Shown here piece by piece: positions 1 to 64,000 of a stretch of 64,000 nucleotides of DNA. How positions within the stretch are numbered: position 1 is the first letter of the stretch; each line of letters opens with the position of its first letter. Origin of the DNA: Blastococcus sp. (lineage in GTDB: Bacteria; Actinomycetota; Actinomycetes; Mycobacteriales; Geodermatophilaceae); assembly GCA_025465355.1 (NCBI GenBank), contig JAODNN010000024.1, positions 1 through 64,000 of the forward strand. The letters run 5' to 3'. The translations under genes were made by a program, and so were the position numbers. The notes beneath the pieces were generated by a model. That model was given only the letters and a program-made list of their open reading frames with translations. It had not been told where the DNA came from and searched no databases.

Positions 1-154
1 CGGTCTCGACCATCTGCGTGGCCGCCTTCAACTTGACCGACCCCGCGAAGTTGAAGCCCTCACACTTGAGGAACAGCGACCGCCCGAAGATGGCGCGCAG
101 ATCGACGTACAGATCCTCTTCGTTGAACTCCTGAGGAACGGAGATGACGGGCAC
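1..154 (-). CDS. PLP-dependent cysteine-synthase/SbnA-like enzyme, N-terminal 51 codons only
   Basis: The gene runs off the left edge, so only its N-terminus is seen. Reading from a GTG at 154 gives VPVISVPQEFNEEDLY, followed by a segment with LFLKCEGFNFAGSVKLKAA. The GSVKLKAA stretch is the PLP-lysine region of the cysteine synthase fold, and the FNFAGS form resembles SbnA-type 2,3-diaminopropionate enzymes more than CysK. A purine-rich ribosome site (AAGGGGG) lies just before the GTG. It is transcribed away from the lasso cluster, so no functional link is implied. The family call is firm; the exact substrate (O-phosphoserine, O-acetylserine or other) cannot be judged from this fragment. Confidence 0.7.
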   Translation of the reverse strand, partial: MPVISVPQEFNEEDLYVDLRAIFGRSLFLKCEGFNFAGSVKLKAATQMVET

Positions 155-300
155 GTCGGCCCCCTTACTGTGTCGGCACCGTGATGCGGCGGGGTATGTC
201 GCTCAAGCGGGATGCGCTTCCTCGCACAGAAAGACTGCTGTGCAGAGCCCGGGAGGTCGATCGGGCTCTCCCTAGTAGCGGCGGCCTCTTCCCTAGACCT

Positions 301-324
301 CCGGGTGGGGAGAACCCCACCCGG
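301..324. terminator. Perfect GC-rich hairpin between the SbnA-like gene and the lasso cluster
   Basis: A 10-bp perfect stem (CCGGGTGGGG / CCCCACCCGG) closes on the four-base loop AGAA. There is no T-tract on either strand. It could be an actinobacterial-style terminator or part of a leader of the lasso operon. The rest of 155-855 holds no convincing large gene: it contains this hairpin, a possible small ORF at 575 and a second hairpin at 762. Confidence 0.45.
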
Positions 325-574
325 GAATGCCCACCGTCGAGGCGGGATGCTCGCTGGGGCGATCGGGTATGAATCGGCGGAACCTCACCGGGTGCCCCTG
401 CGACCACCGTTCACGGCTCTGCCCCGACAGACCAGAACCCGGCGAGAGCGCTGCGGTGCGACGAGGCTCTCCGCTGGTCAGCGCCGACCCACCAGAGCAA
501 CTGCGGCGTGCCGTCACCCCGCCCGACCGACCGGCCCCAACCCGAGCCGGTCAGCCGCGCCCCAGGAGAGACGC

Positions 575-757
575 GTGAACACGCCGGCCCACAGCCCCGC
601 CGACGATCTCCTGTCCGGCCTCGCCCAGGCACGTGTCGACGTCATCGCCGCCCAGCTCGCACAGCAGGCCGTGGGGCGTGACTCTTCCCGGAAAGGGGGG
701 TCTCCCCCACCTCCTCGTAGGGGCCGCCCTCTTCCATGCGCGCCCTGCCCGTCGTGA
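575..757 (+). CDS. Possible small ORF or decayed gene start, 60 aa, unassigned
   Basis: A GTG at 575 follows a good ribosome site (CCAGGAGAG, five bases away). The first ~36 codons (VNTPAHSPADDLLSGLAQAR and onward) have the strong third-position G/C bias of real genes here and predict an amphipathic helix. The bias then collapses into a proline/arginine-rich tail, as expected after a frameshift or for read-through into non-coding sequence. It may be the truncated start of a lost gene or a short peptide gene ahead of the lasso operon. No family is recognised. Confidence 0.22.
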   Translation: MNTPAHSPADDLLSGLAQARVDVIAAQLAQQAVGRDSSRKGGSPPPPRRGRPLPCAPCPS

Positions 758-761
758 CGAT

Positions 762-791
762 TGTGGACATCCCTGGATTCAGGAATCCACA
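762..791 (+). promoter_or_regulatory. Hairpin in the leader of the lasso precursor gene
   Basis: TGTGGA at 762-767 pairs with TCCACA at 786-791, and an inner CCTG/CAGG pairing encloses GATT. It lies 65 bases before the precursor start codon. It may shape the mRNA leader; no known riboswitch class is recognised. Confidence 0.3.
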
Positions 792-855
792 TCGCGGAAG
801 GCTCGCAGCCTCATCGGCTGGGCTGGCCGACCGTCACCTGCTCGGGAGGCCCCCC

Positions 856-1056
856 ATGCCCGCCAGCGAGTTCCGTCGGAACAACGGCCCTGACGGGTCG
901 GCTGCTCACGAAGAGGCCATCGCTTGTGACGCTCTCGAGCAGCGGGAGTACTCCCGACCGCGGGCCTTCTTCGTCGGTCCCGCCACGAGGCTGGTCCGCG
1001 GGGGCTTGTTCGGCAAGGCCAGTGACGGCTACACCGGCTACTACATGGAGCCCTGA
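856..1056 (+). CDS. Lasso peptide precursor (A protein), 66 aa
   Basis: The ATG at 856 follows GGGAGG. The C-terminal half carries the lasso leader pattern Tyr-x2-Pro-x5-Gly (Y32, P35, G41), the element bound by the RRE domain of B proteins. Spacing from that pattern puts the core at residue 49: GGLFGKASDGYTGYYMEP, 18 residues, with Gly1 and Asp9 placed for a nine-residue macrolactam ring and a tail of nine residues. The usual Thr two residues before the cut is Val here (leader ends ...RLVR). A cut one residue later would give a Gly1-Asp8 ring, so that is the main alternative. Position directly before B and C supports the call. No Cys is in the core, so a class II (disulfide-free) lasso is expected. 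Confidence 0.82.
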   Translation: MPASEFRRNNGPDGSAAHEEAIACDALEQREYSRPRAFFVGPATRLVRGGLFGKASDGYTGYYMEP

Positions 1057-1759
1057 GGCTGCCGGCGCGACCATCCGCCTTCGCCCTGACGTTCTCCTGG
1101 TCCGGGCGCCGGACGGGAGCGGAAGGCTCCTCGACCTCGCAGGCTCGTTCTATGCGCTTGACCAGATCGCGACGGAGCTGCTCGTCGACCTGGGCCGCCG
1201 AGGTCGGACCGAGACGGTGCGGGCCGCGGCGTGGCGCTACGGGATGTCCCAGCGGCGGCTCGCGGCGGATCTCGACGCCTTGCTCTCGGACCTGCCCTCC
1301 GGCATCGGAACCCAGGAGGAGGAACGGCGAGGGAGGCGGGTGGACCTGCTCGTCGTTGCGGTGCTGTCCGTTCTGCGCCGGGTAGCGCATCCGCAACTGA
1401 GGGCATGGGTGCTGTTGGCGGCTGCACGAGCCTGCTTCGCCACGGTGGGCTGGTCCCGCACGCTCCGCTGGTGGACGTCGTTGCCGACCCGGGGCCGCCC
1501 GGTCGAATCGTCCGCGGCCGAGATCGACGTACGGGTGCGCCGCCACGCCACGGGCAGCGTTCTGGGGCACACGTGCAAGGAACGGGCCGTGGTCTGCCTG
1601 GCGGAGGCACGGACGGCGGGGCTGGGGGCGGCTGTGGTGCTCGGACTCAGCTTCTACCCGTTGGCCACCCACTGCTGGTGCGTCCTCGACAGCGGCGTCA
1701 TCGTCGGCGACTACCCCGACGTGTGTGCCGCGTTCCAGGCCGTAGCCCTCCACCGATGA
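1022..1759 (+). CDS. Lasso peptide B protein: fused RRE and transglutaminase-like leader protease
   Basis: From the GTG at 1022 this encodes 245 aa and overlaps the precursor by 35 bases. Residues ~17-95 look like the PqqD-like RRE domain (IRLRPDVLLVRAPDGSGRLL...), which binds the leader. Residues ~105-245 are the B2 transglutaminase-like protease: C185 in GHTCKERAV, H217 in ATHCWCV and D230 in VIVGDYPD form the expected Cys-His-Asp triad. Many actinobacterial clusters split these into B1 and B2; here they are one chain. Its job is to remove the leader from the precursor before cyclisation. The start is uncertain because no strong ribosome site is visible, but the RRE begins soon after this GTG. 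Confidence 0.85.
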   Translation: MTATPATTWSPEAAGATIRLRPDVLLVRAPDGSGRLLDLAGSFYALDQIATELLVDLGRRGRTETVRAAAWRYGMSQRRLAADLDALLSDLPSGIGTQEEERRGRRVDLLVVAVLSVLRRVAHPQLRAWVLLAAARACFATVGWSRTLRWWTSLPTRGRPVESSAAEIDVRVRRHATGSVLGHTCKERAVVCLAEARTAGLGAAVVLGLSFYPLATHCWCVLDSGVIVGDYPDVCAAFQAVALHR

Positions 1760-3510
1760 GCGGCGGCCTGCTCGTCGCCACGATCGGGCCGACCGGCGCC
1801 GCTCTGACGGCGACGGGCAGGCTCGCTACGAGTTCTCGCGCCGGCGGAGTGACGGTGGTGTTGCTGGGTGAGCTGCACTACCCGGCGGACCTGCACACGG
1901 GTCCGGGGCAACCCGACGACGCCGAGCGGATCGCTCGCGTCTACCGCCGTGGCGGTCGCACCGGCCTCGCGGCTCTGGAGGGCGACTTCGCCTTCCTGCT
2001 GTACGACCAGCGGGCCGATCGAGTTCTCGCGGTACGTGATCCCATGGGGGCGTATCCGCTCTATCACGAGCGTCTCGGCGAGCAGATCGTCATCACGAGC
2101 GACCTCGCGGCGCTTCACCGCAAGCGGGGTCGGCACGCGGCCCTGGACTTCGACCATCTCGCCGAGTACCTCGCCGGGCAGTCACCTGTCAACGAGCCGG
2201 CGGGAACGAGCACGCCGTTTCGTGGCGTCGAGCGGGTCCCGGCCGGAGCGTCCCTCGAGATCGAGATCCCTGGTTCGAGGGCGACTGTGCGTGCTCTGTT
2301 CGCCCCGCTGGAGCTCACCACCGGTCGAAGCGACACGCTGTCCGATGCCGCGGCCGACTACCGCGAGGTGCTCGACGCCGCGGTGAGACAACGCGCGGTC
2401 GGCAGCGTCGCGTGTCACGTTTCCGGCGGCCTCGACTCATCTGCCGTACTGCGCAGCGCGGCCGACGCCGCCGCGCACGGCCGGTGCACGCTGGTGGCGG
2501 GGGTCTCCGTCGTGTACCGGGAGCTGAGTCAGCTCGCGCGCGAGACCCCCTACGTCGACCACGCGCTCGGTATCGCGCCCGGCCTTCCGTCCGTGCGACT
2601 CGACGGCGACGATCTGCTGGACTTCGACGTCTTCGCCGACCCGCCCGAGCACGGCGAGCCGTATCCCGGGCTGTGGCGCGTCGGCATGGACCGGGCATTG
2701 ACCCTTGCGGCGTTCGAGGCCGGTGCAGAGCGGGTCCTCACGGGCATCGGGGCCGACGAGGTGCTCGATACGCAGCCCTTCCACCTGGCAGACGACGTCC
2801 GTAGGTGGCGGCTGGCGAGGGCGTGGCGGGAGGCGCGCCGCTGGGCGGCGGCCGACAACACCGACCCGTGGACGGTGCTGCGGCCCTTCGGTCTCGCCCC
2901 CGTGCTCGCCGCTCGGGGGCACCGCGTACCCGATGTCCCCGCGTGGATCCGACCGGAGTTCGCACAGCGCACGGCCCTCGCGGACCGCATTGCGCAGCGA
3001 GCAGCGTCCGGCTCGACGGCAGGCCCGATGGCCGCTGTGGGGGTTGCCCTGGCCGGCATTCGCGGCCGGATCGGCGACCCGGTTCGGTGGGCGGTGGCCC
3101 ACCCTGTCGGTTTGATCGTCTCGCACCCCTTCCTCGACCGGCGAGTCCTGCGAGCAGGGTTGAGGGTCGTGGCGAACATCCGGCCGGACCCGGCAACGAG
3201 CAAGCCGCTGCTACGCGCCGCGATGCGCGGCGTGTTGCCCGAGCCGATCCTGACGCGCCGGCGCAAAGGGCATTTCAACGAGGTCTACTACCGCGGGCTG
3301 CTGCGGAATCGGGACCAGCTGGTGGAACTGGTCCGCCATCCCGCGGTCGCCGACCTGGGGATCCTGGACGCCGAGACCATGGCTGCCACCCTCGGTCGTG
3401 GTGCTGTCGGGGGCCTCGGCGTCACGGTCGTGCATCCGCTCAACCTCGCGCTGACCCTGGCGCGGTGGCTGCTCCAGGAGGCAGGCCGTCATCGAGCGTC
3501 ATCACCGTGA
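1756..3510 (+). CDS. Lasso cyclase (C protein), asparagine-synthetase-like
   Basis: The ATG overlaps the stop of B (ATGA), showing translational coupling. The 584-aa product has an N-terminal Ntn/glutamine-amidotransferase-like half (ALEGDFAFLLYD, VRDPMGAYPLYH) without a catalytic N-terminal Cys, then the ATP-pyrophosphatase half with the PP-loop SGGLDSSAVL and GIGADEVLD. Lasso cyclases adenylate the Asp/Glu side chain of the core so that the N-terminal amine can attack it. Length and order (A-B-C) fit the family. No dedicated ABC exporter gene follows, so export of the product must use a pump encoded elsewhere or none. Confidence 0.88.
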   Translation: MSGGLLVATIGPTGAALTATGRLATSSRAGGVTVVLLGELHYPADLHTGPGQPDDAERIARVYRRGGRTGLAALEGDFAFLLYDQRADRVLAVRDPMGAYPLYHERLGEQIVITSDLAALHRKRGRHAALDFDHLAEYLAGQSPVNEPAGTSTPFRGVERVPAGASLEIEIPGSRATVRALFAPLELTTGRSDTLSDAAADYREVLDAAVRQRAVGSVACHVSGGLDSSAVLRSAADAAAHGRCTLVAGVSVVYRELSQLARETPYVDHALGIAPGLPSVRLDGDDLLDFDVFADPPEHGEPYPGLWRVGMDRALTLAAFEAGAERVLTGIGADEVLDTQPFHLADDVRRWRLARAWREARRWAAADNTDPWTVLRPFGLAPVLAARGHRVPDVPAWIRPEFAQRTALADRIAQRAASGSTAGPMAAVGVALAGIRGRIGDPVRWAVAHPVGLIVSHPFLDRRVLRAGLRVVANIRPDPATSKPLLRAAMRGVLPEPILTRRRKGHFNEVYYRGLLRNRDQLVELVRHPAVADLGILDAETMAATLGRGAVGGLGVTVVHPLNLALTLARWLLQEAGRHRASSP

Positions 3511-3580
3511 CACGAACGCCGTCCGTGACCACGGACGCGACGAACGTCGTCCCGAGATCGACCCCGAGGCAGTAGCCGAA
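3482..3580 (-). pseudogene. Decayed N-terminal fragment of an Hsp70/actin-family protein
   Basis: On the minus strand, 33 codons read FGYCLGVDLGTTFVASVV followed by TDGVRVTVMTL. This is the start of an Hsp70-like ATPase, with the phosphate-1 loop LGVDLGTT. No ATG or GTG begins it, although an AAGGGG ribosome-site-like string sits just ahead. Downstream the frame runs into the antisense of the cyclase 3' end and stops. It is therefore a remnant whose body was lost, probably when the lasso cluster or its neighbour was joined here. Confidence 0.55.
3520..3537 (+). terminator. Hairpin just after the lasso cyclase gene
   Basis: CGTCCGT and ACGGACG form a 7-bp stem with loop GACC, ten bases after the cyclase stop codon. 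There is no T-tract. It lies inside the Hsp70 remnant, so it may be incidental. Confidence 0.35.
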
Positions 3581-3736
3581 GCGCCCCTTCAGAGAACCTC
3601 CCGGCACGCTGGAGTCGTTCTCCGACGCCGCCGGCGCTTGGCCGGGCGATTTGTCAATGGGTGGACCTTGGGGTCAACCCCACACCGGGGTAGGGCGGGC
3701 CCCCTTCCGGGCGCACCGGGCGGGCCGCACGATCTG

Positions 3737-4414
3737 ATGGTGATGTGCACGCCTGCCCAGTGGCCGGACGCCCCCGGTGCCGCGGCCCGGGAGCAGGCTG
3801 CCGCGAACGCACCGACGCCACAACCGGCCGACCTCGGACCGGTCGGCCTCCGACAGGCCGAGCACGACCGGTGGCTGCGCCGGCAGCGCTTGCAGCGCCG
3901 GCTGCACGACGGCGCATCGCTGCAGATCTCCGCACTCGTGCCGCAGCTCGGCGTGGTCCGCAAGCGGCTGTCGGACGACGAGTACGACCTCCGACTCTCG
4001 ATCGACGACCTGCAGGACCAACTGCACGCGGTGCTGCAAGAACTGCGGGAGATCGCGAGGGAGATCTATCCACCGTTGCTGGACCAGGCGGGCCTGGGTC
4101 CGGCGCTGTGCGAGTTCGCGAACCACGTCGCCGTCCCGTTGCACGTCGTGGCGCCGGCGGAGCGCTTCTGCCTGGCAGTCGAGGGTGCCGCCTACTTCGC
4201 CATCACCGACTGCCTCGCCCTGCTCGATGCCCGGGGGCCGCCTGCCGAGGTGGTGCTGCGGCGTGACGGGGAGGTGCTCGACATCGTCCTGGACGGCGTG
4301 CCGGCTCGGCACGCAGTCGAGATTCTGAACCATGTGCGGGGGGTGGGCGGACAGGTCGACGTCGTGGAGGCGTCAGGCTCGGGGCGGATCCAGGTGAGGA
4401 TCCCGTGCGAGTAG
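3737..4414 (+). CDS. Histidine-kinase-like protein with degenerate ATPase domain, soluble
   Basis: This 225-aa soluble protein has a NarL-group dimerisation/phospho-acceptor segment (RRLHDGASLQISALVPQL, H57) but a worn ATPase domain. The N-box position reads AYFAITDCLALL with no Asn, and the G1-box position reads LDGVPARHA rather than the usual DDG-G. Only a G2-like GSGRIQVRIP end remains. It has no membrane segment. It overlaps the response regulator gene by ten bases, so the two are co-translated. It is more likely a docking or phosphatase-type partner than an active kinase. The start could also be the ATG at 3743; the ribosome site is weak. Confidence 0.65.
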   Translation: MVMCTPAQWPDAPGAAAREQAAANAPTPQPADLGPVGLRQAEHDRWLRRQRLQRRLHDGASLQISALVPQLGVVRKRLSDDEYDLRLSIDDLQDQLHAVLQELREIAREIYPPLLDQAGLGPALCEFANHVAVPLHVVAPAERFCLAVEGAAYFAITDCLALLDARGPPAEVVLRRDGEVLDIVLDGVPARHAVEILNHVRGVGGQVDVVEASGSGRIQVRIPCE

Positions 4415-5070
4415 CCCTGGCAGAGGATGGCGCCCTGTTCCGTGAGGGGCTGCTCATGCTGCTGGAGGCGGCGGGCCACGAGGTCATCGGTTCCACCGCC
4501 GACGGGAACGCGTTGGTCGACCTGCTGGACACGGAACCGGCCGACGTGGCCATCCTGGACATCCGGATGCCCCCGGGGCCCGACGGCGGCCTCGTGACCG
4601 CGGAACGGCTCCGGACGCTGCACGCCGACATGGGGCTCCTGTTCCTGTCCCACTACGCCGAGTCCCACTACCTGATGCGGATCCTGCAGATCGGTACCGA
4701 ATCCATCGGCTACCGGCTCAAGGAGAAGGTCGGCAGCGTCGACGTCCTGAGCGACACGCTCGCCCGCATCCAGGCCGGCGAGATCGTGATCGAGCCGGTC
4801 CTGGCCAAACGCCTGATCGAACGCCCCCGCGGGGAGAAGAAGGGAGCCATCGAGTCACTGTCGCCGCGAGAACTCGATGTCCTGCGGCTGATGGCTGAGG
4901 GCCGGTCGAACAACGGAATCGCGGCACAGCTGTTCGTCACGCCCAAGGCGGTCGAGAAGCACATCGCCGGCATCTTCGGCAAGCTCCAGTTGGCCGAGGA
5001 CGCTACCGAGCACCACCGGCGCGTCCTGGCGGTCCTGACCTACCTGCGGGCACAGCGCGACGAGGACTGA
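4405..5070 (+). CDS. NarL/LuxR-type response regulator
   Basis: The 221-aa protein has a receiver domain with D52 in ADVAILDIRMPP as the phosphorylation site and a C-terminal LuxR helix-turn-helix (LSPRELDVLRLMAEGRSNNG, then PKAVEKHIAGIFGKL). It is the only regulator in a block with three kinase-like genes, so it is the probable output of all of them. The GTG start lies within the end of the preceding gene. Targets are unknown. The nearest candidates are the adjacent lasso cluster and the polyol operon, but nothing in the sequence links them. Confidence 0.9.
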   Translation: MRVALAEDGALFREGLLMLLEAAGHEVIGSTADGNALVDLLDTEPADVAILDIRMPPGPDGGLVTAERLRTLHADMGLLFLSHYAESHYLMRILQIGTESIGYRLKEKVGSVDVLSDTLARIQAGEIVIEPVLAKRLIERPRGEKKGAIESLSPRELDVLRLMAEGRSNNGIAAQLFVTPKAVEKHIAGIFGKLQLAEDATEHHRRVLAVLTYLRAQRDED

Positions 5071-5087
5071 CCCTGGACGCAGAGGGG

Positions 5088-5116
5088 TTGGCCGGGCCTG
5101 CGCCTCCGCCTAGCGT
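5088..5116 (+). promoter_or_regulatory. Putative promoter for the two membrane kinase genes
   Basis: TTGGCC at 5088-5093 and TAGCGT at 5111-5116 are 17 bases apart, a good actinobacterial sigma-70-type pair (TANNNT -10). It lies 52 bases ahead of the start codon at 5168. Confidence 0.4.
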
Positions 5117-5167
5117 GGGCAGACACGGCCCGGCCGGCATGCGCCGGGCGTGGGTCGGTGGTGAGAA

Positions 5168-6526
5168 ATGGCCCGGGTCAGCCTGACACTGATGCTCCGC
5201 GGACTGCTGGTCGCCGGTGGCGTGGCCGCGGTGCTCGTCGTGGTCGTCCAAGGCGGCTCTGCGCTGATCGCGCCGAGGCAGCTGCGGGTGATGCTGCCGT
5301 TCCTCGCGGTCGCGCTCGCGACGATCGCGCTCTTTCTGGCGTGGCCCTTCCTCGAGCGCACGGTCGGCCGCGTGACCGGCCGCGGCCTGGCGAGCCCGTA
5401 CTCGGCCCTGGCCGAGGCGGCCCGGCGCATTCAGGCCGGCTCCCTCGAGCAGGTCCTCCCCGGCCTGGCGCAGGTGCTGGCCGAAGGCACCGCCGCCGTC
5501 CGTGCCGCGGTCTGGTTGGCCGTCGGGGACCGGTTGGTGGAGGCAGCCCACTACCCACCGGACGTCGGGGGCGCGCCCCCACCCGGGCGGACCCTGCCAG
5601 GGCTCGCGGCCCTCCTCGCGGAGCCGGGCATCGACCATGTCGTGCCAGTGCTCGACGGTGGGGTGCTCCGGGCTGCTCTGACAGTCACCAAATCCGGGGC
5701 TGTCACCGTCGCCGACCGGCAACTGCTCCACGACGTCGCCAACGGCGCGGCGCTGCCGCTTCGCGTGGTGGCGCTCAACGCCGAGCTCAGCGAGCGCGTC
5801 CGGCGGGCCGCCGAGCTCGCCGAGGAGCTCCGCGCGTCGCGCCGGCGCATGACCTCGGCGCGGAACACGGCGCGCCGGCGACTGGTCGCGGAGCTCTCAC
5901 ACGCCACGGGGGACGGCCTGGTCCTGCTGCGGGCTGAGGTGACGGCGACCCGCGCCCGCCTGGCCGGCACGCCCGACGACCTGACGCCGGTCCGTGAGGC
6001 GCTCGCCCGCACGCGGGCCCGGCTGGACGACCTGCTCGACCGGTTCCGCACCGTGGCCAGGGGCGTGTACCCCTCCGTGCTCCGCGACCGCGGGCCGGCC
6101 GCCGCGCTGGACGAGGTGGCGGCCGACCTGCCCCGGCGGGTCCGGTTCCACGCGGACCCGGGATCGCGCGTGGGGTGGGAGCTGGAGTCCAGCCTGTACT
6201 ACGCCGCCGCCTCGGGGCTCCGCGAGCTGGCCGGACGACCCGCCGAACAAGAGCTGAGCCTGCGTCTCGAGCACGGCCTCGGCCGGATCAGCCTGGTTCT
6301 CGAAGATCCCCTGCCACCGGTGGGTCCCGAACGTCTGGAGGCGGCGCTCGCTGACGACGCCGACCGCCTGGCGGCACTCGGTGGCGGCCTGCAGATCACC
6401 GGAACCGGGGGCGTGCCGCGCAGTACCCGGCGCGACAGTCCTCCCGTCGTCATCCGCGCCTGGGTGCCCGACCGGGTGGAGCCGGTCGTGGAGAGCGCCG
6501 TCGAGGCGGAGATCGCGGTCCGGTGA
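5168..6526 (+). CDS. Membrane histidine-kinase-like protein with degenerate catalytic motifs
   Basis: The 452-aa protein starts with two hydrophobic helices (about residues 9-30 and 40-58), then a GAF-like middle, a coiled stretch (SERVRRAAELAEELRASRRR), and a His-containing helix where the usual LHDGAQ reads LSHATGDGLVLL. The ATPase part lacks both the N-box Asn (SSLYYAAASGLRELAG) and the G1 box (VLEDPLPPVGPE), so ATP binding looks lost. The next gene starts inside its stop codon (GTGA), which suggests that this protein and the intact kinase are made in equal amounts and may pair. Exact ligand and role are unknown. Confidence 0.6.
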   Translation: MARVSLTLMLRGLLVAGGVAAVLVVVVQGGSALIAPRQLRVMLPFLAVALATIALFLAWPFLERTVGRVTGRGLASPYSALAEAARRIQAGSLEQVLPGLAQVLAEGTAAVRAAVWLAVGDRLVEAAHYPPDVGGAPPPGRTLPGLAALLAEPGIDHVVPVLDGGVLRAALTVTKSGAVTVADRQLLHDVANGAALPLRVVALNAELSERVRRAAELAEELRASRRRMTSARNTARRRLVAELSHATGDGLVLLRAEVTATRARLAGTPDDLTPVREALARTRARLDDLLDRFRTVARGVYPSVLRDRGPAAALDEVAADLPRRVRFHADPGSRVGWELESSLYYAAASGLRELAGRPAEQELSLRLEHGLGRISLVLEDPLPPVGPERLEAALADDADRLAALGGGLQITGTGGVPRSTRRDSPPVVIRAWVPDRVEPVVESAVEAEIAVR

Positions 6527-8688
6527 CCGGGGAGCGCTCCCAACGACGCGCCAGCATCTGGCTCGTGGCCCTGCTCGTCGGGTGCGCGCTGCTGTCCGTC
6601 GGCTGGCTGGTTGTCGGGGCGGTCGTGGCCGTGGCGGACGAGTTCCCCGGAGTCGAGCGGAGCTTCCAGGAGGCGGCCGCCGGGGGCGGCGGCTGGGCCC
6701 GGGGCGTGATCGCGGGGATGCGGCGCAGCGAGCCCCTGTCCCAGCTGATCCCTGATGCAGCGCTCAGCGTGCTCGTCCTGGGCTTCGCGGGCGCCCTGCT
6801 CGTGTCCGGGGTGCGCCGCCCGGCGCGGCTCCTGCTCGGGACAGCGCTGGCTGCCTCGGCAGCCGCCTTCAATCTGCAGTCGGGCGCGGCGTCACAGGTG
6901 CTGGCCACCGTCACGGGGCTCGATCTGATCGTGTGGGTTCCACAGTTCGTGCTACTGGTGATCACCTGCGCCACCTACGTGCTCGCCGTGGGCTGGGCAC
7001 CACGGAGCGGTCTCCCCCTCGGGCGCCCCGGCCCGTGGGTGGTAGCGGCGGTCGTCGGGGTCACGGCGGCAGCCGCCCTCGGCGCCGCGTTGCTCCCGGG
7101 GTCGGTCCGCTGTGTGCTCCTGGCCGGGCTCGTGCTGCCGCTTCTCGGGATCGTCGGCCTGCGCCGTCAGATCCGCGCCAGCACCAGTGAGCGGCTGCGG
7201 GCGCCGGCGCGGCTGCTCTTCGGCGTGCTGGTCGCCACCGTGGCGGTGGAGGTGGCGCTGGCCGTGGTCACCGGCGTGCTGGCGTGGCTGCGGTTGCCGG
7301 GGCTGGACCTCGTGGATCCGACGACCCTGGATCCAACGACGTTGGCACCGTCCGAGCCGCCGATGGTGCTGTGGTTCTGGGCATCGCGACTGTCCCTGCC
7401 GATCGTGGCCGTGGCCGTGCTCATGACGAGCAGGCGGCCAGGCACCGTCAGCGCACAGAGGAGGTTCAGTCGCGGCGTGGTCGTCGTACTCGTCACGGCG
7501 TTGATCGGCTCCCTGCACGTGGTGGTCAACACGCTCGCGGCCAGGTACGCCCCTCCATTCGTCACCCAGGAGCTGGCCGTCGCGGTGAGCGCGCTCGCCT
7601 TCCTCCCCGCGTTCCTGATGACCTCACGCGCGGCCGACCGGTTGCTCTACGGCACCCGGCCGGCGCCGTACAGCGTGCTGGCCGAGCTCGCCGCGCTGCC
7701 ACGTGGCACCACCGGGGGTATTCCCGATCTGGCCGGCGTCACGGAGGCAGTAGGCCAGGGCCTGGGCGCGACCACGTGCCGGCTGACCGTGTACCGGCCC
7801 GGGCTGCCCGACCAGGGCTACCGGTGGGTCAGGCCCGGGGAGGAGGAGGCCGAGACGTCGCTGGAGGTCCCCGTCCGACACGCGGGGCAGGAGGTCGGGA
7901 CGATCGCTATCGACCGGGCTGCGGTCGCTGGGGCGGACGAGCAGCGGCGGGACCTCCTGGTGGCGATCTCGAACAGCCTCGGAGTCGTTCTGCAAGCCGT
8001 GCGGACCGGCATCGACCTCGAGCGCCAGCTTCGTGCAGCGCTCGCCCATGCCGCCGAGATCGCCGATGCGCGTCGCCGGATGGTGGCCGAGACGGACAGC
8101 GAGCGGCGGCGCATCGAGCGGGACCTGCATGACGGGGCCCAGCACCACCTGGTGTCGCTGAGCCTGGCGCTCGGGCTGGCCGAGCACGAAGTCGCCGCGG
8201 GACGGCCGGAGCAGGCACGCTCCCGACTGGCCCGGGTCGTCGAGCAGCTCGACACCGCGGAGGCCGTCCTCGCCCGTACCGCGACGGGCGTCTCCTCTCC
8301 CGCGCTGGCCGAACGCGGTGCGGTCGCCGCGCTGCGCGCCGAGCTCGGGGAGGACCCGCACATCCGGCTCGACACCACCGACGGAGCGGTCGCACGGTTC
8401 TCCCCGGAGGTCGAGGCCGCCGTCTACTTCTGTTGTCTGGAATCGGTGAACAACGCCCGCAAGCATGCGAACGGAGGACCCATTCGGGTACGGCTGGAAC
8501 GTGGCGGCGACCAACTCCTCTTCACCGTCGAGGACGGGGGGCCGGGATGGGATCCACAGGCGCCGTCGGCCTCTACCGGACGGGGGTTGCGCAACATGAC
8601 CTCACGCATCGCGGCCGTCGGAGGGCACCTCGACGTCCGATCCGCTCCGGGGAAGGGAACCAGGGTCGAGGGCTGGGTGCACCACTGA
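6523..8688 (+). CDS. Membrane sensor histidine kinase, NarL group, intact
   Basis: The 721-aa protein has an N-terminal membrane half with many hydrophobic helices (about residues 10-370), a GAF-like domain, and a canonical kinase core: RRIERDLHDGAQHHLVSLS with H536 as phospho-acceptor, N-box SVNNARKHAN, G1 box VEDGGPGWD and G2 box GRGLRNM. It is the only one of the three kinase-like proteins here with a full set, so it probably supplies phosphate to the regulator encoded at 4405. The GTG start overlaps the previous stop. The membrane half suggests sensing of a lipophilic or membrane-linked signal, but that is inference. Confidence 0.88.
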   Translation: MTGERSQRRASIWLVALLVGCALLSVGWLVVGAVVAVADEFPGVERSFQEAAAGGGGWARGVIAGMRRSEPLSQLIPDAALSVLVLGFAGALLVSGVRRPARLLLGTALAASAAAFNLQSGAASQVLATVTGLDLIVWVPQFVLLVITCATYVLAVGWAPRSGLPLGRPGPWVVAAVVGVTAAAALGAALLPGSVRCVLLAGLVLPLLGIVGLRRQIRASTSERLRAPARLLFGVLVATVAVEVALAVVTGVLAWLRLPGLDLVDPTTLDPTTLAPSEPPMVLWFWASRLSLPIVAVAVLMTSRRPGTVSAQRRFSRGVVVVLVTALIGSLHVVVNTLAARYAPPFVTQELAVAVSALAFLPAFLMTSRAADRLLYGTRPAPYSVLAELAALPRGTTGGIPDLAGVTEAVGQGLGATTCRLTVYRPGLPDQGYRWVRPGEEEAETSLEVPVRHAGQEVGTIAIDRAAVAGADEQRRDLLVAISNSLGVVLQAVRTGIDLERQLRAALAHAAEIADARRRMVAETDSERRRIERDLHDGAQHHLVSLSLALGLAEHEVAAGRPEQARSRLARVVEQLDTAEAVLARTATGVSSPALAERGAVAALRAELGEDPHIRLDTTDGAVARFSPEVEAAVYFCCLESVNNARKHANGGPIRVRLERGGDQLLFTVEDGGPGWDPQAPSASTGRGLRNMTSRIAAVGGHLDVRSAPGKGTRVEGWVHH

Positions 8689-8813
8689 GCGATCCGGATG
8701 CGGCCCCTTGCTGCCGCCCCGACCGGAGTCCCGCCTCGGGCGTTGTGCACTCCTGGCCAGGTTGCACGACGCACCAGCCGCGACGAGCGGGCATGGTCGA
8801 CCCTCCTCCTCGT

Positions 8814-8842
8814 GGGGGCTGTCCCCCGTCTCGAAACGGGGG
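8814..8842 (+). promoter_or_regulatory. Two mutually exclusive hairpins in a 660-base gene-poor stretch
   Basis: GGGGG (8814-8818) can pair with CCCCC (8823-8827), or that CCCCCGT (8823-8829) can pair with ACGGGGG (8836-8842). The two pairings share a strand and so exclude each other, as in attenuators. The stretch 8689-9351 otherwise holds only the small ORFs at 8963 and 9080. It may also serve as the terminator of the kinase operon. Confidence 0.3.
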
Positions 8843-8962
8843 CTCGCGACGGGCACCACGGGTGCTGGCCGCATGTCGTATCCATCCGCGCCCGCCGATG
8901 CTCTCCTCAAGAGAACGGCACGGGACATCGACTCCCGGACCCGGCTGTGAGGAGCAGTCCCC

Positions 8963-9037
8963 ATGACCACGATCAATCAGAGCCTCCACCACGAGGTGAC
9001 CAGGGACAGCCGCTACGACCTTGCCAGCCTCACGTGA
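8963..9037 (+). CDS. Possible 24-aa peptide gene, unassigned
   Basis: ATG at 8963 follows GAGGAG. The 24 codons start MTTINQSLHHEVTRDSRYDL and end at a TGA. Twenty-two of the 24 codons end in G or C, matching the coding bias here. It follows the paired hairpins at 8814, so it could be a leader peptide. No family is recognised. Confidence 0.25.
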   Translation: MTTINQSLHHEVTRDSRYDLASLT

Positions 9038-9079
9038 CAGCCACCTGCTTCGCATCAACCGGATGACCCGGAGCCTCCG

Positions 9080-9283
9080 ATGAACGTCTACGACCCCGCA
9101 GATCTGATCCTCTACGTCCACATGTCTGAAAAGGCGCCCGCCCGTTCGTTCCCCGTGGGCGGAGGAACGACGTGCATCACGTTGCCCTCCGGATATGCCA
9201 ATCAGTCCCCGCGGACCCGGCTGCAGCGCCGTCCGGCCCGCTTCTGTGCCGACCAGGCGAAAGCCGCCTCACTCAGCGAGTGA
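9080..9283 (+). CDS. Possible 67-aa small protein, unassigned
   Basis: ATG at 9080 is preceded by CGGAG. The product begins MNVYDPADLILYVHMSEKAP and has a moderate G/C bias at third positions. It ends 68 bases from the 3' end of the convergent polyol operon. It has no recognisable motif and could be chance. Confidence 0.22.
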   Translation: MNVYDPADLILYVHMSEKAPARSFPVGGGTTCITLPSGYANQSPRTRLQRRPARFCADQAKAASLSE

Positions 9284-9351
9284 GAGAGGGCCGCACGCCT
9301 ACGGCGATGGGCGGGTCGACGAGGCCTCCCCGATGACGATGAAGACCTGCG

Positions 9352-10875
9352 TCAACCCGCGAGCCCGGTGCCGTCCAAGGAGGTGGACTGAACCGGCCGG
9401 GCGTCGTCCACCAGTGCCTCGAGGGTGGCTCGGGCTCCGCGTGCGTGCAGAGACGCCAGCGCCGCCAGGTAGGGGGAGGTGAACCGCTCGTCGTCGACCA
9501 GGTCCCCGAACAGGTCGCGGTCGGCGAGGAAGGCCAGCGGGTCCTCCCGCTGGCGGCGGGCGTTCGCCATGAGCGAGTCCCGCCGGCGGTCGGCGATCTC
9601 GATCGGCCGGCCCTCTTCGTCGACTCCCTCGCAGTACCGGGCCCAGCTGGCGACGACCGCGGCCGACCGGCGGATCTCACCCTCAGTCGCCAGGTTCTCC
9701 CTGATCACCGGGAGCAACCACTTCGGGATCCGCTCGGATCCGTCGAAGGCCAGGCGCGCCAACGTGTCGCGGATGGCCGGGTTCGAGAAGCGCGCGATGA
9801 GGTTCTCGCGGTACTCCCTCAGGTCGATCCCCGGCACCGGCCGGAGGGTCGGCGTCGCCTCCTCCTCCATGTAGCCGAGCAGGAACCGCTGGAAGAGCGG
9901 GTCCTGGGCCGCCTCGTGGACCAGCCGGTATCCCGCGAGGTAGCCGAAGTAGGCCAGCGCCTGGTGGCTGGCGTTGAGCAGCCGCAGCTTCATCAACTCG
10001 TACGGCTCGACGTCCTCGACCACCTGCACGCCGGCGTCCTCCAGGGGCGGCCGGCCGAGGCTGAACCGGTCCTCCAGCACCCACTGCGTGAAGGGCTCGC
10101 ACACCACCGGCCAGCCGTCGTCGATGCCGAACCGCTGACGGACCTCTTCCCGGTCCTCGTCCGTGGTCGCGGGGGTGATCCGGTCGACCATCGAGTTGGG
10201 GAAGGGCACCTCTTGTTCCATCCAGGAGCCGAGCTCCGGGTCCCGCAGGCCGGCGAAGGCGGTGAAGCTGCGCCGTGCGACGTCCCCGTTGCCCTGGATG
10301 TTGTCGCACGACACGACGGTGAACGGCGGCAGGCCGCGCTGCCGCCGCCGGACCAGGGCCTCGGTGACCAGCCCGAACGCCGTCCTGGGCACCGCCCCCG
10401 GTTGAAGGTCGGCCACGACATCGGCGGCGGTTGCGTCGAACTGCCCGGTCACGGGAGAGACGTTGTAGCCGCCTTCCGTCACCGTCAGCGACACGATCCG
10501 CGTCGCCTCGTCCGCCATCTTCTCGATGACCGCCTCCGGGTCGTCCGGCGCGAGCAGGTACTCCACGATCGCCCCCACGACCCGGGGCTCGAGCGTCCCG
10601 TCGGGATGCTTCACCACGAGCGTGTAGAGACAGTCCTGGGCCGCCATCACCTCCGCCATCCCGCGGTCGGACGGCAGGACGCCGACGCCACAGATGCCCC
10701 AGTCCTGCCCCTTTCCCTGCTCCAGGAGACGGTCGACGTACATGGCCTGATGCGATCGGTGGAAGCCACCCACCCCGATGTGCACGATCCCCGTCCGCAC
10801 CGCACCCCGGTCATATGCCGGGGTCGACACCGATGCGCTGAGCGAGGACAGGGTCTTCTGGTTGAGGGGCTGCAT
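9352..10875 (-). CDS. Long-chain polyol dehydrogenase (mannitol/arabinitol 2-dehydrogenase family)
   Basis: The 507-aa protein has an N-terminal nucleotide-binding region (RTGIVHIGVGGFHRSHQAMY) and the family's catalytic signature KLRLLNASH (Lys, Asn, His). It oxidises a hexitol or pentitol (D-mannitol to fructose or D-arabinitol to xylulose) with NAD. The ATG at 10875 follows GCGGAGGACGAC and is chosen over an upstream GTG-like extension. It is the last gene of the polyol operon, directly after a xylulokinase; that pairing favours D-arabinitol, or a mix of polyols, as substrate. Confidence 0.88.
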   Translation of the reverse strand: MQPLNQKTLSSLSASVSTPAYDRGAVRTGIVHIGVGGFHRSHQAMYVDRLLEQGKGQDWGICGVGVLPSDRGMAEVMAAQDCLYTLVVKHPDGTLEPRVVGAIVEYLLAPDDPEAVIEKMADEATRIVSLTVTEGGYNVSPVTGQFDATAADVVADLQPGAVPRTAFGLVTEALVRRRQRGLPPFTVVSCDNIQGNGDVARRSFTAFAGLRDPELGSWMEQEVPFPNSMVDRITPATTDEDREEVRQRFGIDDGWPVVCEPFTQWVLEDRFSLGRPPLEDAGVQVVEDVEPYELMKLRLLNASHQALAYFGYLAGYRLVHEAAQDPLFQRFLLGYMEEEATPTLRPVPGIDLREYRENLIARFSNPAIRDTLARLAFDGSERIPKWLLPVIRENLATEGEIRRSAAVVASWARYCEGVDEEGRPIEIADRRRDSLMANARRQREDPLAFLADRDLFGDLVDDERFTSPYLAALASLHARGARATLEALVDDARPVQSTSLDGTGLAG

Positions 10876-10915
10876 GTCGTCCTCCGCAGGGTCGACGGTG
10901 TCCGAGGCCACCCGG

Positions 10916-12385
10916 TCACCGTGTCGGGCTTGCCGGCTCGTGCTCCGTCAGGGGTGCCACGTCGGCGAAGGACCGCTGCCTCGCCACGGTGAGGTCACGC
11001 GCCTCCGCGTAGCGGTCGCGGACGGCCCGGACGACGTCGCCGTCGTAGGTCTGCACCCCCGCACGACTCCACCCCGGTGGCTCCGGCTCCCCGCTCAGCG
11101 TCCACGCGGCCTGCCGGGCGGCCCCATCGGCGACGTACTCCCCCGCTGGCGGCACCCGCACCGGGTGCCCCAGCACGGTCGGTGCGATCTGCCGGACGGC
11201 CGCGGAACGGGCGCCGCCCCCGATGAGGACCACCCGATCGACCCGCGCACCGGACGCGACGAGCGCGTCGAGGCCGTCGGCCAGACCGCACAGCAGTCCC
11301 TCGACGGCGGCACGCGCCAGGTGCGCGGCGGTCGAGTTCGCCAGCCGGAGCCCGTGCACGGCGCCCGTGGACTCCGGCCGGTCCGGGGTTCGTTCGCCCT
11401 CCAGATAGGGGATGACGACGAGCCCGTCGGCGCCCGGCGGGGCCGACAGTGCGAGCCTGGACAGTTCCTCGTGGTCGACCCCCAGCATTCCGGCGACGGC
11501 GTCGAGCACACGGGCCGCATTGAGCGTCGCGATCAGCGGTAGGAACCGGCCGGTGGCATCGGCGAAGCCCGCCACCGCGCCGGTCGGGTCGGCGGAGGGC
11601 ACGTCGGTCACCAGACTGACCACTCCGGACGTGCCGATGGACACGACCGCGTCACCGGGGCGGGCGTCGAGGCCGAGGGCGGCGGCTGCGTTGTCCCCGG
11701 TGCCCGGACCGAGCACGGCGCCCTCGGCCATGGTGCCAGCCGACGTGGACGGGCCCAGGACCCGTGGGACGACTGCTGCGTGCCCCAGGGCGCGCTCGAG
11801 GAGGTCGCCCCGATAGCTGCCGGTTCCGGGTGACCAGTAGCCGGTTCCGCTGGCGTCCCCACGATCGGTCCGGAGCCCCTCGAGGCTCGGGTCCGTGCCG
11901 AGCCGCCAGGTCAGCCAGTCGTGTGGCAGGCACACTGCCGCGGTGGCGGCCGCCGATGCCGGCTCGTGCTCCGCCAGCCAGCGCAGCTTGGTCACGGTGA
12001 AGGATGCAACCGGGACGGAGCCCACTGCCTCCGCCCATGCCCGGCGGCCCGCCTCGCCGGCCCCCAATTCGGCGATCAGATCCCGTGCGGCGCCGGCGGA
12101 CCGGGTGTCGTTCCACAGCAGCGCCGGGCGGACCACCCGGCCGGCGTCGTCGAGGGTCACCATCCCGTGCTGCTGCGCCCCTACCGCGACCGCCGCCACG
12201 TCGCTGAGCCCACCGGCCTCGTCCACCGCTGCCTGCAACGCCGTCCACCAGGCCTCCGGATGCACCTCGGTGCCCTCCGGGTGCCCGGCTCGTCCCTGCC
12301 GGACCAACGCGCCGGTCTGCGCGTTCCGGATGACGACCTTGCAGGACTGTGTCGACGAATCGACACCGGCGACCAGGACATCCAA
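10916..12385 (-). CDS. xylB: Xylulokinase (FGGY family)
   Basis: The 489-aa protein has FGGY-kinase signatures: [16 protein letters not shown] at the N-terminus, [23 protein letters not shown], and [10 protein letters not shown] for the phosphate loop. It phosphorylates D-xylulose to xylulose-5-phosphate for the pentose phosphate pathway. The start is taken as TTG at 12385 because the family begins about here. A GGAGGG sits 14 bases upstream, which is rather far, so the start is uncertain. In the operon it would receive xylulose made by the polyol dehydrogenases on either side. Confidence 0.88.
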
Positions 12386-12468
12386 GGTGCTGACCCACTC
12401 CCTCCACCCAGTCGGTCTGGGATCCCCGCCCACACTTCACTGCGTTCCCCGCGAAGGGCCGGTCGGGG

Positions 12469-13581
12469 TCAGGTCGGCAGGCGCCGCCCCGTCGTCGCCG
12501 AGAAGACGTGTTCCCTGCCGGGCTGGATCCGCAGCTGTACCTGGTCTCCCTTGGCCGGCGGACGGCCGGGGTCGACCCGGGCGATGATTCCGCCGCTCGC
12601 GGTCGAGGTGCCCTCCGGCAGCTCCGGCAGCGTCCCGTGCAGGAACGCGTCGGAACCGAGTTCCTCCACGACGCCCACGTCCACGGGAAACGCCCCCTCG
12701 TCGTTCTTCGAGACGAGGTCCAGGGACTCCGGGCGGAAGCCCACGATGACCCGATCGGCGCCCTCGGCTTCCAGCGCGCTGGAAGCCGCACGGGTCAGCG
12801 CCATGCGCGCCCTCCCGAGGACGGCGTTCCCGTTCTCGATACGGAACTCGGCGATGTTCATGCCGGGCGAGCCGATGAAACCGGCGACGAAGACATTGGT
12901 GGGCTCCTGGTAGAGCCGCAGCGGGGTGTCGCACTGTTCGAGGACCCCGTCCCGGAGGACCGCGACCCGGTCGCCCATCGTCATCGCCTCGACCTGGTCG
13001 TGGGTGACGTAGACCGTCGTCGTACCCAGCCGTCGTTGCAGCGCGGCGATCTGGGTGCGGGTCTGCACCCGCAGCTTGGCATCGAGGTTGGACAGCGGCT
13101 CATCCATGAGGAACACCTGTGGGGAGCGGACGATGGCCCGGCCCATGGCCACCCGCTGGCGCTGACCCCCGGAGAGCGCCTTCGGCTTGCGGTCGAGATA
13201 CGGCTCCAGGTCCAGGATCTTGGCCGCCTCGGCGACGCGGGCCGAGATCTCGTCCTTGCTCTTCCCGGCGATCTTCAGCGCGAAGCCCATGTTCTGCCCG
13301 ACGGTCATGTGCGGGTAGAGCGCGTAGCTCTGGAACACCATGGCGATGTCGCGGTCCTTGGGCGCCAGGTTCGTGACAGTGCGGTCCCCGATGAGGATCT
13401 CGCCCTCGTCGACGTCCTCCAGGCCGGCGAGCATCCGGAGACCGGTCGACTTGCCGCTGCCCGACGGCCCGACCAGGACGAGGAACTCCCCGTCGTCGAT
13501 CTTCAGGTCCAGAGCGTCGACCGCGGGTCGTTCGGTGCCCGGGTAGAAGCGGCTCGCCTTGTCGTAGGTGACGGTGGCCAT
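12469..13581 (-). CDS. Sugar/polyol ABC transporter ATPase (MsmK/UgpC/SmoK type)
   Basis: The 370-aa protein has Walker A GPSGSGKST, signature LSGGQRQRVAMGRA, Walker B VFLMDEPLSNLDAKLR and a His switch (VTHDQ), then the C-terminal OB-type regulatory domain of the carbohydrate-importer ATPases. GGAG precedes the ATG. It energises the two permeases encoded further upstream in the same operon. The ATPase gene sits between two catabolic genes, so uptake and breakdown are made together. Confidence 0.9.
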   Translation of the reverse strand: MATVTYDKASRFYPGTERPAVDALDLKIDDGEFLVLVGPSGSGKSTGLRMLAGLEDVDEGEILIGDRTVTNLAPKDRDIAMVFQSYALYPHMTVGQNMGFALKIAGKSKDEISARVAEAAKILDLEPYLDRKPKALSGGQRQRVAMGRAIVRSPQVFLMDEPLSNLDAKLRVQTRTQIAALQRRLGTTTVYVTHDQVEAMTMGDRVAVLRDGVLEQCDTPLRLYQEPTNVFVAGFIGSPGMNIAEFRIENGNAVLGRARMALTRAASSALEAEGADRVIVGFRPESLDLVSKNDEGAFPVDVGVVEELGSDAFLHGTLPELPEGTSTASGGIIARVDPGRPPAKGDQVQLRIQPGREHVFSATTGRRLPT

Positions 13582-13620
13582 CGGAGGTCTCCTTGATCGA
13601 GCGAGCTGAACGGAACGGGG

Positions 13621-14634
13621 TCAGGTCTGGGGACGGATGACTGCCTTGACCGACTGCGGGTCGCGCCTGCCGGCCACCAGCGCCTCCTCGGTCTGATCGA
13701 GCCGGTAGGTGCCGGTGACCAGGCGGTCGAGATCGATCCGTCCCGAGGCGACGAGTGCGATGGCCACGGGCCAGGTGTTGGCGTAGCGGAAGGTGCCCAT
13801 GAGCTCGAGCTCGTGCTCCTGCACCACGGACAGCGGCAGGGCGACCTCGTCGCTCCCCATGCCGACGAGCACCGCTCGCCCGGCACGGTCCAGCGCGCGG
13901 ATGGCCTCGGCGATCACCGGGGCGTATCCCGAGCACTCCAGGAGCACCTGGGGCGGCCTCGGGAGGTCGGAGAGCCGGCTCTCGCGGGCGTCGAGGACCT
14001 CCGTGGCGCCCAGTTCCTTCGCCAGCGCCAGCCGGGCGGGGTTGACGTCGGACACGGCGACCTCGGTCGCCCCGAAGGCGAGCGCCGCCTGGACGCTGAC
14101 CAACCCGATCGGTCCGGCCCCGGTGACGAGGACGCGGTCGCCGGCGCTGACCCGAGCCTTCCGGCACGCCCACAGCCCGACCGAGAGAGGCTCCAGCAGG
14201 GCCGCGGCGTCGTCGCTGATGACCTCCGGCACCGGGTGGGCGAACGCCTCGTGCACGACGACGTACTCGGCCAGCGCACCGTCGATCGGTGGCGTGGCGA
14301 AGAACCGCATGTCGGGGCAGAGGTTGTACCGCCCGGCCAGGCACTGCTCGCACGTCAGGTCGGGTACTCCCGGCTCGATGGCCACCCGCTGCCCGACGGT
14401 CAACCGGGTGACGTCGGGTCCCAGCTCCACGACCTCGCCCGAGCCCTCGTGGCCGAGCACGAGCGGCGCCTCGACGACGAACCGGCCGATGCGCCCGTGC
14501 TCGTAGTAGTGGGCGTCGGACCCGCACACCCCGACGGAGCGGACCCGGACGACGACCTGTGCCGGACCGGGCCGAGGAACCGGCCGCTCCTCGATGGCCA
14601 CGTCTCCGGGTCCGCGCAGGACAGCGGCTCGCAT
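13621..14634 (-). CDS. Zinc-dependent polyol (sorbitol/xylitol-type) dehydrogenase
   Basis: This 337-aa medium-chain dehydrogenase has catalytic zinc ligands in VGVCGSDAHYY and LVLGHEGSGEVVELG. The structural-zinc lobe is reduced: PDLTCEQCLAGRYNLCPD keeps three cysteines. The NAD-binding motif is VLVTGAGPIGLVSVQAA. Members oxidise sorbitol, xylitol or related polyols at C2. It gives the operon a second oxidation specificity beside the long-chain dehydrogenase at 9352. The start codon at 14634 lies 17 bases after the permease stop, and the ATPase gene follows 39 bases on. Confidence 0.85.
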   Translation of the reverse strand: MRAAVLRGPGDVAIEERPVPRPGPAQVVVRVRSVGVCGSDAHYYEHGRIGRFVVEAPLVLGHEGSGEVVELGPDVTRLTVGQRVAIEPGVPDLTCEQCLAGRYNLCPDMRFFATPPIDGALAEYVVVHEAFAHPVPEVISDDAAALLEPLSVGLWACRKARVSAGDRVLVTGAGPIGLVSVQAALAFGATEVAVSDVNPARLALAKELGATEVLDARESRLSDLPRPPQVLLECSGYAPVIAEAIRALDRAGRAVLVGMGSDEVALPLSVVQEHELELMGTFRYANTWPVAIALVASGRIDLDRLVTGTYRLDQTEEALVAGRRDPQSVKAVIRPQT

Positions 14635-14651
14635 GGCACCGGGCCGTGGGC

Positions 14652-15545
14652 TCACTTGACCGCGCCCAGGGAGAGCCCCTGGACCAGCTTGTCCTGGGCG
14701 GCGAAGCCCGCGATGAGCACGGGCAGCGACACCACGAGGGAGGCGGCGCAGACCTGTGCCAGGAACAGGCCCTGGCTGGTCACGAAGCCGGTCAGGTAGA
14801 CCGGCGCGGTCTCCGCACGCGTCCCGGTCAGGACCCGGGCGAAGAGCAACTCGTTCCAGGAGAAGATGAAGCAGATCAGCGAGGTGGCCGCGATCCCGGG
14901 CAGGATGACCGGGGCGACGACCTGCCGCAGGGTCCGGACCAGCCCCGCGCCGTCCACCGACGCCGCCTCCAGGATCTCGACCGGCACCTCGGCGAGGAAC
15001 GAGCGCATCATCCAGACGGCGATGGGCAGGTTCATCGAGGTGTAGAGCAGGGCGAGGAACCAGATGTTGTCCAGCAGCCCGCTGTACTGCGCGAACAGGT
15101 AGATGGGCAGCAGGCCGGCCACGACCGGCAGCATCTTCGTGGACAGGAAGAAGAACATGACGTCGGTCCACTTGCGGACCGGCCGGATGGAGAGCGCGTA
15201 GGCGGCGGGGATCGCCAGCAGCAGCACCACGACGGTCGACAGCACAGCCGCCGTCAGCGAGTTGAGCAGCGACGGCCACGGGCTGGCGCCGCCACCCGCG
15301 CCGAAGAACTCGCGGTAACCCTGCAGGGTCAGCGGTGCGAACACCTTCGGCGGGTTCGACGCCGCGTCCGGTTCGCTGTGGAAGGACGTGAGCAGCATCC
15401 AGACCACCGGCACCACGAAGAGCAACCCGATGAGCCAGGCGACGAGCCCCAGGACGACTCCGCCGCGCTGCCTGCGGTGCCGCCGGGGGGCGCCCTCGCG
15501 GGTGCGGGTCGCGGGAACGGGCGCGACGTCGGTGACGGCGCTCAT
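14652..15545 (-). CDS. Polyol ABC transporter permease, MalG/SmoG type
   Basis: The 297-aa protein has six hydrophobic helices and the permease EAA loop EILEAASVDGAGLVRTLRQVVAP that docks on the ATPase. Its N-terminal cytoplasmic part is rich in Arg. The start overlaps the preceding permease stop (ATGA), so the two permeases are coupled and form a heterodimer. Confidence 0.9.
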   Translation of the reverse strand: MSAVTDVAPVPATRTREGAPRRHRRQRGGVVLGLVAWLIGLLFVVPVVWMLLTSFHSEPDAASNPPKVFAPLTLQGYREFFGAGGGASPWPSLLNSLTAAVLSTVVVLLLAIPAAYALSIRPVRKWTDVMFFFLSTKMLPVVAGLLPIYLFAQYSGLLDNIWFLALLYTSMNLPIAVWMMRSFLAEVPVEILEAASVDGAGLVRTLRQVVAPVILPGIAATSLICFIFSWNELLFARVLTGTRAETAPVYLTGFVTSQGLFLAQVCAASLVVSLPVLIAGFAAQDKLVQGLSLGAVK

Positions 15546-16504
15546 CGGCCTGCCTCCTGCCGGAACAGCGTCGACACGGTGCGCAGCGCCAGGGTGGCGA
15601 TGAGGATCGTGCCGATCAGGGTGATGACGCCCGCCGCGGAGGCCCGGCCGTAGTCGTGGGCCAGGTAGAAGGTCTGGTAGATGATGTAGGGCAGGTTCGC
15701 GGTGCCCAGCCCGCCGGACGTGATGACGAAGACCGGGTCGAAGGTCTGCACGATGTAGATCGCCCCCAGCAGACCGCCCAGTTCCAGGTACTGGCGCAGA
15801 TGCGGGAAGGTCATGTAGCGGAAGATCTGCCAGCTGCCGGCACCGTCGATGCGTGCCGCCTCGATCACGTCGAGCGGCCGGCTCTGCAGACCCGCCAGCA
15901 GGATCAGCATCATGAACGGGGTCCACTGCCAGATGAGGGTCATCTCGATCGCCCCCAACGGAAAGGCCGAGATCCAGTCCGGCTGCGGTGGGCTGCTCGA
16001 GCCGAACAGACTCCAGATCCACTTCAGGACCCCGTTGATCAGGCCGTACTCGGGATTGAAGATGGCGTGCTTCCACACCAGAGCGGCAGCTACCGGGACG
16101 ACGAGGAAAGGCGCGATCATCATCGTGCGCACCGCGCCGCGCCCGAGGAACTTCCGGTCGAGCAGGAGCGCGATCGCCATGCCGAGCACGAGGCTCACCA
16201 GAACGACGACCACGGTGAGCTCGATGGTGACGACGATCGCGTTGCGGGTGTTGACGTCCGTGAGCACCCGCGCGTAGTTGTCCAGCCCGGCGAACCCGCG
16301 CGCGTGCGGGTAGTACGCGTTCCAGTTCATGAACGAAATGACCAGGGTGGCCACGAACGGCAGCTGGGTCACCACGATCATGAAGACCAGGGCCGGCAGC
16401 AGGGGTGCCCTGCGTGCCCAGTCGGCCGAGCGCCGCAGCCCGGGGCGGGGCCGGGCCGGGGGCGCTCCCCGTTCGGCGCCTGGGCGTTCGAGGGTGACAC
16501 TCAT
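15542..16504 (-). CDS. Polyol ABC transporter permease, MalF/SmoF type
   Basis: The 320-aa protein has hydrophobic segments beginning APLLPALVFMIVVTQLPFV and the EAA loop DVIEAARIDGAGSWQIFRYMTFP. GGAGGCAGC lies before the ATG. It partners the MalG-type permease encoded immediately after it. Confidence 0.9.
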   Translation of the reverse strand: MSVTLERPGAERGAPPARPRPGLRRSADWARRAPLLPALVFMIVVTQLPFVATLVISFMNWNAYYPHARGFAGLDNYARVLTDVNTRNAIVVTIELTVVVVLVSLVLGMAIALLLDRKFLGRGAVRTMMIAPFLVVPVAAALVWKHAIFNPEYGLINGVLKWIWSLFGSSSPPQPDWISAFPLGAIEMTLIWQWTPFMMLILLAGLQSRPLDVIEAARIDGAGSWQIFRYMTFPHLRQYLELGGLLGAIYIVQTFDPVFVITSGGLGTANLPYIIYQTFYLAHDYGRASAAGVITLIGTILIATLALRTVSTLFRQEAGR

Positions 16505-16592
16505 GCCGCTGCCTCCTTCGCTGGCTCCTGCCGGCGCGGCGGTCGCCGCTCCCCGCGGACCAGGGTCCGGTTGCCGACGGCGGGGGGCGGCC

Positions 16593-17966
16593 TCACCCGG
16601 ACGCCTTCCCGGACCGGTAGAACGCGGCCACGTCGTCGGCGAGCTTCTGCCCCCGGTTGAGGGCATCGTCCACGCTCGTCCGCCCGGCGATCGCGGAGCT
16701 GATCTCCTGGGACACCTGCGTACCGAGGTCCGGGAACTCGGGGATGTCGACGAACTGGATCCCCAGGGCCGGCCGCGGCTGGACTCCCGGATTGAGCGGG
16801 TCGGCGCTGCTGATCGCGTGGAGGGTGGGCTGAGCGAACGCCGACGCCTGCTTCAGGTACTCCGGGTTGGAGTAGGTCGACGCGCGCTTGCCGGCCGGCA
16901 CCCGGGACCAGCCCACCTGGGAACCGACGAGGTTCTCGTACTGCTTGCTGGAGGCCCAGGAGATGAACTTCCAGGCGTTGTCCTTCTTCGTGCTCGCCTG
17001 CTGGATGGCCCACGCCCAGGTGTAGAGCCACCCGGAGTGCGGCGTCTGGACCACCGGCGCGGCGACGTAGCCGATCTTGCCCTTGACCGGGGAGTCGGCC
17101 GCCTCGAGCGACCCGGCGGCGGAGGTGGCGTCGTACCACATGGCGACGTTGCCCTGCTCCAGGTCGTTGAGGCACTCGGTGAACCCGGCCTGAGGCGCTC
17201 CGGATTCTCCGTGCGCGCGGACGAGGCCGACATAGAAATCGGTCGCCTTGCGGAAGCCCTCGCCGTTGACCTGGGCCTGCCAGTCCTTGGTGAACCAGGT
17301 GCCGCCGAACGTGTTCACGACCGTGGTCATCGGGGCTATGACCTGACCCCATCCCGGCTGACCCCGCAGGCAGATCCCGTGCATCCCTGGCCGGGTGCCG
17401 TCCACCTTGGCCGCAATGTCGGCGACCTGCGGCCAGGTCGGGGTCGCCGGCATGGTGATGCCCGCGTTCGCCAGCACGTCCTTGCGGTACATCAGGAAGG
17501 AGGACTCGCCGTAGAAGGGCTCGCCGTAGAGCTTCCCGTCCTGCCCTGACAGGGAGGTCGTCATGGGCTTGAGGATGTCCGCCTGGTCGAAGGAGGGATC
17601 GGCTGCCACGTGGCTGTCCAGCGGCGCGACCCACCCGCTCCGGGCGTAGATGGGGACCTCGAAGTTGCTGAGGGAGGCGACGTCGTACTGACCCGCCTGG
17701 CTGGAGAACTCCTGGCTGATCTTGTCCCGGACGTCGTTCTCGGGAAGGACGGTGAAGTTCACCGAGATTCCGGTGTCCTTCGTGAAGTTCGTGGCGGTGA
17801 GCTTCTGCAGGTCGATCATCTGCGGGTTGTTGACCATCAGCACGTTGATGCTGTTCGCCCCACCGCCGCCTCCGGGACCGCCGCCCCACCCGGCGCAACC
17901 GGTGACCGCGAGGGTCGCGACGATCATCGGCGCGAGGCCGGCGCCGTGTCGCATGCATCTAGGCAC
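16593..17966 (-). CDS. Polyol ABC transporter substrate-binding lipoprotein (SmoE type)
   Basis: The 457-aa protein has a lipoprotein signal peptide with lipobox AVTGC (Cys24), then a Gly-rich linker and a family-1 extracellular solute-binding fold (INVLMVNNPQMIDLQKL..., FGGTWFTKDWQAQVN). It is the first gene of the operon and lies opposite the SorC-type regulator. With two polyol dehydrogenases and a xylulokinase downstream, a sugar alcohol (sorbitol, mannitol, arabinitol or xylitol) is the expected ligand. The GTG at 17966 follows AAAGGACC; an ATG twelve bases inside is the alternative. Confidence 0.88.
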   Translation of the reverse strand: MPRCMRHGAGLAPMIVATLAVTGCAGWGGGPGGGGGANSINVLMVNNPQMIDLQKLTATNFTKDTGISVNFTVLPENDVRDKISQEFSSQAGQYDVASLSNFEVPIYARSGWVAPLDSHVAADPSFDQADILKPMTTSLSGQDGKLYGEPFYGESSFLMYRKDVLANAGITMPATPTWPQVADIAAKVDGTRPGMHGICLRGQPGWGQVIAPMTTVVNTFGGTWFTKDWQAQVNGEGFRKATDFYVGLVRAHGESGAPQAGFTECLNDLEQGNVAMWYDATSAAGSLEAADSPVKGKIGYVAAPVVQTPHSGWLYTWAWAIQQASTKKDNAWKFISWASSKQYENLVGSQVGWSRVPAGKRASTYSNPEYLKQASAFAQPTLHAISSADPLNPGVQPRPALGIQFVDIPEFPDLGTQVSQEISSAIAGRTSVDDALNRGQKLADDVAAFYRSGKASG

Positions 17967-18138
17967 AGGTAGGTCCTTTCATCGCTGCGCCGACCGCTCT
18001 CGTCCACACGAGCCGGAGCCCTGGCTGACGCCGGCGAGCCGCGCGAGAGGGGCACCACGGGCCGCGGGAGCCCCACTCACCGTCGCGACGTCGTGGTCTG
18101 CGGGCGTCGCCTTCATCGATGAGCCCCCCACCGCGCTA

Positions 18139-18156
18139 GCTGCTCATATGAGCAGC
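18139..18156. promoter_or_regulatory. 18-bp perfect palindrome, likely SorC-type operator
   Basis: GCTGCTCATATGAGCAGC is a perfect inverted repeat in the 290-base gap between the polyol operon and its divergent regulator. SorC/DeoR-like regulators bind operators with a TGCTCATATGAGCA-like core, so this is the best candidate site. The rest of the gap has no gene. Confidence 0.6.
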
Positions 18157-18256
18157 CTTGATGCCAGGTGTGAAATAAGTCTCGATCCCGACCTACACTC
18201 GCGTCAAGCGGATGTCTCACGGGGGGCGCCCGACGCTCAGACGAGCAGGAGGGTCG

Positions 18257-19207
18257 ATGACGGGCGGACTCATCGGGCCGGCGCAGGCCGTGCTCATGGC
18301 ATCCATCGCGCGCCGCCACTACCTCCACGGGAGGTCCAAGGTCGAGCTCGCCCGGGAGTTCGGCCTGAGCCGCTTCAAGGTGGCTCGGCTCATCGACGAG
18401 GCACGAGACAGCGGGCTGGTCCGCATCGAGATCAGTCACCACGGCGAGATCGACGTCGACCTGTCGGCACGACTCGCGGAGCGGTTCCAGTTGGTGCACG
18501 CGATCGTCGTCGACACTCCCGAAGACGACGCGGCCTCGCTCCGCGACCATCTCGGGCGAGCAGCAGCTCAGCTGCTCGGCGAGGTCATCACCTCCAAGGA
18601 CGTGCTCGGTCTCGCGTGGGCGCGCGCAGTGAGCGCGATGGTTCGGGCCCTCCGCCCGTTGCCAGGCACACCGGTCGTCCAACTCACGGGCGCGCTCGCG
18701 CTCCCGGACGGGCGCGACACCTCGGTCGACGTCGTCCGGAACGTGGCCGGCGCCTCGGGCGGGGCGGCCCACCTCTTCTACGCACCGTTCACCGTCCCCG
18801 ACGCCGCGACAGCCCGCGCGCTCCGCCAGCAGCCGGAGGTGGCGCGGGCCTTCGACCAACTGCCGTCGGTCACCAGAGCGGTGGCCGGAATCGGGTTGTG
18901 GGAGCCCGGCCAGTCAACCCTGTACGACGCTTCGTCGGAGTTCGACCGCCAGGAGCTGCGCCGGCTCGGCGTCTGTGCCGACATCTCCGGTGTCTTCCTG
19001 GACGCCGACGGGAAACCGGTCAGAACCGAACTCGCCGAGCGCACGATCGGGATCAACCACGAGCAGATGCAGGCGATCCCCGAGGTCATCGCCATCCCCT
19101 ACGGCGTGGCCAGGGCCCCGGCCGTCCGTGCCGCCGTCCGCAGCGGCCTCATCGGCGGTCTCGTGACTCATACCGCTCTCGCGGAACTGCTGCTCGACGA
19201 CGAATGA
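18257..19207 (+). CDS. SorC-family sugar-binding transcriptional regulator
   Basis: The 316-aa protein has an N-terminal helix-turn-helix (SKVELAREFGLSRFKVARLIDEARDS) and the SorC effector domain, a ribose-5-phosphate-isomerase-like fold, with LGLAWARAVSAMVRALRP and VAGIGLWEPGQSTLY. The ATG at 18257 follows AGGAGGGTCG. It is divergent from the polyol operon with a palindrome between them. The likely effector is a phosphorylated sugar from the pathway, such as xylulose-5-phosphate or fructose-phosphate. Whether it activates or represses cannot be told. Confidence 0.88.
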   Translation: MTGGLIGPAQAVLMASIARRHYLHGRSKVELAREFGLSRFKVARLIDEARDSGLVRIEISHHGEIDVDLSARLAERFQLVHAIVVDTPEDDAASLRDHLGRAAAQLLGEVITSKDVLGLAWARAVSAMVRALRPLPGTPVVQLTGALALPDGRDTSVDVVRNVAGASGGAAHLFYAPFTVPDAATARALRQQPEVARAFDQLPSVTRAVAGIGLWEPGQSTLYDASSEFDRQELRRLGVCADISGVFLDADGKPVRTELAERTIGINHEQMQAIPEVIAIPYGVARAPAVRAAVRSGLIGGLVTHTALAELLLDDE

Positions 19208-19247
19208 GGCCCTCCGCGAGGACCAGTGGTGGCGCCGGAGGAAACCC

Positions 19248-19300
19248 TTGCTCCCCGCCCGGACCGCGCTACGGTGACCGGGTGCGGTGACCTACGTCAC
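19248..19300 (+). promoter_or_regulatory. Putative phaC promoter and downstream inverted repeat
   Basis: TTGCTC (19248-19253) and TACGGT (19270-19275) are 16 bases apart. Downstream, GTGAC and GTCAC (19287-19300) form an inverted repeat with a four-base centre, placed between the -10 and the phaC start at 19315, where a repressor would block transcription. No phasin or PhaR-like gene is in the window. Confidence 0.35.
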
Positions 19301-19314
19301 GCCCTGGGGGCACG

Positions 19315-21048
19315 ATGTCGACGACGACGACGACCACCACGCCACGTCCGGCCGGGCAGCGGCCCCGTTCGGTCGAGCCGGCGCCGCAGACCGAGACCGA
19401 GGCGCTGTCCACGGTCGAGGGCGCCGAGTCGCCAGGAGTTCCTTCCCCCCGCGGAATGGCCCGCGCCCTGCTCGCCACGTTCGGTCGCCCCGTACCGGTT
19501 GTTCGGGAGACGGCTCGCCTCGGGCGCGACGCGATCCGCGTCCTGCGCGGCACGGACGAGATCGCTCCCGCACCCCGGGACAAGCGGTTCGCGGACCCGG
19601 CGTGGGCGACACATCCGGGCTACCGCCGTCTGGCCCAGTCCTATCTGGCGGTCACCGGTGCCCTGGACCGCCTCGTCGCCGACTACGAGGCCGGCGGGGC
19701 GGACTGGCGCGAGGTGGAGCAGGCGCGATTCGTCGTCAACGCCCTGACGAGCGCGATGGCCCCGACGAACACGCTCCTCGGCAACCCGGCCGCTCTGAAA
19801 CGCGCCTTCGACACCGCCGGACGCAGCGTCGTCCGTGGGGTGGGGCACATGCTCCACGACCTCCGGCGCAACGGCGGTCTGCCCACTCAGGTGGATCGCA
19901 GCGCCTTCACCGTGGGCGAGGACCTCGGGATCACGCCGGGCTCCGTGGTGTACCGCGACCCGGTCATCGAGGTGATCCAGTACGCGCCGTCCACTGCCCA
20001 GGTACGGCAGCGGCCGCTGGTGATCGTGCCGCCGCCGATCGGCCGCTTCTACTTCCTCGATCTGCGGCCGGGGCGCAGCTTCGTCGAGTACGCGGTGAGT
20101 CAGGGCCTGCAGGTCTTCATGGTCAGCTGGCGGAACCCGACCAAGAAGCAGTCGGACTGGGATCTCGACACCTATGCCGGCGCCGTCCTCGACGCGGTCG
20201 ACGTCGCGCGGGAGGTCACCGGCTCACCCGACGTCACGACCATGGGCTTCTGCGCCGGAGGCCAGATCATGACGACGGCCCTCAACCACCTGGCCGCCAC
20301 CGCCGACGACCGCGTGCACGCCGCCGGCTACGCCGTGACGCTGCTCGACTTCGCCAGCCGGGCGCCGCTCGGCGCCTTCTCCGGCCCGCGGCTCCTCGAG
20401 ATCGCGCGCCGGAACTCCCGCCGCAAGGGCGTGATCAGTGCGCGCGAGATGGGCTCGGTGTTCACCTGGATGCGCCCCGACGACCTGATCTTCAACTACC
20501 TGGTCAGCGAATGGCTCATGGGCGAGGACCCTCCGGCCTTCGACATCCTCGCGTGGAACGCCGACGGCACGAACCTGCCCGCCAGGCTGCACGAACAGTT
20601 CCTGGAGATCTTCGGCGAGAACGCCCTGGCCCGTGCCGGGGCGCTGCGCGTGCTCGGGACGCCGATCCACCTCGGCCGGATCACCGTGCCGACGTTCGTC
20701 ACGGGTGCCCTCACCGACCACCTCACCCCATGGGACGGCTGCTACCGGACGACGCAGCTGCTCTCCGGGGAGACCACCTTCGTGCTCAGCTCCAGCGGGC
20801 ACATCCAGAGCCTGGTCAACCCGCCCGGCAATCCGAAGGCGCACTACTGGACCGGCGGCGCGCCGGGGCCGGACGCGCAGGCCTGGCGCGCAGCGGCCGA
20901 GCGGCACACCGGCAGTTGGTGGGAGCCGTGGGCGGAGTGGGCCCTCGAGCATTCCGGGGACGAGGTTCCCGCGCCGACGGCGACCGGCAGCACCGGGCAC
21001 CCGCCACTGGACGCGGCCCCGGGGTCCTACGTCCGGGAGCGCGACTGA
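19315..21048 (+). CDS. phaC: Poly(3-hydroxyalkanoate) synthase, class I type
   Basis: The 577-aa protein joins (R)-3-hydroxyacyl-CoA units into polyester on the granule surface. The synthase 'lipase box' with Cys nucleophile is GFCAGG (C313); D468 in TGALTDHLTPW and H496 in SSSGHIQSLVNPP complete the triad. The N-terminal domain ends before VRQRPLVIVPPPIGRFYFLDL. Length fits class I synthases, which favour short-chain monomers and need no PhaE/PhaR partner. The N-terminus carries a run of seven threonines. It faces the minus-strand block encoding a hydrolase, KASIII, carboxylase and PhaB-like reductase, which could make its monomer. Confidence 0.92.
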   Translation: MSTTTTTTTPRPAGQRPRSVEPAPQTETEALSTVEGAESPGVPSPRGMARALLATFGRPVPVVRETARLGRDAIRVLRGTDEIAPAPRDKRFADPAWATHPGYRRLAQSYLAVTGALDRLVADYEAGGADWREVEQARFVVNALTSAMAPTNTLLGNPAALKRAFDTAGRSVVRGVGHMLHDLRRNGGLPTQVDRSAFTVGEDLGITPGSVVYRDPVIEVIQYAPSTAQVRQRPLVIVPPPIGRFYFLDLRPGRSFVEYAVSQGLQVFMVSWRNPTKKQSDWDLDTYAGAVLDAVDVAREVTGSPDVTTMGFCAGGQIMTTALNHLAATADDRVHAAGYAVTLLDFASRAPLGAFSGPRLLEIARRNSRRKGVISAREMGSVFTWMRPDDLIFNYLVSEWLMGEDPPAFDILAWNADGTNLPARLHEQFLEIFGENALARAGALRVLGTPIHLGRITVPTFVTGALTDHLTPWDGCYRTTQLLSGETTFVLSSSGHIQSLVNPPGNPKAHYWTGGAPGPDAQAWRAAAERHTGSWWEPWAEWALEHSGDEVPAPTATGSTGHPPLDAAPGSYVRERD

Positions 21049-21055
21049 CGCGCGC

Positions 21056-21928
21056 TCACTCCGTGCTCGGGACGCGGTCGGAGAGCCGTCGTAACTCCTC
21101 CAGCATCACGCCCGGGTACTGCAGCGGCAGGAAGTGCGTGCCGGCCACCTCACGCAGCCGCGCGCCCGGCACGGCCCGCGCCGCGGCCCGGACGTCAGCG
21201 ACGTCGACGAGGGAGTCGTAGCGCCCCGCCACGAACGTGACCGGGCAGCGCACCCTCGAGACGTCGAGCGGTCGGTGCTCGCCGACCGCGACGGCGAGGT
21301 GCCGGTACCAGCGCCAGTCGTGGCGCGAGAACTCCTCCAGCACGGCTCGCAGCGCACCCGGATGGGCGGCCTCCTGCAGTGGCCCGCGCACCGCCGCCGG
21401 AACGAGCAGGTCGTACCAGGGCGGCAGGCTCGCCACGAGGACGGGCAACAGCGGTCCGACCAGCGGCAGCAGGTGGCTGCTGAACCGGCCCACCCGGGGG
21501 CGCACCGCCCGCGGCACGCGGTAGGGGGCGAACAGCGCGTCGAAGCTGCCCCCGGGGACACCGGCGACGGCGAGGACGGCGCGCACGCGGGCGGCTTGCT
21601 CCAGGGCCAACTCGAACGCGACGTTGACCCCCAGCGACCAGCCGATCACCACCGCCGAGGGGAGCTCGAAGGCGTCGAGGACAGCACGGGCGTCGGCCAC
21701 GTGGTCCTCGACCCGCACCCGGCTGCGGTCCGTGGGCCGCGCGGAGCCGCCGAGCCCCCGGTGAGCCCACGTCACCACGCGGAAGCCACTGTCCGGGGCC
21801 ACAACCCGCGGCCAGGCCGCGGGCGGCGCCCCCAGCCCGTTGCACAGCAGGACCGGTGTGCCGGTGCCGTCGTTGCTCCAGGCCCGCAGCCTGGTTCCGT
21901 CCGCTGCGCGAACCGTCCGGGTGCTCAG
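21056..21928 (-). CDS. Alpha/beta hydrolase, possibly PHA depolymerase or thioesterase
   Basis: This 290-aa alpha/beta-hydrolase-fold protein has VRAADGTRLRAWSNDG at the start, an oxyanion region VLLCNGLGAPP, nucleophile elbow VIGWSLGVN (GxSxG), Asp in VAGRYDSLVDV and a C-terminal His in VAGTHFLPLQ. No ATG or GTG lies near the natural start. The best start is a CTG at 21928, sharing bases with the KASIII stop (CTGA), so it would be translationally coupled. In medium-chain PHA loci a hydrolase of this size (PhaZ) depolymerises the polymer; that role fits here but is not proven. Other esterase or thioesterase roles are possible. Confidence 0.75.
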   Translation of the reverse strand: MSTRTVRAADGTRLRAWSNDGTGTPVLLCNGLGAPPAAWPRVVAPDSGFRVVTWAHRGLGGSARPTDRSRVRVEDHVADARAVLDAFELPSAVVIGWSLGVNVAFELALEQAARVRAVLAVAGVPGGSFDALFAPYRVPRAVRPRVGRFSSHLLPLVGPLLPVLVASLPPWYDLLVPAAVRGPLQEAAHPGALRAVLEEFSRHDWRWYRHLAVAVGEHRPLDVSRVRCPVTFVAGRYDSLVDVADVRAAARAVPGARLREVAGTHFLPLQYPGVMLEELRRLSDRVPSTE

Positions 21929-23874
21929 GCGAATGCCTGCCGCATCTCCTCCGATGCGGGCACCCCGTACACGTGAGCGCCGGGTTCCACCGCCTCGCGG
22001 GAGGGCCCGACCGGCTGCTCGACGGCAACAACCGCCGGGTCGAGGCGCATCACCGCGTAACCGGCGACCGCGCCCGCGCCGAACCCCGGCGCAAAGATGC
22101 GCAGCGGCTCGGTGACGACGCCGTCCCGGACGGCGTCGTGCATGGCCAGCGGGATGCTGGCGGACGACGCATTGCCCACCTGCTCGATGTTGAAGTAGAG
22201 CTGGTCGGGACTCAGCCCCGCCCGCTGGGCCAGCTGCACCACCATCGTCTTGTTGGCCTGGTGCGGCACGATCAGGTCGATGCTGTCCAGCAGCGTGCCC
22301 GCGCCGCCGTCCGGGTTCGGCAGGTCCCTCAGCTCGTCGATCATCTGCGCCAGGTAACGCCCGGCGAGTGCCTTCACCTGCGGCCCGAAGACGGTGATGT
22401 TGTTGTCGAACTCCGGGTTCGGCCAGAGGATCGAGTTGACCTCGCTCGCCGGGCCGCTGGCGTAGGTCTGCATGTACGAGAAGTCGCGGGGGTCACCCTC
22501 GGCCGCGACGCCCACGACCATCGCGGCCGCGCCGTCCCCGAAGATCATCCGCGACGTGCGGACGTTGCCGATCTTGTCCGAGAACTTCTCGGCGCAGACC
22601 ACCAGCACCGGCCGCTCGACCTCCTGGAGCAGCCGGGTGGCCTCCGCGAGGCCGTAGGGCATGCCGGCGCAGGCGGCGATGATGTCGTACGCCGCGTGGG
22701 TCTGGTAGATGCCGAGCTGCCCGCAGAGGTAGGTGGCCAGCGACGGGATCAGTCGCGAGCTCGTGCAGGTGCAGACCAGGACTGCGCCGATCTCCTCCGG
22801 CTCCCGCCCCGCCTTGGCCAGGGCCGCCTCGGCTGCCCGCAGCGCCAGGTCCTCCAGGCTGATCGAGCTGTACCGGCGCTGCTCGATCCCGGTCTTCTCG
22901 CGGATCTCGTCGGCGCCCATCGGCGACCAGTTGTAGGCGGAGTTGCGGATCAGGTCCTCGTTCGTGCACACCTGGTCGCCGTGCACCGCGGCCAGCGACT
23001 CCAGATGCGGCTGGACGGCGAACCGCCCGATGTCGATCGCCGGGAAGGGCCGCACCGGCGGCCGGGACTCCCGGGGCGGTGTGACGGCCCGGTTCGGGAG
23101 GTCGCCGCGCAGCCGGCGCAGGAAGCCCCGCACCTCCTTGTCCCGCGGGTGGAAGGCGACCACGTAGTCGTCGTCCTTCAGGTCCCCGGCCTCGGCCAGC
23201 TCGACCTGCGACCGCTCCCACGGGTACTGGTTGTGCAGCACCATGGCCCAGCGGTGCAGCGCCTCGAGCTCGGGCACGTCCTCGTCGACATCGAGGATGT
23301 CGGCATAGTCGTACACCGGGTAGTCGGGGTCGTAGTGCGGCAGCCGGAAGGTGAGGTTGCCGGGCCCGTCCAGGAACTCGGCGACCGTTGGCTTCACGGC
23401 CGGCAGCGTGGACGCGTGGTGCTTGCGGTTGGCGAACACGTCGAACAGGACCTCGAAGATCCGGTCCTCGACGGCCGCGTCCCAGCGGGCCGGCAGCGAC
23501 GGGTAGGCCTCCCCGACTGCGGCCACCTTGGTCCCGCCGTCCTCCCAGGGCTCCAGGACCGGCAGGAAGACGTCGGTGCGGTTGCGCGGCACGTCCGCCC
23601 AGCGGGTCGGCCGCTTCTCGTACATGGTGATGGAGAACCGGTTGGCCCAGAACAGGTTCAGCGCCAGGTCGCGCATCAGGGCGTAGCGACTGTCGTAGGC
23701 GCCGGTGCGCACCTTCTCCAGGATGTCCGTACCGCTCGGCGCCTTGGTCTCGAAGTCACGCCGGATGACCTCGTCGAGCTGCTCCAGCGTCTCCAGGGTC
23801 GAGAAGTCCAGCTCCGGGATGATGTTGGACGGGAAGACCATGCGACCGTGCCGGTTCAGGACGAAGGCGTCCAT
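21925..23874 (-). CDS. KASIII (FabH/NphT7-like) ketosynthase with a ~270-aa N-terminal extension
   Basis: Residues ~285-625 form a KASIII thiolase-fold enzyme with catalytic Cys402 in DIIAACAGMPYG, His in IVPHQANKTMV and Asn in EQVGNASSAS. Such enzymes condense acetyl-CoA with malonyl-ACP (FabH) or malonyl-CoA (NphT7). Residues 1-270 are an unrecognised, acidic and aromatic-rich domain not present in FabH. GAGGAG precedes the ATG. The gene lies 36 bases after the giant carboxylase gene, which would make its malonyl-CoA, and overlaps the hydrolase gene. In this setting acetoacetyl-CoA formation for polyester synthesis is the leading idea. A role in fatty-acid starter synthesis is the alternative. 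Confidence 0.8.
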   Translation of the reverse strand: MDAFVLNRHGRMVFPSNIIPELDFSTLETLEQLDEVIRRDFETKAPSGTDILEKVRTGAYDSRYALMRDLALNLFWANRFSITMYEKRPTRWADVPRNRTDVFLPVLEPWEDGGTKVAAVGEAYPSLPARWDAAVEDRIFEVLFDVFANRKHHASTLPAVKPTVAEFLDGPGNLTFRLPHYDPDYPVYDYADILDVDEDVPELEALHRWAMVLHNQYPWERSQVELAEAGDLKDDDYVVAFHPRDKEVRGFLRRLRGDLPNRAVTPPRESRPPVRPFPAIDIGRFAVQPHLESLAAVHGDQVCTNEDLIRNSAYNWSPMGADEIREKTGIEQRRYSSISLEDLALRAAEAALAKAGREPEEIGAVLVCTCTSSRLIPSLATYLCGQLGIYQTHAAYDIIAACAGMPYGLAEATRLLQEVERPVLVVCAEKFSDKIGNVRTSRMIFGDGAAAMVVGVAAEGDPRDFSYMQTYASGPASEVNSILWPNPEFDNNITVFGPQVKALAGRYLAQMIDELRDLPNPDGGAGTLLDSIDLIVPHQANKTMVVQLAQRAGLSPDQLYFNIEQVGNASSASIPLAMHDAVRDGVVTEPLRIFAPGFGAGAVAGYAVMRLDPAVVAVEQPVGPSREAVEPGAHVYGVPASEEMRQAFA

Positions 23875-23910
23875 GCCACTCTCCTCGGGTTCTCGACTGC
23901 TGGAACGGGG

Positions 23911-29412
<5,502 letters not shown>

Positions 29413-29478
29413 CCGTAGACCTCTCCCTGGTGAGTTCCGTCGACGGCGGAGGAATCCGTACTACCGGCTGCCTGCCCG

Positions 29479-29516
29479 CGTCACATGTCGGCGTCACATT
29501 GTCGGCGTCACATGTC
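29479..29516. repeat. Three short direct repeats overlapping the reductase stop codon
   Basis: On the minus strand the unit ATGTGACGCCGAC occurs twice, followed by ATGTGACGCGG, end to end. The first unit contains the ATG-TGA end of the reductase gene. The rest lies in the 95-base gap before the carboxylase gene. It may be a slippage product or a binding array. Confidence 0.6.
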
Positions 29517-30323
29517 AAGGCCGCCGTTGACGCCCCAGACCTGTCCGGTGATGTACGCGGAGGCGTCCGCGGACAGGAAATGGACGACGCGGGCGATCTC
29601 CTCCGGGTCACCGAGCCGCCCGAGCGGGATCTTGGCCCTGAGCCCGTCCAGGACCTTCTCCGGAACACTGTCCAGCATCTCCGTCGCGGTGTAGCCCGGG
29701 GTGACGGCGTTGACAGTGATCCCGATCCCGTCGGTGTTGCCGGCCCGCTGCAGCTGCATCGCGGCCTCCCGGGCGAGGGTCTTGGTCAGACCGAACAGCC
29801 CCGCCTTGGCCGAGGCGTAGTTGACCTGCCCGATGCCGCCGGTCTCGCCGATGACCGACGAGATCATCACGATGCGCCCGCTGCCGCGGTCGAGCATGTG
29901 CCGGAGCGCGGCCTGGGAGAGGTAGAAGGCGCCGGACAGGTTGACGTCGATGACCCGACGCCAGTCTTCGTCCGTCATCTTCAGCACGGTGCGGTCCGCA
30001 GTGATCCCCGCGTTGTTGACCAGGATGTCCAGCCGGCCGTGCTGTTCGATCACCTCGTCGACCGTCCGGCGGCAGTCGTCCGGGTCCGCGATGTCGCCGC
30101 GGTGGACGCTCATGTGACTCTCCGGATAGGCGCCGGCGAAGTCCTGAGCGAACATCTCAGCCCTCTCCTGGTTGCCGCTGTAGCCGGCAGCGACGTCGGC
30201 ACCCTGCTTCCCGAGACTCCGGCAGATCGCGGCACCGATCCCGCGGGTGCCGCCGGTCACGAACGCCACCCGGCCGAGAAGCTTGTCACCGGCCCTGGCG
30301 CTGCGTGCCTGCGTCGCTGTCAT
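29508..30323 (-). CDS. phaB: 3-oxoacyl-/acetoacetyl-CoA reductase, PhaB/FabG type
   Basis: The 271-aa short-chain dehydrogenase has the Rossmann motif VTGGTRGIGAAI, NNAG in ILVNNAGITADR, catalytic Ser in VMISSVIGETGG and YASAK (Tyr-x3-Lys). ITADRTVLKMT and NVNGGLDM-like ends are typical of PhaB/FabG. GAGGAGG precedes the ATG. It is the first gene of the minus-strand block that continues into the carboxylase and KASIII, so it is placed to reduce acetoacetyl-CoA to (R)-3-hydroxybutyryl-CoA for PhaC. Substrate on CoA rather than ACP is inferred from context. Confidence 0.82.
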   Translation of the reverse strand: MTATQARSARAGDKLLGRVAFVTGGTRGIGAAICRSLGKQGADVAAGYSGNQERAEMFAQDFAGAYPESHMSVHRGDIADPDDCRRTVDEVIEQHGRLDILVNNAGITADRTVLKMTDEDWRRVIDVNLSGAFYLSQAALRHMLDRGSGRIVMISSVIGETGGIGQVNYASAKAGLFGLTKTLAREAAMQLQRAGNTDGIGITVNAVTPGYTATEMLDSVPEKVLDGLRAKIPLGRLGDPEEIARVVHFLSADASAYITGQVWGVNGGLDM

Positions 30324-30567
30324 CGCGTCCTCCTCGCCGACGGCGCCCTCGTGCCGCATGACGGCACCGGAAAGGCACCGCGTCACTAGGGCCGAGGTAC
30401 GGACGAAGCATCGTCGGCGTCCGGAGGCCCCGTCAACGGCGTCGGCCGTGGCCCGACGAGATGGCACCACGAGGCGCCTGCTGCTCCGGGAGTGCCGCGG
30501 CCCGGGGTGGACGGGCTCCCGGAGGCCGCCGTACAGCGGTCGGCTCCGTGGTCCTAACCTCGGAGCA

Positions 30568-32034
30568 GTGAGCGTGGACCGGGCCGCTGCGTCGTCGGGT
30601 GTCGGCTTCCGGTCGGAGCGGGACCCGGTCCTCATCGGGATCATGCTGTCCACGGCTCTGGTGGCCATCGACGCGACGGTCATCGCCACCGCCGTCCCGT
30701 CGATCGTGGCGAGCCTCGGCGGCTTCGCCGAGTTCCCGTGGCTGTTCTCGGTCTACCTGCTCGCGCAGGCGGTGACCGTGCCCGTCTACGGCAAGCTGGC
30801 CGACGTCTTCGGGCGCAAACCGGTGATGCTCTTCGGCATCGGCCTGTTTCTCATCGGCTCCATCCTCTGCGGCGTCGCGTGGAGCATGGGCGCGCTCATC
30901 GCATTCCGCGCGGTGCAGGGCCTGGGGGCCGGCGCGGTCCAGCCGATATCGATGACCATGGTCGGTGACCTGTACTCGCTGAAGGAACGCGCGAAAGTGC
31001 AGGGCTACCTCGCCAGCGTCTGGGGCGTGTCGTCGGTCGTGGGCCCGACGCTCGGCGGCGTCTTCTCCGAGTACGTCAGCTGGCGGTGGATCTTCTTCGT
31101 CAACATCCCGCTCTGCCTGGTCGCCGCGGCGACGGTGGGCCTGCGGTTCCACGAGCAGGTCGAGCGGCGCCATCCGCGCATCGACTACGCCGGGGCCGGC
31201 GTGCTCACCGTCGCCCTGACGCTGCTCATCCTCGGTCTGCTCGAAGGCGGGCAGACCTGGGCGTGGGGGTCGCCGCAGAGCATCACCGTCCTCGCCGCGG
31301 GCGCCGTCCTGCTCGGGGTGTTCGTTGCCATCGAGCACCGGGCGGCCGATCCCGTCGTCCCGCTGCGGCTGCTGCGGAACCGGCTGCTCGTCGCAACCAA
31401 CCTCGTCGCGGCCTGCGTCGGCGCCGTCCTGATCGGGCTGACCTCGTACGTGCCGACGTTCGTGCAGGACGTGCTGGGCACCGGCCCGCTGGTCGCCGGG
31501 TTCGCGCTGGCCGCCCTGACGCTCGGCTGGCCGTTGTCAGCGTCGCAGTCCGGCCGGGTCTACCTCCGGATCGGCATCCGATACACCGCGCTCGTCGGCG
31601 CCGCCGTCGTGGTCGTCGGGTCGGCGCTGCTGCTCCTGCTCGACGGGTCCTCGAGCGTGGTCCTGGTCGCCGCGACGGCGTTCGTCATCGGCCTCGGCAT
31701 GGGTTTCGCCGCGGCGCCGACGCTGATCGCCGCCCAGTCGGCGGCGCAGTGGCAGGAGCGCGGGGTGGTCACCGGCACCAACATGTTCTTCCGCTCCGCA
31801 GGCAGCGCCGTGGGCGTCGCCGTCTTCGGCGCGATCGTCAACGCCACCCTCGGCGGGTCGGGGGCGCAGGGCGACCGGGTGGCACCGGGAGCGCTCACCA
31901 CAGCGGTGCACCACGTGTTCCTCGGGACGACGGTGCTCGCCGTGGCCATGCTGGCCGCCGTGCTGCTGATGCCACGCGACCATGACCGAGTTCAGACGCC
32001 GGCGCAGAAGACCAGTGAGGTCGCCGCCCGCTGA
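30568..32034 (+). CDS. MFS drug efflux transporter, EmrB/QacA (DHA2) type
   Basis: The 488-aa protein has about 14 hydrophobic helices, motif A-like GKLADVFGRKPVM and motif C-like VWGVSSVVGPTLGG. DHA2 pumps export lipophilic drugs or cations by proton antiport. A TAACCT -10 element ends ten bases before the GTG at 30568, so the message may be leaderless; the GTG at 30574, with CGGAG eight bases before it, is the alternative. It is divergent from the reductase gene across a 244-base gap in which no other gene is seen. Confidence 0.85.
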   Translation: MSVDRAAASSGVGFRSERDPVLIGIMLSTALVAIDATVIATAVPSIVASLGGFAEFPWLFSVYLLAQAVTVPVYGKLADVFGRKPVMLFGIGLFLIGSILCGVAWSMGALIAFRAVQGLGAGAVQPISMTMVGDLYSLKERAKVQGYLASVWGVSSVVGPTLGGVFSEYVSWRWIFFVNIPLCLVAAATVGLRFHEQVERRHPRIDYAGAGVLTVALTLLILGLLEGGQTWAWGSPQSITVLAAGAVLLGVFVAIEHRAADPVVPLRLLRNRLLVATNLVAACVGAVLIGLTSYVPTFVQDVLGTGPLVAGFALAALTLGWPLSASQSGRVYLRIGIRYTALVGAAVVVVGSALLLLLDGSSSVVLVAATAFVIGLGMGFAAAPTLIAAQSAAQWQERGVVTGTNMFFRSAGSAVGVAVFGAIVNATLGGSGAQGDRVAPGALTTAVHHVFLGTTVLAVAMLAAVLLMPRDHDRVQTPAQKTSEVAAR

Positions 32035-32088
32035 CCGGCCTCCCCGGCTACGACGACCCCCGCCGGGCCCCGATTGCCTGCCCATGCG

Positions 32089-33135
32089 TCAGGTCGATCG
32101 CTCCCCGACGCCGGTCACCCCCTCCTGCAGGCGCCCGGCCAGTGAGTCGCGGGCGAGCGGCGAGGTCTGCGCGCCGGCGCCGTCTGCCATGCCCTCGAGT
32201 GCCTCGCGCAGCGCGTCGAAGGAGGACACGGTGGGCGACCAGCCGAGTTCCGTCCGGATCCTGGTGGTGTCCAGCAGGGGAAGCTGCATCGCCAGGTCGA
32301 GCAGCCGCGGCTCAGCGGGGACGAGGTGCAGTTGCCATGCGGCCGTGAGGCCGGCGCGGACCAGCGGACCCGGCACCGGGACGACGCGCGCCCCGAGCAC
32401 CTCACCGACGGACGCGGCGTCGATGACCGGGCCGGCGGCGACGTTGTAGGCGCCCCGCCCGTCGCCGACGACGGCCAGCCGGTAGGCCTCCGCGACGTCG
32501 TCGGCGTGCAGCGCCTGGAACCGCAATCCTGCCGGCCAGGGAACGACCGGAAGCCGGCCGGGGCGGAGCAGCACGCTGGGCAGGAGCGGCCCCGCGAAGA
32601 TCCGTCGCTGCTCGGTGGCGGCCTGCCGCTGGAAGATGAACGCGGGACGTAGCCGGACGACCCGGGTGCCGGGATGCTGGGCCTCGAACGTGTCGAGCAA
32701 CCGCTCGACGTAGGCCTTCTCCCGCCCGTACGCCGCTGTGGGGACGCTGTGGGTGGGCCACGACTCGTCCACCCGCCGGCCCGGGCCCGGGGAATACGCG
32801 CCGACGGACGAGGCGTAGACGAGGACACCGACGCCCGCTGCAGATGCGGCTGCGAACACCCGCGCGCTCCCGACCGCGTTGGCCTGCCAGGTCACCATCG
32901 GGCGGTGGGTCGGCTGGAACAGCCAGGCGAGATGGACGACGGCGTCGGCTCCCCGCAGATGCGGGACGAGGTCGTCGCCGGCGATGTCCGCTGCCACGAA
33001 CGTCGTCTTCGGCGGCTCCCACTCCGGACGCCGCCGCGCGATCCCGAGGATCTCCGACACCCGGTCGTCGGCGGTCAATGCGCGCACGACCGCGGTGCCG
33101 ACGTTGCCTGTCGCGCCTACGACCACGACCTTCAC
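32089..33135 (-). CDS. NAD-dependent epimerase/dehydratase-family SDR
   Basis: The 348-aa extended SDR has the NAD loop VVVGATGNVGTAVV, active-site Tyr-x3-Lys in AAYGREKAYVE and a substrate domain with RLRPAFIFQRQ. It begins with GTG after CGAGGGAAC. Members act on nucleotide sugars or on small carbonyls; the precise substrate is not evident. It converges with the MFS gene and is transcribed in the same direction as the MBL hydrolase, 170 bases away. Confidence 0.75.
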   Translation of the reverse strand: MKVVVVGATGNVGTAVVRALTADDRVSEILGIARRRPEWEPPKTTFVAADIAGDDLVPHLRGADAVVHLAWLFQPTHRPMVTWQANAVGSARVFAAASAAGVGVLVYASSVGAYSPGPGRRVDESWPTHSVPTAAYGREKAYVERLLDTFEAQHPGTRVVRLRPAFIFQRQAATEQRRIFAGPLLPSVLLRPGRLPVVPWPAGLRFQALHADDVAEAYRLAVVGDGRGAYNVAAGPVIDAASVGEVLGARVVPVPGPLVRAGLTAAWQLHLVPAEPRLLDLAMQLPLLDTTRIRTELGWSPTVSSFDALREALEGMADGAGAQTSPLARDSLAGRLQEGVTGVGERST

Positions 33136-33305
33136 GGAGTTCCCTCGTCTCGGTCGCTACCGGGTAACGGAACAACCCCTACCCCGGGCGTCGCCATGCC
33201 TCACACGAACGGTGGCACGTTGCGAGAGGGCACCGATCTCACCCCGCGGCCGTCCGGTCGGCCGGTGGCACACACGGCAGGCGGCAGCCCACCACGGAGA
33301 AGGGC

Positions 33306-34187
33306 TCAACTGCGCGGCAGCACCGGTGCGGGTCGGCGCGCCGTGAGCTTGTCGAACAGCGAACCGGCATTGAGCGTCTCGACGTACTCGAGCATGTATT
33401 CCTGCCCGACGTCGACCGGGCCCAGGTCGGCGAACTTCACCCTCGCCTGGGTCTCCTCCTTCGACCAGCCGGCCGCAACAGCCTCGGCGACGGCGGACTT
33501 CCAGCCGAGCAGCACGGCCCGCTGCTTGTCGACGTAGGCGAGGTCGGTGACCGGCCCGTGGCCGGGGACGAGAACGTCGACGTCCAGCGCCCTGATCCGC
33601 TCGAGCGACGCCAGCCACTGGTCGACGTCACTGGTCATGAGCCAGGTCTGACAGCCGCAGAAGACGCTGTCGCCGGTGAAGACCATCCGTTCCCGCGGAA
33701 CGTAGACGGCGATCTGACCGGCCGTGTGACCTGGAGTGTGCAGCAGGTGGAAGTCGTGCTCGCCGACGCGGAGGGACAGGTCTCCCGTGAAGACGATCTG
33801 CCCCTTGTTGGGATCGGCGTAGTACTCGTCGCGGTCCGGGAACAGCGGGATGCCGTCGGGGTCGTCGGTCGGCAGCGCCTCCCGGGCGTACTCGAACGGA
33901 TCGAGCTCCGGATAGACGGTCATGAAGTTGTCGTAGAGCCCCTGGTGGTTGACCACCGTGCCGGCGCCGCGGAAGTAGTAGTTGCCGAAGATGTGGTCGA
34001 CGTGGTGCTCGGTGTTGATCAGGTACTGCACCTGCCCGAACGTCTCGACGAACTGCCGCATCTCGACTGCTCGCGTGGGCAGCTGCGGGGTGTCGATGAC
34101 GACCGGGCCCACGGAGGTGACCACGAAGCTGGGATTGCATCCCCGCACCTTGGTCTCGGTGAAGACGCGGTCGTTGAGCTGCTGCAT
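33306..34187 (-). CDS. MBL-fold metallo-hydrolase with variant first metal motif
   Basis: The 293-aa metallo-beta-lactamase-fold protein has the metal motif NTEHHVDHIFGN, in which the first His of HxHxDH appears replaced by Glu. It also has LLHTPGHTAGQ, FTGDSVFCG and VLVPGHGPV. It lies 46 bases after the GntR gene in the same direction, so it is probably in that operon and may hydrolyse a lactone, thioester or ester in the neighbouring catabolic route. The Glu-for-His change could alter metal affinity. Confidence 0.75.
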   Translation of the reverse strand: MQQLNDRVFTETKVRGCNPSFVVTSVGPVVIDTPQLPTRAVEMRQFVETFGQVQYLINTEHHVDHIFGNYYFRGAGTVVNHQGLYDNFMTVYPELDPFEYAREALPTDDPDGIPLFPDRDEYYADPNKGQIVFTGDLSLRVGEHDFHLLHTPGHTAGQIAVYVPRERMVFTGDSVFCGCQTWLMTSDVDQWLASLERIRALDVDVLVPGHGPVTDLAYVDKQRAVLLGWKSAVAEAVAAGWSKEETQARVKFADLGPVDVGQEYMLEYVETLNAGSLFDKLTARRPAPVLPRS

Positions 34188-34233
34188 CGAGAAGTCTCCG
34201 TCGGCTCGGGGGTGCGATCAGGAAGGAACGAGG

Positions 34234-34899
34234 TCACTGGTCCCGGGCCGCGCCCATGCGGCCGACCACGGACGCGCCGAAGAACTCGATGTGGGCACGC
34301 ATCTCCTTGCCCGCAAGGTCCGGGTCACGGAACTGGACGGCCTGCAGGACGGGCCGGTGCAGCTCGGCGATGGCGTGCAGATCGGAGTGGCTGCGCAGCA
34401 CGCTCACCAGGGTCCGAGCCTCGACGCGGAGGGAGCGCCAGACCTCCAGCAACACCTGATTGCCGGATGCCTCGACGATGATTTCGTGGAACCGGGTGTC
34501 GTGGACCAGGAGGGCATGCAGGTCGTCGCCGTCGGCGGCGCGGCGCATGCCGGCGAGTTCTTCGGCAAGAGCACCCAACTGGTCCTCGGTCAGCCTCGTC
34601 GCGGCTTCCCGGCCGGCGACCTCCTCCAGTGCGGCGCGCACCGGATAGATCTGCACGAGCTCCTCGGCGGTCACCTCGCGCACGCGGGCGCCCTTGTGCG
34701 GCTGCGACTCGATGAAGCGCATGGCCTCCAGATCCCGGAATGCCTCACGCACCGGGGCCTGACTCACGCCGAACTCGGCGGCGAGCAGGCTTTCCTTGAT
34801 GCGGTCGCCCGGCCCGTAGGTGCCGTCGAGGATGCGCTCGACGATCCGGTCCTTGATCTCGTCGCGCAGCACGCCGGTGCGTCGAAGCGGCCCATCCAC
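34234..34899 (-). CDS. GntR/FCD-family transcriptional regulator
   Basis: The 221-aa protein has a winged helix (LRDEIKDRIVERILDGTYGPG, SLLAAEFGVSQAPVREAFRDL) and an FCD effector domain with metal-ligand-like residues (HDTRFHEIIVEASGN, HRPVLQAV). The GTG at 34899 is preferred because GGGGGAGG lies seven bases upstream. Its own promoter carries an ATTATCGAT-like site over the -10, which suggests autoregulation. The same site occurs at five other places in the catabolic region. Confidence 0.87.
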   Translation of the reverse strand: MDGPLRRTGVLRDEIKDRIVERILDGTYGPGDRIKESLLAAEFGVSQAPVREAFRDLEAMRFIESQPHKGARVREVTAEELVQIYPVRAALEEVAGREAATRLTEDQLGALAEELAGMRRAADGDDLHALLVHDTRFHEIIVEASGNQVLLEVWRSLRVEARTLVSVLRSHSDLHAIAELHRPVLQAVQFRDPDLAGKEMRAHIEFFGASVVGRMGAARDQ

Positions 34900-34941
34900 T
34901 GGCTTTCCTCCCCCGGTCACCGCCCGTGGCGGCCTGACGTA

Positions 34942-34976
34942 GTTATCGATAGTACGGAGCTGACTACGGCTGTCAA
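34942..34976 (-). promoter_or_regulatory. Promoter of the GntR gene with overlapping regulon site
   Basis: On the minus strand TTGACA (34976-34971) and TACTAT (34954-34949) are 16 bases apart, a near-consensus promoter. The site GTTATCGATAGT (34942-34953) covers the -10, as expected for repression. Confidence 0.6.
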
Positions 34977-35041
34977 CACGCCGGAATGACCGCCGGTGGG
35001 CCCTGGGGAGCGTCGTGGATCACAAAATCGGCGCATCAGGG

Positions 35042-35081
35042 TTGACGTGCGTCACATGTGGCTGCCAGATTATCGATAGTT
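35042..35081 (+). promoter_or_regulatory. Promoter region of the phosphotransferase operon with regulon site
   Basis: TTGACG at 35042-35047 is a good -35; about 20 bases on lies GATTATCGATAGTT (35068-35081), covering the -10 position. The operon start codon is at 35155. This and the site at 34942 are the two ends of one divergent control region. Confidence 0.55.
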
Positions 35082-35154
35082 AGGCTGCCTGCGGCAGGGC
35101 GGCGACCGACGTACCGCCCCCGCACATCACCGACACCCTCACACCGGAGTGGGC

Positions 35155-36888
35155 ATGAGCGACGACACCGTCCTGGCGAGCTTCTTCGGGGACGACGAGT
35201 TCCCCGTGCAGTGGGAGGCCGGTCAGAAGGAACTCTTCTGGGTGCACGACGACCTGCACATTCCGAACCCCGTCTCGCCCATGTACGCCGACATCGGCGG
35301 CTGGTGGATCAAGTGCGACTACATGTTCCGGCGATTCGGCACGCCGTTCGCCTCCGACTGGATCTCCAAGGTGATCAACGGGTACGTGTACACCGCCGCC
35401 GTCCCCGCGGAGGTCGGTCTGTCGGCCGAGACGTCCGAGTACGGCGCTCGCTACACCCCGCGGGTGCCGCTCACCGCCGAGGACCCGGCGGAACTCGGCG
35501 GCTACCTCGGCTGGACACTGCCGTACTACGCCGAGCACTTCCTCGAGTGGTGGCGCGGCCGGCTCCGCCCCGAGATGGAACACAACTTCGTCCGGTTCGA
35601 CGAGTACGACTACGACGGCGCCGGCCTGGTGGAGCTCGCGATCCTGCTCGAGGACGCGATCGACATGCACGACCGCCACTGGCAGATCCACTGGGTGCTC
35701 AACTTCGCCCAGTTCTCCTCCACCATGAACCTCAATGCTGCGATCGCCGCGGCCAAGGGCGACGGTGATCACTCCGCGCTGATGGGCCGGCTGCAGAGCT
35801 CGACCGAGAACCGGAACTGGGACTCCATCGAGGAGCTCTGGAAGATCAAGGAGTGGGTCAGGAAGGAGCAGGGCGAGGTCTCCCGCGCGTTCGAGCGGCC
35901 CACCGCCGGTGACGTCATCCGCGCCCTCGAGGGCAGCGAGGCCGGCCGCGCCTTCCTCGCGGACCACATCGAGCCGTACCAGAAGGTCTTCGGCTTCAAG
36001 TCGATGTGGGCCCACGAGTTCTCCTTCACGACCTGGCGGGAGAACCCGGCGCCGATCGTCGAGGCGGTCCGTGGCTACCTCGAGGCCGACTACGACTTCC
36101 CCTCCGAGCTGAAGGCGGTCGCCGCGGACCTCGAGAAGGCGAAGGCGGAGGTCTTCGAGGGCGTCGAGCCCGGCCAGGCGCGCGACGCCCTGCAGCAGGC
36201 GCTGGACCTGAGCCTCCGGATGAACCCCCTCACGCCGGACCACCACTTCTACATCGACCAGGGCACCAACGCCCGGGTCCGGCTGGTGCTCATCGCCATC
36301 GGCCGCAAGCTCGTCGAGGACGGCAGGCTCGACGACGCCGAGGACGTCATGTATCTCCGGTACAACGAGCTCCGGCGGCTCATGGCCGGGAGCAACTCGT
36401 TCGACGCCAAGGAACTGGTCTCCGACCGTCGGGACGCCCGCGAGGAGGCCTACGAGCTGCGGCCCCGCGACTGGGTCGGCACCGCGACCGAGGAAGCCCT
36501 CGCGTTCCCCTACCTGTCCCTGTGGGCGTTCCCGGAGAAGCTCACCCGGCCGGCCCCGGAGCGCGCCGACGAGGTGCCGGGTCTGCCGGCGTCCGCCGGT
36601 GTCGTCGAGGGGACCGCGCGGGTGGTCCTCTCCCCCGAGGAGTTCGACCTGGTCGAGCGGGACGAGATCGTCGTCTGCCGGATGACCAGTCCGGCCTGGG
36701 TGGTCCTGTTCACGAAGATCTCCGGACTCGTGACCGACGCCGGTGGCATGGCCTCGCACCCGGCGGTGGTCTCGCGCGAGTTCGGCATCCCGGCCGTGGT
36801 CGGGACGTCGGACGCGACCCGGCGGATCAAGACCGGTGACCGGATCCGGGTCAATGGCTCGACCGGCCGCGTGGACATCCTCGTCTGA
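35155..36888 (+). CDS. PEP-utilising phosphohistidine protein (PEP-synthase-like, phenylphosphate-synthase-like large subunit)
   Basis: The 577-aa protein ends in the swivelling phosphohistidine domain of PEP-utilising enzymes: VTDAGGMASHPAVVSREFGIPAVVG, with H535 as phosphocarrier. The N-terminal ~460 residues are a helical domain with HFYIDQGTNARVRLVLIAIGRKLVEDGRLDDAEDVM, also seen in rifampin phosphotransferase-type proteins. The ATP-grasp part is on the next gene, 12 bases on. This two-subunit layout matches phenylphosphate synthase (about 70 and 40 kDa), which phosphorylates phenol with ATP. The true acceptor is unknown. The ATG at 35155 follows CGGAG. Confidence 0.75.
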   Translation: MSDDTVLASFFGDDEFPVQWEAGQKELFWVHDDLHIPNPVSPMYADIGGWWIKCDYMFRRFGTPFASDWISKVINGYVYTAAVPAEVGLSAETSEYGARYTPRVPLTAEDPAELGGYLGWTLPYYAEHFLEWWRGRLRPEMEHNFVRFDEYDYDGAGLVELAILLEDAIDMHDRHWQIHWVLNFAQFSSTMNLNAAIAAAKGDGDHSALMGRLQSSTENRNWDSIEELWKIKEWVRKEQGEVSRAFERPTAGDVIRALEGSEAGRAFLADHIEPYQKVFGFKSMWAHEFSFTTWRENPAPIVEAVRGYLEADYDFPSELKAVAADLEKAKAEVFEGVEPGQARDALQQALDLSLRMNPLTPDHHFYIDQGTNARVRLVLIAIGRKLVEDGRLDDAEDVMYLRYNELRRLMAGSNSFDAKELVSDRRDAREEAYELRPRDWVGTATEEALAFPYLSLWAFPEKLTRPAPERADEVPGLPASAGVVEGTARVVLSPEEFDLVERDEIVVCRMTSPAWVVLFTKISGLVTDAGGMASHPAVVSREFGIPAVVGTSDATRRIKTGDRIRVNGSTGRVDILV

Positions 36889-36900
36889 CCGGAGGACCCG

Positions 36901-37788
36901 ATGACCCAGACCCTGCCGACCAGGGAGGACGCCACCACCATGGCGACCGAGGACTCGACCCGGGCCGACGTTCCCCTGGTGCTGCCCTTCGAGGACCCAC
37001 GCTGTCAGTCCGTGGACCTGACCGGTGGCAAGGGCGCCAGCCTCGCGTCCATGACCGCCCACGGGCTCCCCGTTCCGCCGGGCTTCGTGATCACCTCCGC
37101 CGCGTTCCGGGCGGCGGTCGACGAGGACGCGCTCCGTGCGGCCATGCGCCGGGACGACGTCGAGGCCGCGCGGACGCTGGTCGCGGCGGCCCGGCCGCCA
37201 CGGGAGCTGATCGAGGAGGGGTACGCCGAGCTCCAGGGGTTGGTCGCCGTCCGTTCCTCGGCCTGCGCCGAGGACTCGGACGGCGCCAGCTACGCCGGCC
37301 AGCAGGAGACGTTCCTCAACACCGACGGGCTCGACGCGGTGCTGCGCAACGTCGTCGAGTGCTGGCTGTCCTTCTTCACCGAGCGGGCGGTCTTCTACCG
37401 CCGGAACAAGGGCTCGCTGGAGGACGTCGCCATGGCGGTCGTCGTCCAGCAGATGATCGACAGCCAGAAGTCGGGTGTCCTGTTCACCGTCGACCCGGTG
37501 CACGGCCGCAAGGACCGGATGGTCGTCGAGGCGGCCCTCGGGCTCGGGGAGGCCGTCGTCTCCGGCGAGCACACGCCCGACACCTACACGCTCTCCCGTG
37601 AGGGGGTCGTGAAGAGATCCAAGGTGGTGGACGCCGAGCGGGTGCTCACCGACGAGGACTGCGTCGCCCTGGCCCGGATGGGCGGGATGCTCGCCGAACT
37701 GCACGGCGGTCCGCAGGACATCGAGTGGGCCTTCGACGCGGCCGGAGACCTCTACCTGCTCCAGTCGCGGCCCATCACCACCGTCTGA
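36901..37788 (+). CDS. ATP-grasp PEP/pyruvate-binding domain protein (small subunit of split phosphotransferase)
   Basis: The 295-aa protein is the N-terminal ATP-binding half of PEP synthase: LTGGKGASLASM, LVAVRSSACAEDSDGASYAGQQETFLN, VQQMIDSQKSGVLFTVDP and a closing DIEWAFDAAGDLYLLQSRPI. It lacks a phosphohistidine domain, which the preceding gene supplies. The pair should transfer phosphate from ATP through His to an acceptor. GGAGG lies five bases before the ATG, and the tight spacing indicates one complex. Confidence 0.82.
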   Translation: MTQTLPTREDATTMATEDSTRADVPLVLPFEDPRCQSVDLTGGKGASLASMTAHGLPVPPGFVITSAAFRAAVDEDALRAAMRRDDVEAARTLVAAARPPRELIEEGYAELQGLVAVRSSACAEDSDGASYAGQQETFLNTDGLDAVLRNVVECWLSFFTERAVFYRRNKGSLEDVAMAVVVQQMIDSQKSGVLFTVDPVHGRKDRMVVEAALGLGEAVVSGEHTPDTYTLSREGVVKRSKVVDAERVLTDEDCVALARMGGMLAELHGGPQDIEWAFDAAGDLYLLQSRPITTV

Positions 37789-37847
37789 GGTCGTCCGGCG
37801 CTGCCGGCGGACGTCCCCTGCACCCACCGACCGGAGGAAGTCAGCCC

Positions 37848-38696
37848 GTGAAGTTCGTGACCTTCGCATCCCCCGACGGTTCGGCCCGGGTCGGCCGGCT
37901 GGACGGGGAGACAGTGCTCGACGTCGGATTCGACGGCGACATGATCGCCTTCATCGAAGCGGACGCACCGCTCGGGAACGAACGCCCGGTGCCGGGAGCG
38001 CGACTGTTGGCACCGTTGGTTCCCCCCTCGTTCCGGGACTTCCTCGCCTTCGAGGGGCACCTGAAGAACGCCTTCAAGAACCTGGGCCGGGACATCCCCG
38101 CCGAGTGGTACGAGGTGCCGGCGTTCTACCGGAGCGTGGGCACGACGGTCACCGGGCCGGACACGGAGGTGCACTGGCCCTCCTACACCCGCCAGCTCGA
38201 CCACGAGCTGGAGCTCGCGGCGGTGATCGGGCGGCCCTGCCGGGATGTGACGGCAGCCGAGGCGCTGGACTACGTCTTCGGTTTCACCCTCTGGAACGAC
38301 CTGTCCGCCCGCGACGTGCAGCGCCGGGAGCTGCCGGTCGGCATGGGCCCGGCCAAGGCCAAGGAGTGGGACGGCTCCAACGTCCTCGGCCCGTGCATCG
38401 TCACCCCCGACGAGATCGACCTCGCCACCCTCGAGCTCGAGGTGCGGATCAACGGCGAACGCTGGGGCGGGGACAGCATCGCCGCCATGCACCACAGTTT
38501 CGGTGACCTCATCGCCTATGCCGCCCAGGATCAGACCCTGCTGCCCGGTGAGGTGCTCGGTTCGGGCACCGCCACCGGCGGCTCGGGGCTGGAACTGGAT
38601 CGGTGGTTGCAGCCCGGTGACGTCATCGAGATGGAGGCCGGTCCCATCGGCGTCCTGCGCAACACCGTCGGAACACCCCATCGAAAGGACAGCTGA
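37848..38696 (+). CDS. Fumarylacetoacetate-hydrolase-family protein
   Basis: The 282-aa protein has the FAH-fold signatures QLDHELELAAVIGRPCRDV, FGFTLWNDLSARDVQ and LGSGTATGGSG, with the acidic metal ligands expected in HELELA and the GPCIVTPDEI segment. FAH-superfamily members hydrate, decarboxylate or cleave 2-oxo acids late in aromatic catabolism. A GTG start follows CCGGAGGAAG. It sits 59 bases after the phosphotransferase genes and ends one base before the next start, so it is in the same operon. Confidence 0.85.
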   Translation: MKFVTFASPDGSARVGRLDGETVLDVGFDGDMIAFIEADAPLGNERPVPGARLLAPLVPPSFRDFLAFEGHLKNAFKNLGRDIPAEWYEVPAFYRSVGTTVTGPDTEVHWPSYTRQLDHELELAAVIGRPCRDVTAAEALDYVFGFTLWNDLSARDVQRRELPVGMGPAKAKEWDGSNVLGPCIVTPDEIDLATLELEVRINGERWGGDSIAAMHHSFGDLIAYAAQDQTLLPGEVLGSGTATGGSGLELDRWLQPGDVIEMEAGPIGVLRNTVGTPHRKDS

Positions 38697-38697
38697 C

Positions 38698-38991
38698 ATG
38701 GCGTTCGTCGTGGCCGCGATCTGGAAGGCCAAGCCCGGGGAGGGCAAGCGGATCACCGAAGTCATCAAGACCATGACCCCGCTGTCCCGCGCCGAGGAGG
38801 GCAACCTCTTCTACCAGGCACAGGTCTCGCCCGAGGACCCCGAGACCTTTTTCCTGTACGAGCAGTACGCCGACGCCCAGGCGTACGAGGACCACAAGGC
38901 GACGCCGCACTTCCAGGAGCACGTCTTCGGGTACGCCATCGAGTACCTGGCCGAGCGCAGCGTGAAGACCTACGAGACGATCGACGTCTGA
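38698..38991 (+). CDS. Small ABM-domain (YgiN-like) monooxygenase-family protein
   Basis: The 97-aa ferredoxin-like dimer protein starts MAFVVAAIWKAKPGEG and contains ETFFLYEQYADAQAYEDHKATPHF, the hallmark of the antibiotic biosynthesis monooxygenase fold. Relatives oxidise quinols or act as cofactor-free oxygenases; others are structural. It is the last gene of the plus-strand operon, before a strong hairpin at 39005. Confidence 0.83.
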   Translation: MAFVVAAIWKAKPGEGKRITEVIKTMTPLSRAEEGNLFYQAQVSPEDPETFFLYEQYADAQAYEDHKATPHFQEHVFGYAIEYLAERSVKTYETIDV

Positions 38992-39004
38992 GCCGTCCGG
39001 CACC

Positions 39005-39053
39005 GACCCCGCCGTGGCGCACCGGCTCCCGCTGTCTGCGCCACGGCGGGGTC
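39005..39053. terminator. Strong bidirectional terminator hairpin
   Basis: A perfect 17-bp stem (GACCCCGCCGTGGCGCA at 39005-39021 with its complement at 39037-39053) encloses a 15-base loop. It lies between the convergent ABM gene and cyclase-family gene, so it can end both transcripts. Confidence 0.8.
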
Positions 39054-39078
39054 GCCCCCCACGGACCAGTTCTGCCTT

Positions 39079-39969
39079 TCAGACGATGGCGATCGGGTCC
39101 AGCATCGAGCCGGTCGCACCCTCGATCTTCAGGGGCAGGGCGATGAAGAGGAACTCGAAGACGCGGTCCCGCGAGAGTTCCTCGAGCCAGATCGACTCGA
39201 ACAGGTAGATCCCGTTCTCGATCAGCAGCAGGGTGTGCACCGGCTGCGGGTTGGCAGGGTCTCCCGGGTCCGGCGCGGGCTGGACCTCGAACGTCTCGGT
39301 GTCGCTGCCGACCGCGACCGCGCCTCGCTCCAGCAGCCAGCGCGCGGCGCTGATGTCGGGCCCGGCGGTCTTGTGCCGGTCGAGCGCCTCGCGGTCCGGC
39401 CAATGGGCGAGGTAGCCGGAGCGGATCAGGACGACGTCACCTGCGCGCACCTCGACACCCTGGTGTTTGGCTACCGCCTCCAGCTCGTCGGCCGTCACGG
39501 GCTCGTGCGCAGGCAGCGCCTCCAGCCCGCGGTAGGCCGGCACGTCGAGCAGCACGCCGCGCGTGATGAACGGGGGCAGCTTCGACGCATCGCCCAGCTT
39601 CGGCCCTCGGTCACCGAGGTGCTCGCGGGCGTTACCGCCCCCGTACCAGTGGTCGTCGTCACCGATGGTCATGTGTGCGAGGGCGTCGACGTGCGCACCG
39701 CTGTGCGAGGTGCCGCTCACGACCTCGGCCATGTACCCGAGGTTGACGTCGTTGCGCGGACCCCAGGGCTGCTCGCCGTCGCCCCGCAGGCCGCCCGGCG
39801 TGCGGTACATGGTCACCTGGAAGGGCGGGTGGGACCCGAACAGGGGCATCCCCGTGTAGCGCGGAAGCGCCAGGGAGTAGGCCGTGCCTGTCGTCGGCAG
39901 CGAGAGTGCCGCCAGAACGTCCTGGGGCGTCTGCCGTGCGGCTGGGCCGCGTTCGGGATCGGTGCTCAC
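39079..39969 (-). CDS. Cyclase-family (kynurenine-formamidase-like) metal hydrolase
   Basis: The 296-aa protein has the cyclase-family metal motif as HSGAHVDALAH (family HxGTHxDxPxH) and ends with IENGIYLFESIWLEELS, also typical. Members hydrolyse amides or lactones, for example N-formylkynurenine or ring-opened intermediates. The GTG at 39969 is chosen because CAGGAGG lies just before it. A regulon site (40011) covers its probable GATAAT -10. Confidence 0.83.
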   Translation of the reverse strand: MSTDPERGPAARQTPQDVLAALSLPTTGTAYSLALPRYTGMPLFGSHPPFQVTMYRTPGGLRGDGEQPWGPRNDVNLGYMAEVVSGTSHSGAHVDALAHMTIGDDDHWYGGGNAREHLGDRGPKLGDASKLPPFITRGVLLDVPAYRGLEALPAHEPVTADELEAVAKHQGVEVRAGDVVLIRSGYLAHWPDREALDRHKTAGPDISAARWLLERGAVAVGSDTETFEVQPAPDPGDPANPQPVHTLLLIENGIYLFESIWLEELSRDRVFEFLFIALPLKIEGATGSMLDPIAIV

Positions 39970-40010
39970 CGGGACCTCCTGTGGGTGTGACATTTCGTCG
40001 ACCCTACCAA

Positions 40011-40022
40011 CGATTATCGAGC
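40011..40022 (-). promoter_or_regulatory. Regulon site upstream of the cyclase-family gene
   Basis: CGATTATCGAGC; read on the minus strand it holds GATAAT, a likely -10, inside TCGATAATCGTT. That 12-base string is identical to the one before the BKACE gene at 41248. Confidence 0.55.
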
Positions 40023-40024
40023 AT

Positions 40025-41203
40025 CTATCCGTCCAGCCAGTCCGCGACGACGCGTGCCGCGATGCGCTCCAGCAGCCCGGCGGCCCCCGCCATGCTCCTG
40101 CCGAGATCCGGCTCCAGCTCGGCCAGCGTGTAGACCGCCGAGATCCCCGCAGCGCGCAGCCGCTCACCGTCCACCGCGCTGCGTCCGGCCACCGCCACCA
40201 CCCGCGCCCCGGTGCGAACGGCGGCGCCGGCCACCCCGACGGGGCCCTTGCCCCGCAGGCTCTGCTCGTCGAGCGACCCCTCCCCGACGACGACCAGGTC
40301 GGCCCCCGCAACGCTCTCGCCGAAACCGCTCAGCTCGAGCAGGTACTCGACCCCGGACACGACCCGAGCCCCCAGCACCGCCGCCGCGCCGAAACCGAGG
40401 CCGCCCGCCGCACCCATCCCGGGTAACTCGCGCAGGTCGCGACCGGTCGCCGCCGCCACCACGTCCGCCCATCTGTCGAGCGCACGGTCGAGCAGCCGGA
40501 CCGTGCCCGATGCGGCACCCTTCTGCGGGCCGTACACGGCCGCCGCCCCGTGCACTCCGGTCAACGGGTTGTCGACGTCGCAGGCGACCAGCACGGTGGC
40601 GCTCTCCAGCCGCGGGTCGAGGCCTGCCAGTTCCAGCCGCTCGACGCCGAGCAGCCCTTCCCCACCGGGCGTCGGCGCCGAGCCGTCCCGCGTCACGACG
40701 CGGGCGCCGAGCGCAGCCACCATGCCGGCGCCGCCGTCGGTGGTGGCGCTGCCCCCGACGGCGAGAACGATCCGCCCGGCCCCCCGGTCCAGCGCGTCGG
40801 AGATCAGCTCGCCCACGCCGAACGTGGATGCCGCTCTGGCACTGCGATCGTCCGGACCACCGGGAACCAGGGACAGGCCGGCGGCCGCGGCCATCTCCAC
40901 GATGGCCGTGTCACCGCGCAGCGCATACGTCGCCCGGACGGTCCCGCCGACGGGCCCGGACACGTCCCGCACGACCGGTTCGAAGCCGTGGTCAAGGACC
41001 AGAGCCACGGTTCCGTCGCCGCCGTCGGCGATCGGGTGCACCCGCAGGCGGACACCGGGCAGGTGGCGGCGCAGCCCTCGGCCCAGCGCGTCGGCCACCT
41101 GGGCGGCCGTCAGTGAGCCCTTGAACTTGTCCGGAGCCAGGACGACGAGCGGCCCCTGAACGGCCTCGCCGCTGTCCGCGACCCGTTGCAGCCCTGCCGC
41201 CAC
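40025..41203 (-). CDS. Glycerate kinase (GarK/GlxK family)
   Basis: The 392-aa protein has family signatures VVLAPDKFKGSLTA, IADGGDGTV, AVGGSATTDGGAGM and VVGEGSLDEQSLRGKGPVGVA. It phosphorylates D-glycerate to 2- or 3-phosphoglycerate. The GTG at 41203 is preferred because GGAGGA lies at proper distance. It is divergent from the BKACE gene. A glycerate-forming step (for example from tartronate semialdehyde) in the local pathway would explain it, although no such reductase is recognised nearby. Confidence 0.88.
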   Translation of the reverse strand: MAAGLQRVADSGEAVQGPLVVLAPDKFKGSLTAAQVADALGRGLRRHLPGVRLRVHPIADGGDGTVALVLDHGFEPVVRDVSGPVGGTVRATYALRGDTAIVEMAAAAGLSLVPGGPDDRSARAASTFGVGELISDALDRGAGRIVLAVGGSATTDGGAGMVAALGARVVTRDGSAPTPGGEGLLGVERLELAGLDPRLESATVLVACDVDNPLTGVHGAAAVYGPQKGAASGTVRLLDRALDRWADVVAAATGRDLRELPGMGAAGGLGFGAAAVLGARVVSGVEYLLELSGFGESVAGADLVVVGEGSLDEQSLRGKGPVGVAGAAVRTGARVVAVAGRSAVDGERLRAAGISAVYTLAELEPDLGRSMAGAAGLLERIAARVVADWLDG

Positions 41204-41247
41204 GACCACTCCTCCGGGCTATGCCCGCCGCCGCGCGACGAGTACGG

Positions 41248-41261
41248 TCGATAATCGTTAA
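41248..41261 (+). promoter_or_regulatory. Regulon site between glycerate kinase and BKACE genes
   Basis: TCGATAATCGTTAA lies 25 bases before the BKACE start and contains GATAAT, a possible -10. It is placed to control both divergent genes. Confidence 0.55.
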
Positions 41262-41285
41262 CAAGCATCGTACGAGGGGGTACCT

Positions 41286-42212
41286 GTGGCGAGACAAGGT
41301 TCGACGACGGCGATCATCACGTGCGCGCCCACCGGCGCCATCCACACCCCCACCATGTCCCCCGCGCTCCCGGTCACGCCCGAGCAGATCGCCGCGGCTG
41401 CCCTCGGTGCCGCCGAGGCCGGCGCCGCCATCGTCCATCTGCACGTGCGCAACCCCGAGGACGGCCGGCCGGTCCAGGACCCGGCACTGTTCAAGGAGGT
41501 CCTCTCGATCATCAAGGACCAGTCGGACGTGGTCATCAACCTGACCACCGGCGGCAGTCCGCACATGACGGTCGACGAGCGCATCGCCCCGGCCGTGGAG
41601 CTGGCCCCCGAGCTCGCCTCGCTCAACATGGGCTCGATGAACTTCGGCCTGTTCCCGATGCTCGACCGCTACCCCACGTTCCAGCACGAATGGGAGCGGC
41701 AGCACCTGGGAAACAAGGACGTCGTCTTCAAGAACACCTTCGCCGACATCGAGCGGATCCTGAAGCTCTGCGGCGACCAGGGCACCCGGTTCGAGTTCGA
41801 GTGCTACGACACCGCCCACCTGTACAACCTCGCGCACATGCTCGACCGGGGCCTGGTGCGTCCGCCCCTCTTCGTCCAGACCGTCTTCGGCCTGCTGGGT
41901 GGCACCGGCGCCGACTTCGAGGACCTCGCCCACATGCACCGGACGGCGCACCGCCTGTTCGGGAACGAGTTCGAGTGGTCGGTGCTGGGTGCCGGCTCGG
42001 CGCAGATCCGCCTCGGGACGATCGCCCTGTCGCTCGGCGGGAACGCCAGGGTCGGGCTCGAGGACTCGCTGTGGGACGGCCCCGGCAGGCTGGCCGAGTC
42101 CAACGCCGCGCAGGTCGAGCGGATCACCGCCATCGCGCGGCTGCTGCACCGGGACATCGCCACTCCGGAGGAAGCCCGGCGCCGGCTCGACCTGCGAGAC
42201 TCCACCCGCTGA
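41286..42212 (+). CDS. BKACE family beta-keto acid cleavage enzyme
   Basis: The 308-aa protein has the DUF849/BKACE fold: IITCAPTGAIHTPTMSPALPVTPEQ at the start, zinc-binding HLHVRN and later LGAGSAQIRLGTIALSLGGNARVGLED. The founding member cleaves 3-keto-5-aminohexanoate with acetyl-CoA; others cleave different beta-keto acids (dehydrocarnitine, 3-oxoadipate and so on). The GTG follows CGAGGGGG. It is followed by a GntR gene and lies in the unassigned catabolic region, so a beta-keto acid intermediate is expected there. Confidence 0.87.
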   Translation: MARQGSTTAIITCAPTGAIHTPTMSPALPVTPEQIAAAALGAAEAGAAIVHLHVRNPEDGRPVQDPALFKEVLSIIKDQSDVVINLTTGGSPHMTVDERIAPAVELAPELASLNMGSMNFGLFPMLDRYPTFQHEWERQHLGNKDVVFKNTFADIERILKLCGDQGTRFEFECYDTAHLYNLAHMLDRGLVRPPLFVQTVFGLLGGTGADFEDLAHMHRTAHRLFGNEFEWSVLGAGSAQIRLGTIALSLGGNARVGLEDSLWDGPGRLAESNAAQVERITAIARLLHRDIATPEEARRRLDLRDSTR

Positions 42213-42277
42213 CCCTCCGCCGCAGACCTCCGCCGATCACCGGCGGGGGCCCTGCGGCGACGACCGGAAAGGCCTCC

Positions 42278-43000
42278 ATGACCGCGAGCCGACCGCGCTC
42301 GGACTTCGGTGGCGAGCTCCTCTCGACCACGGTCAAGCGCCTGCTGCTCGACCGCATCGTCCACGGTCACTACCAACCCGGCGAGCGGATCGTCGAGCTG
42401 CAGCTGGCCAAGGAGCTCGGCACCAGCCAGTCACCGATCCGCGAGGCCCTGCGCGACCTGGCCGCCATCGGGATCGTGACGATCCACCCCCGGCGCGGCG
42501 CGCGGGTCCGACTGCCGAGCGGCAAGGAACTCGCGGACGTGAGCATCGTGCGCTCGGAGGTCGACGCGCTCGCCGCCCGGCTGGCTGCCGAGCTCATCAC
42601 CGACGACGACCTCGCGGAGCTCGATGCGCTGGTCGAGGAGATGCTCACCCGGCTGGACGAGGGCAACTTCCCCGCCGTCACGGAGGCCGACGCACGGTTC
42701 CACCAGCTCATCGCCGAGGTATCGGCCAACCACGCGCTCGAGCGGGTGTTCGACCAGCTCGCCCCCGTCGCCCGGACGTTCATCACCCTCACGCTCCCGG
42801 ACGTCGACGTGCGCGGCATCGTGCTCGAGCACCGCACCATCCTGTCGGCGTTGCGGGAGCGCCAGGGCGACCGGGCCGCGCAGGCCGCCCGGACCCACCA
42901 GCTCAACGTCAGTGAGCTGCTCCAGGCGCACTACCCGGCCCGCGCTACGGGCGCCGCCGACGGCGACGAGCCCGCCGTGCTGGACGCCCTCGCCGAATAG
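42278..43000 (+). CDS. Second GntR/FCD-family transcriptional regulator
   Basis: The 240-aa protein has a winged helix (TVKRLLLDRIVHGHYQPGER, LAKELGTSQSPIREALRDL) and an FCD domain (EADARFHQLIAEVSANHAL, LEHRTILSALRE). It lies 65 bases after BKACE in the same direction. It and the regulator at 34234 share the fold; either could read the ATTATCGAT-like sites. Confidence 0.87.
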   Translation: MTASRPRSDFGGELLSTTVKRLLLDRIVHGHYQPGERIVELQLAKELGTSQSPIREALRDLAAIGIVTIHPRRGARVRLPSGKELADVSIVRSEVDALAARLAAELITDDDLAELDALVEEMLTRLDEGNFPAVTEADARFHQLIAEVSANHALERVFDQLAPVARTFITLTLPDVDVRGIVLEHRTILSALRERQGDRAAQAARTHQLNVSELLQAHYPARATGAADGDEPAVLDALAE

Positions 43001-43060
43001 TTCGACGCCCCTCCCCCGCGCCCCCAGGCAGGGATCCGGATCCCGCGACACGACGCTCCG

Positions 43061-43122
43061 TCGATTATCGATGAGAGCTTGACGTCCCGTCCGGCGCGGG
43101 GCTAGCGTTCGATTATCGGTGA
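43061..43122 (+). promoter_or_regulatory. Promoter flanked by two regulon sites, upstream of the zinc dehydrogenase/Mo-hydroxylase operon
   Basis: TTGACG (43079-43084) and TAGCGT (43103-43108) are 18 bases apart. TCGATTATCGATGA (43061-43074) ends just before the -35, and TCGATTATCGGTGA (43109-43122) starts right after the -10. Two sites 48 bases apart bracketing one promoter suit tight repression or looping. The first gene starts at 43264. Confidence 0.62.
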
Positions 43123-43263
43123 GGGCGATCACTTGCAGTTGCCGATGACCGTCGCGAGTGCGGATCCTCCCGTCCGACGCCCTTCCCGCGTCAGGACTCC
43201 GGCGCCCCTGGCGTCTCCGCGGACGGCTCCGACACGCAGGCTCCGACACGCAGAAGGAAGCAC

Positions 43264-44319
43264 ATGACCCAGACGATGCAGGCCCTGGTGGTCAGCGAGC
43301 CGAACGTCCTCGAGATCCAGCAGAAGCCCGTTCCCGAGCCGGGTCCCGACGAGGTCCTCGCCCGCGTGCGGTCGACGGCGATCTGCGGCACCGACGCCCA
43401 CCTGATCCGCGGCGACTACCCGGGGTTCTGGCCGCCGGCCTTCCCGTTCACCCCGGGCCACGAGTGGGCCGGCGAGATCGTCGCCCTGGGTCCCGGCGCC
43501 GAGGCGTTCGGCTGGAAGATCGGCGACCGCGTGGCGGGCACCAGCCACAACGCCTGCGGCGCCTGCCAGAAGTGCGTGGAGGGCCAGTACAACCTCTGCG
43601 AGAACTACGGCAAGCCCGGGCTGCACGCACAGTACGGACACAACGCCCAGGGCGTGGACGCGACGTACGCCGTCCACAACGTGAAGTGCATCTTCCGGCT
43701 GCCGGACAACGTCTCTTTCGACGAGGGCGCCGTCGTCGACCCGGCCAGCATCGCCCTGCACGTCGCCCGCCGCGGCAACATCAAGGCCGGCGACACCGTG
43801 GTGGTCACCGGCGCCGGCGCGATCGGCCTGCTGGCCGGCGACGCCGCATTCATCTGCGGCGCCGCCCGGGTCGTTCTCGCCGGCCGCGGCTATCGCCTGG
43901 AGAAGGCCGCGGCCATGGGATTCGAGACCGTGGACACGACCGCGGGCGACCCCGTCGCCGCCGTCCGTGAGCTGACCGGCGGCCTGGGCGCCGACGTCGT
44001 CCTGGAGTGCGCCGGCGTGCCGGAGACCCTCACCTGGGCCATGGCGATGCTGCGCCGTGGCGGTCGCTGCGCCATGGTGGGGATCCCGACCGAGGACGTC
44101 GCGCTGCGCATCCAGCCGCTGGTGCTCGACGAGCTCGAGCTGGTCGGTTCGCGGGCCTCGGCGGGCGAGATGCGGCGGGTCATGCCGTTCATCGCCAACG
44201 GGCGGATGCGCGTCGGCGAGCTGATCACGCACCAGTTCCCGCTCTCGGAGTACGAGAAGGCGCTGGCCGTCTTCAATGACCGGAGCAGCGGCGCCATCAA
44301 GATCATCGTCAATCCCTGA
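43264..44319 (+). CDS. Zinc-dependent alcohol dehydrogenase (threonine/sorbitol dehydrogenase type)
   Basis: The 351-aa medium-chain dehydrogenase has catalytic-zinc ligands in AICGTDAHLIRGDYPG and GHEWAGEIVALG, a structural-zinc lobe ACGACQKCVEGQYNLCENYG with four Cys, and the NAD loop VVVTGAGAIGLLAG. AAGGAAG precedes the ATG. It begins an operon with the three molybdenum hydroxylase subunits, so it may oxidise an alcohol made or used by that enzyme. Its substrate cannot be assigned. Confidence 0.83.
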   Translation: MTQTMQALVVSEPNVLEIQQKPVPEPGPDEVLARVRSTAICGTDAHLIRGDYPGFWPPAFPFTPGHEWAGEIVALGPGAEAFGWKIGDRVAGTSHNACGACQKCVEGQYNLCENYGKPGLHAQYGHNAQGVDATYAVHNVKCIFRLPDNVSFDEGAVVDPASIALHVARRGNIKAGDTVVVTGAGAIGLLAGDAAFICGAARVVLAGRGYRLEKAAAMGFETVDTTAGDPVAAVRELTGGLGADVVLECAGVPETLTWAMAMLRRGGRCAMVGIPTEDVALRIQPLVLDELELVGSRASAGEMRRVMPFIANGRMRVGELITHQFPLSEYEKALAVFNDRSSGAIKIIVNP

Positions 44320-44347
44320 CCGGTCGTCCCCGGAAGGACGGGCAACG

Positions 44348-45202
44348 ATGCCGAACTACTACCGGCCGACCACCCGGGCGGACGCGCTGGCTGCGCTCGC
44401 CGCCGCAGGTGAGGGAGCACGCCCACTGGTGGGGGGCACCGACCTCCTGGTCGGCCTCCGGCACCACACCCTGGAGCCGGAGCTCCTCGTCGACCTCAAG
44501 GGCGTGACCGACCTGCCCGAGCCGATCGTCGTGACCGACGACGGCGTGCGGATCGGACCCACCCTGACCCTCGGCGAGCTGGTCGCCCACCCGGTGGTGC
44601 GGGGGTGGTTCCCCGCCCTGGTCGAGGCCGCCCTGACCGTGGGGTCGGTGGCGATCCGCAACCGGGCCAGCCTGGTGGCCAACTCGTGCAACGCCTCCCC
44701 CGCCGCCGACACCGCACCGCCGCTGCTCGTGCACGACGCGCGCGTCGTCATCAGCTCGCAAGAGGGCGACCGGACGGCGGCTCTGGAGGAGTTCTTTCTC
44801 GGCCCGCGCCGGACGCTGTGCGGACCCGGCGAGCTCGTGACCAGGCTCGACCTGCCCCGGCCGGAGGAGGGCTCCGGATCGGCCTTCCGCCGGCTCACCC
44901 GGCGCCGCGGCGTCGACCTGGCAACGGTGAGCGTCGCCGCGCGGATCGACGCCGACGGCCACGTGGTGCTGGGTCTGGGCGCGGTGGGTCCGCGACCGTT
45001 GCGCACCGAGCCGTCCGCTGCCGTCGACCCCGCCGACGAGGCGGGCGTCGACCGGGTCCTGGACGAGCAACTGGAGATCGCGTCCCCGATCTCCGACGTC
45101 CGGGGCAGTCGCGAGTACCGGCTCGCGATGCTCCGGGTTCTCGCCAAGCGTGCGGTCCTCGCTGCCGCGGACCGCCGACACCCCAGGGAGATGGCGTCAT
45201 GA
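44348..45202 (+). CDS. Molybdenum hydroxylase FAD-binding subunit (CoxM/XDH-B type)
   Basis: The 284-aa protein has the FAD motifs ARPLVGGTDLLVGL and VGSVAIRNRASLVANSCNASPAADTAPPLLV, followed by the C-terminal CO-dehydrogenase-flavoprotein domain. It passes electrons from the iron-sulfur subunit to an acceptor. Its stop overlaps the next start (ATGA), so the subunits are co-translated. Confidence 0.9.
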   Translation: MPNYYRPTTRADALAALAAAGEGARPLVGGTDLLVGLRHHTLEPELLVDLKGVTDLPEPIVVTDDGVRIGPTLTLGELVAHPVVRGWFPALVEAALTVGSVAIRNRASLVANSCNASPAADTAPPLLVHDARVVISSQEGDRTAALEEFFLGPRRTLCGPGELVTRLDLPRPEEGSGSAFRRLTRRRGVDLATVSVAARIDADGHVVLGLGAVGPRPLRTEPSAAVDPADEAGVDRVLDEQLEIASPISDVRGSREYRLAMLRVLAKRAVLAAADRRHPREMAS

Positions 45203-45711
45203 CGAGCGCACGCGCCGATGACCACCTGCTGGACGAGCTGCAGACGGTCACGCTGACCGTCAACGGCAGCCGGCGGAGCGTGGCCGTCCCGCCGCACCGC
45301 ACCCTGCTCGACGGACTCCGCGAGGAGGTGGGCCTGCCGGGCACGAAGAGTTGCTGCGCCGAGGGCGAGTGCGGCGCCTGCACCGTCCTGCTGGACGGCC
45401 GGGCGGTGAACTCCTGCCTCGTCCTGTGCGTCGAGGCGGAGGGCCACGAGGTCACCACGATCGAGGGGTTGTCACAGGACGGGCTGACCGACCTGCAGGA
45501 AGAGTTCCTCAACGCCGGCGCGGTGCAGTGCGGCTTCTGCATCCCCGGCCAGGTGGTCGCGGCGGAGTACCTGCTCCGGACCAACCCCTCGCCGAGCGAG
45601 GACGAGATCCGCGAGGGGATGTCGGGCAACCTGTGCCGCTGCGCCGGCTACCAGCGCATCGTCCGGGCGGTGCAGGCCACCGCTGCGAGGAGGAGTGGCG
45701 GGGATGACTGA
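45199..45711 (+). CDS. Molybdenum hydroxylase [2Fe-2S] subunit
   Basis: The 170-aa protein carries a plant-type cluster motif (KSCCAEGECGACTVLLDG with a later Cys in NSC) and a second cluster motif (CGFCIPGQ, then NLCRCAGYQ). It relays electrons between the molybdenum centre and FAD. It overlaps both neighbouring genes by four to eight bases. Confidence 0.93.
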   Translation: MTSARADDHLLDELQTVTLTVNGSRRSVAVPPHRTLLDGLREEVGLPGTKSCCAEGECGACTVLLDGRAVNSCLVLCVEAEGHEVTTIEGLSQDGLTDLQEEFLNAGAVQCGFCIPGQVVAAEYLLRTNPSPSEDEIREGMSGNLCRCAGYQRIVRAVQATAARRSGGDD

Positions 45712-48028
45712 GGCGCCGGAACGCACCGTCGAGCCGTTCGACCTCCCGGAGGACCCCGGCCCGCGCGGGCAGGTCGGCCGGCCGGTGCTCCGCTACGGCG
45801 GCGGCGACCGGACCTCCGGCGCGCAGCGGTTCCTCGCCGACCTGAGCTTCCCCGGGGCCCTCCAGGTGGCGCTGGTGACGATCCCCGTCGGCTGCGCCGA
45901 CATCCTCGGTGTCGACGCCACGGCTGCCCGCGCGATCCCGGGCGTCGTGGATGTCGTGACCGCCGCGGACCTTCCGTCGCCCATGCCGCGCTTCGGGGTG
46001 TCCCACCAGGACCGTCCCGTGCTGGCCGTGGAGCGGGTGAACTACCACGGTGAGCCGGTCGCCGCGGTCGTCGCCGAGACCCTCGACGCTGCCCAGGCCG
46101 CCGCCCGCGCCGTCCGGGTCGACTACCGCGAGCTCCCCGGGGCCTACACCCTGGACGCCGCCCTGGCGCCGGGCGCGCACCTGGTCCAGGACCCGTCGAT
46201 CCGCCCCGGCGACCCGGCTGCGGCGACGAATGTGCTGGAGGACGCCCTGTACATCTGGGGCGACGTGGCCGCCGAGGAGGCCCGCACCGCCGTCGTGGTC
46301 GAGAACGTCTACACGTTCCCGATGGTCACCCACTTCCCCATCGAGCCCGGGGGCACCGTCGCCGTCCCGACCGACCAGGGCGGACTCGACGTCTACTCAC
46401 CCGTGCAGCACCCGTACCTGCTCCAGCGCACGCTCGCCTCCGTCCTCGGGCTGCCGCTGAACCAGGTGCGGGTCTTCGCCCCCGACCCCGGAGGCGGCTT
46501 CGGGGGCAAGCAGAACCCGAAGATCGAGCCGCTCCTGGCGTTTCTCGCACTGCGCACCCGGCGGACCTGCCGGCTGGTGCTGTCGCTGGAGGAGACCTTC
46601 CAGAGCATGCGGCGGGCGGGCTGCCGGATGACGGCGCGCACCGGGTTCACGCAGAACGGTGAGCTCACCTTCCACCAGGTCGACGCCGATTTCCAGATCG
46701 GTGCCTACGCCGACGTCGCGCCTCGCGTGATGGGCAAGGGCAGCTATGTCGCGGCCGGGCCCTACCGGATCCCGGGGGTGCGGATCGCCGCGCGGGCGGT
46801 CATGACAAACACGACGCCGAGCACGGCGTTCCGGGGATTCGGCAGCCCTCAGGTGGCCTGGGCGCTGGAGTCGCAGCTCGATGCCGGCGCCCGGCGGCTG
46901 GGCCTGGACGGCCTGGAGATCCGGCGCCGCAACCTCGTCGCGAAGGGTGAGGCCTTCGTCCGTGGAGCGTCAGAGGCCACCGCCGACGGCGAGTGGCACC
47001 AGAGCCTGGAGAAGGCCGCGGAGCTGCTCGGCTGGGATCAGCCGCTGGCCCCGAATCGCGGCCGTGGCATCGCCGTCGGGATCAAGCCGGGTGCCACCTC
47101 GGGTCTCTCGCAGAGCCTGGTCCGCCTGCTCTGCGACGGCAGCGCGATCGTCTATGCCGGTACCTCGGACATGGGCCAGGGCGCCCGCACGCTGTGGCAG
47201 CAGATCGTCTCCGACGAGCTGGGCACACCGCTGGACCAGGTGAGCGTCGTCAGCGGCGACACCGGCACCGTGCCGTTCGACCTGCAGACCTCGGCCAGCC
47301 GCTCCACGGTGTTCATGGGCTCGGCGGTGCTGGAGGCCTGCCGCGACGTCCGGCAGCGGGTCCTGGACCTCTACGCCGAGTCGACCGGGGTGCCGGCCGA
47401 CCAGCTCAGCGAGCGCCGGGGCACCCTGGTCACCCCCGAGGGCGAGCTGAGCCTGCCCGAGGCGGCGCGCAAGGCCCTCGGCTCACTGCGCGGCGAGTTC
47501 ATCGGCCAGGGCACCCGGCGGCTGCGTGGCAAGGGCAACCACCCACTCGGCGGTGACGCGGCGTTCTACGAGTTCAACGCCACCGCCATCGAGGTCGAAG
47601 TGGACCGCGAGACCGGCGAGCTGTTGCTGACCAAGCACGTGACCGTCAGTGACGTCGGCACCGAGCTGAACCCGCTGCAGGTGGTCTCGCAGGACGAAGG
47701 CGCCGCCATCATGGGGCTGGGCCACAGCCAGATGGAGCAGCTGCTGCTCGACGAGCACGGCCGCATACGCAACCTGGGGGCCCTGGACTACCGGATCCCG
47801 ACGTTCAAGGACGTCCCGGTGGAGCTGATCACCGGCGCCGTCGAGAACCACGACGGCCCGGGCCCCTACGGGTCGAAGGGCATCAGCGAGGGCGCGCTGC
47901 TGTGCACGGCGGGCGCCCTCGGCGCAGCGGTCGCACAGGCGACCGGCGTCGTGATCCGCGACCTGCCGCTGACCCCCGAGCGGGTCTGGGCGGCGATCCA
48001 GACGGCCGGCACCGGCCGGCACGAGTGA
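45704..48028 (+). CDS. Molybdenum hydroxylase large (molybdopterin) subunit
   Basis: The 774-aa xanthine-oxidase-family subunit has GGGFGGKQNPKIEP, STAFRGFGSPQVAW and, near the end, PYGSKGISEGALL with the likely catalytic Glu. Such enzymes hydroxylate N-heteroaromatics, purines, aldehydes or CO using water as oxygen source. The active-site loop lacks the CO-dehydrogenase Cys motif, and the second residue pattern (KGISEG) differs from the usual GVGEP. So the substrate is open: an N-heterocycle or aldehyde is most plausible. GGAGGAG precedes the ATG. Confidence 0.88.
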   Translation: MTEAPERTVEPFDLPEDPGPRGQVGRPVLRYGGGDRTSGAQRFLADLSFPGALQVALVTIPVGCADILGVDATAARAIPGVVDVVTAADLPSPMPRFGVSHQDRPVLAVERVNYHGEPVAAVVAETLDAAQAAARAVRVDYRELPGAYTLDAALAPGAHLVQDPSIRPGDPAAATNVLEDALYIWGDVAAEEARTAVVVENVYTFPMVTHFPIEPGGTVAVPTDQGGLDVYSPVQHPYLLQRTLASVLGLPLNQVRVFAPDPGGGFGGKQNPKIEPLLAFLALRTRRTCRLVLSLEETFQSMRRAGCRMTARTGFTQNGELTFHQVDADFQIGAYADVAPRVMGKGSYVAAGPYRIPGVRIAARAVMTNTTPSTAFRGFGSPQVAWALESQLDAGARRLGLDGLEIRRRNLVAKGEAFVRGASEATADGEWHQSLEKAAELLGWDQPLAPNRGRGIAVGIKPGATSGLSQSLVRLLCDGSAIVYAGTSDMGQGARTLWQQIVSDELGTPLDQVSVVSGDTGTVPFDLQTSASRSTVFMGSAVLEACRDVRQRVLDLYAESTGVPADQLSERRGTLVTPEGELSLPEAARKALGSLRGEFIGQGTRRLRGKGNHPLGGDAAFYEFNATAIEVEVDRETGELLLTKHVTVSDVGTELNPLQVVSQDEGAAIMGLGHSQMEQLLLDEHGRIRNLGALDYRIPTFKDVPVELITGAVENHDGPGPYGSKGISEGALLCTAGALGAAVAQATGVVIRDLPLTPERVWAAIQTAGTGRHE

Positions 48029-48117
48029 GCACGGTCGCCCTGCGGGGCGACGACGGCGGGCGCTTCGAAAGGTCGCCCGACGGCACCACCACCCGTAACA
48101 GTCACAGAGGAGTGACC

Positions 48118-49404
48118 ATGTCGCGCAACCCCGTCGTCTGTCTCGCCGGAACCCTTGACACCAAGGGGACCGAGTACGCCTTCGTCCGCGATGCTCTGCT
48201 GACCGCCGGAGTCGACGTGCTCGTCGTCGACTGTGGCGTTCTCGGTGAGCCCTACTTTCCGCCGGACGTCCCCTCGACCGAGGTCGCCGCGCGCGCGGGC
48301 ATCGACCTCGGCGACTTCTCCGCCGGTGTCGAGGGAGGCGCCGGCGGACGCAACACCGCCATCACGAAGATGAGCCAGGGCCTGCAGTCGGTCCTCGAGG
48401 AGCTGTGCGCGGCAGGGAAGATCGACGCCGTCCTCGGCCTGGGCGGCACGGGCGGCACCGACCTGCTCAGCGGCGCGCTGAAGAATCTCGGCATGGGCGT
48501 GCCGAAGCTGATCGTCAGCACGATGGCCTCGAACAACACCCGGCCCTACGTCGGGCACTCCGACATGCTGATGATGAACGCGGTCACCGACATCGCCGGG
48601 CTCAACCGCATCTCCAAGCTGGTCCTGAGCAACGCCGCGCACGCGGCGGCGGGCATGGCCCGCGGCTACGAGGCGACCAGGTCGCACGCCGAGGCCAGCA
48701 AGCCACTCATCGCCATCTCGATGTTCGGGGTCACCACCCCGGGGGTCATGCGCGTGCGCAAGAACCTCGAGGAGAACGGCTTCGAGGTCGTGACCTTCCA
48801 CGCCGTCGGTGAGGGTGCCGGGATGGAGCACCTGATCGACTCGGGCGTCATCGACGGACTGATCGACTTCACGCTGCCGGAGATCATCAACCACTGGAAC
48901 AAGGGCATCTTCGACCCCGGCTGCGAGCGCATGGAGGCGGCCATCCGCACCGGGATCCCGCAGGTCGTCGTCCCCGGTGCCGCGGAGTGCTTCAACTTCG
49001 GCGCCATCGACACGGTCCCCGAGGAGTACGCCACCGAGGAGCGGAACATCATCATCCACAACCCCAACATCACGTCCCTGCTCGCGACGCCGGACGAGAT
49101 GCGGCGGCTGGGCGAGTACATCGCCGACCACGTCAACCGGGCCCCCGGCCCGAAGGCGGTGGCCCTGCCCCTGCTGGGGCTGGACAACTACTTCAAGGAG
49201 GGCAGCCAGTGGCACGGCGTCGACGTCTCGCCGCTGCTGGACACGCTGCGCGCCGCGCTCGACCCGGCAGTCGAGGTCGTCGAGATGGAGAATCACATCA
49301 ACGACGACGCCTTCGCCGACGCGGTCTTCCAGCTCTTCCTGACCCAATGGGCCGCGCGTAAGGAGGCGGTCGTCCCGGTTTCCGCCACGGCGGCCGCCGG
49401 CTGA
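48118..49404 (+). CDS. Tm-1-like ATP-binding (UPF0261) protein
   Basis: The 428-aa protein starts VVCLAGTLDTKGTEYAFVRD and contains LGLGGTGGTDLLSGALKNLG and STMASNNTRPYVGHSDMLMM, the hallmark of the Tm-1-like/UPF0261 family, whose plant member Tm-1 inhibits tomato mosaic virus replication. Bacterial versions sit in catabolic loci but have no agreed reaction. Many are fused or paired with a TIM-barrel partner, which is absent here. It follows the molybdenum hydroxylase by 89 bases, after AGAGGAGTGACC. Confidence 0.83.
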   Translation: MSRNPVVCLAGTLDTKGTEYAFVRDALLTAGVDVLVVDCGVLGEPYFPPDVPSTEVAARAGIDLGDFSAGVEGGAGGRNTAITKMSQGLQSVLEELCAAGKIDAVLGLGGTGGTDLLSGALKNLGMGVPKLIVSTMASNNTRPYVGHSDMLMMNAVTDIAGLNRISKLVLSNAAHAAAGMARGYEATRSHAEASKPLIAISMFGVTTPGVMRVRKNLEENGFEVVTFHAVGEGAGMEHLIDSGVIDGLIDFTLPEIINHWNKGIFDPGCERMEAAIRTGIPQVVVPGAAECFNFGAIDTVPEEYATEERNIIIHNPNITSLLATPDEMRRLGEYIADHVNRAPGPKAVALPLLGLDNYFKEGSQWHGVDVSPLLDTLRAALDPAVEVVEMENHINDDAFADAVFQLFLTQWAARKEAVVPVSATAAAG

Positions 49405-49428
49405 GGCCCGACCTCCGATCCGCGCCGA

Positions 49429-49473
49429 CGTGCCGGGGTGCCGTCGCCCTTGCGGGGGCAGCACCCCGGCACG
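49429..49473 (+). terminator. Terminator hairpin after the Tm-1-like gene
   Basis: A perfect 13-bp stem (CGTGCCGGGGTGC with its complement at 49461-49473) closes a 19-base loop. It separates the molybdenum hydroxylase/Tm-1 operon from the phosphatase gene. Confidence 0.7.
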
Positions 49474-49515
49474 CTCGCGTCGCCCCGCCGAACTTCCGAC
49501 CCCTTGGAGGTCCCC

Positions 49516-50172
49516 ATGACCCAGCGCCTGTTCCTGCTCCGCCACGGCGAGGTGACCTCCCACCGCGGGGACGTCCCGGTCACCGACGAGGGCCTGCAGA
49601 CCGCCACCGAGGTCGGCCGGCGGCTCGCCGCCCGTGCCGACGGCCCTGTCCGCGTCCTCAGCGGCGAGACCCGCCGCACCCGGGAGACCGCCGCCGCGGT
49701 GGCCCGCGGTGCCCGTCAGGCCGGCGCCGAGGTGCTCGAGGAGGGCGTCGCGTTCGCGCTGCGGAACCCCGACCTGTACCTCGCGGGGGTCCGCGTGGAC
49801 ATGGTGAGCAGCGAGGCGGCGTTCGCTGCGCAGGTGCCCGGCCTCGAGGAGACGGACATCCCAGGGATCGCCTTCTTCGGGGAGTGGCTGACCGTCCCCG
49901 ACCGCGTCGGCTGGTGGGTCGCCCACAAGAGCCCGCCCGGTGACGACGCCGCCGCGGTGGCCGCGCGGATCAGGACGTTCGCCGCGAGCCTGGCCGACCG
50001 CGAGGACAGCACAGCCTTCACCGTGGGGATCACCCACTCCCCCGTGCTCCGCGCGGTGGCGCTGGACGTCACGGGCTCCGACACCGGTGAGCCTCGGTGG
50101 CTGGCCGGCGTGGAGGCAGAGATCTCACGGGACCGGTCGGTGCAACTGCGCGTCCTGCCCGACGCGCCGTGA
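49516..50172 (+). CDS. Histidine phosphatase (phosphoglycerate-mutase-like) family protein
   Basis: The 218-aa protein starts MTQRLFLLRHGEV with the catalytic RHG, and has Arg in SGETRRTRET and a second His in GITHSPVLRAV. Such enzymes remove phosphate from small molecules or proteins by a phosphohistidine step. In this region it might act on the product of the split phosphotransferase or on a phosphoglycerate, but that is inference. GGAGG lies seven bases before the ATG. Confidence 0.82.
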   Translation: MTQRLFLLRHGEVTSHRGDVPVTDEGLQTATEVGRRLAARADGPVRVLSGETRRTRETAAAVARGARQAGAEVLEEGVAFALRNPDLYLAGVRVDMVSSEAAFAAQVPGLEETDIPGIAFFGEWLTVPDRVGWWVAHKSPPGDDAAAVAARIRTFAASLADREDSTAFTVGITHSPVLRAVALDVTGSDTGEPRWLAGVEAEISRDRSVQLRVLPDAP

Positions 50173-50224
50173 CCAGCCCCGACCGGCGGGACTGCCGGGC
50201 GGCGGCGACCGCCGGTGCGGGGGC

Positions 50225-51652
50225 ATGAGCGCGGAGTTCGGGCGAGGCGTCGAGCCCGGCGGCCGGACGCAACGCCGGCTCGCCCTGCTCGTCGCCGGCA
50301 GCTACTTCATGGAGATCCTCGACGGCACGGTCATCGCGCCCGCCGCGCCGCACATCGCCGCAGATTTCGGCGTGCCTGCGGTCGCGGTCAATGTCGCGGT
50401 GACCGCGTACGTGCTCACCCTCGCCGTGCTCATCCCGGTCAGCGGCTGGCTCACGGAGCGCTACGGCGCGCGCCGGGTGTACGGCACGGCGATCGCGGTG
50501 TTCACCCTCGCCTCCGCGGGCTGCGCCCTCGCCCCCAGCCTCGGCTGGCTCACCGCGCTGCGGGTCCTGCAGGGGGCCGGTGGCGCGATGATGGTGCCGG
50601 TCGGCCGGCTCGTCGTCCTCCGCACGACGGCGAAGTCGCAGCTGATCCAGGCCATCGCGTACCTGACGTGGCCGGCGCTCATCGCGCCTGTGGTCGCCCC
50701 GGCGCTCGGCGGCGTGCTGAGCACCTACGCCAGCTGGCGCTGGATCTTCCTCATCAATGTCCCGCTCGGCGTGGCCGGCCTCGCGGTCGCCGCCCGACTG
50801 GTGCCTGACAGCCGCGGCGCCGAGAGACGCCGGCTGGACTGGCGTGGGTTCGCTCTGACGGCCGTCGGCGTCGCCGCGCTCGTGGTGGGGCTCGAGGACG
50901 TCGGCTCGGCCACGCCCGACCGGGCTCTCCTGGTCGTGGTACTACCACTGGCCGCCGTCGCGCTCGCCCTGGCCGTGATGCACCTCTTGCGGTCCCGCTC
51001 TCCGCTGCTGGACCTGCGGGTGCTGCGGATCCGCACCTTCCGCGCGACCGCCTCAGGCGGCACCGTCTTCCGGGCCGTGATCAGCGCCGTCCCCTTCCTG
51101 CTACCGGTCTTCCTCCAGGTCGGATTCGGCTGGAACGCCGCACAGGCCGGGGGCCTGCTCATCGCGCTGTTCGTCGGGAACGTGGCGATCAAGCCGCTGA
51201 CCACGCCGGCGATGCGCCGCTTCGGCATCCGCCCGGTCATCGCAGCGGCCACCCTCGCCTCGGCCGCGTGCCTGCTGGGCATCGCGGCGCTGCAGGCCTC
51301 CACGCCCCTGACGGTCATGGTCGTACTCCTCGCCCTGAGTGGGATCTTCCGGTCGATCGGGTTCTCCGCCTACAACAGCCTGGCGTTCGCGGACGTGGAC
51401 ACCGACCGCATGTCGTCGGCCAACACGCTCATGTCGACGGTCCAGGAGCTCGGCTCCGGTCTCGGAGTGGCGGTGGGGGCCCTGCTGGTTCGCGTGGGCG
51501 GTCCGCTCGCCACCGTCACCGGTCTCGGCGACGGGGTCGATGCATCGTTCCGTGTCGCATTCGTCGTCCTGGCCGCCGCCCTGCTCGTCTCGGCCGGCGA
51601 GGCACTGGGCATGCCGCGCGACGCGGGCAGTGCCGTCACCGCGCGGAGCTGA
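50225..51652 (+). CDS. MFS transporter, DHA2-like
   Basis: The 475-aa protein has about 13-14 hydrophobic helices, motif A-like GWLTERYGARRVYG, motif C-like ALIAPVVAPALGGVLSTY and conserved D in MEILDGTVIAPAAP. It is 52 bases after the phosphatase gene and may move the substrate or a toxic intermediate of the catabolic region. It converges with the next MFS gene over a 28-base gap. Confidence 0.83.
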   Translation: MSAEFGRGVEPGGRTQRRLALLVAGSYFMEILDGTVIAPAAPHIAADFGVPAVAVNVAVTAYVLTLAVLIPVSGWLTERYGARRVYGTAIAVFTLASAGCALAPSLGWLTALRVLQGAGGAMMVPVGRLVVLRTTAKSQLIQAIAYLTWPALIAPVVAPALGGVLSTYASWRWIFLINVPLGVAGLAVAARLVPDSRGAERRRLDWRGFALTAVGVAALVVGLEDVGSATPDRALLVVVLPLAAVALALAVMHLLRSRSPLLDLRVLRIRTFRATASGGTVFRAVISAVPFLLPVFLQVGFGWNAAQAGGLLIALFVGNVAIKPLTTPAMRRFGIRPVIAAATLASAACLLGIAALQASTPLTVMVVLLALSGIFRSIGFSAYNSLAFADVDTDRMSSANTLMSTVQELGSGLGVAVGALLVRVGGPLATVTGLGDGVDASFRVAFVVLAAALLVSAGEALGMPRDAGSAVTARS

Positions 51653-51680
51653 CGGGGCTGCGCCCGGCGGCCCGGCCGGC

Positions 51681-53375
51681 TCACGCGGGGTCGCAGGCGG
51701 CGTTGACGGCGGTCGGCGCCGGCTCGGGCAACGCGTCGGGGACGACATCGGGCTCGGAGTCCGGGTACGCCCGCGACACCGCGTAGGCCCACACGAGGTG
51801 GCGGGTCTCCGGTTCCGTCCCGGGCACCAGATAACCGCGCGCCTGCCGTTCCAGGTCGGCGTCGGCGACCGTTGCGCGCTCGAGGTGCTGGCGGCGGTGC
51901 TCGTGCCAGGTGGCGACCGTGAAGATCTCGAGGAAGAGCTCGGGATCGTCGGCGTCCTGGAACACACCCCACAGCGCCGCCCCGGTGCGTCTGCGCGCAC
52001 GCCCCATCTGCCGCATCACGACGAGGAACGCCGGGGCCGCGACCGCCTGCACCTGCCACTGCACCGTGACGAGCACCGGCCCGGCGTCCGCCGGCCAGTC
52101 CGGGGCACCCGACGGTCGCGGCCACGGCAGCACGCTGTGCCGGACGTCGCGGTCGGCACGCAGCGGCGGCAGCAACAGCCCGACGGCTGCGACGACGACG
52201 AGACCGCACGAGGGGATGAGGAAGGCGGCGCGGAGGCCGTACGCATTCGCCACCGCGCCCCAGGCCAGCGCCGCCACCGCCTGTCCGCCCATGACGACGA
52301 GTTGGTAGTAGGCCAGTGCGCGGGCCCGGGCCCACGCGGGCAGGAGAAGCTGGGCCGCCGCGCTCAGGGTCGACAGCACCGCGATCCAGCTGAGGCCGGC
52401 GAGCACCAGCGCCCCCACCACGGCCGGAACCGACTGGACCGTCCCCACGACCGCGACCGTGCCGGCGAAGAGGACGGCGGCGCGCCCGACGACGGCGTCG
52501 CCGCTCCAGTGCCGGCGGATCCGCGGCAGCAGGGCGATGCCGAGCAGTGCTCCGACACCCACGGCGCCGAGCAGCCCGCCGTACCCGTTGGGGCCGAGCT
52601 GGAGCGGGCCGCGCGCGACTGCCGGCAGGAGTGCCCACAAGCCTCCGGCGAAGACCATGAACAGCGCGCACCGGACGAGGACGCCCGCGAACGCCGGGGC
52701 GCTGCGCACGTAGCGGGCTCCGGCCCGGAGAGCGCCCCAGACCGACTCGGCGCCCAGCGGCCGAGCCACCGGTGGGCGCGGCCAGCGGTACAAGACGGCG
52801 AGCACCCCCAGGAACGAGGCCGCGTTCAGCGCGAACGCCGCCGCGGGACCGGCTGCCGCGATCAGCACGCCGCCGACGGCCGGCCCGACGGCCCGTGCCA
52901 CGTTGCCGTTCGCACCGTTGAGCAACGCGGCCTGCGGGAGCTCCGCACGCGGCACGAGTTCGGGCTGCACCGCCTGGAAGGAGGGGGCGGACAGCCCCTG
53001 GCCGGCGGCCAACAGGGCGGTGAGCGCGAGCAGACGGGCCGGCGTGACGGCGCCCGCGGCGGTCAGCACTGCCAGCGCCCCCGCGGCGAGGGCCGTCAGC
53101 GCCTCGCTGAGCAGCAGCAACCGCCGCCGGTCCACGACGTCTCCGAGCGCCCCGGCGGGGACGACGAGCAGGAAGACGGGGAGGGTCGCCGCCACCTGGA
53201 CGAGGGCGATCAGCAGCGGGGTCCCGTGCAGGTCGCCCATGAGCCACTGGGCGCCGACGGTCTGCGCCCACGTGCCGATGTTGGCGACCAGCTGCGCGAT
53301 CCACACCGCCCGGAACCATGGACGACGCAGCGGCGCCCATGTCGATACGGTGCCCACACCTTCGACCCGCGCCAT
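51681..53375 (-). CDS. MFS_3-type transporter (enterobactin-exporter-like) with C-terminal domain
   Basis: The 564-aa protein starts WAPLRRPWFRAVWIAQLVANIG and has 12 hydrophobic helices up to about residue 400. A soluble tail follows (VTVQWQVQAVAAPAFLVVM and LFLEIFTVATWHEHRRQH), which is typical of the MFS_3 'transmembrane secretion effector' family. Relatives export siderophores or other small molecules; cargo here is unknown. It stands alone, convergent with the previous MFS gene. Confidence 0.82.
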   Translation of the reverse strand: MARVEGVGTVSTWAPLRRPWFRAVWIAQLVANIGTWAQTVGAQWLMGDLHGTPLLIALVQVAATLPVFLLVVPAGALGDVVDRRRLLLLSEALTALAAGALAVLTAAGAVTPARLLALTALLAAGQGLSAPSFQAVQPELVPRAELPQAALLNGANGNVARAVGPAVGGVLIAAAGPAAAFALNAASFLGVLAVLYRWPRPPVARPLGAESVWGALRAGARYVRSAPAFAGVLVRCALFMVFAGGLWALLPAVARGPLQLGPNGYGGLLGAVGVGALLGIALLPRIRRHWSGDAVVGRAAVLFAGTVAVVGTVQSVPAVVGALVLAGLSWIAVLSTLSAAAQLLLPAWARARALAYYQLVVMGGQAVAALAWGAVANAYGLRAAFLIPSCGLVVVAAVGLLLPPLRADRDVRHSVLPWPRPSGAPDWPADAGPVLVTVQWQVQAVAAPAFLVVMRQMGRARRRTGAALWGVFQDADDPELFLEIFTVATWHEHRRQHLERATVADADLERQARGYLVPGTEPETRHLVWAYAVSRAYPDSEPDVVPDALPEPAPTAVNAACDPA

Positions 53376-53626
53376 ACCCCGGACCTACCCATGCCCACGC
53401 GGCGGGAGACCCGTCCCGCCCGTGCCTCCGGACCGGCAGCCCCGGTACGGGCAGCCGGCCTCTCATCCGGTTGGGACGACGCGCCTGACCGCAGTCGGTG
53501 CCACGCTTGCGTGGTCAGCGACCGCCTTCCGTGCGCTCGGGCGCCCGACAGAGGCGGCGGAGCCTGCGTTCAGACGCAGCCCCCACGCTGGGGAGCGATC
53601 GGACGCGGGAGAAGGGCAGGCTCACG

Positions 53627-53824
53627 ATGACAGCCGCCGCACCTTCCCCACCGGATCTCACGACCCTGGATCGGCGCATCGAGGAGGCCCTCGGCGCGCT
53701 CCGCCTGGCCCGCCTGCGATCCGCGTGGTCCCTGAGCGCGGCGGCCACCCGCGACGAGGAAGCCGCGGCACATCATCTGGACGCTCTCCTGGAGTACCGG
53801 CACACGGCGGCCAGCGGGCGCTGA
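53627..53824 (+). CDS. Small hypothetical protein, 65 aa
   Basis: The ATG at 53627 follows GGGAGAAGGGCAGG. The product has a helical, Arg- and Ala-rich core (LDRRIEEALGALRLARLRSA) and no membrane segment. It is followed 24 bases later by another small gene in the same direction. The 250 bases before it hold no other gene. No family is recognised. Confidence 0.55.
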   Translation: MTAAAPSPPDLTTLDRRIEEALGALRLARLRSAWSLSAAATRDEEAAAHHLDALLEYRHTAASGR

Positions 53825-53848
53825 CCACGTTCGAGGGAGGACCCCGTC

Positions 53849-54160
53849 ATGACCTCAGTTGTGGACGTCGCCGCGACGCCACCCGAGACCGCTTCAGCCG
53901 CACCGCACCTCACCATCGGCCACGGGGCCCTGCTGAAGATCATCGAGAAGAACACCGTCACGGTCGTCCTTCCGGCCCTCGGCACCCTGCGGCTGCCGCC
54001 CCCCGACACGCTGGCCTGGCTCGGTGGAGTGGCGACCCTCGCCGTCCTGGGGCTCATCGAATGGCCGGTGGCCGCGGCCATCGGTGCCGGGCACCTGCTC
54101 GCTCACCAGAACCATCTGCGGCTCCTGCACGACTTCGGGGAAGCGCTCGAGGAGGCCTGA
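53849..54160 (+). CDS. Small hypothetical membrane protein, 103 aa
   Basis: The ATG follows CGAGGGAGGACC. The protein has one clear hydrophobic segment (LAWLGGVATLAVLGLIEWPVAAAIGAGHLLA) with a His-rich end (HQNHLRLLHDF). It is paired with the 65-aa gene before it. No function is apparent. Confidence 0.6.
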   Translation: MTSVVDVAATPPETASAAPHLTIGHGALLKIIEKNTVTVVLPALGTLRLPPPDTLAWLGGVATLAVLGLIEWPVAAAIGAGHLLAHQNHLRLLHDFGEALEEA

Positions 54161-54186
54161 CCCGCGGCCGACCCAGCTGACGGTGC

Positions 54187-54474
54187 TCAGTCGTCGCGGG
54201 CGGACCGCCGCGCCTTACGGCGGCGGTGGCGACGCAGCACGCCGAGCCCGAACCACACGAATGCGCCGAGCAGCGCGACGACCAACGTGAACAGCCACAG
54301 TGGCCAGGTGAAGCGCCAGAACAGGAAGCTCAGGGTCACGCTCTGACGGTTCTGCAGCATGAAGACGACGAGCAGGCCGCCGCCGGACAGCGCGGCGATG
54401 GCCCCGCCGCTGAGACGGGCCCTTGACGCTGCGGTTTCGGGCGAGCCGACGGCACTGGGACGCTGCTGGACCAT
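54187..54474 (-). CDS. LapA/DUF1049-like small membrane protein
   Basis: The 95-aa protein has two hydrophobic helices separated by FMLQNRQSVTLSFLFWRFTWPL, the NxxxV-like bend of the LapA (DUF1049) family, and a basic Arg/Lys tail. The family lies in lipid- or lipopolysaccharide-assembly loci of proteobacteria, but in actinobacteria its role is unknown. GAAGGGGGG precedes the ATG. Confidence 0.72.
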   Translation of the reverse strand: MVQQRPSAVGSPETAASRARLSGGAIAALSGGGLLVVFMLQNRQSVTLSFLFWRFTWPLWLFTLVVALLGAFVWFGLGVLRRHRRRKARRSARDD

Positions 54475-54633
54475 CGCGTCCCCCCTTCTCTGTGCCCTGA
54501 GCCTCAGCGGCAGCCGACCCGACGGGCATCATCCGCAGGGGGTGAAGTCGTGCTGCCTCAACGCACTGAGCGGTCCACGTAGCCCACGGCCGGCGGGTCA
54601 CCAACGCCAGGACATGACGCCGCCGGCGTCTCG

Positions 54634-55869
54634 TCAGATTCCTGACATGGCCAGGATGTGCAGCCCGTGGTTCTTGTCGCTGAGATAGATGTATCCGCGC
54701 GCGTCGACGAGGACGTCCTCCGACTGGGTCACCAGGCCTTGGGGCAGCAGCCCGCGGCGCTCGGTGGGGTCGTCTGGGAGGTACGACGCGATCTCCCGCG
54801 GGAGGTACTCGTCCCGGATGTCGTAGACCCGAAGTCCGGCGTTGAACCAGGTGAGGAACATCAGGTCGTCGGAGTCGAACAGGTTCGGATCCCCGTTCTG
54901 CGGGTGGTGCTGGTTGTGCGGGCCGAACCGGCCACCCCGCACCGAGAAGTTCGGGTAACCGGCGTCCCCCTCCGGCACCGGAACGGGCAGGAGCGAGACG
55001 AGGCGCGGCGTGGTCTCGTCGCTGATGTCGACGATGCCCGCGAAGTTGTACGGCTCCTGGCTGCGTTCCGCGATGGCCTCCGTGTTGACCAGCAGCAGCC
55101 GCCGCCCCGGGCGTGGAATCGCCGTGTGCATCGCGATCATGCTGCTGAACGCAGCACCGATCTCCAGCCGCGACACCTGGCGCGGCCGGGTGACGTCGGA
55201 GATGTCGAGGATCACCAGACCTGCCGCCCCGTACGGCAGGTAGGCCCGGTCGCCTTCGACGTACGCCGGGCCGTGCAGCGAGATCCGCCGATCCGGCGCG
55301 GCGCCGCCCGCGCGGGACTGCTCGGGGACGAACCACCGCCCCGCGACCTTCGGCTCGCGGGGATCCGCGATGTCGAGGATGACGTAGATGTTCCCGTCGA
55401 ATCCGTGCTGATGGGCCGCGACGTGCACGTACCGGCCACCGGTGTAGTGGTTGCGATGCACGCCGTTGTCGCCGGTGCGCCAATGGCTCAGGAGCACCGG
55501 CTCGCGCGGGTTCCGGACGTCGAAGATCCGGACGCCCTCGTCACCGGGGAGGCTCGGGTCGCCGCCCCAGGGAACGGGGATCTGCTCCATCCCCTGCACG
55601 AGCAGGCCGTCGGCCACCTGGACCTGCCAGGTGGCCGTGTGCTCGGGGCCCTCGATCGCGGCCACGAGCTGCGGCCGGGCCGGGTCGGTCACCTCGATCA
55701 CCGAGATGCGCGGCTCCCAGAAGTGGGTGGCGTAGAGGTACCAGCGGTCCTCCACCACCTGCATCGCCAGCTTGAAGACCGGGCTGCCGGCGACATCGGT
55801 GTAGGCGACGAGGTCGATCCCGCGCGCGCGGTGACCGGGGGCAGAGACTCCCCCGGTCACCGCGGTCAC
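54634..55869 (-). CDS. LVIVD-repeat beta-propeller protein (second of pair)
   Basis: The 411-aa protein is built of repeats around 'VxDIxDPxxP' strands (ISVIEVTDPARPQLV, VRIFDVRNPREPVLL, VILDIADPREPKVAG, LVILDISDVTRP), the LVIVD/WD-like propeller pattern. It contains many His (GVHRNHYTGGRYVHVAAHQH, FGPHNQHHPQNGD). There is no signal peptide or lipobox. It starts on GTGA overlapping the previous stop, the fifth coupled gene of the ABC importer operon. It may be an enzyme for the imported compound; the reaction is unknown. Confidence 0.75.
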   Translation of the reverse strand: MTAVTGGVSAPGHRARGIDLVAYTDVAGSPVFKLAMQVVEDRWYLYATHFWEPRISVIEVTDPARPQLVAAIEGPEHTATWQVQVADGLLVQGMEQIPVPWGGDPSLPGDEGVRIFDVRNPREPVLLSHWRTGDNGVHRNHYTGGRYVHVAAHQHGFDGNIYVILDIADPREPKVAGRWFVPEQSRAGGAAPDRRISLHGPAYVEGDRAYLPYGAAGLVILDISDVTRPRQVSRLEIGAAFSSMIAMHTAIPRPGRRLLLVNTEAIAERSQEPYNFAGIVDISDETTPRLVSLLPVPVPEGDAGYPNFSVRGGRFGPHNQHHPQNGDPNLFDSDDLMFLTWFNAGLRVYDIRDEYLPREIASYLPDDPTERRGLLPQGLVTQSEDVLVDARGYIYLSDKNHGLHILAMSGI

Positions 55870-57047
55870 AGTGCCGCCTCCGTCATGAGAACGGCCAGAC
55901 CGTCGTCGGGCTCCAGGCAGGCGACACCGCCGGAGACCCGATCGGTGACCCACACCAGCCCGTCCCTGTCGACGAACAGGTCGTTCGCCTGGGCCGCCGC
56001 CTGTCCCTCGGGCACCGTCGACACCCAGTGACCGACCTCCAGGACGTTCTCCGGGTCGGCCAGGTCGTAGACCCGCACCCCCGCGTTGAAGTACGTCGCG
56101 AACAGCAGCCGTTCGCTGCGGTAGGACCCGGCCCGGTTCTCATGGAGGTTGTGCGGGCCGAACCGGAGCTCCTGCCGGCCGTACTGCTCCCCCGGGCCCG
56201 GGAACTGCGACACGTAGCGCGCTTTCTGCCCCGAGACGTCGAGGACGTGGATGAACAGCTCGCGTGCGCCGGGGCCGTCCTTCTGCTGCTCGTCCGTCGC
56301 CACCACCAGCCCCCGTCCGCTGAGCGGGAGACAGGTATGGGTGGCGTCTCCGCCCCAGGTCAGGTGGTCGACCTGCTTCGGGTTCGCCAGGTCCGACACG
56401 TCCAGGACGACGAGGTTCGCGTCGTCGTAGCCGAGGTACGCCCGGTCGCCGTCGACCAGGGCGTGGTGCGCGGCGTATCGCTTGCCCGCAGGCCAGGTCG
56501 GCTGCTCGCCGCCCTCGAGCCACTGGCCCGGCCACCACCACTTGCCGACCGGAACGGGGTTGGTCGGGTCGGCCATGTCGACGACCACCCAGATCCGGTC
56601 GTTGAAACCGGGCGGCGTCGCGGACATGTGCGCGTACCGGCCCCCCTCCCAGACGATCCGGTGGACTCCCCGGCCGCCACACTCCCAGAAGCCGATCTGC
56701 TTCGGGTCGTACGGATCTTCCAGGGAGTAGACCGCCAGCCCGGCCGACCAGGGACCCTGCGGCCCCGGCGGACGGAGCGGGAACCCCTCGTGATTGACGA
56801 GGAGCAACCCGTCGGCGATCTGGACCTTGTGGGAGTGGGTGTTCGCCGGCGCGTCCCACTGGCGGACCAGGCGGGGACGAGCCGGGTCGGACACGTCCAG
56901 GATCGACGTGCCCGCACCCGTGGTGCCGTTGTGGGCGACGTAGAGGACGTCGCCCTCGCGGAGCACCTGCATCCCGTCCCCGCGGCCGCCGAGGTCGTGC
57001 TGGGACAGCAGTCGCAGCCCGTCGGCGGAGGCAGTTCCTACGGTCAC
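55866..57047 (-). CDS. LVIVD-repeat beta-propeller protein (first of pair)
   Basis: The 393-aa paralogue of the next gene has repeats such as TSILDVSDPARPRLVRQW, IWVVVDMADPTNPVPVGKW and LVVLDVSDLANPKQVD. His pairs occur at equivalent places (NTHSHKV, RYAAHHALV, FGPHNLHEN), reminiscent of metal sites in selenium-binding/carotenoid-oxygenase-type propellers, though that is a resemblance only. Its GTG start overlaps the binding-protein stop (GTGA). Two adjacent propellers from a duplication may form a heteromer. Confidence 0.75.
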   Translation of the reverse strand: MTVGTASADGLRLLSQHDLGGRGDGMQVLREGDVLYVAHNGTTGAGTSILDVSDPARPRLVRQWDAPANTHSHKVQIADGLLLVNHEGFPLRPPGPQGPWSAGLAVYSLEDPYDPKQIGFWECGGRGVHRIVWEGGRYAHMSATPPGFNDRIWVVVDMADPTNPVPVGKWWWPGQWLEGGEQPTWPAGKRYAAHHALVDGDRAYLGYDDANLVVLDVSDLANPKQVDHLTWGGDATHTCLPLSGRGLVVATDEQQKDGPGARELFIHVLDVSGQKARYVSQFPGPGEQYGRQELRFGPHNLHENRAGSYRSERLLFATYFNAGVRVYDLADPENVLEVGHWVSTVPEGQAAAQANDLFVDRDGLVWVTDRVSGGVACLEPDDGLAVLMTEAAL

Positions 57048-58129
57048 TTGACGTCCGTGAAGGCCGGGCGGAGCGGGAGACCCAGCGCCTTCTGGGCCCG
57101 CCACAGCGGCACCAGGTTCGTGTACTTGCGCCAGTCGGTGCCCGCGGGGATGACCTTCAGGTCGATCTGGGTCTTGATGAAATCGTCCATCTCGGAGACC
57201 TCGAAGCCGCCGTCACCGGTGTGGTAATCGGCAGCGTTCTCGTGCTGGTACGCGTCCTTGTACTCCTGCGGGACCTTGAACCCCTTGTCCTCCACGAGCT
57301 TCAGTACCGCGTCCTTGTTGGCGGTGTCGTTGATGTACTTACGGGCCTTGAGCGTGGCGGTCAGGAAGGCGGCGACGGTCTCGGGACTCTCCTTGAGCAA
57401 CTTGCCGACGGACCACCCGTTCTGCGGGACCTGGGCGACCTCCTCGAACAGGAACTTGCCGCCCGCGGCTTCCAGGAGGGAGCGGTGGCGCAGCTGGAGG
57501 GACGCGCCGTCGACGGTGCCGGCGATGACGGACTGGAGCCGCTCGTTGGACTGGCCACCGGTGCTGACCAGTTTGACGTCCTTGTCGGGATTGATGCCGT
57601 TGTCGGTCAGCAGCTTGCGGATCAGGAAGTCGTTGCGCGAACCGAACTGACCGCCGGTGATCGTCTTGCCCTTGAGGTCCGCGGCGGTGTTGATGCCGGC
57701 GCGGACGCCGAGGATGTTCGCCTCGCCACCGAGGTAGGTGCTGAGGAACGTGACGTCACCGGCGCCCTTGGCCGCCGCGGCGATGGCTGTGTCGGTGTCG
57801 TAGAGCGCGAAGTCCAGCGAGCCCCCGATCAGCGCAGGGAGCGGGTCCTCGATGGTCTTGATGTCGACCTTCTTGATGCCGACCTCGTCGAAGTAACCCT
57901 TCTGCTGGGCCACCAGGATGTCCTCGTGGAAGAGGTAGTAGGGGTTGTCGACGCCGACGACCAGGTTCGGCTGGACCTTGGACTTGTCGATCTCGCCGCT
58001 GATGCCCGCCTCGCTGGACGGCTTGGTGGGCGCCGCGCCCGTCGTGCCTGAGCCCTTGGACCCGCAGGCGGCCAGAGCGGGGAGCATGACCATGACGGCC
58101 ACACCCGTCAGCAATCGATTGCGGAACAT
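57044..58129 (-). CDS. ABC importer substrate-binding lipoprotein (SsuA/NMT1 type)
   Basis: The 361-aa protein has a lipoprotein signal with lipobox LAAC (Cys22) and an SsuA/TauA-type periplasmic-binding fold (PYYLFHEDILVAQQKGYFDEVGIKK, TGGQFGSRNDFLIRKLL). The family binds sulfonates, pyrimidine precursors, riboflavin or other small organics, so the ligand is open. It is third in the operon, after ATPase and permease. Confidence 0.87.
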   Translation of the reverse strand: MFRNRLLTGVAVMVMLPALAACGSKGSGTTGAAPTKPSSEAGISGEIDKSKVQPNLVVGVDNPYYLFHEDILVAQQKGYFDEVGIKKVDIKTIEDPLPALIGGSLDFALYDTDTAIAAAAKGAGDVTFLSTYLGGEANILGVRAGINTAADLKGKTITGGQFGSRNDFLIRKLLTDNGINPDKDVKLVSTGGQSNERLQSVIAGTVDGASLQLRHRSLLEAAGGKFLFEEVAQVPQNGWSVGKLLKESPETVAAFLTATLKARKYINDTANKDAVLKLVEDKGFKVPQEYKDAYQHENAADYHTGDGGFEVSEMDDFIKTQIDLKVIPAGTDWRKYTNLVPLWRAQKALGLPLRPAFTDVK

Positions 58130-58224
58130 GGATTCCTCTTCCTCGTGGTCGAACCGGATGCGGGGTGTCCGACCGGATCCGGGCGCCTTCTGGCAGGCCC
58201 GGATCCGGGAGAGCGGGGGGTGGG

Positions 58225-59094
58225 TCAGGCGGCCACGTCACGCCAGGGGGCGACGCGCCGTTCCAGCCAGCGCATCAACTGCACCAGCGCCACGGACATC
58301 ACGGCGAGGATCAGCAGCGTGGCGTAGAGCATCGGCGCATCGAACTGGTCACCCGCGCGGTCCAGCAGGAAGCCCAGACCTGAACCGCCTCCGCCCAGCA
58401 GCTCGCCGATGAGCATCCCGACCAGGCCGCGGGCGATGCCCTGGTTGATGCCCGAGATCACGAACGGCAGCGTGAAAGGGAGGATGATCTTGGTGTACAT
58501 CTGACCCCTGCCGGCACCGAACACCCGGCCCGCACGCAGCAGGGACGGGTCGACGGTCTTCACGCCAGCCATGCAGTTGACCATGATGGGGAAGACCGCG
58601 GACAAGACGATGATCGTCAGCTGCATCCCGTTGCCGAAGCCGAGCATGAGGATCAGCAGCGGGATGAGTGCGACGCGCGGAAGCGACGTCATCGCCCACA
58701 CGTAGGGGCTCAGGATCAGATCGGCGGTCCTGCTGGCCCCCATGAACAAGCCGACCGGGATGCCGATGGCCGCTGAGATCAGCAGGCCGATCAGCAGGTT
58801 CGAGAGGCTGTGGCCGAGCTGCGGGGCGATGACACCGTCGCGGAAGCCCGTGTACATCGCTTCGAACGTTGCGCTGATCCGGGGGAAGAACAGCGGGTTC
58901 AGCACCTCGGCCCGGGCCACGACCTCCCAGATCACGAAGAAGATGCCGAGATTCACGACGGTGATGGCGGTGTTGCGGAACGGCGCGAAGCGCGAGACCT
59001 GCAGCTCCTCGACGACCTTGCCACCGCCGATCTGCCGGGCCGCCGGGTCGGTCGTGGTGGCACTCGTGCTGGATGTCGTCGTCATCGGATTCAC
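58225..59094 (-). CDS. ABC importer permease (SsuC/TauC type)
   Basis: The 289-aa protein has six hydrophobic helices and the permease loop LLRAGRVFGAGRGQMYTKIILPFTLP. Its GTG start overlaps the ATPase stop (GTGA), with AGGAAG just before. It forms the membrane channel with the SsuB-like ATPase. Confidence 0.88.
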   Translation of the reverse strand: MNPMTTTSSTSATTTDPAARQIGGGKVVEELQVSRFAPFRNTAITVVNLGIFFVIWEVVARAEVLNPLFFPRISATFEAMYTGFRDGVIAPQLGHSLSNLLIGLLISAAIGIPVGLFMGASRTADLILSPYVWAMTSLPRVALIPLLILMLGFGNGMQLTIIVLSAVFPIMVNCMAGVKTVDPSLLRAGRVFGAGRGQMYTKIILPFTLPFVISGINQGIARGLVGMLIGELLGGGGSGLGFLLDRAGDQFDAPMLYATLLILAVMSVALVQLMRWLERRVAPWRDVAA

Positions 59095-59990
59095 TTCGCT
59101 TCCTGCGCGCCCAGCGCCTCGTCCTGGAGCAGGGACCAGATGTGCTCGCGCAGCTCGGCGAACCGCAGCGAGCCCTTCGCGTCACCCGTCAAACGGGGGC
59201 GGGGAAGGTCGACATCGACGACCTCCTTGATCGTGCCCGGCCGGTTCGAGATGACCACGACGCGGTCGCCGAGCATGACGGCCTCGTCGATCGAGTGGGT
59301 GATGAAGACAACGGTCTGCCGGGTCTGGGCGATGATCCGCTCGAATTCGGCCTGCATGGCCTCGCGGGTCATCGCGTCGACGGCGCCGAACGGCTCGTCC
59401 ATCAGCAGGATGTCCGGCTTGGTCACCAGCGCCCGGGCGATGCCGACGCGCTGGCGCATCCCCCCGGAGAGCTCGTGCGGATACGCCTTCTCGAAGCCGG
59501 TGAGCCCGACGAGGCTCAACGCCTCGGCCACGCGGGCGGCCTGTTCGCTCTTGCTCGGCTTGTTGCGGCGGTTCTCCATCGCGAACAGCACGTTGCGCTC
59601 CACCGTCCGCCAGGGCAGCAGCGCGTAGTCCTGGAAGACCATCGCGCGGTCGCTGCCCGTTCCGCGGACCGGCTGCCCGTCGACCTCAACCGTGCCCTCG
59701 AGCGGCCGGACGAAGCCGGCCACCATGTTGATGAAGGTGCTCTTGCCGCATCCGGACGGACCCACGATGGCCAGGAACTCACCGCGCTGGATCTCCAGCG
59801 AGACGTCGCGCAGCGCGATGAGCCTCGTCTTCGTGCGGCGGTTCTCGTAGCCGGCTGTGACCGAACGGGCGACGATCACGGGGTCCGACGCGGGACCAGG
59901 GGCGACGCTCGAGCGGCCTCCCCCGGATCCGCCCTCGGCGCCCGAATGGGAGGCGATCTGGAGCTGTGCGCCAGCCGCGGTGTGAGCCAT
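59091..59990 (-). CDS. ABC importer ATPase (SsuB/TauB type)
   Basis: The 299-aa protein has Walker A GPSGCGKST, signature LSGGMRQRVGIARA, Walker B ILLMDEPFGAVDA and His switch FITHSIDEA. It has an N-terminal tail of ~38 Gly/Ser-rich residues before the domain. It is the first gene of the operon; GGAGCGAAGG precedes the ATG and a clear promoter with operator lies upstream. Confidence 0.9.
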   Translation of the reverse strand: MAHTAAGAQLQIASHSGAEGGSGGGRSSVAPGPASDPVIVARSVTAGYENRRTKTRLIALRDVSLEIQRGEFLAIVGPSGCGKSTFINMVAGFVRPLEGTVEVDGQPVRGTGSDRAMVFQDYALLPWRTVERNVLFAMENRRNKPSKSEQAARVAEALSLVGLTGFEKAYPHELSGGMRQRVGIARALVTKPDILLMDEPFGAVDAMTREAMQAEFERIIAQTRQTVVFITHSIDEAVMLGDRVVVISNRPGTIKEVVDVDLPRPRLTGDAKGSLRFAELREHIWSLLQDEALGAQEAK

Positions 59991-60026
59991 GCCTTCGCTC
60001 CTGCGTTGGTCCTGCCGGATGAGACT

Positions 60027-60072
60027 GCAAACGATTGCCCGGATGTTATGGGCAGCATCACAATGAGGTCAA
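60027..60072 (-). promoter_or_regulatory. Promoter with LacI-type operator for the ABC/LVIVD operon
   Basis: On the minus strand TTGACC (60072-60067) and TAACAT (60048-60043) are 18 bases apart. GCAAACGATTGC (60027-60038), a near-perfect inverted repeat with the central CG typical of LacI-family operators, covers the expected start of transcription. No LacI-type gene is in the window. Confidence 0.65.
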
Positions 60073-60188
60073 TCACCTGTTTCCACCTGGTGCAGGCCCT
60101 ACCAGGGGAAACGTCCAGAAGCGCTGCACGATTGGGCCCGAGCGGCTGCTCACCGTGTCACAGGAGTCGCCCCAGCAGCCCCACGTGT

Positions 60189-60202
60189 CACAAACGTTTG
60201 CG
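60189..60202. promoter_or_regulatory. Second LacI-type operator-like palindrome
   Basis: CACAAACGTTTGCG holds the perfect palindrome CAAACGTTTG with a central CG. It is about 160 bases upstream of the operator at 60027 and shares its half-site CAAAC, so the two may be looped by one repressor. Confidence 0.5.
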
Positions 60203-60224
60203 TAGCAACTCTGCGCCCGGACCG

Positions 60225-60932
60225 TCAGACGGGCGCCCTGGCCGGGACGGGAGCCCCGCGCCCATGGGCGGCCCCCACCGAGGTGACGGTGAGGACGACG
60301 ACCGCTGCCAGCAGCAGGCCGGCGGCGACGTGCCAGGCCACGAGGGCGGCGCCGACGCCTGCCCCGGCCAGGATGAGCGCCACCGCGGCTGCGCGGCGTC
60401 CGCTGCCGCCGCCCCTGCCGCTGCCGAGAACGGAGTCGGCGGCGAGGCCGGTGAGGGTGGACGTGACGACCACGGTGGTCACGTCCTTGACCGCGAGGAA
60501 GCGCGCGGTCGCCGCCTGCACCCCCATGACCCCGCCCACGAGGGTGGTCACGGCGAGCGCCACGGCGTGCGGCGGGTCCTGTTCCGCCACGAGGAGAACG
60601 CCGACGAGCGCCAGCATGATCAGGCCTACGACGCCGAAGAGCAGGGTGGTCGCGGTTGACCAGCCCGGCCGGGCGCGCTTGAGCACCCGGCCGCCGGCGG
60701 CAGCCCCGGCCATGAAGCCCAGCAGCGCGAGGAGGGGGCCGACGACCGGCAGACCGTCGGCCCCGACCAGCGCCATGCCGAGGATCACGACATTGCCGGT
60801 CATGTTGCCGGTGAAGACGCGGTCGAGACCCAGGTAGCCGACTGCGTCGACGATCCCCGTCCCGAAGGTCAGAAGCAGCATGAGCACCAGGTTCAGGCGG
60901 TCGGCCGGCACGGCCGACAGTCGATTCAGCAC
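60225..60932 (-). CDS. DUF1275 (YoaK-type) membrane protein
   Basis: The 235-aa protein has six to seven hydrophobic helices and the family motif GIVDAVGYLGLDRVFTGNMTGNVVILGMAL. YoaK/DUF1275 proteins are common inner-membrane proteins of unknown function. The GTG start has no strong ribosome site. It is transcribed toward the ABC operon, with the two operator-like palindromes between them. Confidence 0.83.
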   Translation of the reverse strand: MLNRLSAVPADRLNLVLMLLLTFGTGIVDAVGYLGLDRVFTGNMTGNVVILGMALVGADGLPVVGPLLALLGFMAGAAAGGRVLKRARPGWSTATTLLFGVVGLIMLALVGVLLVAEQDPPHAVALAVTTLVGGVMGVQAATARFLAVKDVTTVVVTSTLTGLAADSVLGSGRGGGSGRRAAAVALILAGAGVGAALVAWHVAAGLLLAAVVVLTVTSVGAAHGRGAPVPARAPV

Positions 60933-61109
60933 GACGTGATCATGGCCGCTGCTCGTTCGGCCGACGGGCAGGACGCGTCGGAGGCGCTCCGTTGCGGGTG
61001 GCCCGCAGCAGGGTGGCGGGGTGCTTCCGGATTCACCCGATCCGGCGGTTCGACGGGCCGTTTGCGCCGGTCAGGACTGAAGCACCGTTCTGCTTGGTAC
61101 TCCCCCGAC

Positions 61110-62798
61110 GTGGCTTCCTCCCTCAACGCCGGGCACGCGGTCCGTTATGCGGCCCTCGGCCGCCTACTCCTCAAGCACCGGGGTGCGTCGCTCAGCGGAA
61201 TGGGAGCCACCTCGGATCTGGACCTGGATCTGGACGGGTTCGCACCCGACGGGAGTGCCGCCACCGAGGAGGATGCGGGCCGGCTCGTCGACGAGCTCAT
61301 CCGGATGGGACCGACCTTCATCAAGCTGGGCCAGCTCCTGTCCACCCGATCGGATCTGCTGCCTCCGGTCTACCTCGACGCGCTGTCCCGTCTTCGGGAC
61401 GACGTGGAGCCGATGGAACCAGGCGTTGCCGAACGGGTGGTCGAGGACGAGCTGGGCGTGCGGATCTCCAAGGCATTCGCCGGCTTCGAGCCCGATCCCA
61501 TCGGGTCCGCCTCCCTGGGGCAGGTTCACCGAGCGATGCTGCGGGACGGGCGGCGGGTGGCGGTCAAGGTGCAGCGCCCGGGCGTTCGCCGTCGGGCACT
61601 CGAGGACATGGAGGTCATCGCCGAGCTGGCCGAATTCCTGGACAACCACTCCGAGAAGGCCGCACGCCTGGGCTTCGGCTCCATGGTCGAGGAGTTCCGG
61701 GGCTCTCTGCTGGGCGAACTCGACTACCGCCGGGAGGCCGACAACCTGAAGGTGCTCGGCGAGATCCTCGCCGACTCCGAGCGGATCATCGTCCCGCAAC
61801 CAGTGGAGGACTACACGACCTCACGGGTGCTGACCATGGACTACGTGGACGGGCGGAGCATCGACTCGCTCAGCCCGATCCGGCGGACGGAGCTCGACAG
61901 CGCGGACCTGGCCGATCAGCTGGTCGGCGCCTACCTGAAGCAGGTACTGGTGCACGGCTTCTTCCACGCCGATCCGCATCCAGGGAACGTCCTGCTGACA
62001 CGGGATCACCGCTTGGCCCTGATCGATCTCGGGATGGTCGCCAAGCTGTCACCGGAGACCCAGGAACAGCTGTTGCGGCTGCTGCTCGCCATGTCCTCGG
62101 GGGATTCCTCGGACACAGCCGACGCCCTGGAACGCCTCGGTGACCGCCTCGAGGGGTACGACCCCGACGGGATGCGAGCCCGGGTGGCCGACCTGCTGCT
62201 GCGTCACGGAAGTGCCTCCGTCGGCCAGCTGGCCGCCGGCCGAACCCTGGCCGAGCTTGCCGTGGCCGCCTCGTCATGTGGGCTCCGCCCCGGCGCCGGA
62301 CTGAGCATGCTGGCCAAGGCGCTCCTCAACCTCGACCAGGTGGCCCGCACCCTGGATCCCGATATCCGGATCGACACGATCGTCGAGTCGCACGCGGCCG
62401 CCGTGATGCGCCAACGCATGCTCGAGACGGCCCGCCCGGCCAAGGTGATGCGCTCGGCACTGGATGCCGCCGCATTCGCCGAGCAACTGCCGAACCGCCT
62501 GAACAAGGTGTTGGAGTCCCTCGCGGAGGGGCGGATCACTCTTCATCTCGAGGGCCTGGATGAAGGCGCGGTCATCCGTGGCGCTCAGAAGATGGCCAAC
62601 CGGGTGGCCGCCGGCGTGATGATCGCGGCATTCGTCATCACCGCCGCGCTGTTCTCCTCGGCCCCGCACGGCAGGACCGTCTGGGGTTATCCCGTCCTGA
62701 CCATCGTCTTCCTCGGCCTGGCAGCCCTCACCGCCGCCTGGGTCGCGATCGGCATGGTGAAGCGCGATCTGCCGCAACGGCGAACCGGTCGTCGGTAA
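61110..62798 (+). CDS. AarF/UbiB (ADCK)-family atypical kinase
   Basis: The 562-aa protein has the ADCK motifs: KxGQ in TFIKLGQLLSTR, ATP-binding VAVKVQRPG, catalytic FFHADPHPGNVLL and metal-binding LIDLGMVAKL. Two hydrophobic helices close the C-terminus (about residues 510-550). UbiB-type proteins support quinone synthesis or lipid handling as atypical kinases/ATPases; actinobacteria use menaquinone, so its exact role is open. The GTG at 61110 is a best guess; the frame stays open upstream but without family-like residues. Confidence 0.83.
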   Translation: MASSLNAGHAVRYAALGRLLLKHRGASLSGMGATSDLDLDLDGFAPDGSAATEEDAGRLVDELIRMGPTFIKLGQLLSTRSDLLPPVYLDALSRLRDDVEPMEPGVAERVVEDELGVRISKAFAGFEPDPIGSASLGQVHRAMLRDGRRVAVKVQRPGVRRRALEDMEVIAELAEFLDNHSEKAARLGFGSMVEEFRGSLLGELDYRREADNLKVLGEILADSERIIVPQPVEDYTTSRVLTMDYVDGRSIDSLSPIRRTELDSADLADQLVGAYLKQVLVHGFFHADPHPGNVLLTRDHRLALIDLGMVAKLSPETQEQLLRLLLAMSSGDSSDTADALERLGDRLEGYDPDGMRARVADLLLRHGSASVGQLAAGRTLAELAVAASSCGLRPGAGLSMLAKALLNLDQVARTLDPDIRIDTIVESHAAAVMRQRMLETARPAKVMRSALDAAAFAEQLPNRLNKVLESLAEGRITLHLEGLDEGAVIRGAQKMANRVAAGVMIAAFVITAALFSSAPHGRTVWGYPVLTIVFLGLAALTAAWVAIGMVKRDLPQRRTGRR

Positions 62799-62811
62799 AC
62801 CGAAAACCAAA

Positions 62812-62887
62812 CCGGTCGACTGACCGGCACCCCGGCAGGTCATGGGCCAAGGAGTCCCGTCACGGCCCGCCGGGCCGGACGGCGGGC
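62812..62887 (+). terminator. Two hairpins after the AarF gene
   Basis: CCGGTC/GACCGG (62812-62827, loop GACT) lies 14 bases after the stop codon. A longer 8-bp stem, GCCCGCCG/CGGCGGGC, lies at 62865-62887 with a seven-base loop. Neither has a T-tract. The 380-base gap to 63178 has no supported gene. Confidence 0.45.
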
Positions 62888-63178
62888 ACATCTCGTCTGC
62901 TCGGGACGATGCGCCGCTGCCGTGAGCGGGGGAAGACTGTCGTCGTCGGGCGACCACCGGCGTCAGCCGGAACGGGCAGCACCGAGCAGGACCGTCCGCA
63001 GGGGGGTCGGAGCCATGCCAGCGCCCGCACCGCCGCGCGACGTCGCCGTCCTGGCCCGGCTGATCAGGCCGCGCCGTCGCCCGACACGACGACCTCCGGT
63101 CCGCCTGACCGCCCCGCAACCGCACTCCGAGCCGGCCCACCCGCCCCGAGGGAACCATCCGAAGGAGAGGAACACACG

Positions 63179-63856
63179 ATGCCCACGACCAGGCCCACGA
63201 CCAGGCCCACGACCAGGCTCACGACCACGCCCGGCACGACAGTCCCTGAGTCCCTGCCGATCCTCAGCAGGGGCAAGCACCGGCGCACAGGGCACGGAGC
63301 GTGCTTCATGGAGTACACATCGGTGCTGGCCGGAGAACCCTTCTCCGACTCCCCGCGTTGCGTCGACCGGGAACTGGCGATCGTCCTGCGACGCGCCAAC
63401 GACTCCATGACCGACGCCGAACGCGGCGCCCTGGTACCGCTTCTGGGGCGCGCGATCGGGCTGGTCGCTCCCAGTCCGCACAGCGAGCGCCCCCCTGGCT
63501 GGCACCCCTTCCGGATTCGCCTGCGGTACACCGAGCAGGACCGCGACGCCGTCGCCGTCACCAGGCAACTGCACCGCTCGGTGGCCGAGCGGTTGATCGC
63601 GGCCGTCGGCCCGCCACCGTCTGCCGCGGCGCGGCTCTGGCACGAACGGCACCCCCGCGTGAGCGAGCTGTTCATCGACCTGATGAATGAGCCCACCACG
63701 GTCAGCCAGGACGGAGAGTTCACCGGCCGGCTGGTGGAGCGTCTGGCCCTCCTGCACCAGTGCTACGAGGAGGCCATGGACGAACTCGGCCTGCGGTCCC
63801 GGAGCACGCCCGAGCGCACGCCTTCTGTCGCGGCGTCGTGTGTCCCGGCTTCCTGA
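63179..63856 (+). CDS. Conserved-looking hypothetical protein, 225 aa, with N-terminal Thr-Arg-Pro repeats
   Basis: The ATG follows GAAGGAGAGG. The N-terminus is a low-complexity TTRPTTRPTTR stretch, followed by ILSRGKHRRTGHGACFMEYTSVLAGEPFSDSPRCVDREL, a well-ordered region rich in conserved-type residues (Gly-His-Gly-Ala-Cys) that recalls small actinobacterial proteins of unknown function. The rest is helical (SVAERLIAAVG, RLVERLALLHQCYEEAMDEL). No catalytic family is recognised. It stands alone at the right end of the window. Confidence 0.6.
   Translation: MPTTRPTTRPTTRLTTTPGTTVPESLPILSRGKHRRTGHGACFMEYTSVLAGEPFSDSPRCVDRELAIVLRRANDSMTDAERGALVPLLGRAIGLVAPSPHSERPPGWHPFRIRLRYTEQDRDAVAVTRQLHRSVAERLIAAVGPPPSAAARLWHERHPRVSELFIDLMNEPTTVSQDGEFTGRLVERLALLHQCYEEAMDELGLRSRSTPERTPSVAASCVPAS
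63182..63217 (+). repeat. Three tandem copies of a 12-base coding repeat
   Basis: CCCACGACCAGG occurs three times in a row just after the start codon, and a fourth decayed copy (CTCACGACCACG) follows. It encodes the Pro-Thr-Thr-Arg repeats at the N-terminus of the 225-aa protein. Copy number may vary by slippage without breaking the frame. Confidence 0.75.
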
Positions 63857-63974
63857 CCGCTCGGAGGGGCCGCCCTGCCACGTCGATCTTCTTCGAGACC
63901 ACAGGTGTGATCACCAGCCGCGGATGATTCAGGGCGTCAGGTCAGGCGCAGGCGGGGCCTGGTCCCGACCGGGT

Positions 63975-63994
63975 CGTCACGCCCGGGCGTGACG
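63975..63994. promoter_or_regulatory. 20-bp perfect palindrome near the right edge
   Basis: CGTCACGCCCGGGCGTGACG reads the same on both strands with no spacer. It lies 119 bases after the last gene and could be an operator of a gene beyond the window or a terminator stem. Confidence 0.45.
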
Positions 63995-64000
63995 TGCGCC

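Follow-up and report, generated by a model that had tools for sequence, protein, structure and literature searches.

The window, a stretch of 64,000 nucleotides from a Blastococcus sp. contig (JAODNN010000024.1), contains a polyhydroxyalkanoate (PHA) synthase gene, phaC, facing four genes on the opposite strand, which encode a PhaB-type reductase, a single-chain acyl-CoA carboxylase, a KASIII-type condensing enzyme (KAS) and an alpha/beta hydrolase (Table 1). All five genes are found where the original prediction had placed them, and coordinates and strands agree with the one-strand order reductase-carboxylase-KASIII-hydrolase facing phaC that it described. The reductase and carboxylase genes are separated by 95 bp and the carboxylase and KAS genes by 36 bp, and the phaC gene is convergent with the hydrolase gene with 7 bp between them. 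The hydrolase frame is open and homologous upstream to a CTG at 21928-21926, which overlaps the KAS stop codon, and the true hydrolase start is therefore probably located there. A promoter and terminator scan revealed none above shuffles.

Table 1. Genes and protein domains of the PHA locus, in window coordinates.
Feature	Position	Strand	Details
phaC, polyhydroxyalkanoate synthase, 577 aa	19315..21048	+	PF07167 E 4.9e-54
Alpha/beta hydrolase	21056..21928	-	PF00561 E 1.7e-17; probable CTG start; listed ORF 21056-21802
Two-domain KASIII-type condensing enzyme gene, 649 aa	21925..23874	-	
KASIII (FabH-type) catalytic domain, residues 293-611	22042..22998	-	Cys402, His538, Asn568; Thr543 aligned with FabH Arg249
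KAS N-terminal domain, residues 1-290	23005..23874	-	Conserved; searches gave no matching family or fold
Single-chain acyl-CoA carboxylase gene, 1833 aa	23911..29412	-	
Carboxylase: carboxyltransferase (CT) domain, residues 1335-1823	23944..25410	-	PF01039 E 2.6e-32
Carboxylase: ACC_central region, residues 1052-1202	25807..26259	-	PF08326 E 4.6e-08
Carboxylase: biotin carboxyl carrier (BCCP) domain, residues 585-650	27463..27660	-	ESMKMET motif; PF00364 E 8e-14
Carboxylase: biotin carboxylase (BC) domain, residues 1-449	28066..29412	-	PF00289/PF02786/PF02785
PhaB/FabG-type short-chain reductase	29508..30323	-	ATG at 30323; best match TIGR01829, 282.2 bits (cut-off 302.1)

The synthase combines PhaC_N with an alpha/beta hydrolase domain, in which the Cys nucleophile box (Cys in GFCAG) and the Asp and His of the triad are visible; it scores below both NCBI cut-offs, reaching 580.7 of 855.4 bits for class II (TIGR01839) and 500.4 of 622.65 bits for class I (TIGR01838). 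The acetoacetyl-CoA reductase family TIGR01829 was the top family for all three reductases that were scored. The window reductase and that of R. ruber (281.2 bits) remain below its cut-off and the partner reductase of Pseudonocardia bannensis (306.4 bits) lies above it, and the window reductase scores nearly equally for FabG and acetoacetyl-CoA reductase. According to profile searches, the carboxylase carries its domains on one chain in the order BC-BCCP-ACC_central-CT. An enzyme of the same architecture, SACE_4237 from Saccharopolyspora erythraea, was shown to make malonyl-CoA and carboxylates both acetyl- and propionyl-CoA (PMC6491548).

The C-terminal half of the KAS is clearly of the FabH type by sequence and fold, and its Cys-His-Asn triad is intact, as had been predicted. 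In an alignment of 79 KAS rows (three of 80 loci, with a KAS shorter than 600 aa, were left out), the triad is conserved with Cys in 79, His in 78 (one gap) and Asn in 79 rows. The position of FabH Arg249, in the region of the basic ACP-docking residues, is occupied by Thr in 77 rows, with one Pro and one gap, Lys214 is replaced by Ala in 61 of the 79 rows and Trp32 by Glu in 75. The C-terminal half by itself would suit an ordinary malonyl-ACP FabH, the cluster then being a second set for fatty-acid initiation, but these changes at the ACP-docking residues make this very improbable: the housekeeping FabH of the same genome, located on contig C52 with a carboxyltransferase gene at a distance of about 2 kb, retains Trp32, Arg36, Arg249 and Lys256. 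In addition, the families of FabD, FabF and acyl carrier protein had no match among the genes of the block.

A Thr in place of the ACP-docking arginine fits the CoA-dependent reaction proposed below. Speaking against it, Trp32 and Arg36 of FabH also touch CoA and, because both are changed in the KAS, the mode of CoA binding would need to deviate to some degree from that in FabH. The ACP-binding arginine absent in NphT7 is equivalent to FabH Arg249, which fits the NphT7 sequence. The CoA-specific NphT7 is reported to be without the arginine needed for ACP binding (PMC5432608), and the triad numbers and AGGSR motif of the NphT7 sequence used for comparison agree with those given in that paper. 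Since AGGSR is absent in the five KAS rows inspected (window, C190, L171, L188 and L164), we do not claim membership of the KAS in the NphT7 family.

Missing from the original prediction was the N-terminal extension of 290 aa that is present in the KAS. Despite its confident predicted structure, nothing above threshold was found for this domain in Pfam, PDB sequences, PDB folds or viral models, with the fold comparison made by VIA-align on 60 chains from Foldseek, by which a distant fold could be missed. The domain was detected in two of 396 genomes of a phylum sample, the window's genome and one other, and is thus common only in some lineages. It probably positions the KAS on a partner or on the CoA substrate, and may add a new fold to an enzyme family that has been studied intensively.

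Among 112 Geodermatophilaceae genomes, 45 have the KAS, of which 44 also have the carboxylase, and 63 have neither gene; four have the carboxylase without the KAS, two of these being less than 90% complete. In the 46 Geodermatophilaceae KAS loci besides the window, the carboxylase is at most 250 bp away in 40, and the same stretch contains a reductase (at least 45% identity) in 40 and PhaC in 33. A scan of named genomes returned 153 matching stretches, and the 80 that were examined, roughly half of which seem to be from the same genomes as the 46 loci, contain the carboxylase in 64, the reductase in 59 and PhaC in 33 cases. In Rhodococcus, the genus of R. ruber, carboxylase, reductase and KAS occur together in all 14 loci. 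The order of these genes differs between lineages. A restriction of the grouping to this strain, which the original prediction named as a refutation, is not what is seen: the block is kept in many Geodermatophilaceae and, with its genes in other orders, in further actinobacterial groups. In the stretches from Pseudonocardia and Rhodococcus it lies away from phaC. Twelve control stretches with a total of 180,766 bases, of which seven surround carboxylases away from a KAS, contained no such reductase and no PhaC. The retention of the association through several gene orders, together with these controls, rules out a chance neighbourhood.

The stretches around the KAS of Pseudonocardia and Rhodococcus contain no PhaC, and neither do those of several Geodermatophilus loci whose flanks are long. 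Furthermore, no partner genes were found within about 9 kb of the KAS in three Actinomycetospora loci (L178, L179 and L181) or of two second KAS copies (L021 and L076, the latter the same as L118), and none beside the KAS in L142, L155 and L161, which are short contigs. Both the distance from phaC in Pseudonocardia and Rhodococcus and the solitary KAS of Actinomycetospora would suit a module making (R)-3-hydroxyacyl-CoA or 3-ketoacyl-CoA for a non-polymer use, for example in branched lipids, as starters of polyketides or in a pathway of the ethylmalonyl-CoA type, to which PhaC is a mere neighbour. We regard this as unlikely, because PhaC shares the stretch in 33 of the 46 Geodermatophilaceae loci and also occurs in distant MAG stretches, there with HTH genes and in one case with phasin-like genes, and because all three tested genomes whose KAS stretch has no phaC contain one elsewhere.

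With four thiolase queries, no thiolase was detected in the window, and thiolase matches were likewise absent from all 46 Geodermatophilaceae KAS stretches, 78 of the 80 named-genome stretches and all 14 Rhodococcus stretches. PF00108 has 10 matches in the genome, all off this contig and the weakest being a FabH-like protein on C52; the thiolases elsewhere in the genome include one of the acetyl-CoA acetyltransferase type, and one was scored against a reference shortened at one end, which accounts for its low scores. The description of a thiolase-free system is thus correct for the locus but not for the organism, for which it is ruled out by the thiolases on other contigs. The genome also contains a second full phaC on contig C188, which is without a PF00108, PF08541 or PF01039 match. 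These thiolases and the second phaC, as well as the polymer of Rhodococcus jostii RHA1, described as mostly 3-hydroxyvalerate (3HV) from unrelated carbon (PMC2667194), make it possible, though less likely than not, that a thiolase provides the main polymer route and that the KAS module is auxiliary, serving particular conditions or supplying C5 (3HV) units from propionyl-CoA. The linkage of KAS, carboxylase and reductase in most loci speaks against such a division, which would in any case touch only the weight of the KAS mechanism without contradicting it.

The gene content, the domains, the triad, the changed FabH ACP-docking residues and the conserved gene association are directly seen, and we favour, with a probability of roughly 70%, the reading that the reductase-carboxylase-KAS(-hydrolase) operon provides a malonyl-CoA-driven monomer supply for PHA. 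The substrates, direction and physiological role that we infer for the module are the following. The single-chain carboxylase would spend ATP to form malonyl-CoA, and Cys402 of the KAS would accept a short acyl group, acetyl or perhaps propionyl, from its CoA ester. The acyl-KAS would then condense with malonyl-CoA, on CoA rather than ACP, in a step driven by the loss of CO2. The PhaB-type reductase would convert the resulting 3-ketoacyl-CoA to (R)-3-hydroxyacyl-CoA, which PhaC would polymerise.

Engineered PHB routes pair NphT7 with PhaB and PhaC. The thiolase condensation of two acetyl-CoA is given as about +7 kcal/mol and that of malonyl-CoA with acetyl-CoA is estimated at -0.9 in a paper that also names the use of NphT7 for PHB in sugarcane (PMC5432608). 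Whereas engineered malonyl-CoA routes to PHB are already known, we found no natural version in searches of the open-licence PMC literature. Engineers have bypassed the unfavourable thiolase step with NphT7, and with a natural module that achieves this, soil actinobacteria could store carbon at low acetyl-CoA. If true, new enzymes for polymer production would become available and the origin of the 3HV units of Rhodococcus would become testable. A bolder and rather doubtful extension is that carboxylase and two-domain KAS replace the thiolase in a natural, widespread actinobacterial PHA route, in which the N-terminal domain has a new fold and serves either for the direct transfer of malonyl-CoA from the carboxylase or for selecting propionyl- versus acetyl-CoA; this route would supply the 3HV-rich polymer made by Rhodococcus, in which the PHA loci are without clustered thiolase and reductase genes.

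Operons of the phaCAB (Cupriavidus) type carry a PhaA thiolase. The window locus shares with them PhaC and a PhaB-type reductase, whereas the PhaA thiolase is replaced in the locus by carboxylase and KAS. SACE_4237 resembles the window carboxylase in being a single chain of about 200 kDa that carries BC, BCCP, the central region and CT. It is, however, the essential fatty-acid carboxylase of its host, whereas the window-type gene was not found in 64 of the 112 Geodermatophilaceae genomes and mostly adjoins the KAS where both occur, and the window genome has four other carboxyltransferases. NphT7 from Streptomyces sp. CL190 is, like the KAS, a FabH relative with a Cys-His-Asn triad and without the ACP-binding arginine. 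Its gene belongs to a mevalonate cluster, and NphT7 contains the AGGSR motif and is not known to have an N-terminal extension, in contrast to the KAS with its 290-aa extra domain, no AGGSR and an adjoining carboxylase. With FabH, the KASIII of fatty acid synthesis, the KAS shares the catalytic domain and the triad, but it differs in the changed ACP-docking residues and the extra N-terminal domain.

All five genes of the original prediction, a reductase-carboxylase-KASIII-hydrolase run on one strand facing phaC, were found in the window (see the table). The intergenic gaps in the run are 95 bp and 36 bp, and the starts of the carboxylase and of the KASIII-type synthase (KAS, 649 aa) are each preceded by a purine-rich site. 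The hydrolase frame has no stop back to a CTG overlapping the KAS stop, and a Geodermatophilus ruber homologue (locus L111) reaches about equally far, so that, judged from sequence, the gene is probably longer than the listed ORF. The carboxylase (1,833 aa) combines biotin carboxylase, biotin carrier (ESMKMET), ACC_central and carboxyltransferase domains on one chain. The top family for the reductase is acetoacetyl-CoA reductase, with a score below the cut-off and FabG near second; PhaC scores below the cut-offs of both class I and class II. The ORF translations upstream of phaC, read by eye, point to sugar/polyol ABC transporter genes together with a SorC-like regulator and a zinc-type dehydrogenase, which may form a distinct operon for polyol use.

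Coordinates of the features discussed, in the window unless another stretch is named
Feature	Location	Strand	Content
phaC	within 19315-30323	+	PhaC_N domain and Cys box
reductase, single-chain carboxylase, KASIII-type synthase, alpha/beta hydrolase, in a run	within 19315-30323	-	
KAS	21925-23874	-	two domains
N-domain of KAS	23005-23874		KRPTRW.DVPR and HNQYPW stretches
genes upstream of phaC	13621-19207		
second KAS (own contig C190)	L021:459-2408		
second full phaC (own contig C188)	L031:7141-8949		
carboxylase remnant, Blastococcus MAG	L065:2584-2780 (= L112)		

The gene grouping had been expected to extend beyond this strain, and it does. The N-terminal domain of KAS (residues 1-290, N-domain) occurs in 45 of 112 Geodermatophilaceae genomes, representing 6 of 12 genera, and in 2 of 396 genomes of a phylum sample (own genome counted); 48 of the 112 have a strong match to the single-chain carboxylase. 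By hand count, 44 family genomes contain KAS and carboxylase, one KAS alone, four carboxylase alone and 63 neither; the contig of the sole KAS-only genome (G467) stops beside KAS, and eight genomes whose only carboxyltransferase match was weak (E about 1e-3 to 1e-4) were scored as lacking the carboxylase. Not counting the window, there are 46 KAS loci in the family set. The carboxylase is at most 250 bp from KAS in 40 of them, and their stretches contain the reductase (40 loci), PhaC (33) and the hydrolase (26). Carboxylase, reductase and PhaC are found together in 24 of the 35 family loci that extend at least 6.8 kb before and at least 3 kb after KAS. Scanning named genomes yielded 153 stretches with a match; we fetched the best 80, and roughly half of these seem to come from genomes already in the family set. 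These best 80 of 153 include Geodermatophilus, Blastococcus, Modestobacter, Pseudonocardia, Actinomycetospora and Rhodococcus ruber as well as MAGs titled Nocardiopsis, Nakamurella, Intrasporangium, Nocardioidaceae, Acidimicrobiaceae and Thermoleophilia, among others, and contain the carboxylase (64/80), the reductase (59/80) and PhaC (33/80). Of the last 40 fetched (L150-L189), 28 have the carboxylase; two of the 40 carry a Geodermatophilaceae title.

As a control, we used 12 stretches: seven surround carboxylases that have no KAS next to them, and five come from other parts of the own genome. Neither a PhaB-type reductase nor PhaC was found in these 12, and thus the polymer link goes with KAS and not with the carboxylase. 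Carboxylase copies not beside KAS (L191-L197) have varied neighbours by eye (oxidoreductases, regulators and others), so the enzyme probably also serves roles outside the module.

Gene order differs between lineages. Geodermatophilaceae mostly have reductase-carboxylase-KAS(-hydrolase) with phaC opposite, the R. ruber genus has the carboxylase followed by reductase-KAS in 14/14 loci (14 of 18 genomes), and Pseudonocardia-titled loci have KAS-carboxylase-reductase in 12 of 21, the rest showing KAS-reductase, carboxylase before KAS, or being cut. In UBA4719 (L152), PhaC, an HTH gene, a small gene without Pfam match and the reductase adjoin KAS, the carboxylase lying one gene further. In a Thermoleophilia MAG, an SDR with 39% identity to the reductase, too low to be counted as one, is followed by PhaC, a phasin-like gene (weak match to Phasin_2, 20.0 versus 24.9 bits) and an HTH gene; KAS and carboxylase lie beside them and are divergent. 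Retention of the linkage through rearrangement argues for a single function, the class-level spread being less certain than the rest because MAGs may contain misbinned contigs. Four Rhodococcus-genus loci (L225, L229, L233, L236) carry, by eye, an opposite-strand alpha/beta hydrolase gene between carboxylase and reductase. In another of the 14 R. ruber-genus loci (L232; G521 contig C93), KAS and carboxylase are both in several frames or pieces, reflecting either decay or sequencing errors. In a Blastococcus MAG, all that is left of the carboxylase between reductase and KAS is short fragments from the first ~90 residues, owing either to a genuine deletion or to misassembly.

Several loci stand against the proposed polymer pathway. 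No partner genes were found near KAS in three Actinomycetospora loci or near second KAS copies (own C190; contig C85 of G429), and in G423 and G424 reductase and KAS are together with the carboxylase elsewhere. The C190 copy, close to the contig start and 79% identical over the matched part, is followed by aminotransferase-like and glutamine synthetase-like genes (named by eye), and carboxylase, PhaB-type reductase and PhaC are absent from the 9.6 kb downstream. PhaC is missing from the KAS stretches of Pseudonocardia, Rhodococcus and several Geodermatophilus. All six KAS-bearing genomes tested contain PhaC, away from KAS in three (R. ruber, Pseudonocardia endophytica, Actinomycetospora sp.), and PhaC_N is common in the family regardless (94/112 genomes). 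The second phaC of the own genome lies between an acyl-CoA dehydrogenase-like gene and an alpha/beta hydrolase gene (named by eye).

The prediction of a thiolase-free system applies to the locus and not to the cell. Four thiolase queries, all from the own genome, found none in the window, in 46/46 family loci or in 14/14 R. ruber-genus loci, and none in 78/80 named loci; in the other two (L168 and L172, Pseudonocardia) the thiolase is more than 8 kb off. Many of the stretches searched end early at a contig end. The own genome carries several thiolases, one of the acetyl-CoA acetyltransferase type, so the proposed pathway would bypass thiolase within the cluster in a cell that is not thiolase-free. 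The acetyltransferase-type gene adjoins a MeaB-like GTPase (named by eye).

KAS residues 293-611 are FabH by sequence, and their predicted fold has E. coli FabH as top match (E 5.5e-24). The N-domain gave no Pfam family above threshold, nothing better than E 0.21 among PDB sequences and no match at E <=0.001 among PDB and viral folds. Its structure model is confident (mean pLDDT 88, pTM 0.82), and it may represent a new fold. It precedes the KAS domain in 80/80 loci fetched by the N-domain alone (in L142 and L161 the KAS domain is cut by the contig end). Among 46 sequences, 38 columns are invariant, although retrieval with two peptide patterns from the N-domain biases towards conservation at both sites. 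KRPTRW.DVPR and HNQYPW, two highly conserved stretches of the N-domain with many charged and aromatic residues, may form a ligand site or an active site; their conservation among fetched loci is partly selected because both served as search patterns.

We aligned 79 KAS sequences (window, C190 copy and 77/80 loci, leaving out three with KAS below 600 aa) to E. coli FabH. The predicted catalytic triad is intact (Cys 79/79, His 78/79 with one gap, Asn 79/79). The position of Arg249, which we take to be the ACP-docking arginine of FabH, is Thr in 77/79, and Trp32 is replaced by Glu in 75/79, Arg36 by Lys in 77/79 and Lys214 by Ala in 61/79. The loss of Arg249 would suit condensation with malonyl-CoA and not malonyl-ACP. 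The Trp32 and Arg36 changes cut both ways because these residues presumably contact CoA too. The FabH on own contig C52, ~2 kb from a carboxyltransferase, keeps Trp32, Arg36, Arg249 and Lys256.

In the proposed route, the carboxylase would use ATP and bicarbonate to convert acetyl-CoA to malonyl-CoA, which KAS would condense with a short acyl-CoA, one-way because CO2 is lost; the reductase would yield R-hydroxyacyl-CoA and PhaC would convert this to polymer. For the hydrolase, either thioesterase or depolymerase activity is conceivable. Malonyl-CoA condensation chemistry is already known from engineering; neither a natural PHA module of such build nor a KASIII with such an N-domain is described in the open-licence literature searched. 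The single-chain carboxylase SACE_4237 of Saccharopolyspora erythraea, with the same architecture as the window carboxylase, carboxylates acetyl-CoA and propionyl-CoA according to PMC6491548. According to PMC2667194, the PHA genes of R. jostii RHA1 and R. ruber are not clustered with thiolase or reductase, and 3-hydroxyvalerate accounts for 67-85% of the RHA1 polymer with four different carbon sources; we conjecture that a KAS taking propionyl-CoA would fit this polymer. NphT7, the CoA-specific acetoacetyl-CoA synthase of Streptomyces sp. CL190, has no ACP-binding arginine and carries an AGGSR motif tied to CoA recognition, according to PMC5432608. The window KAS lacks this motif and was not assigned to the NphT7 family; it would be at most a functional analogue of NphT7.
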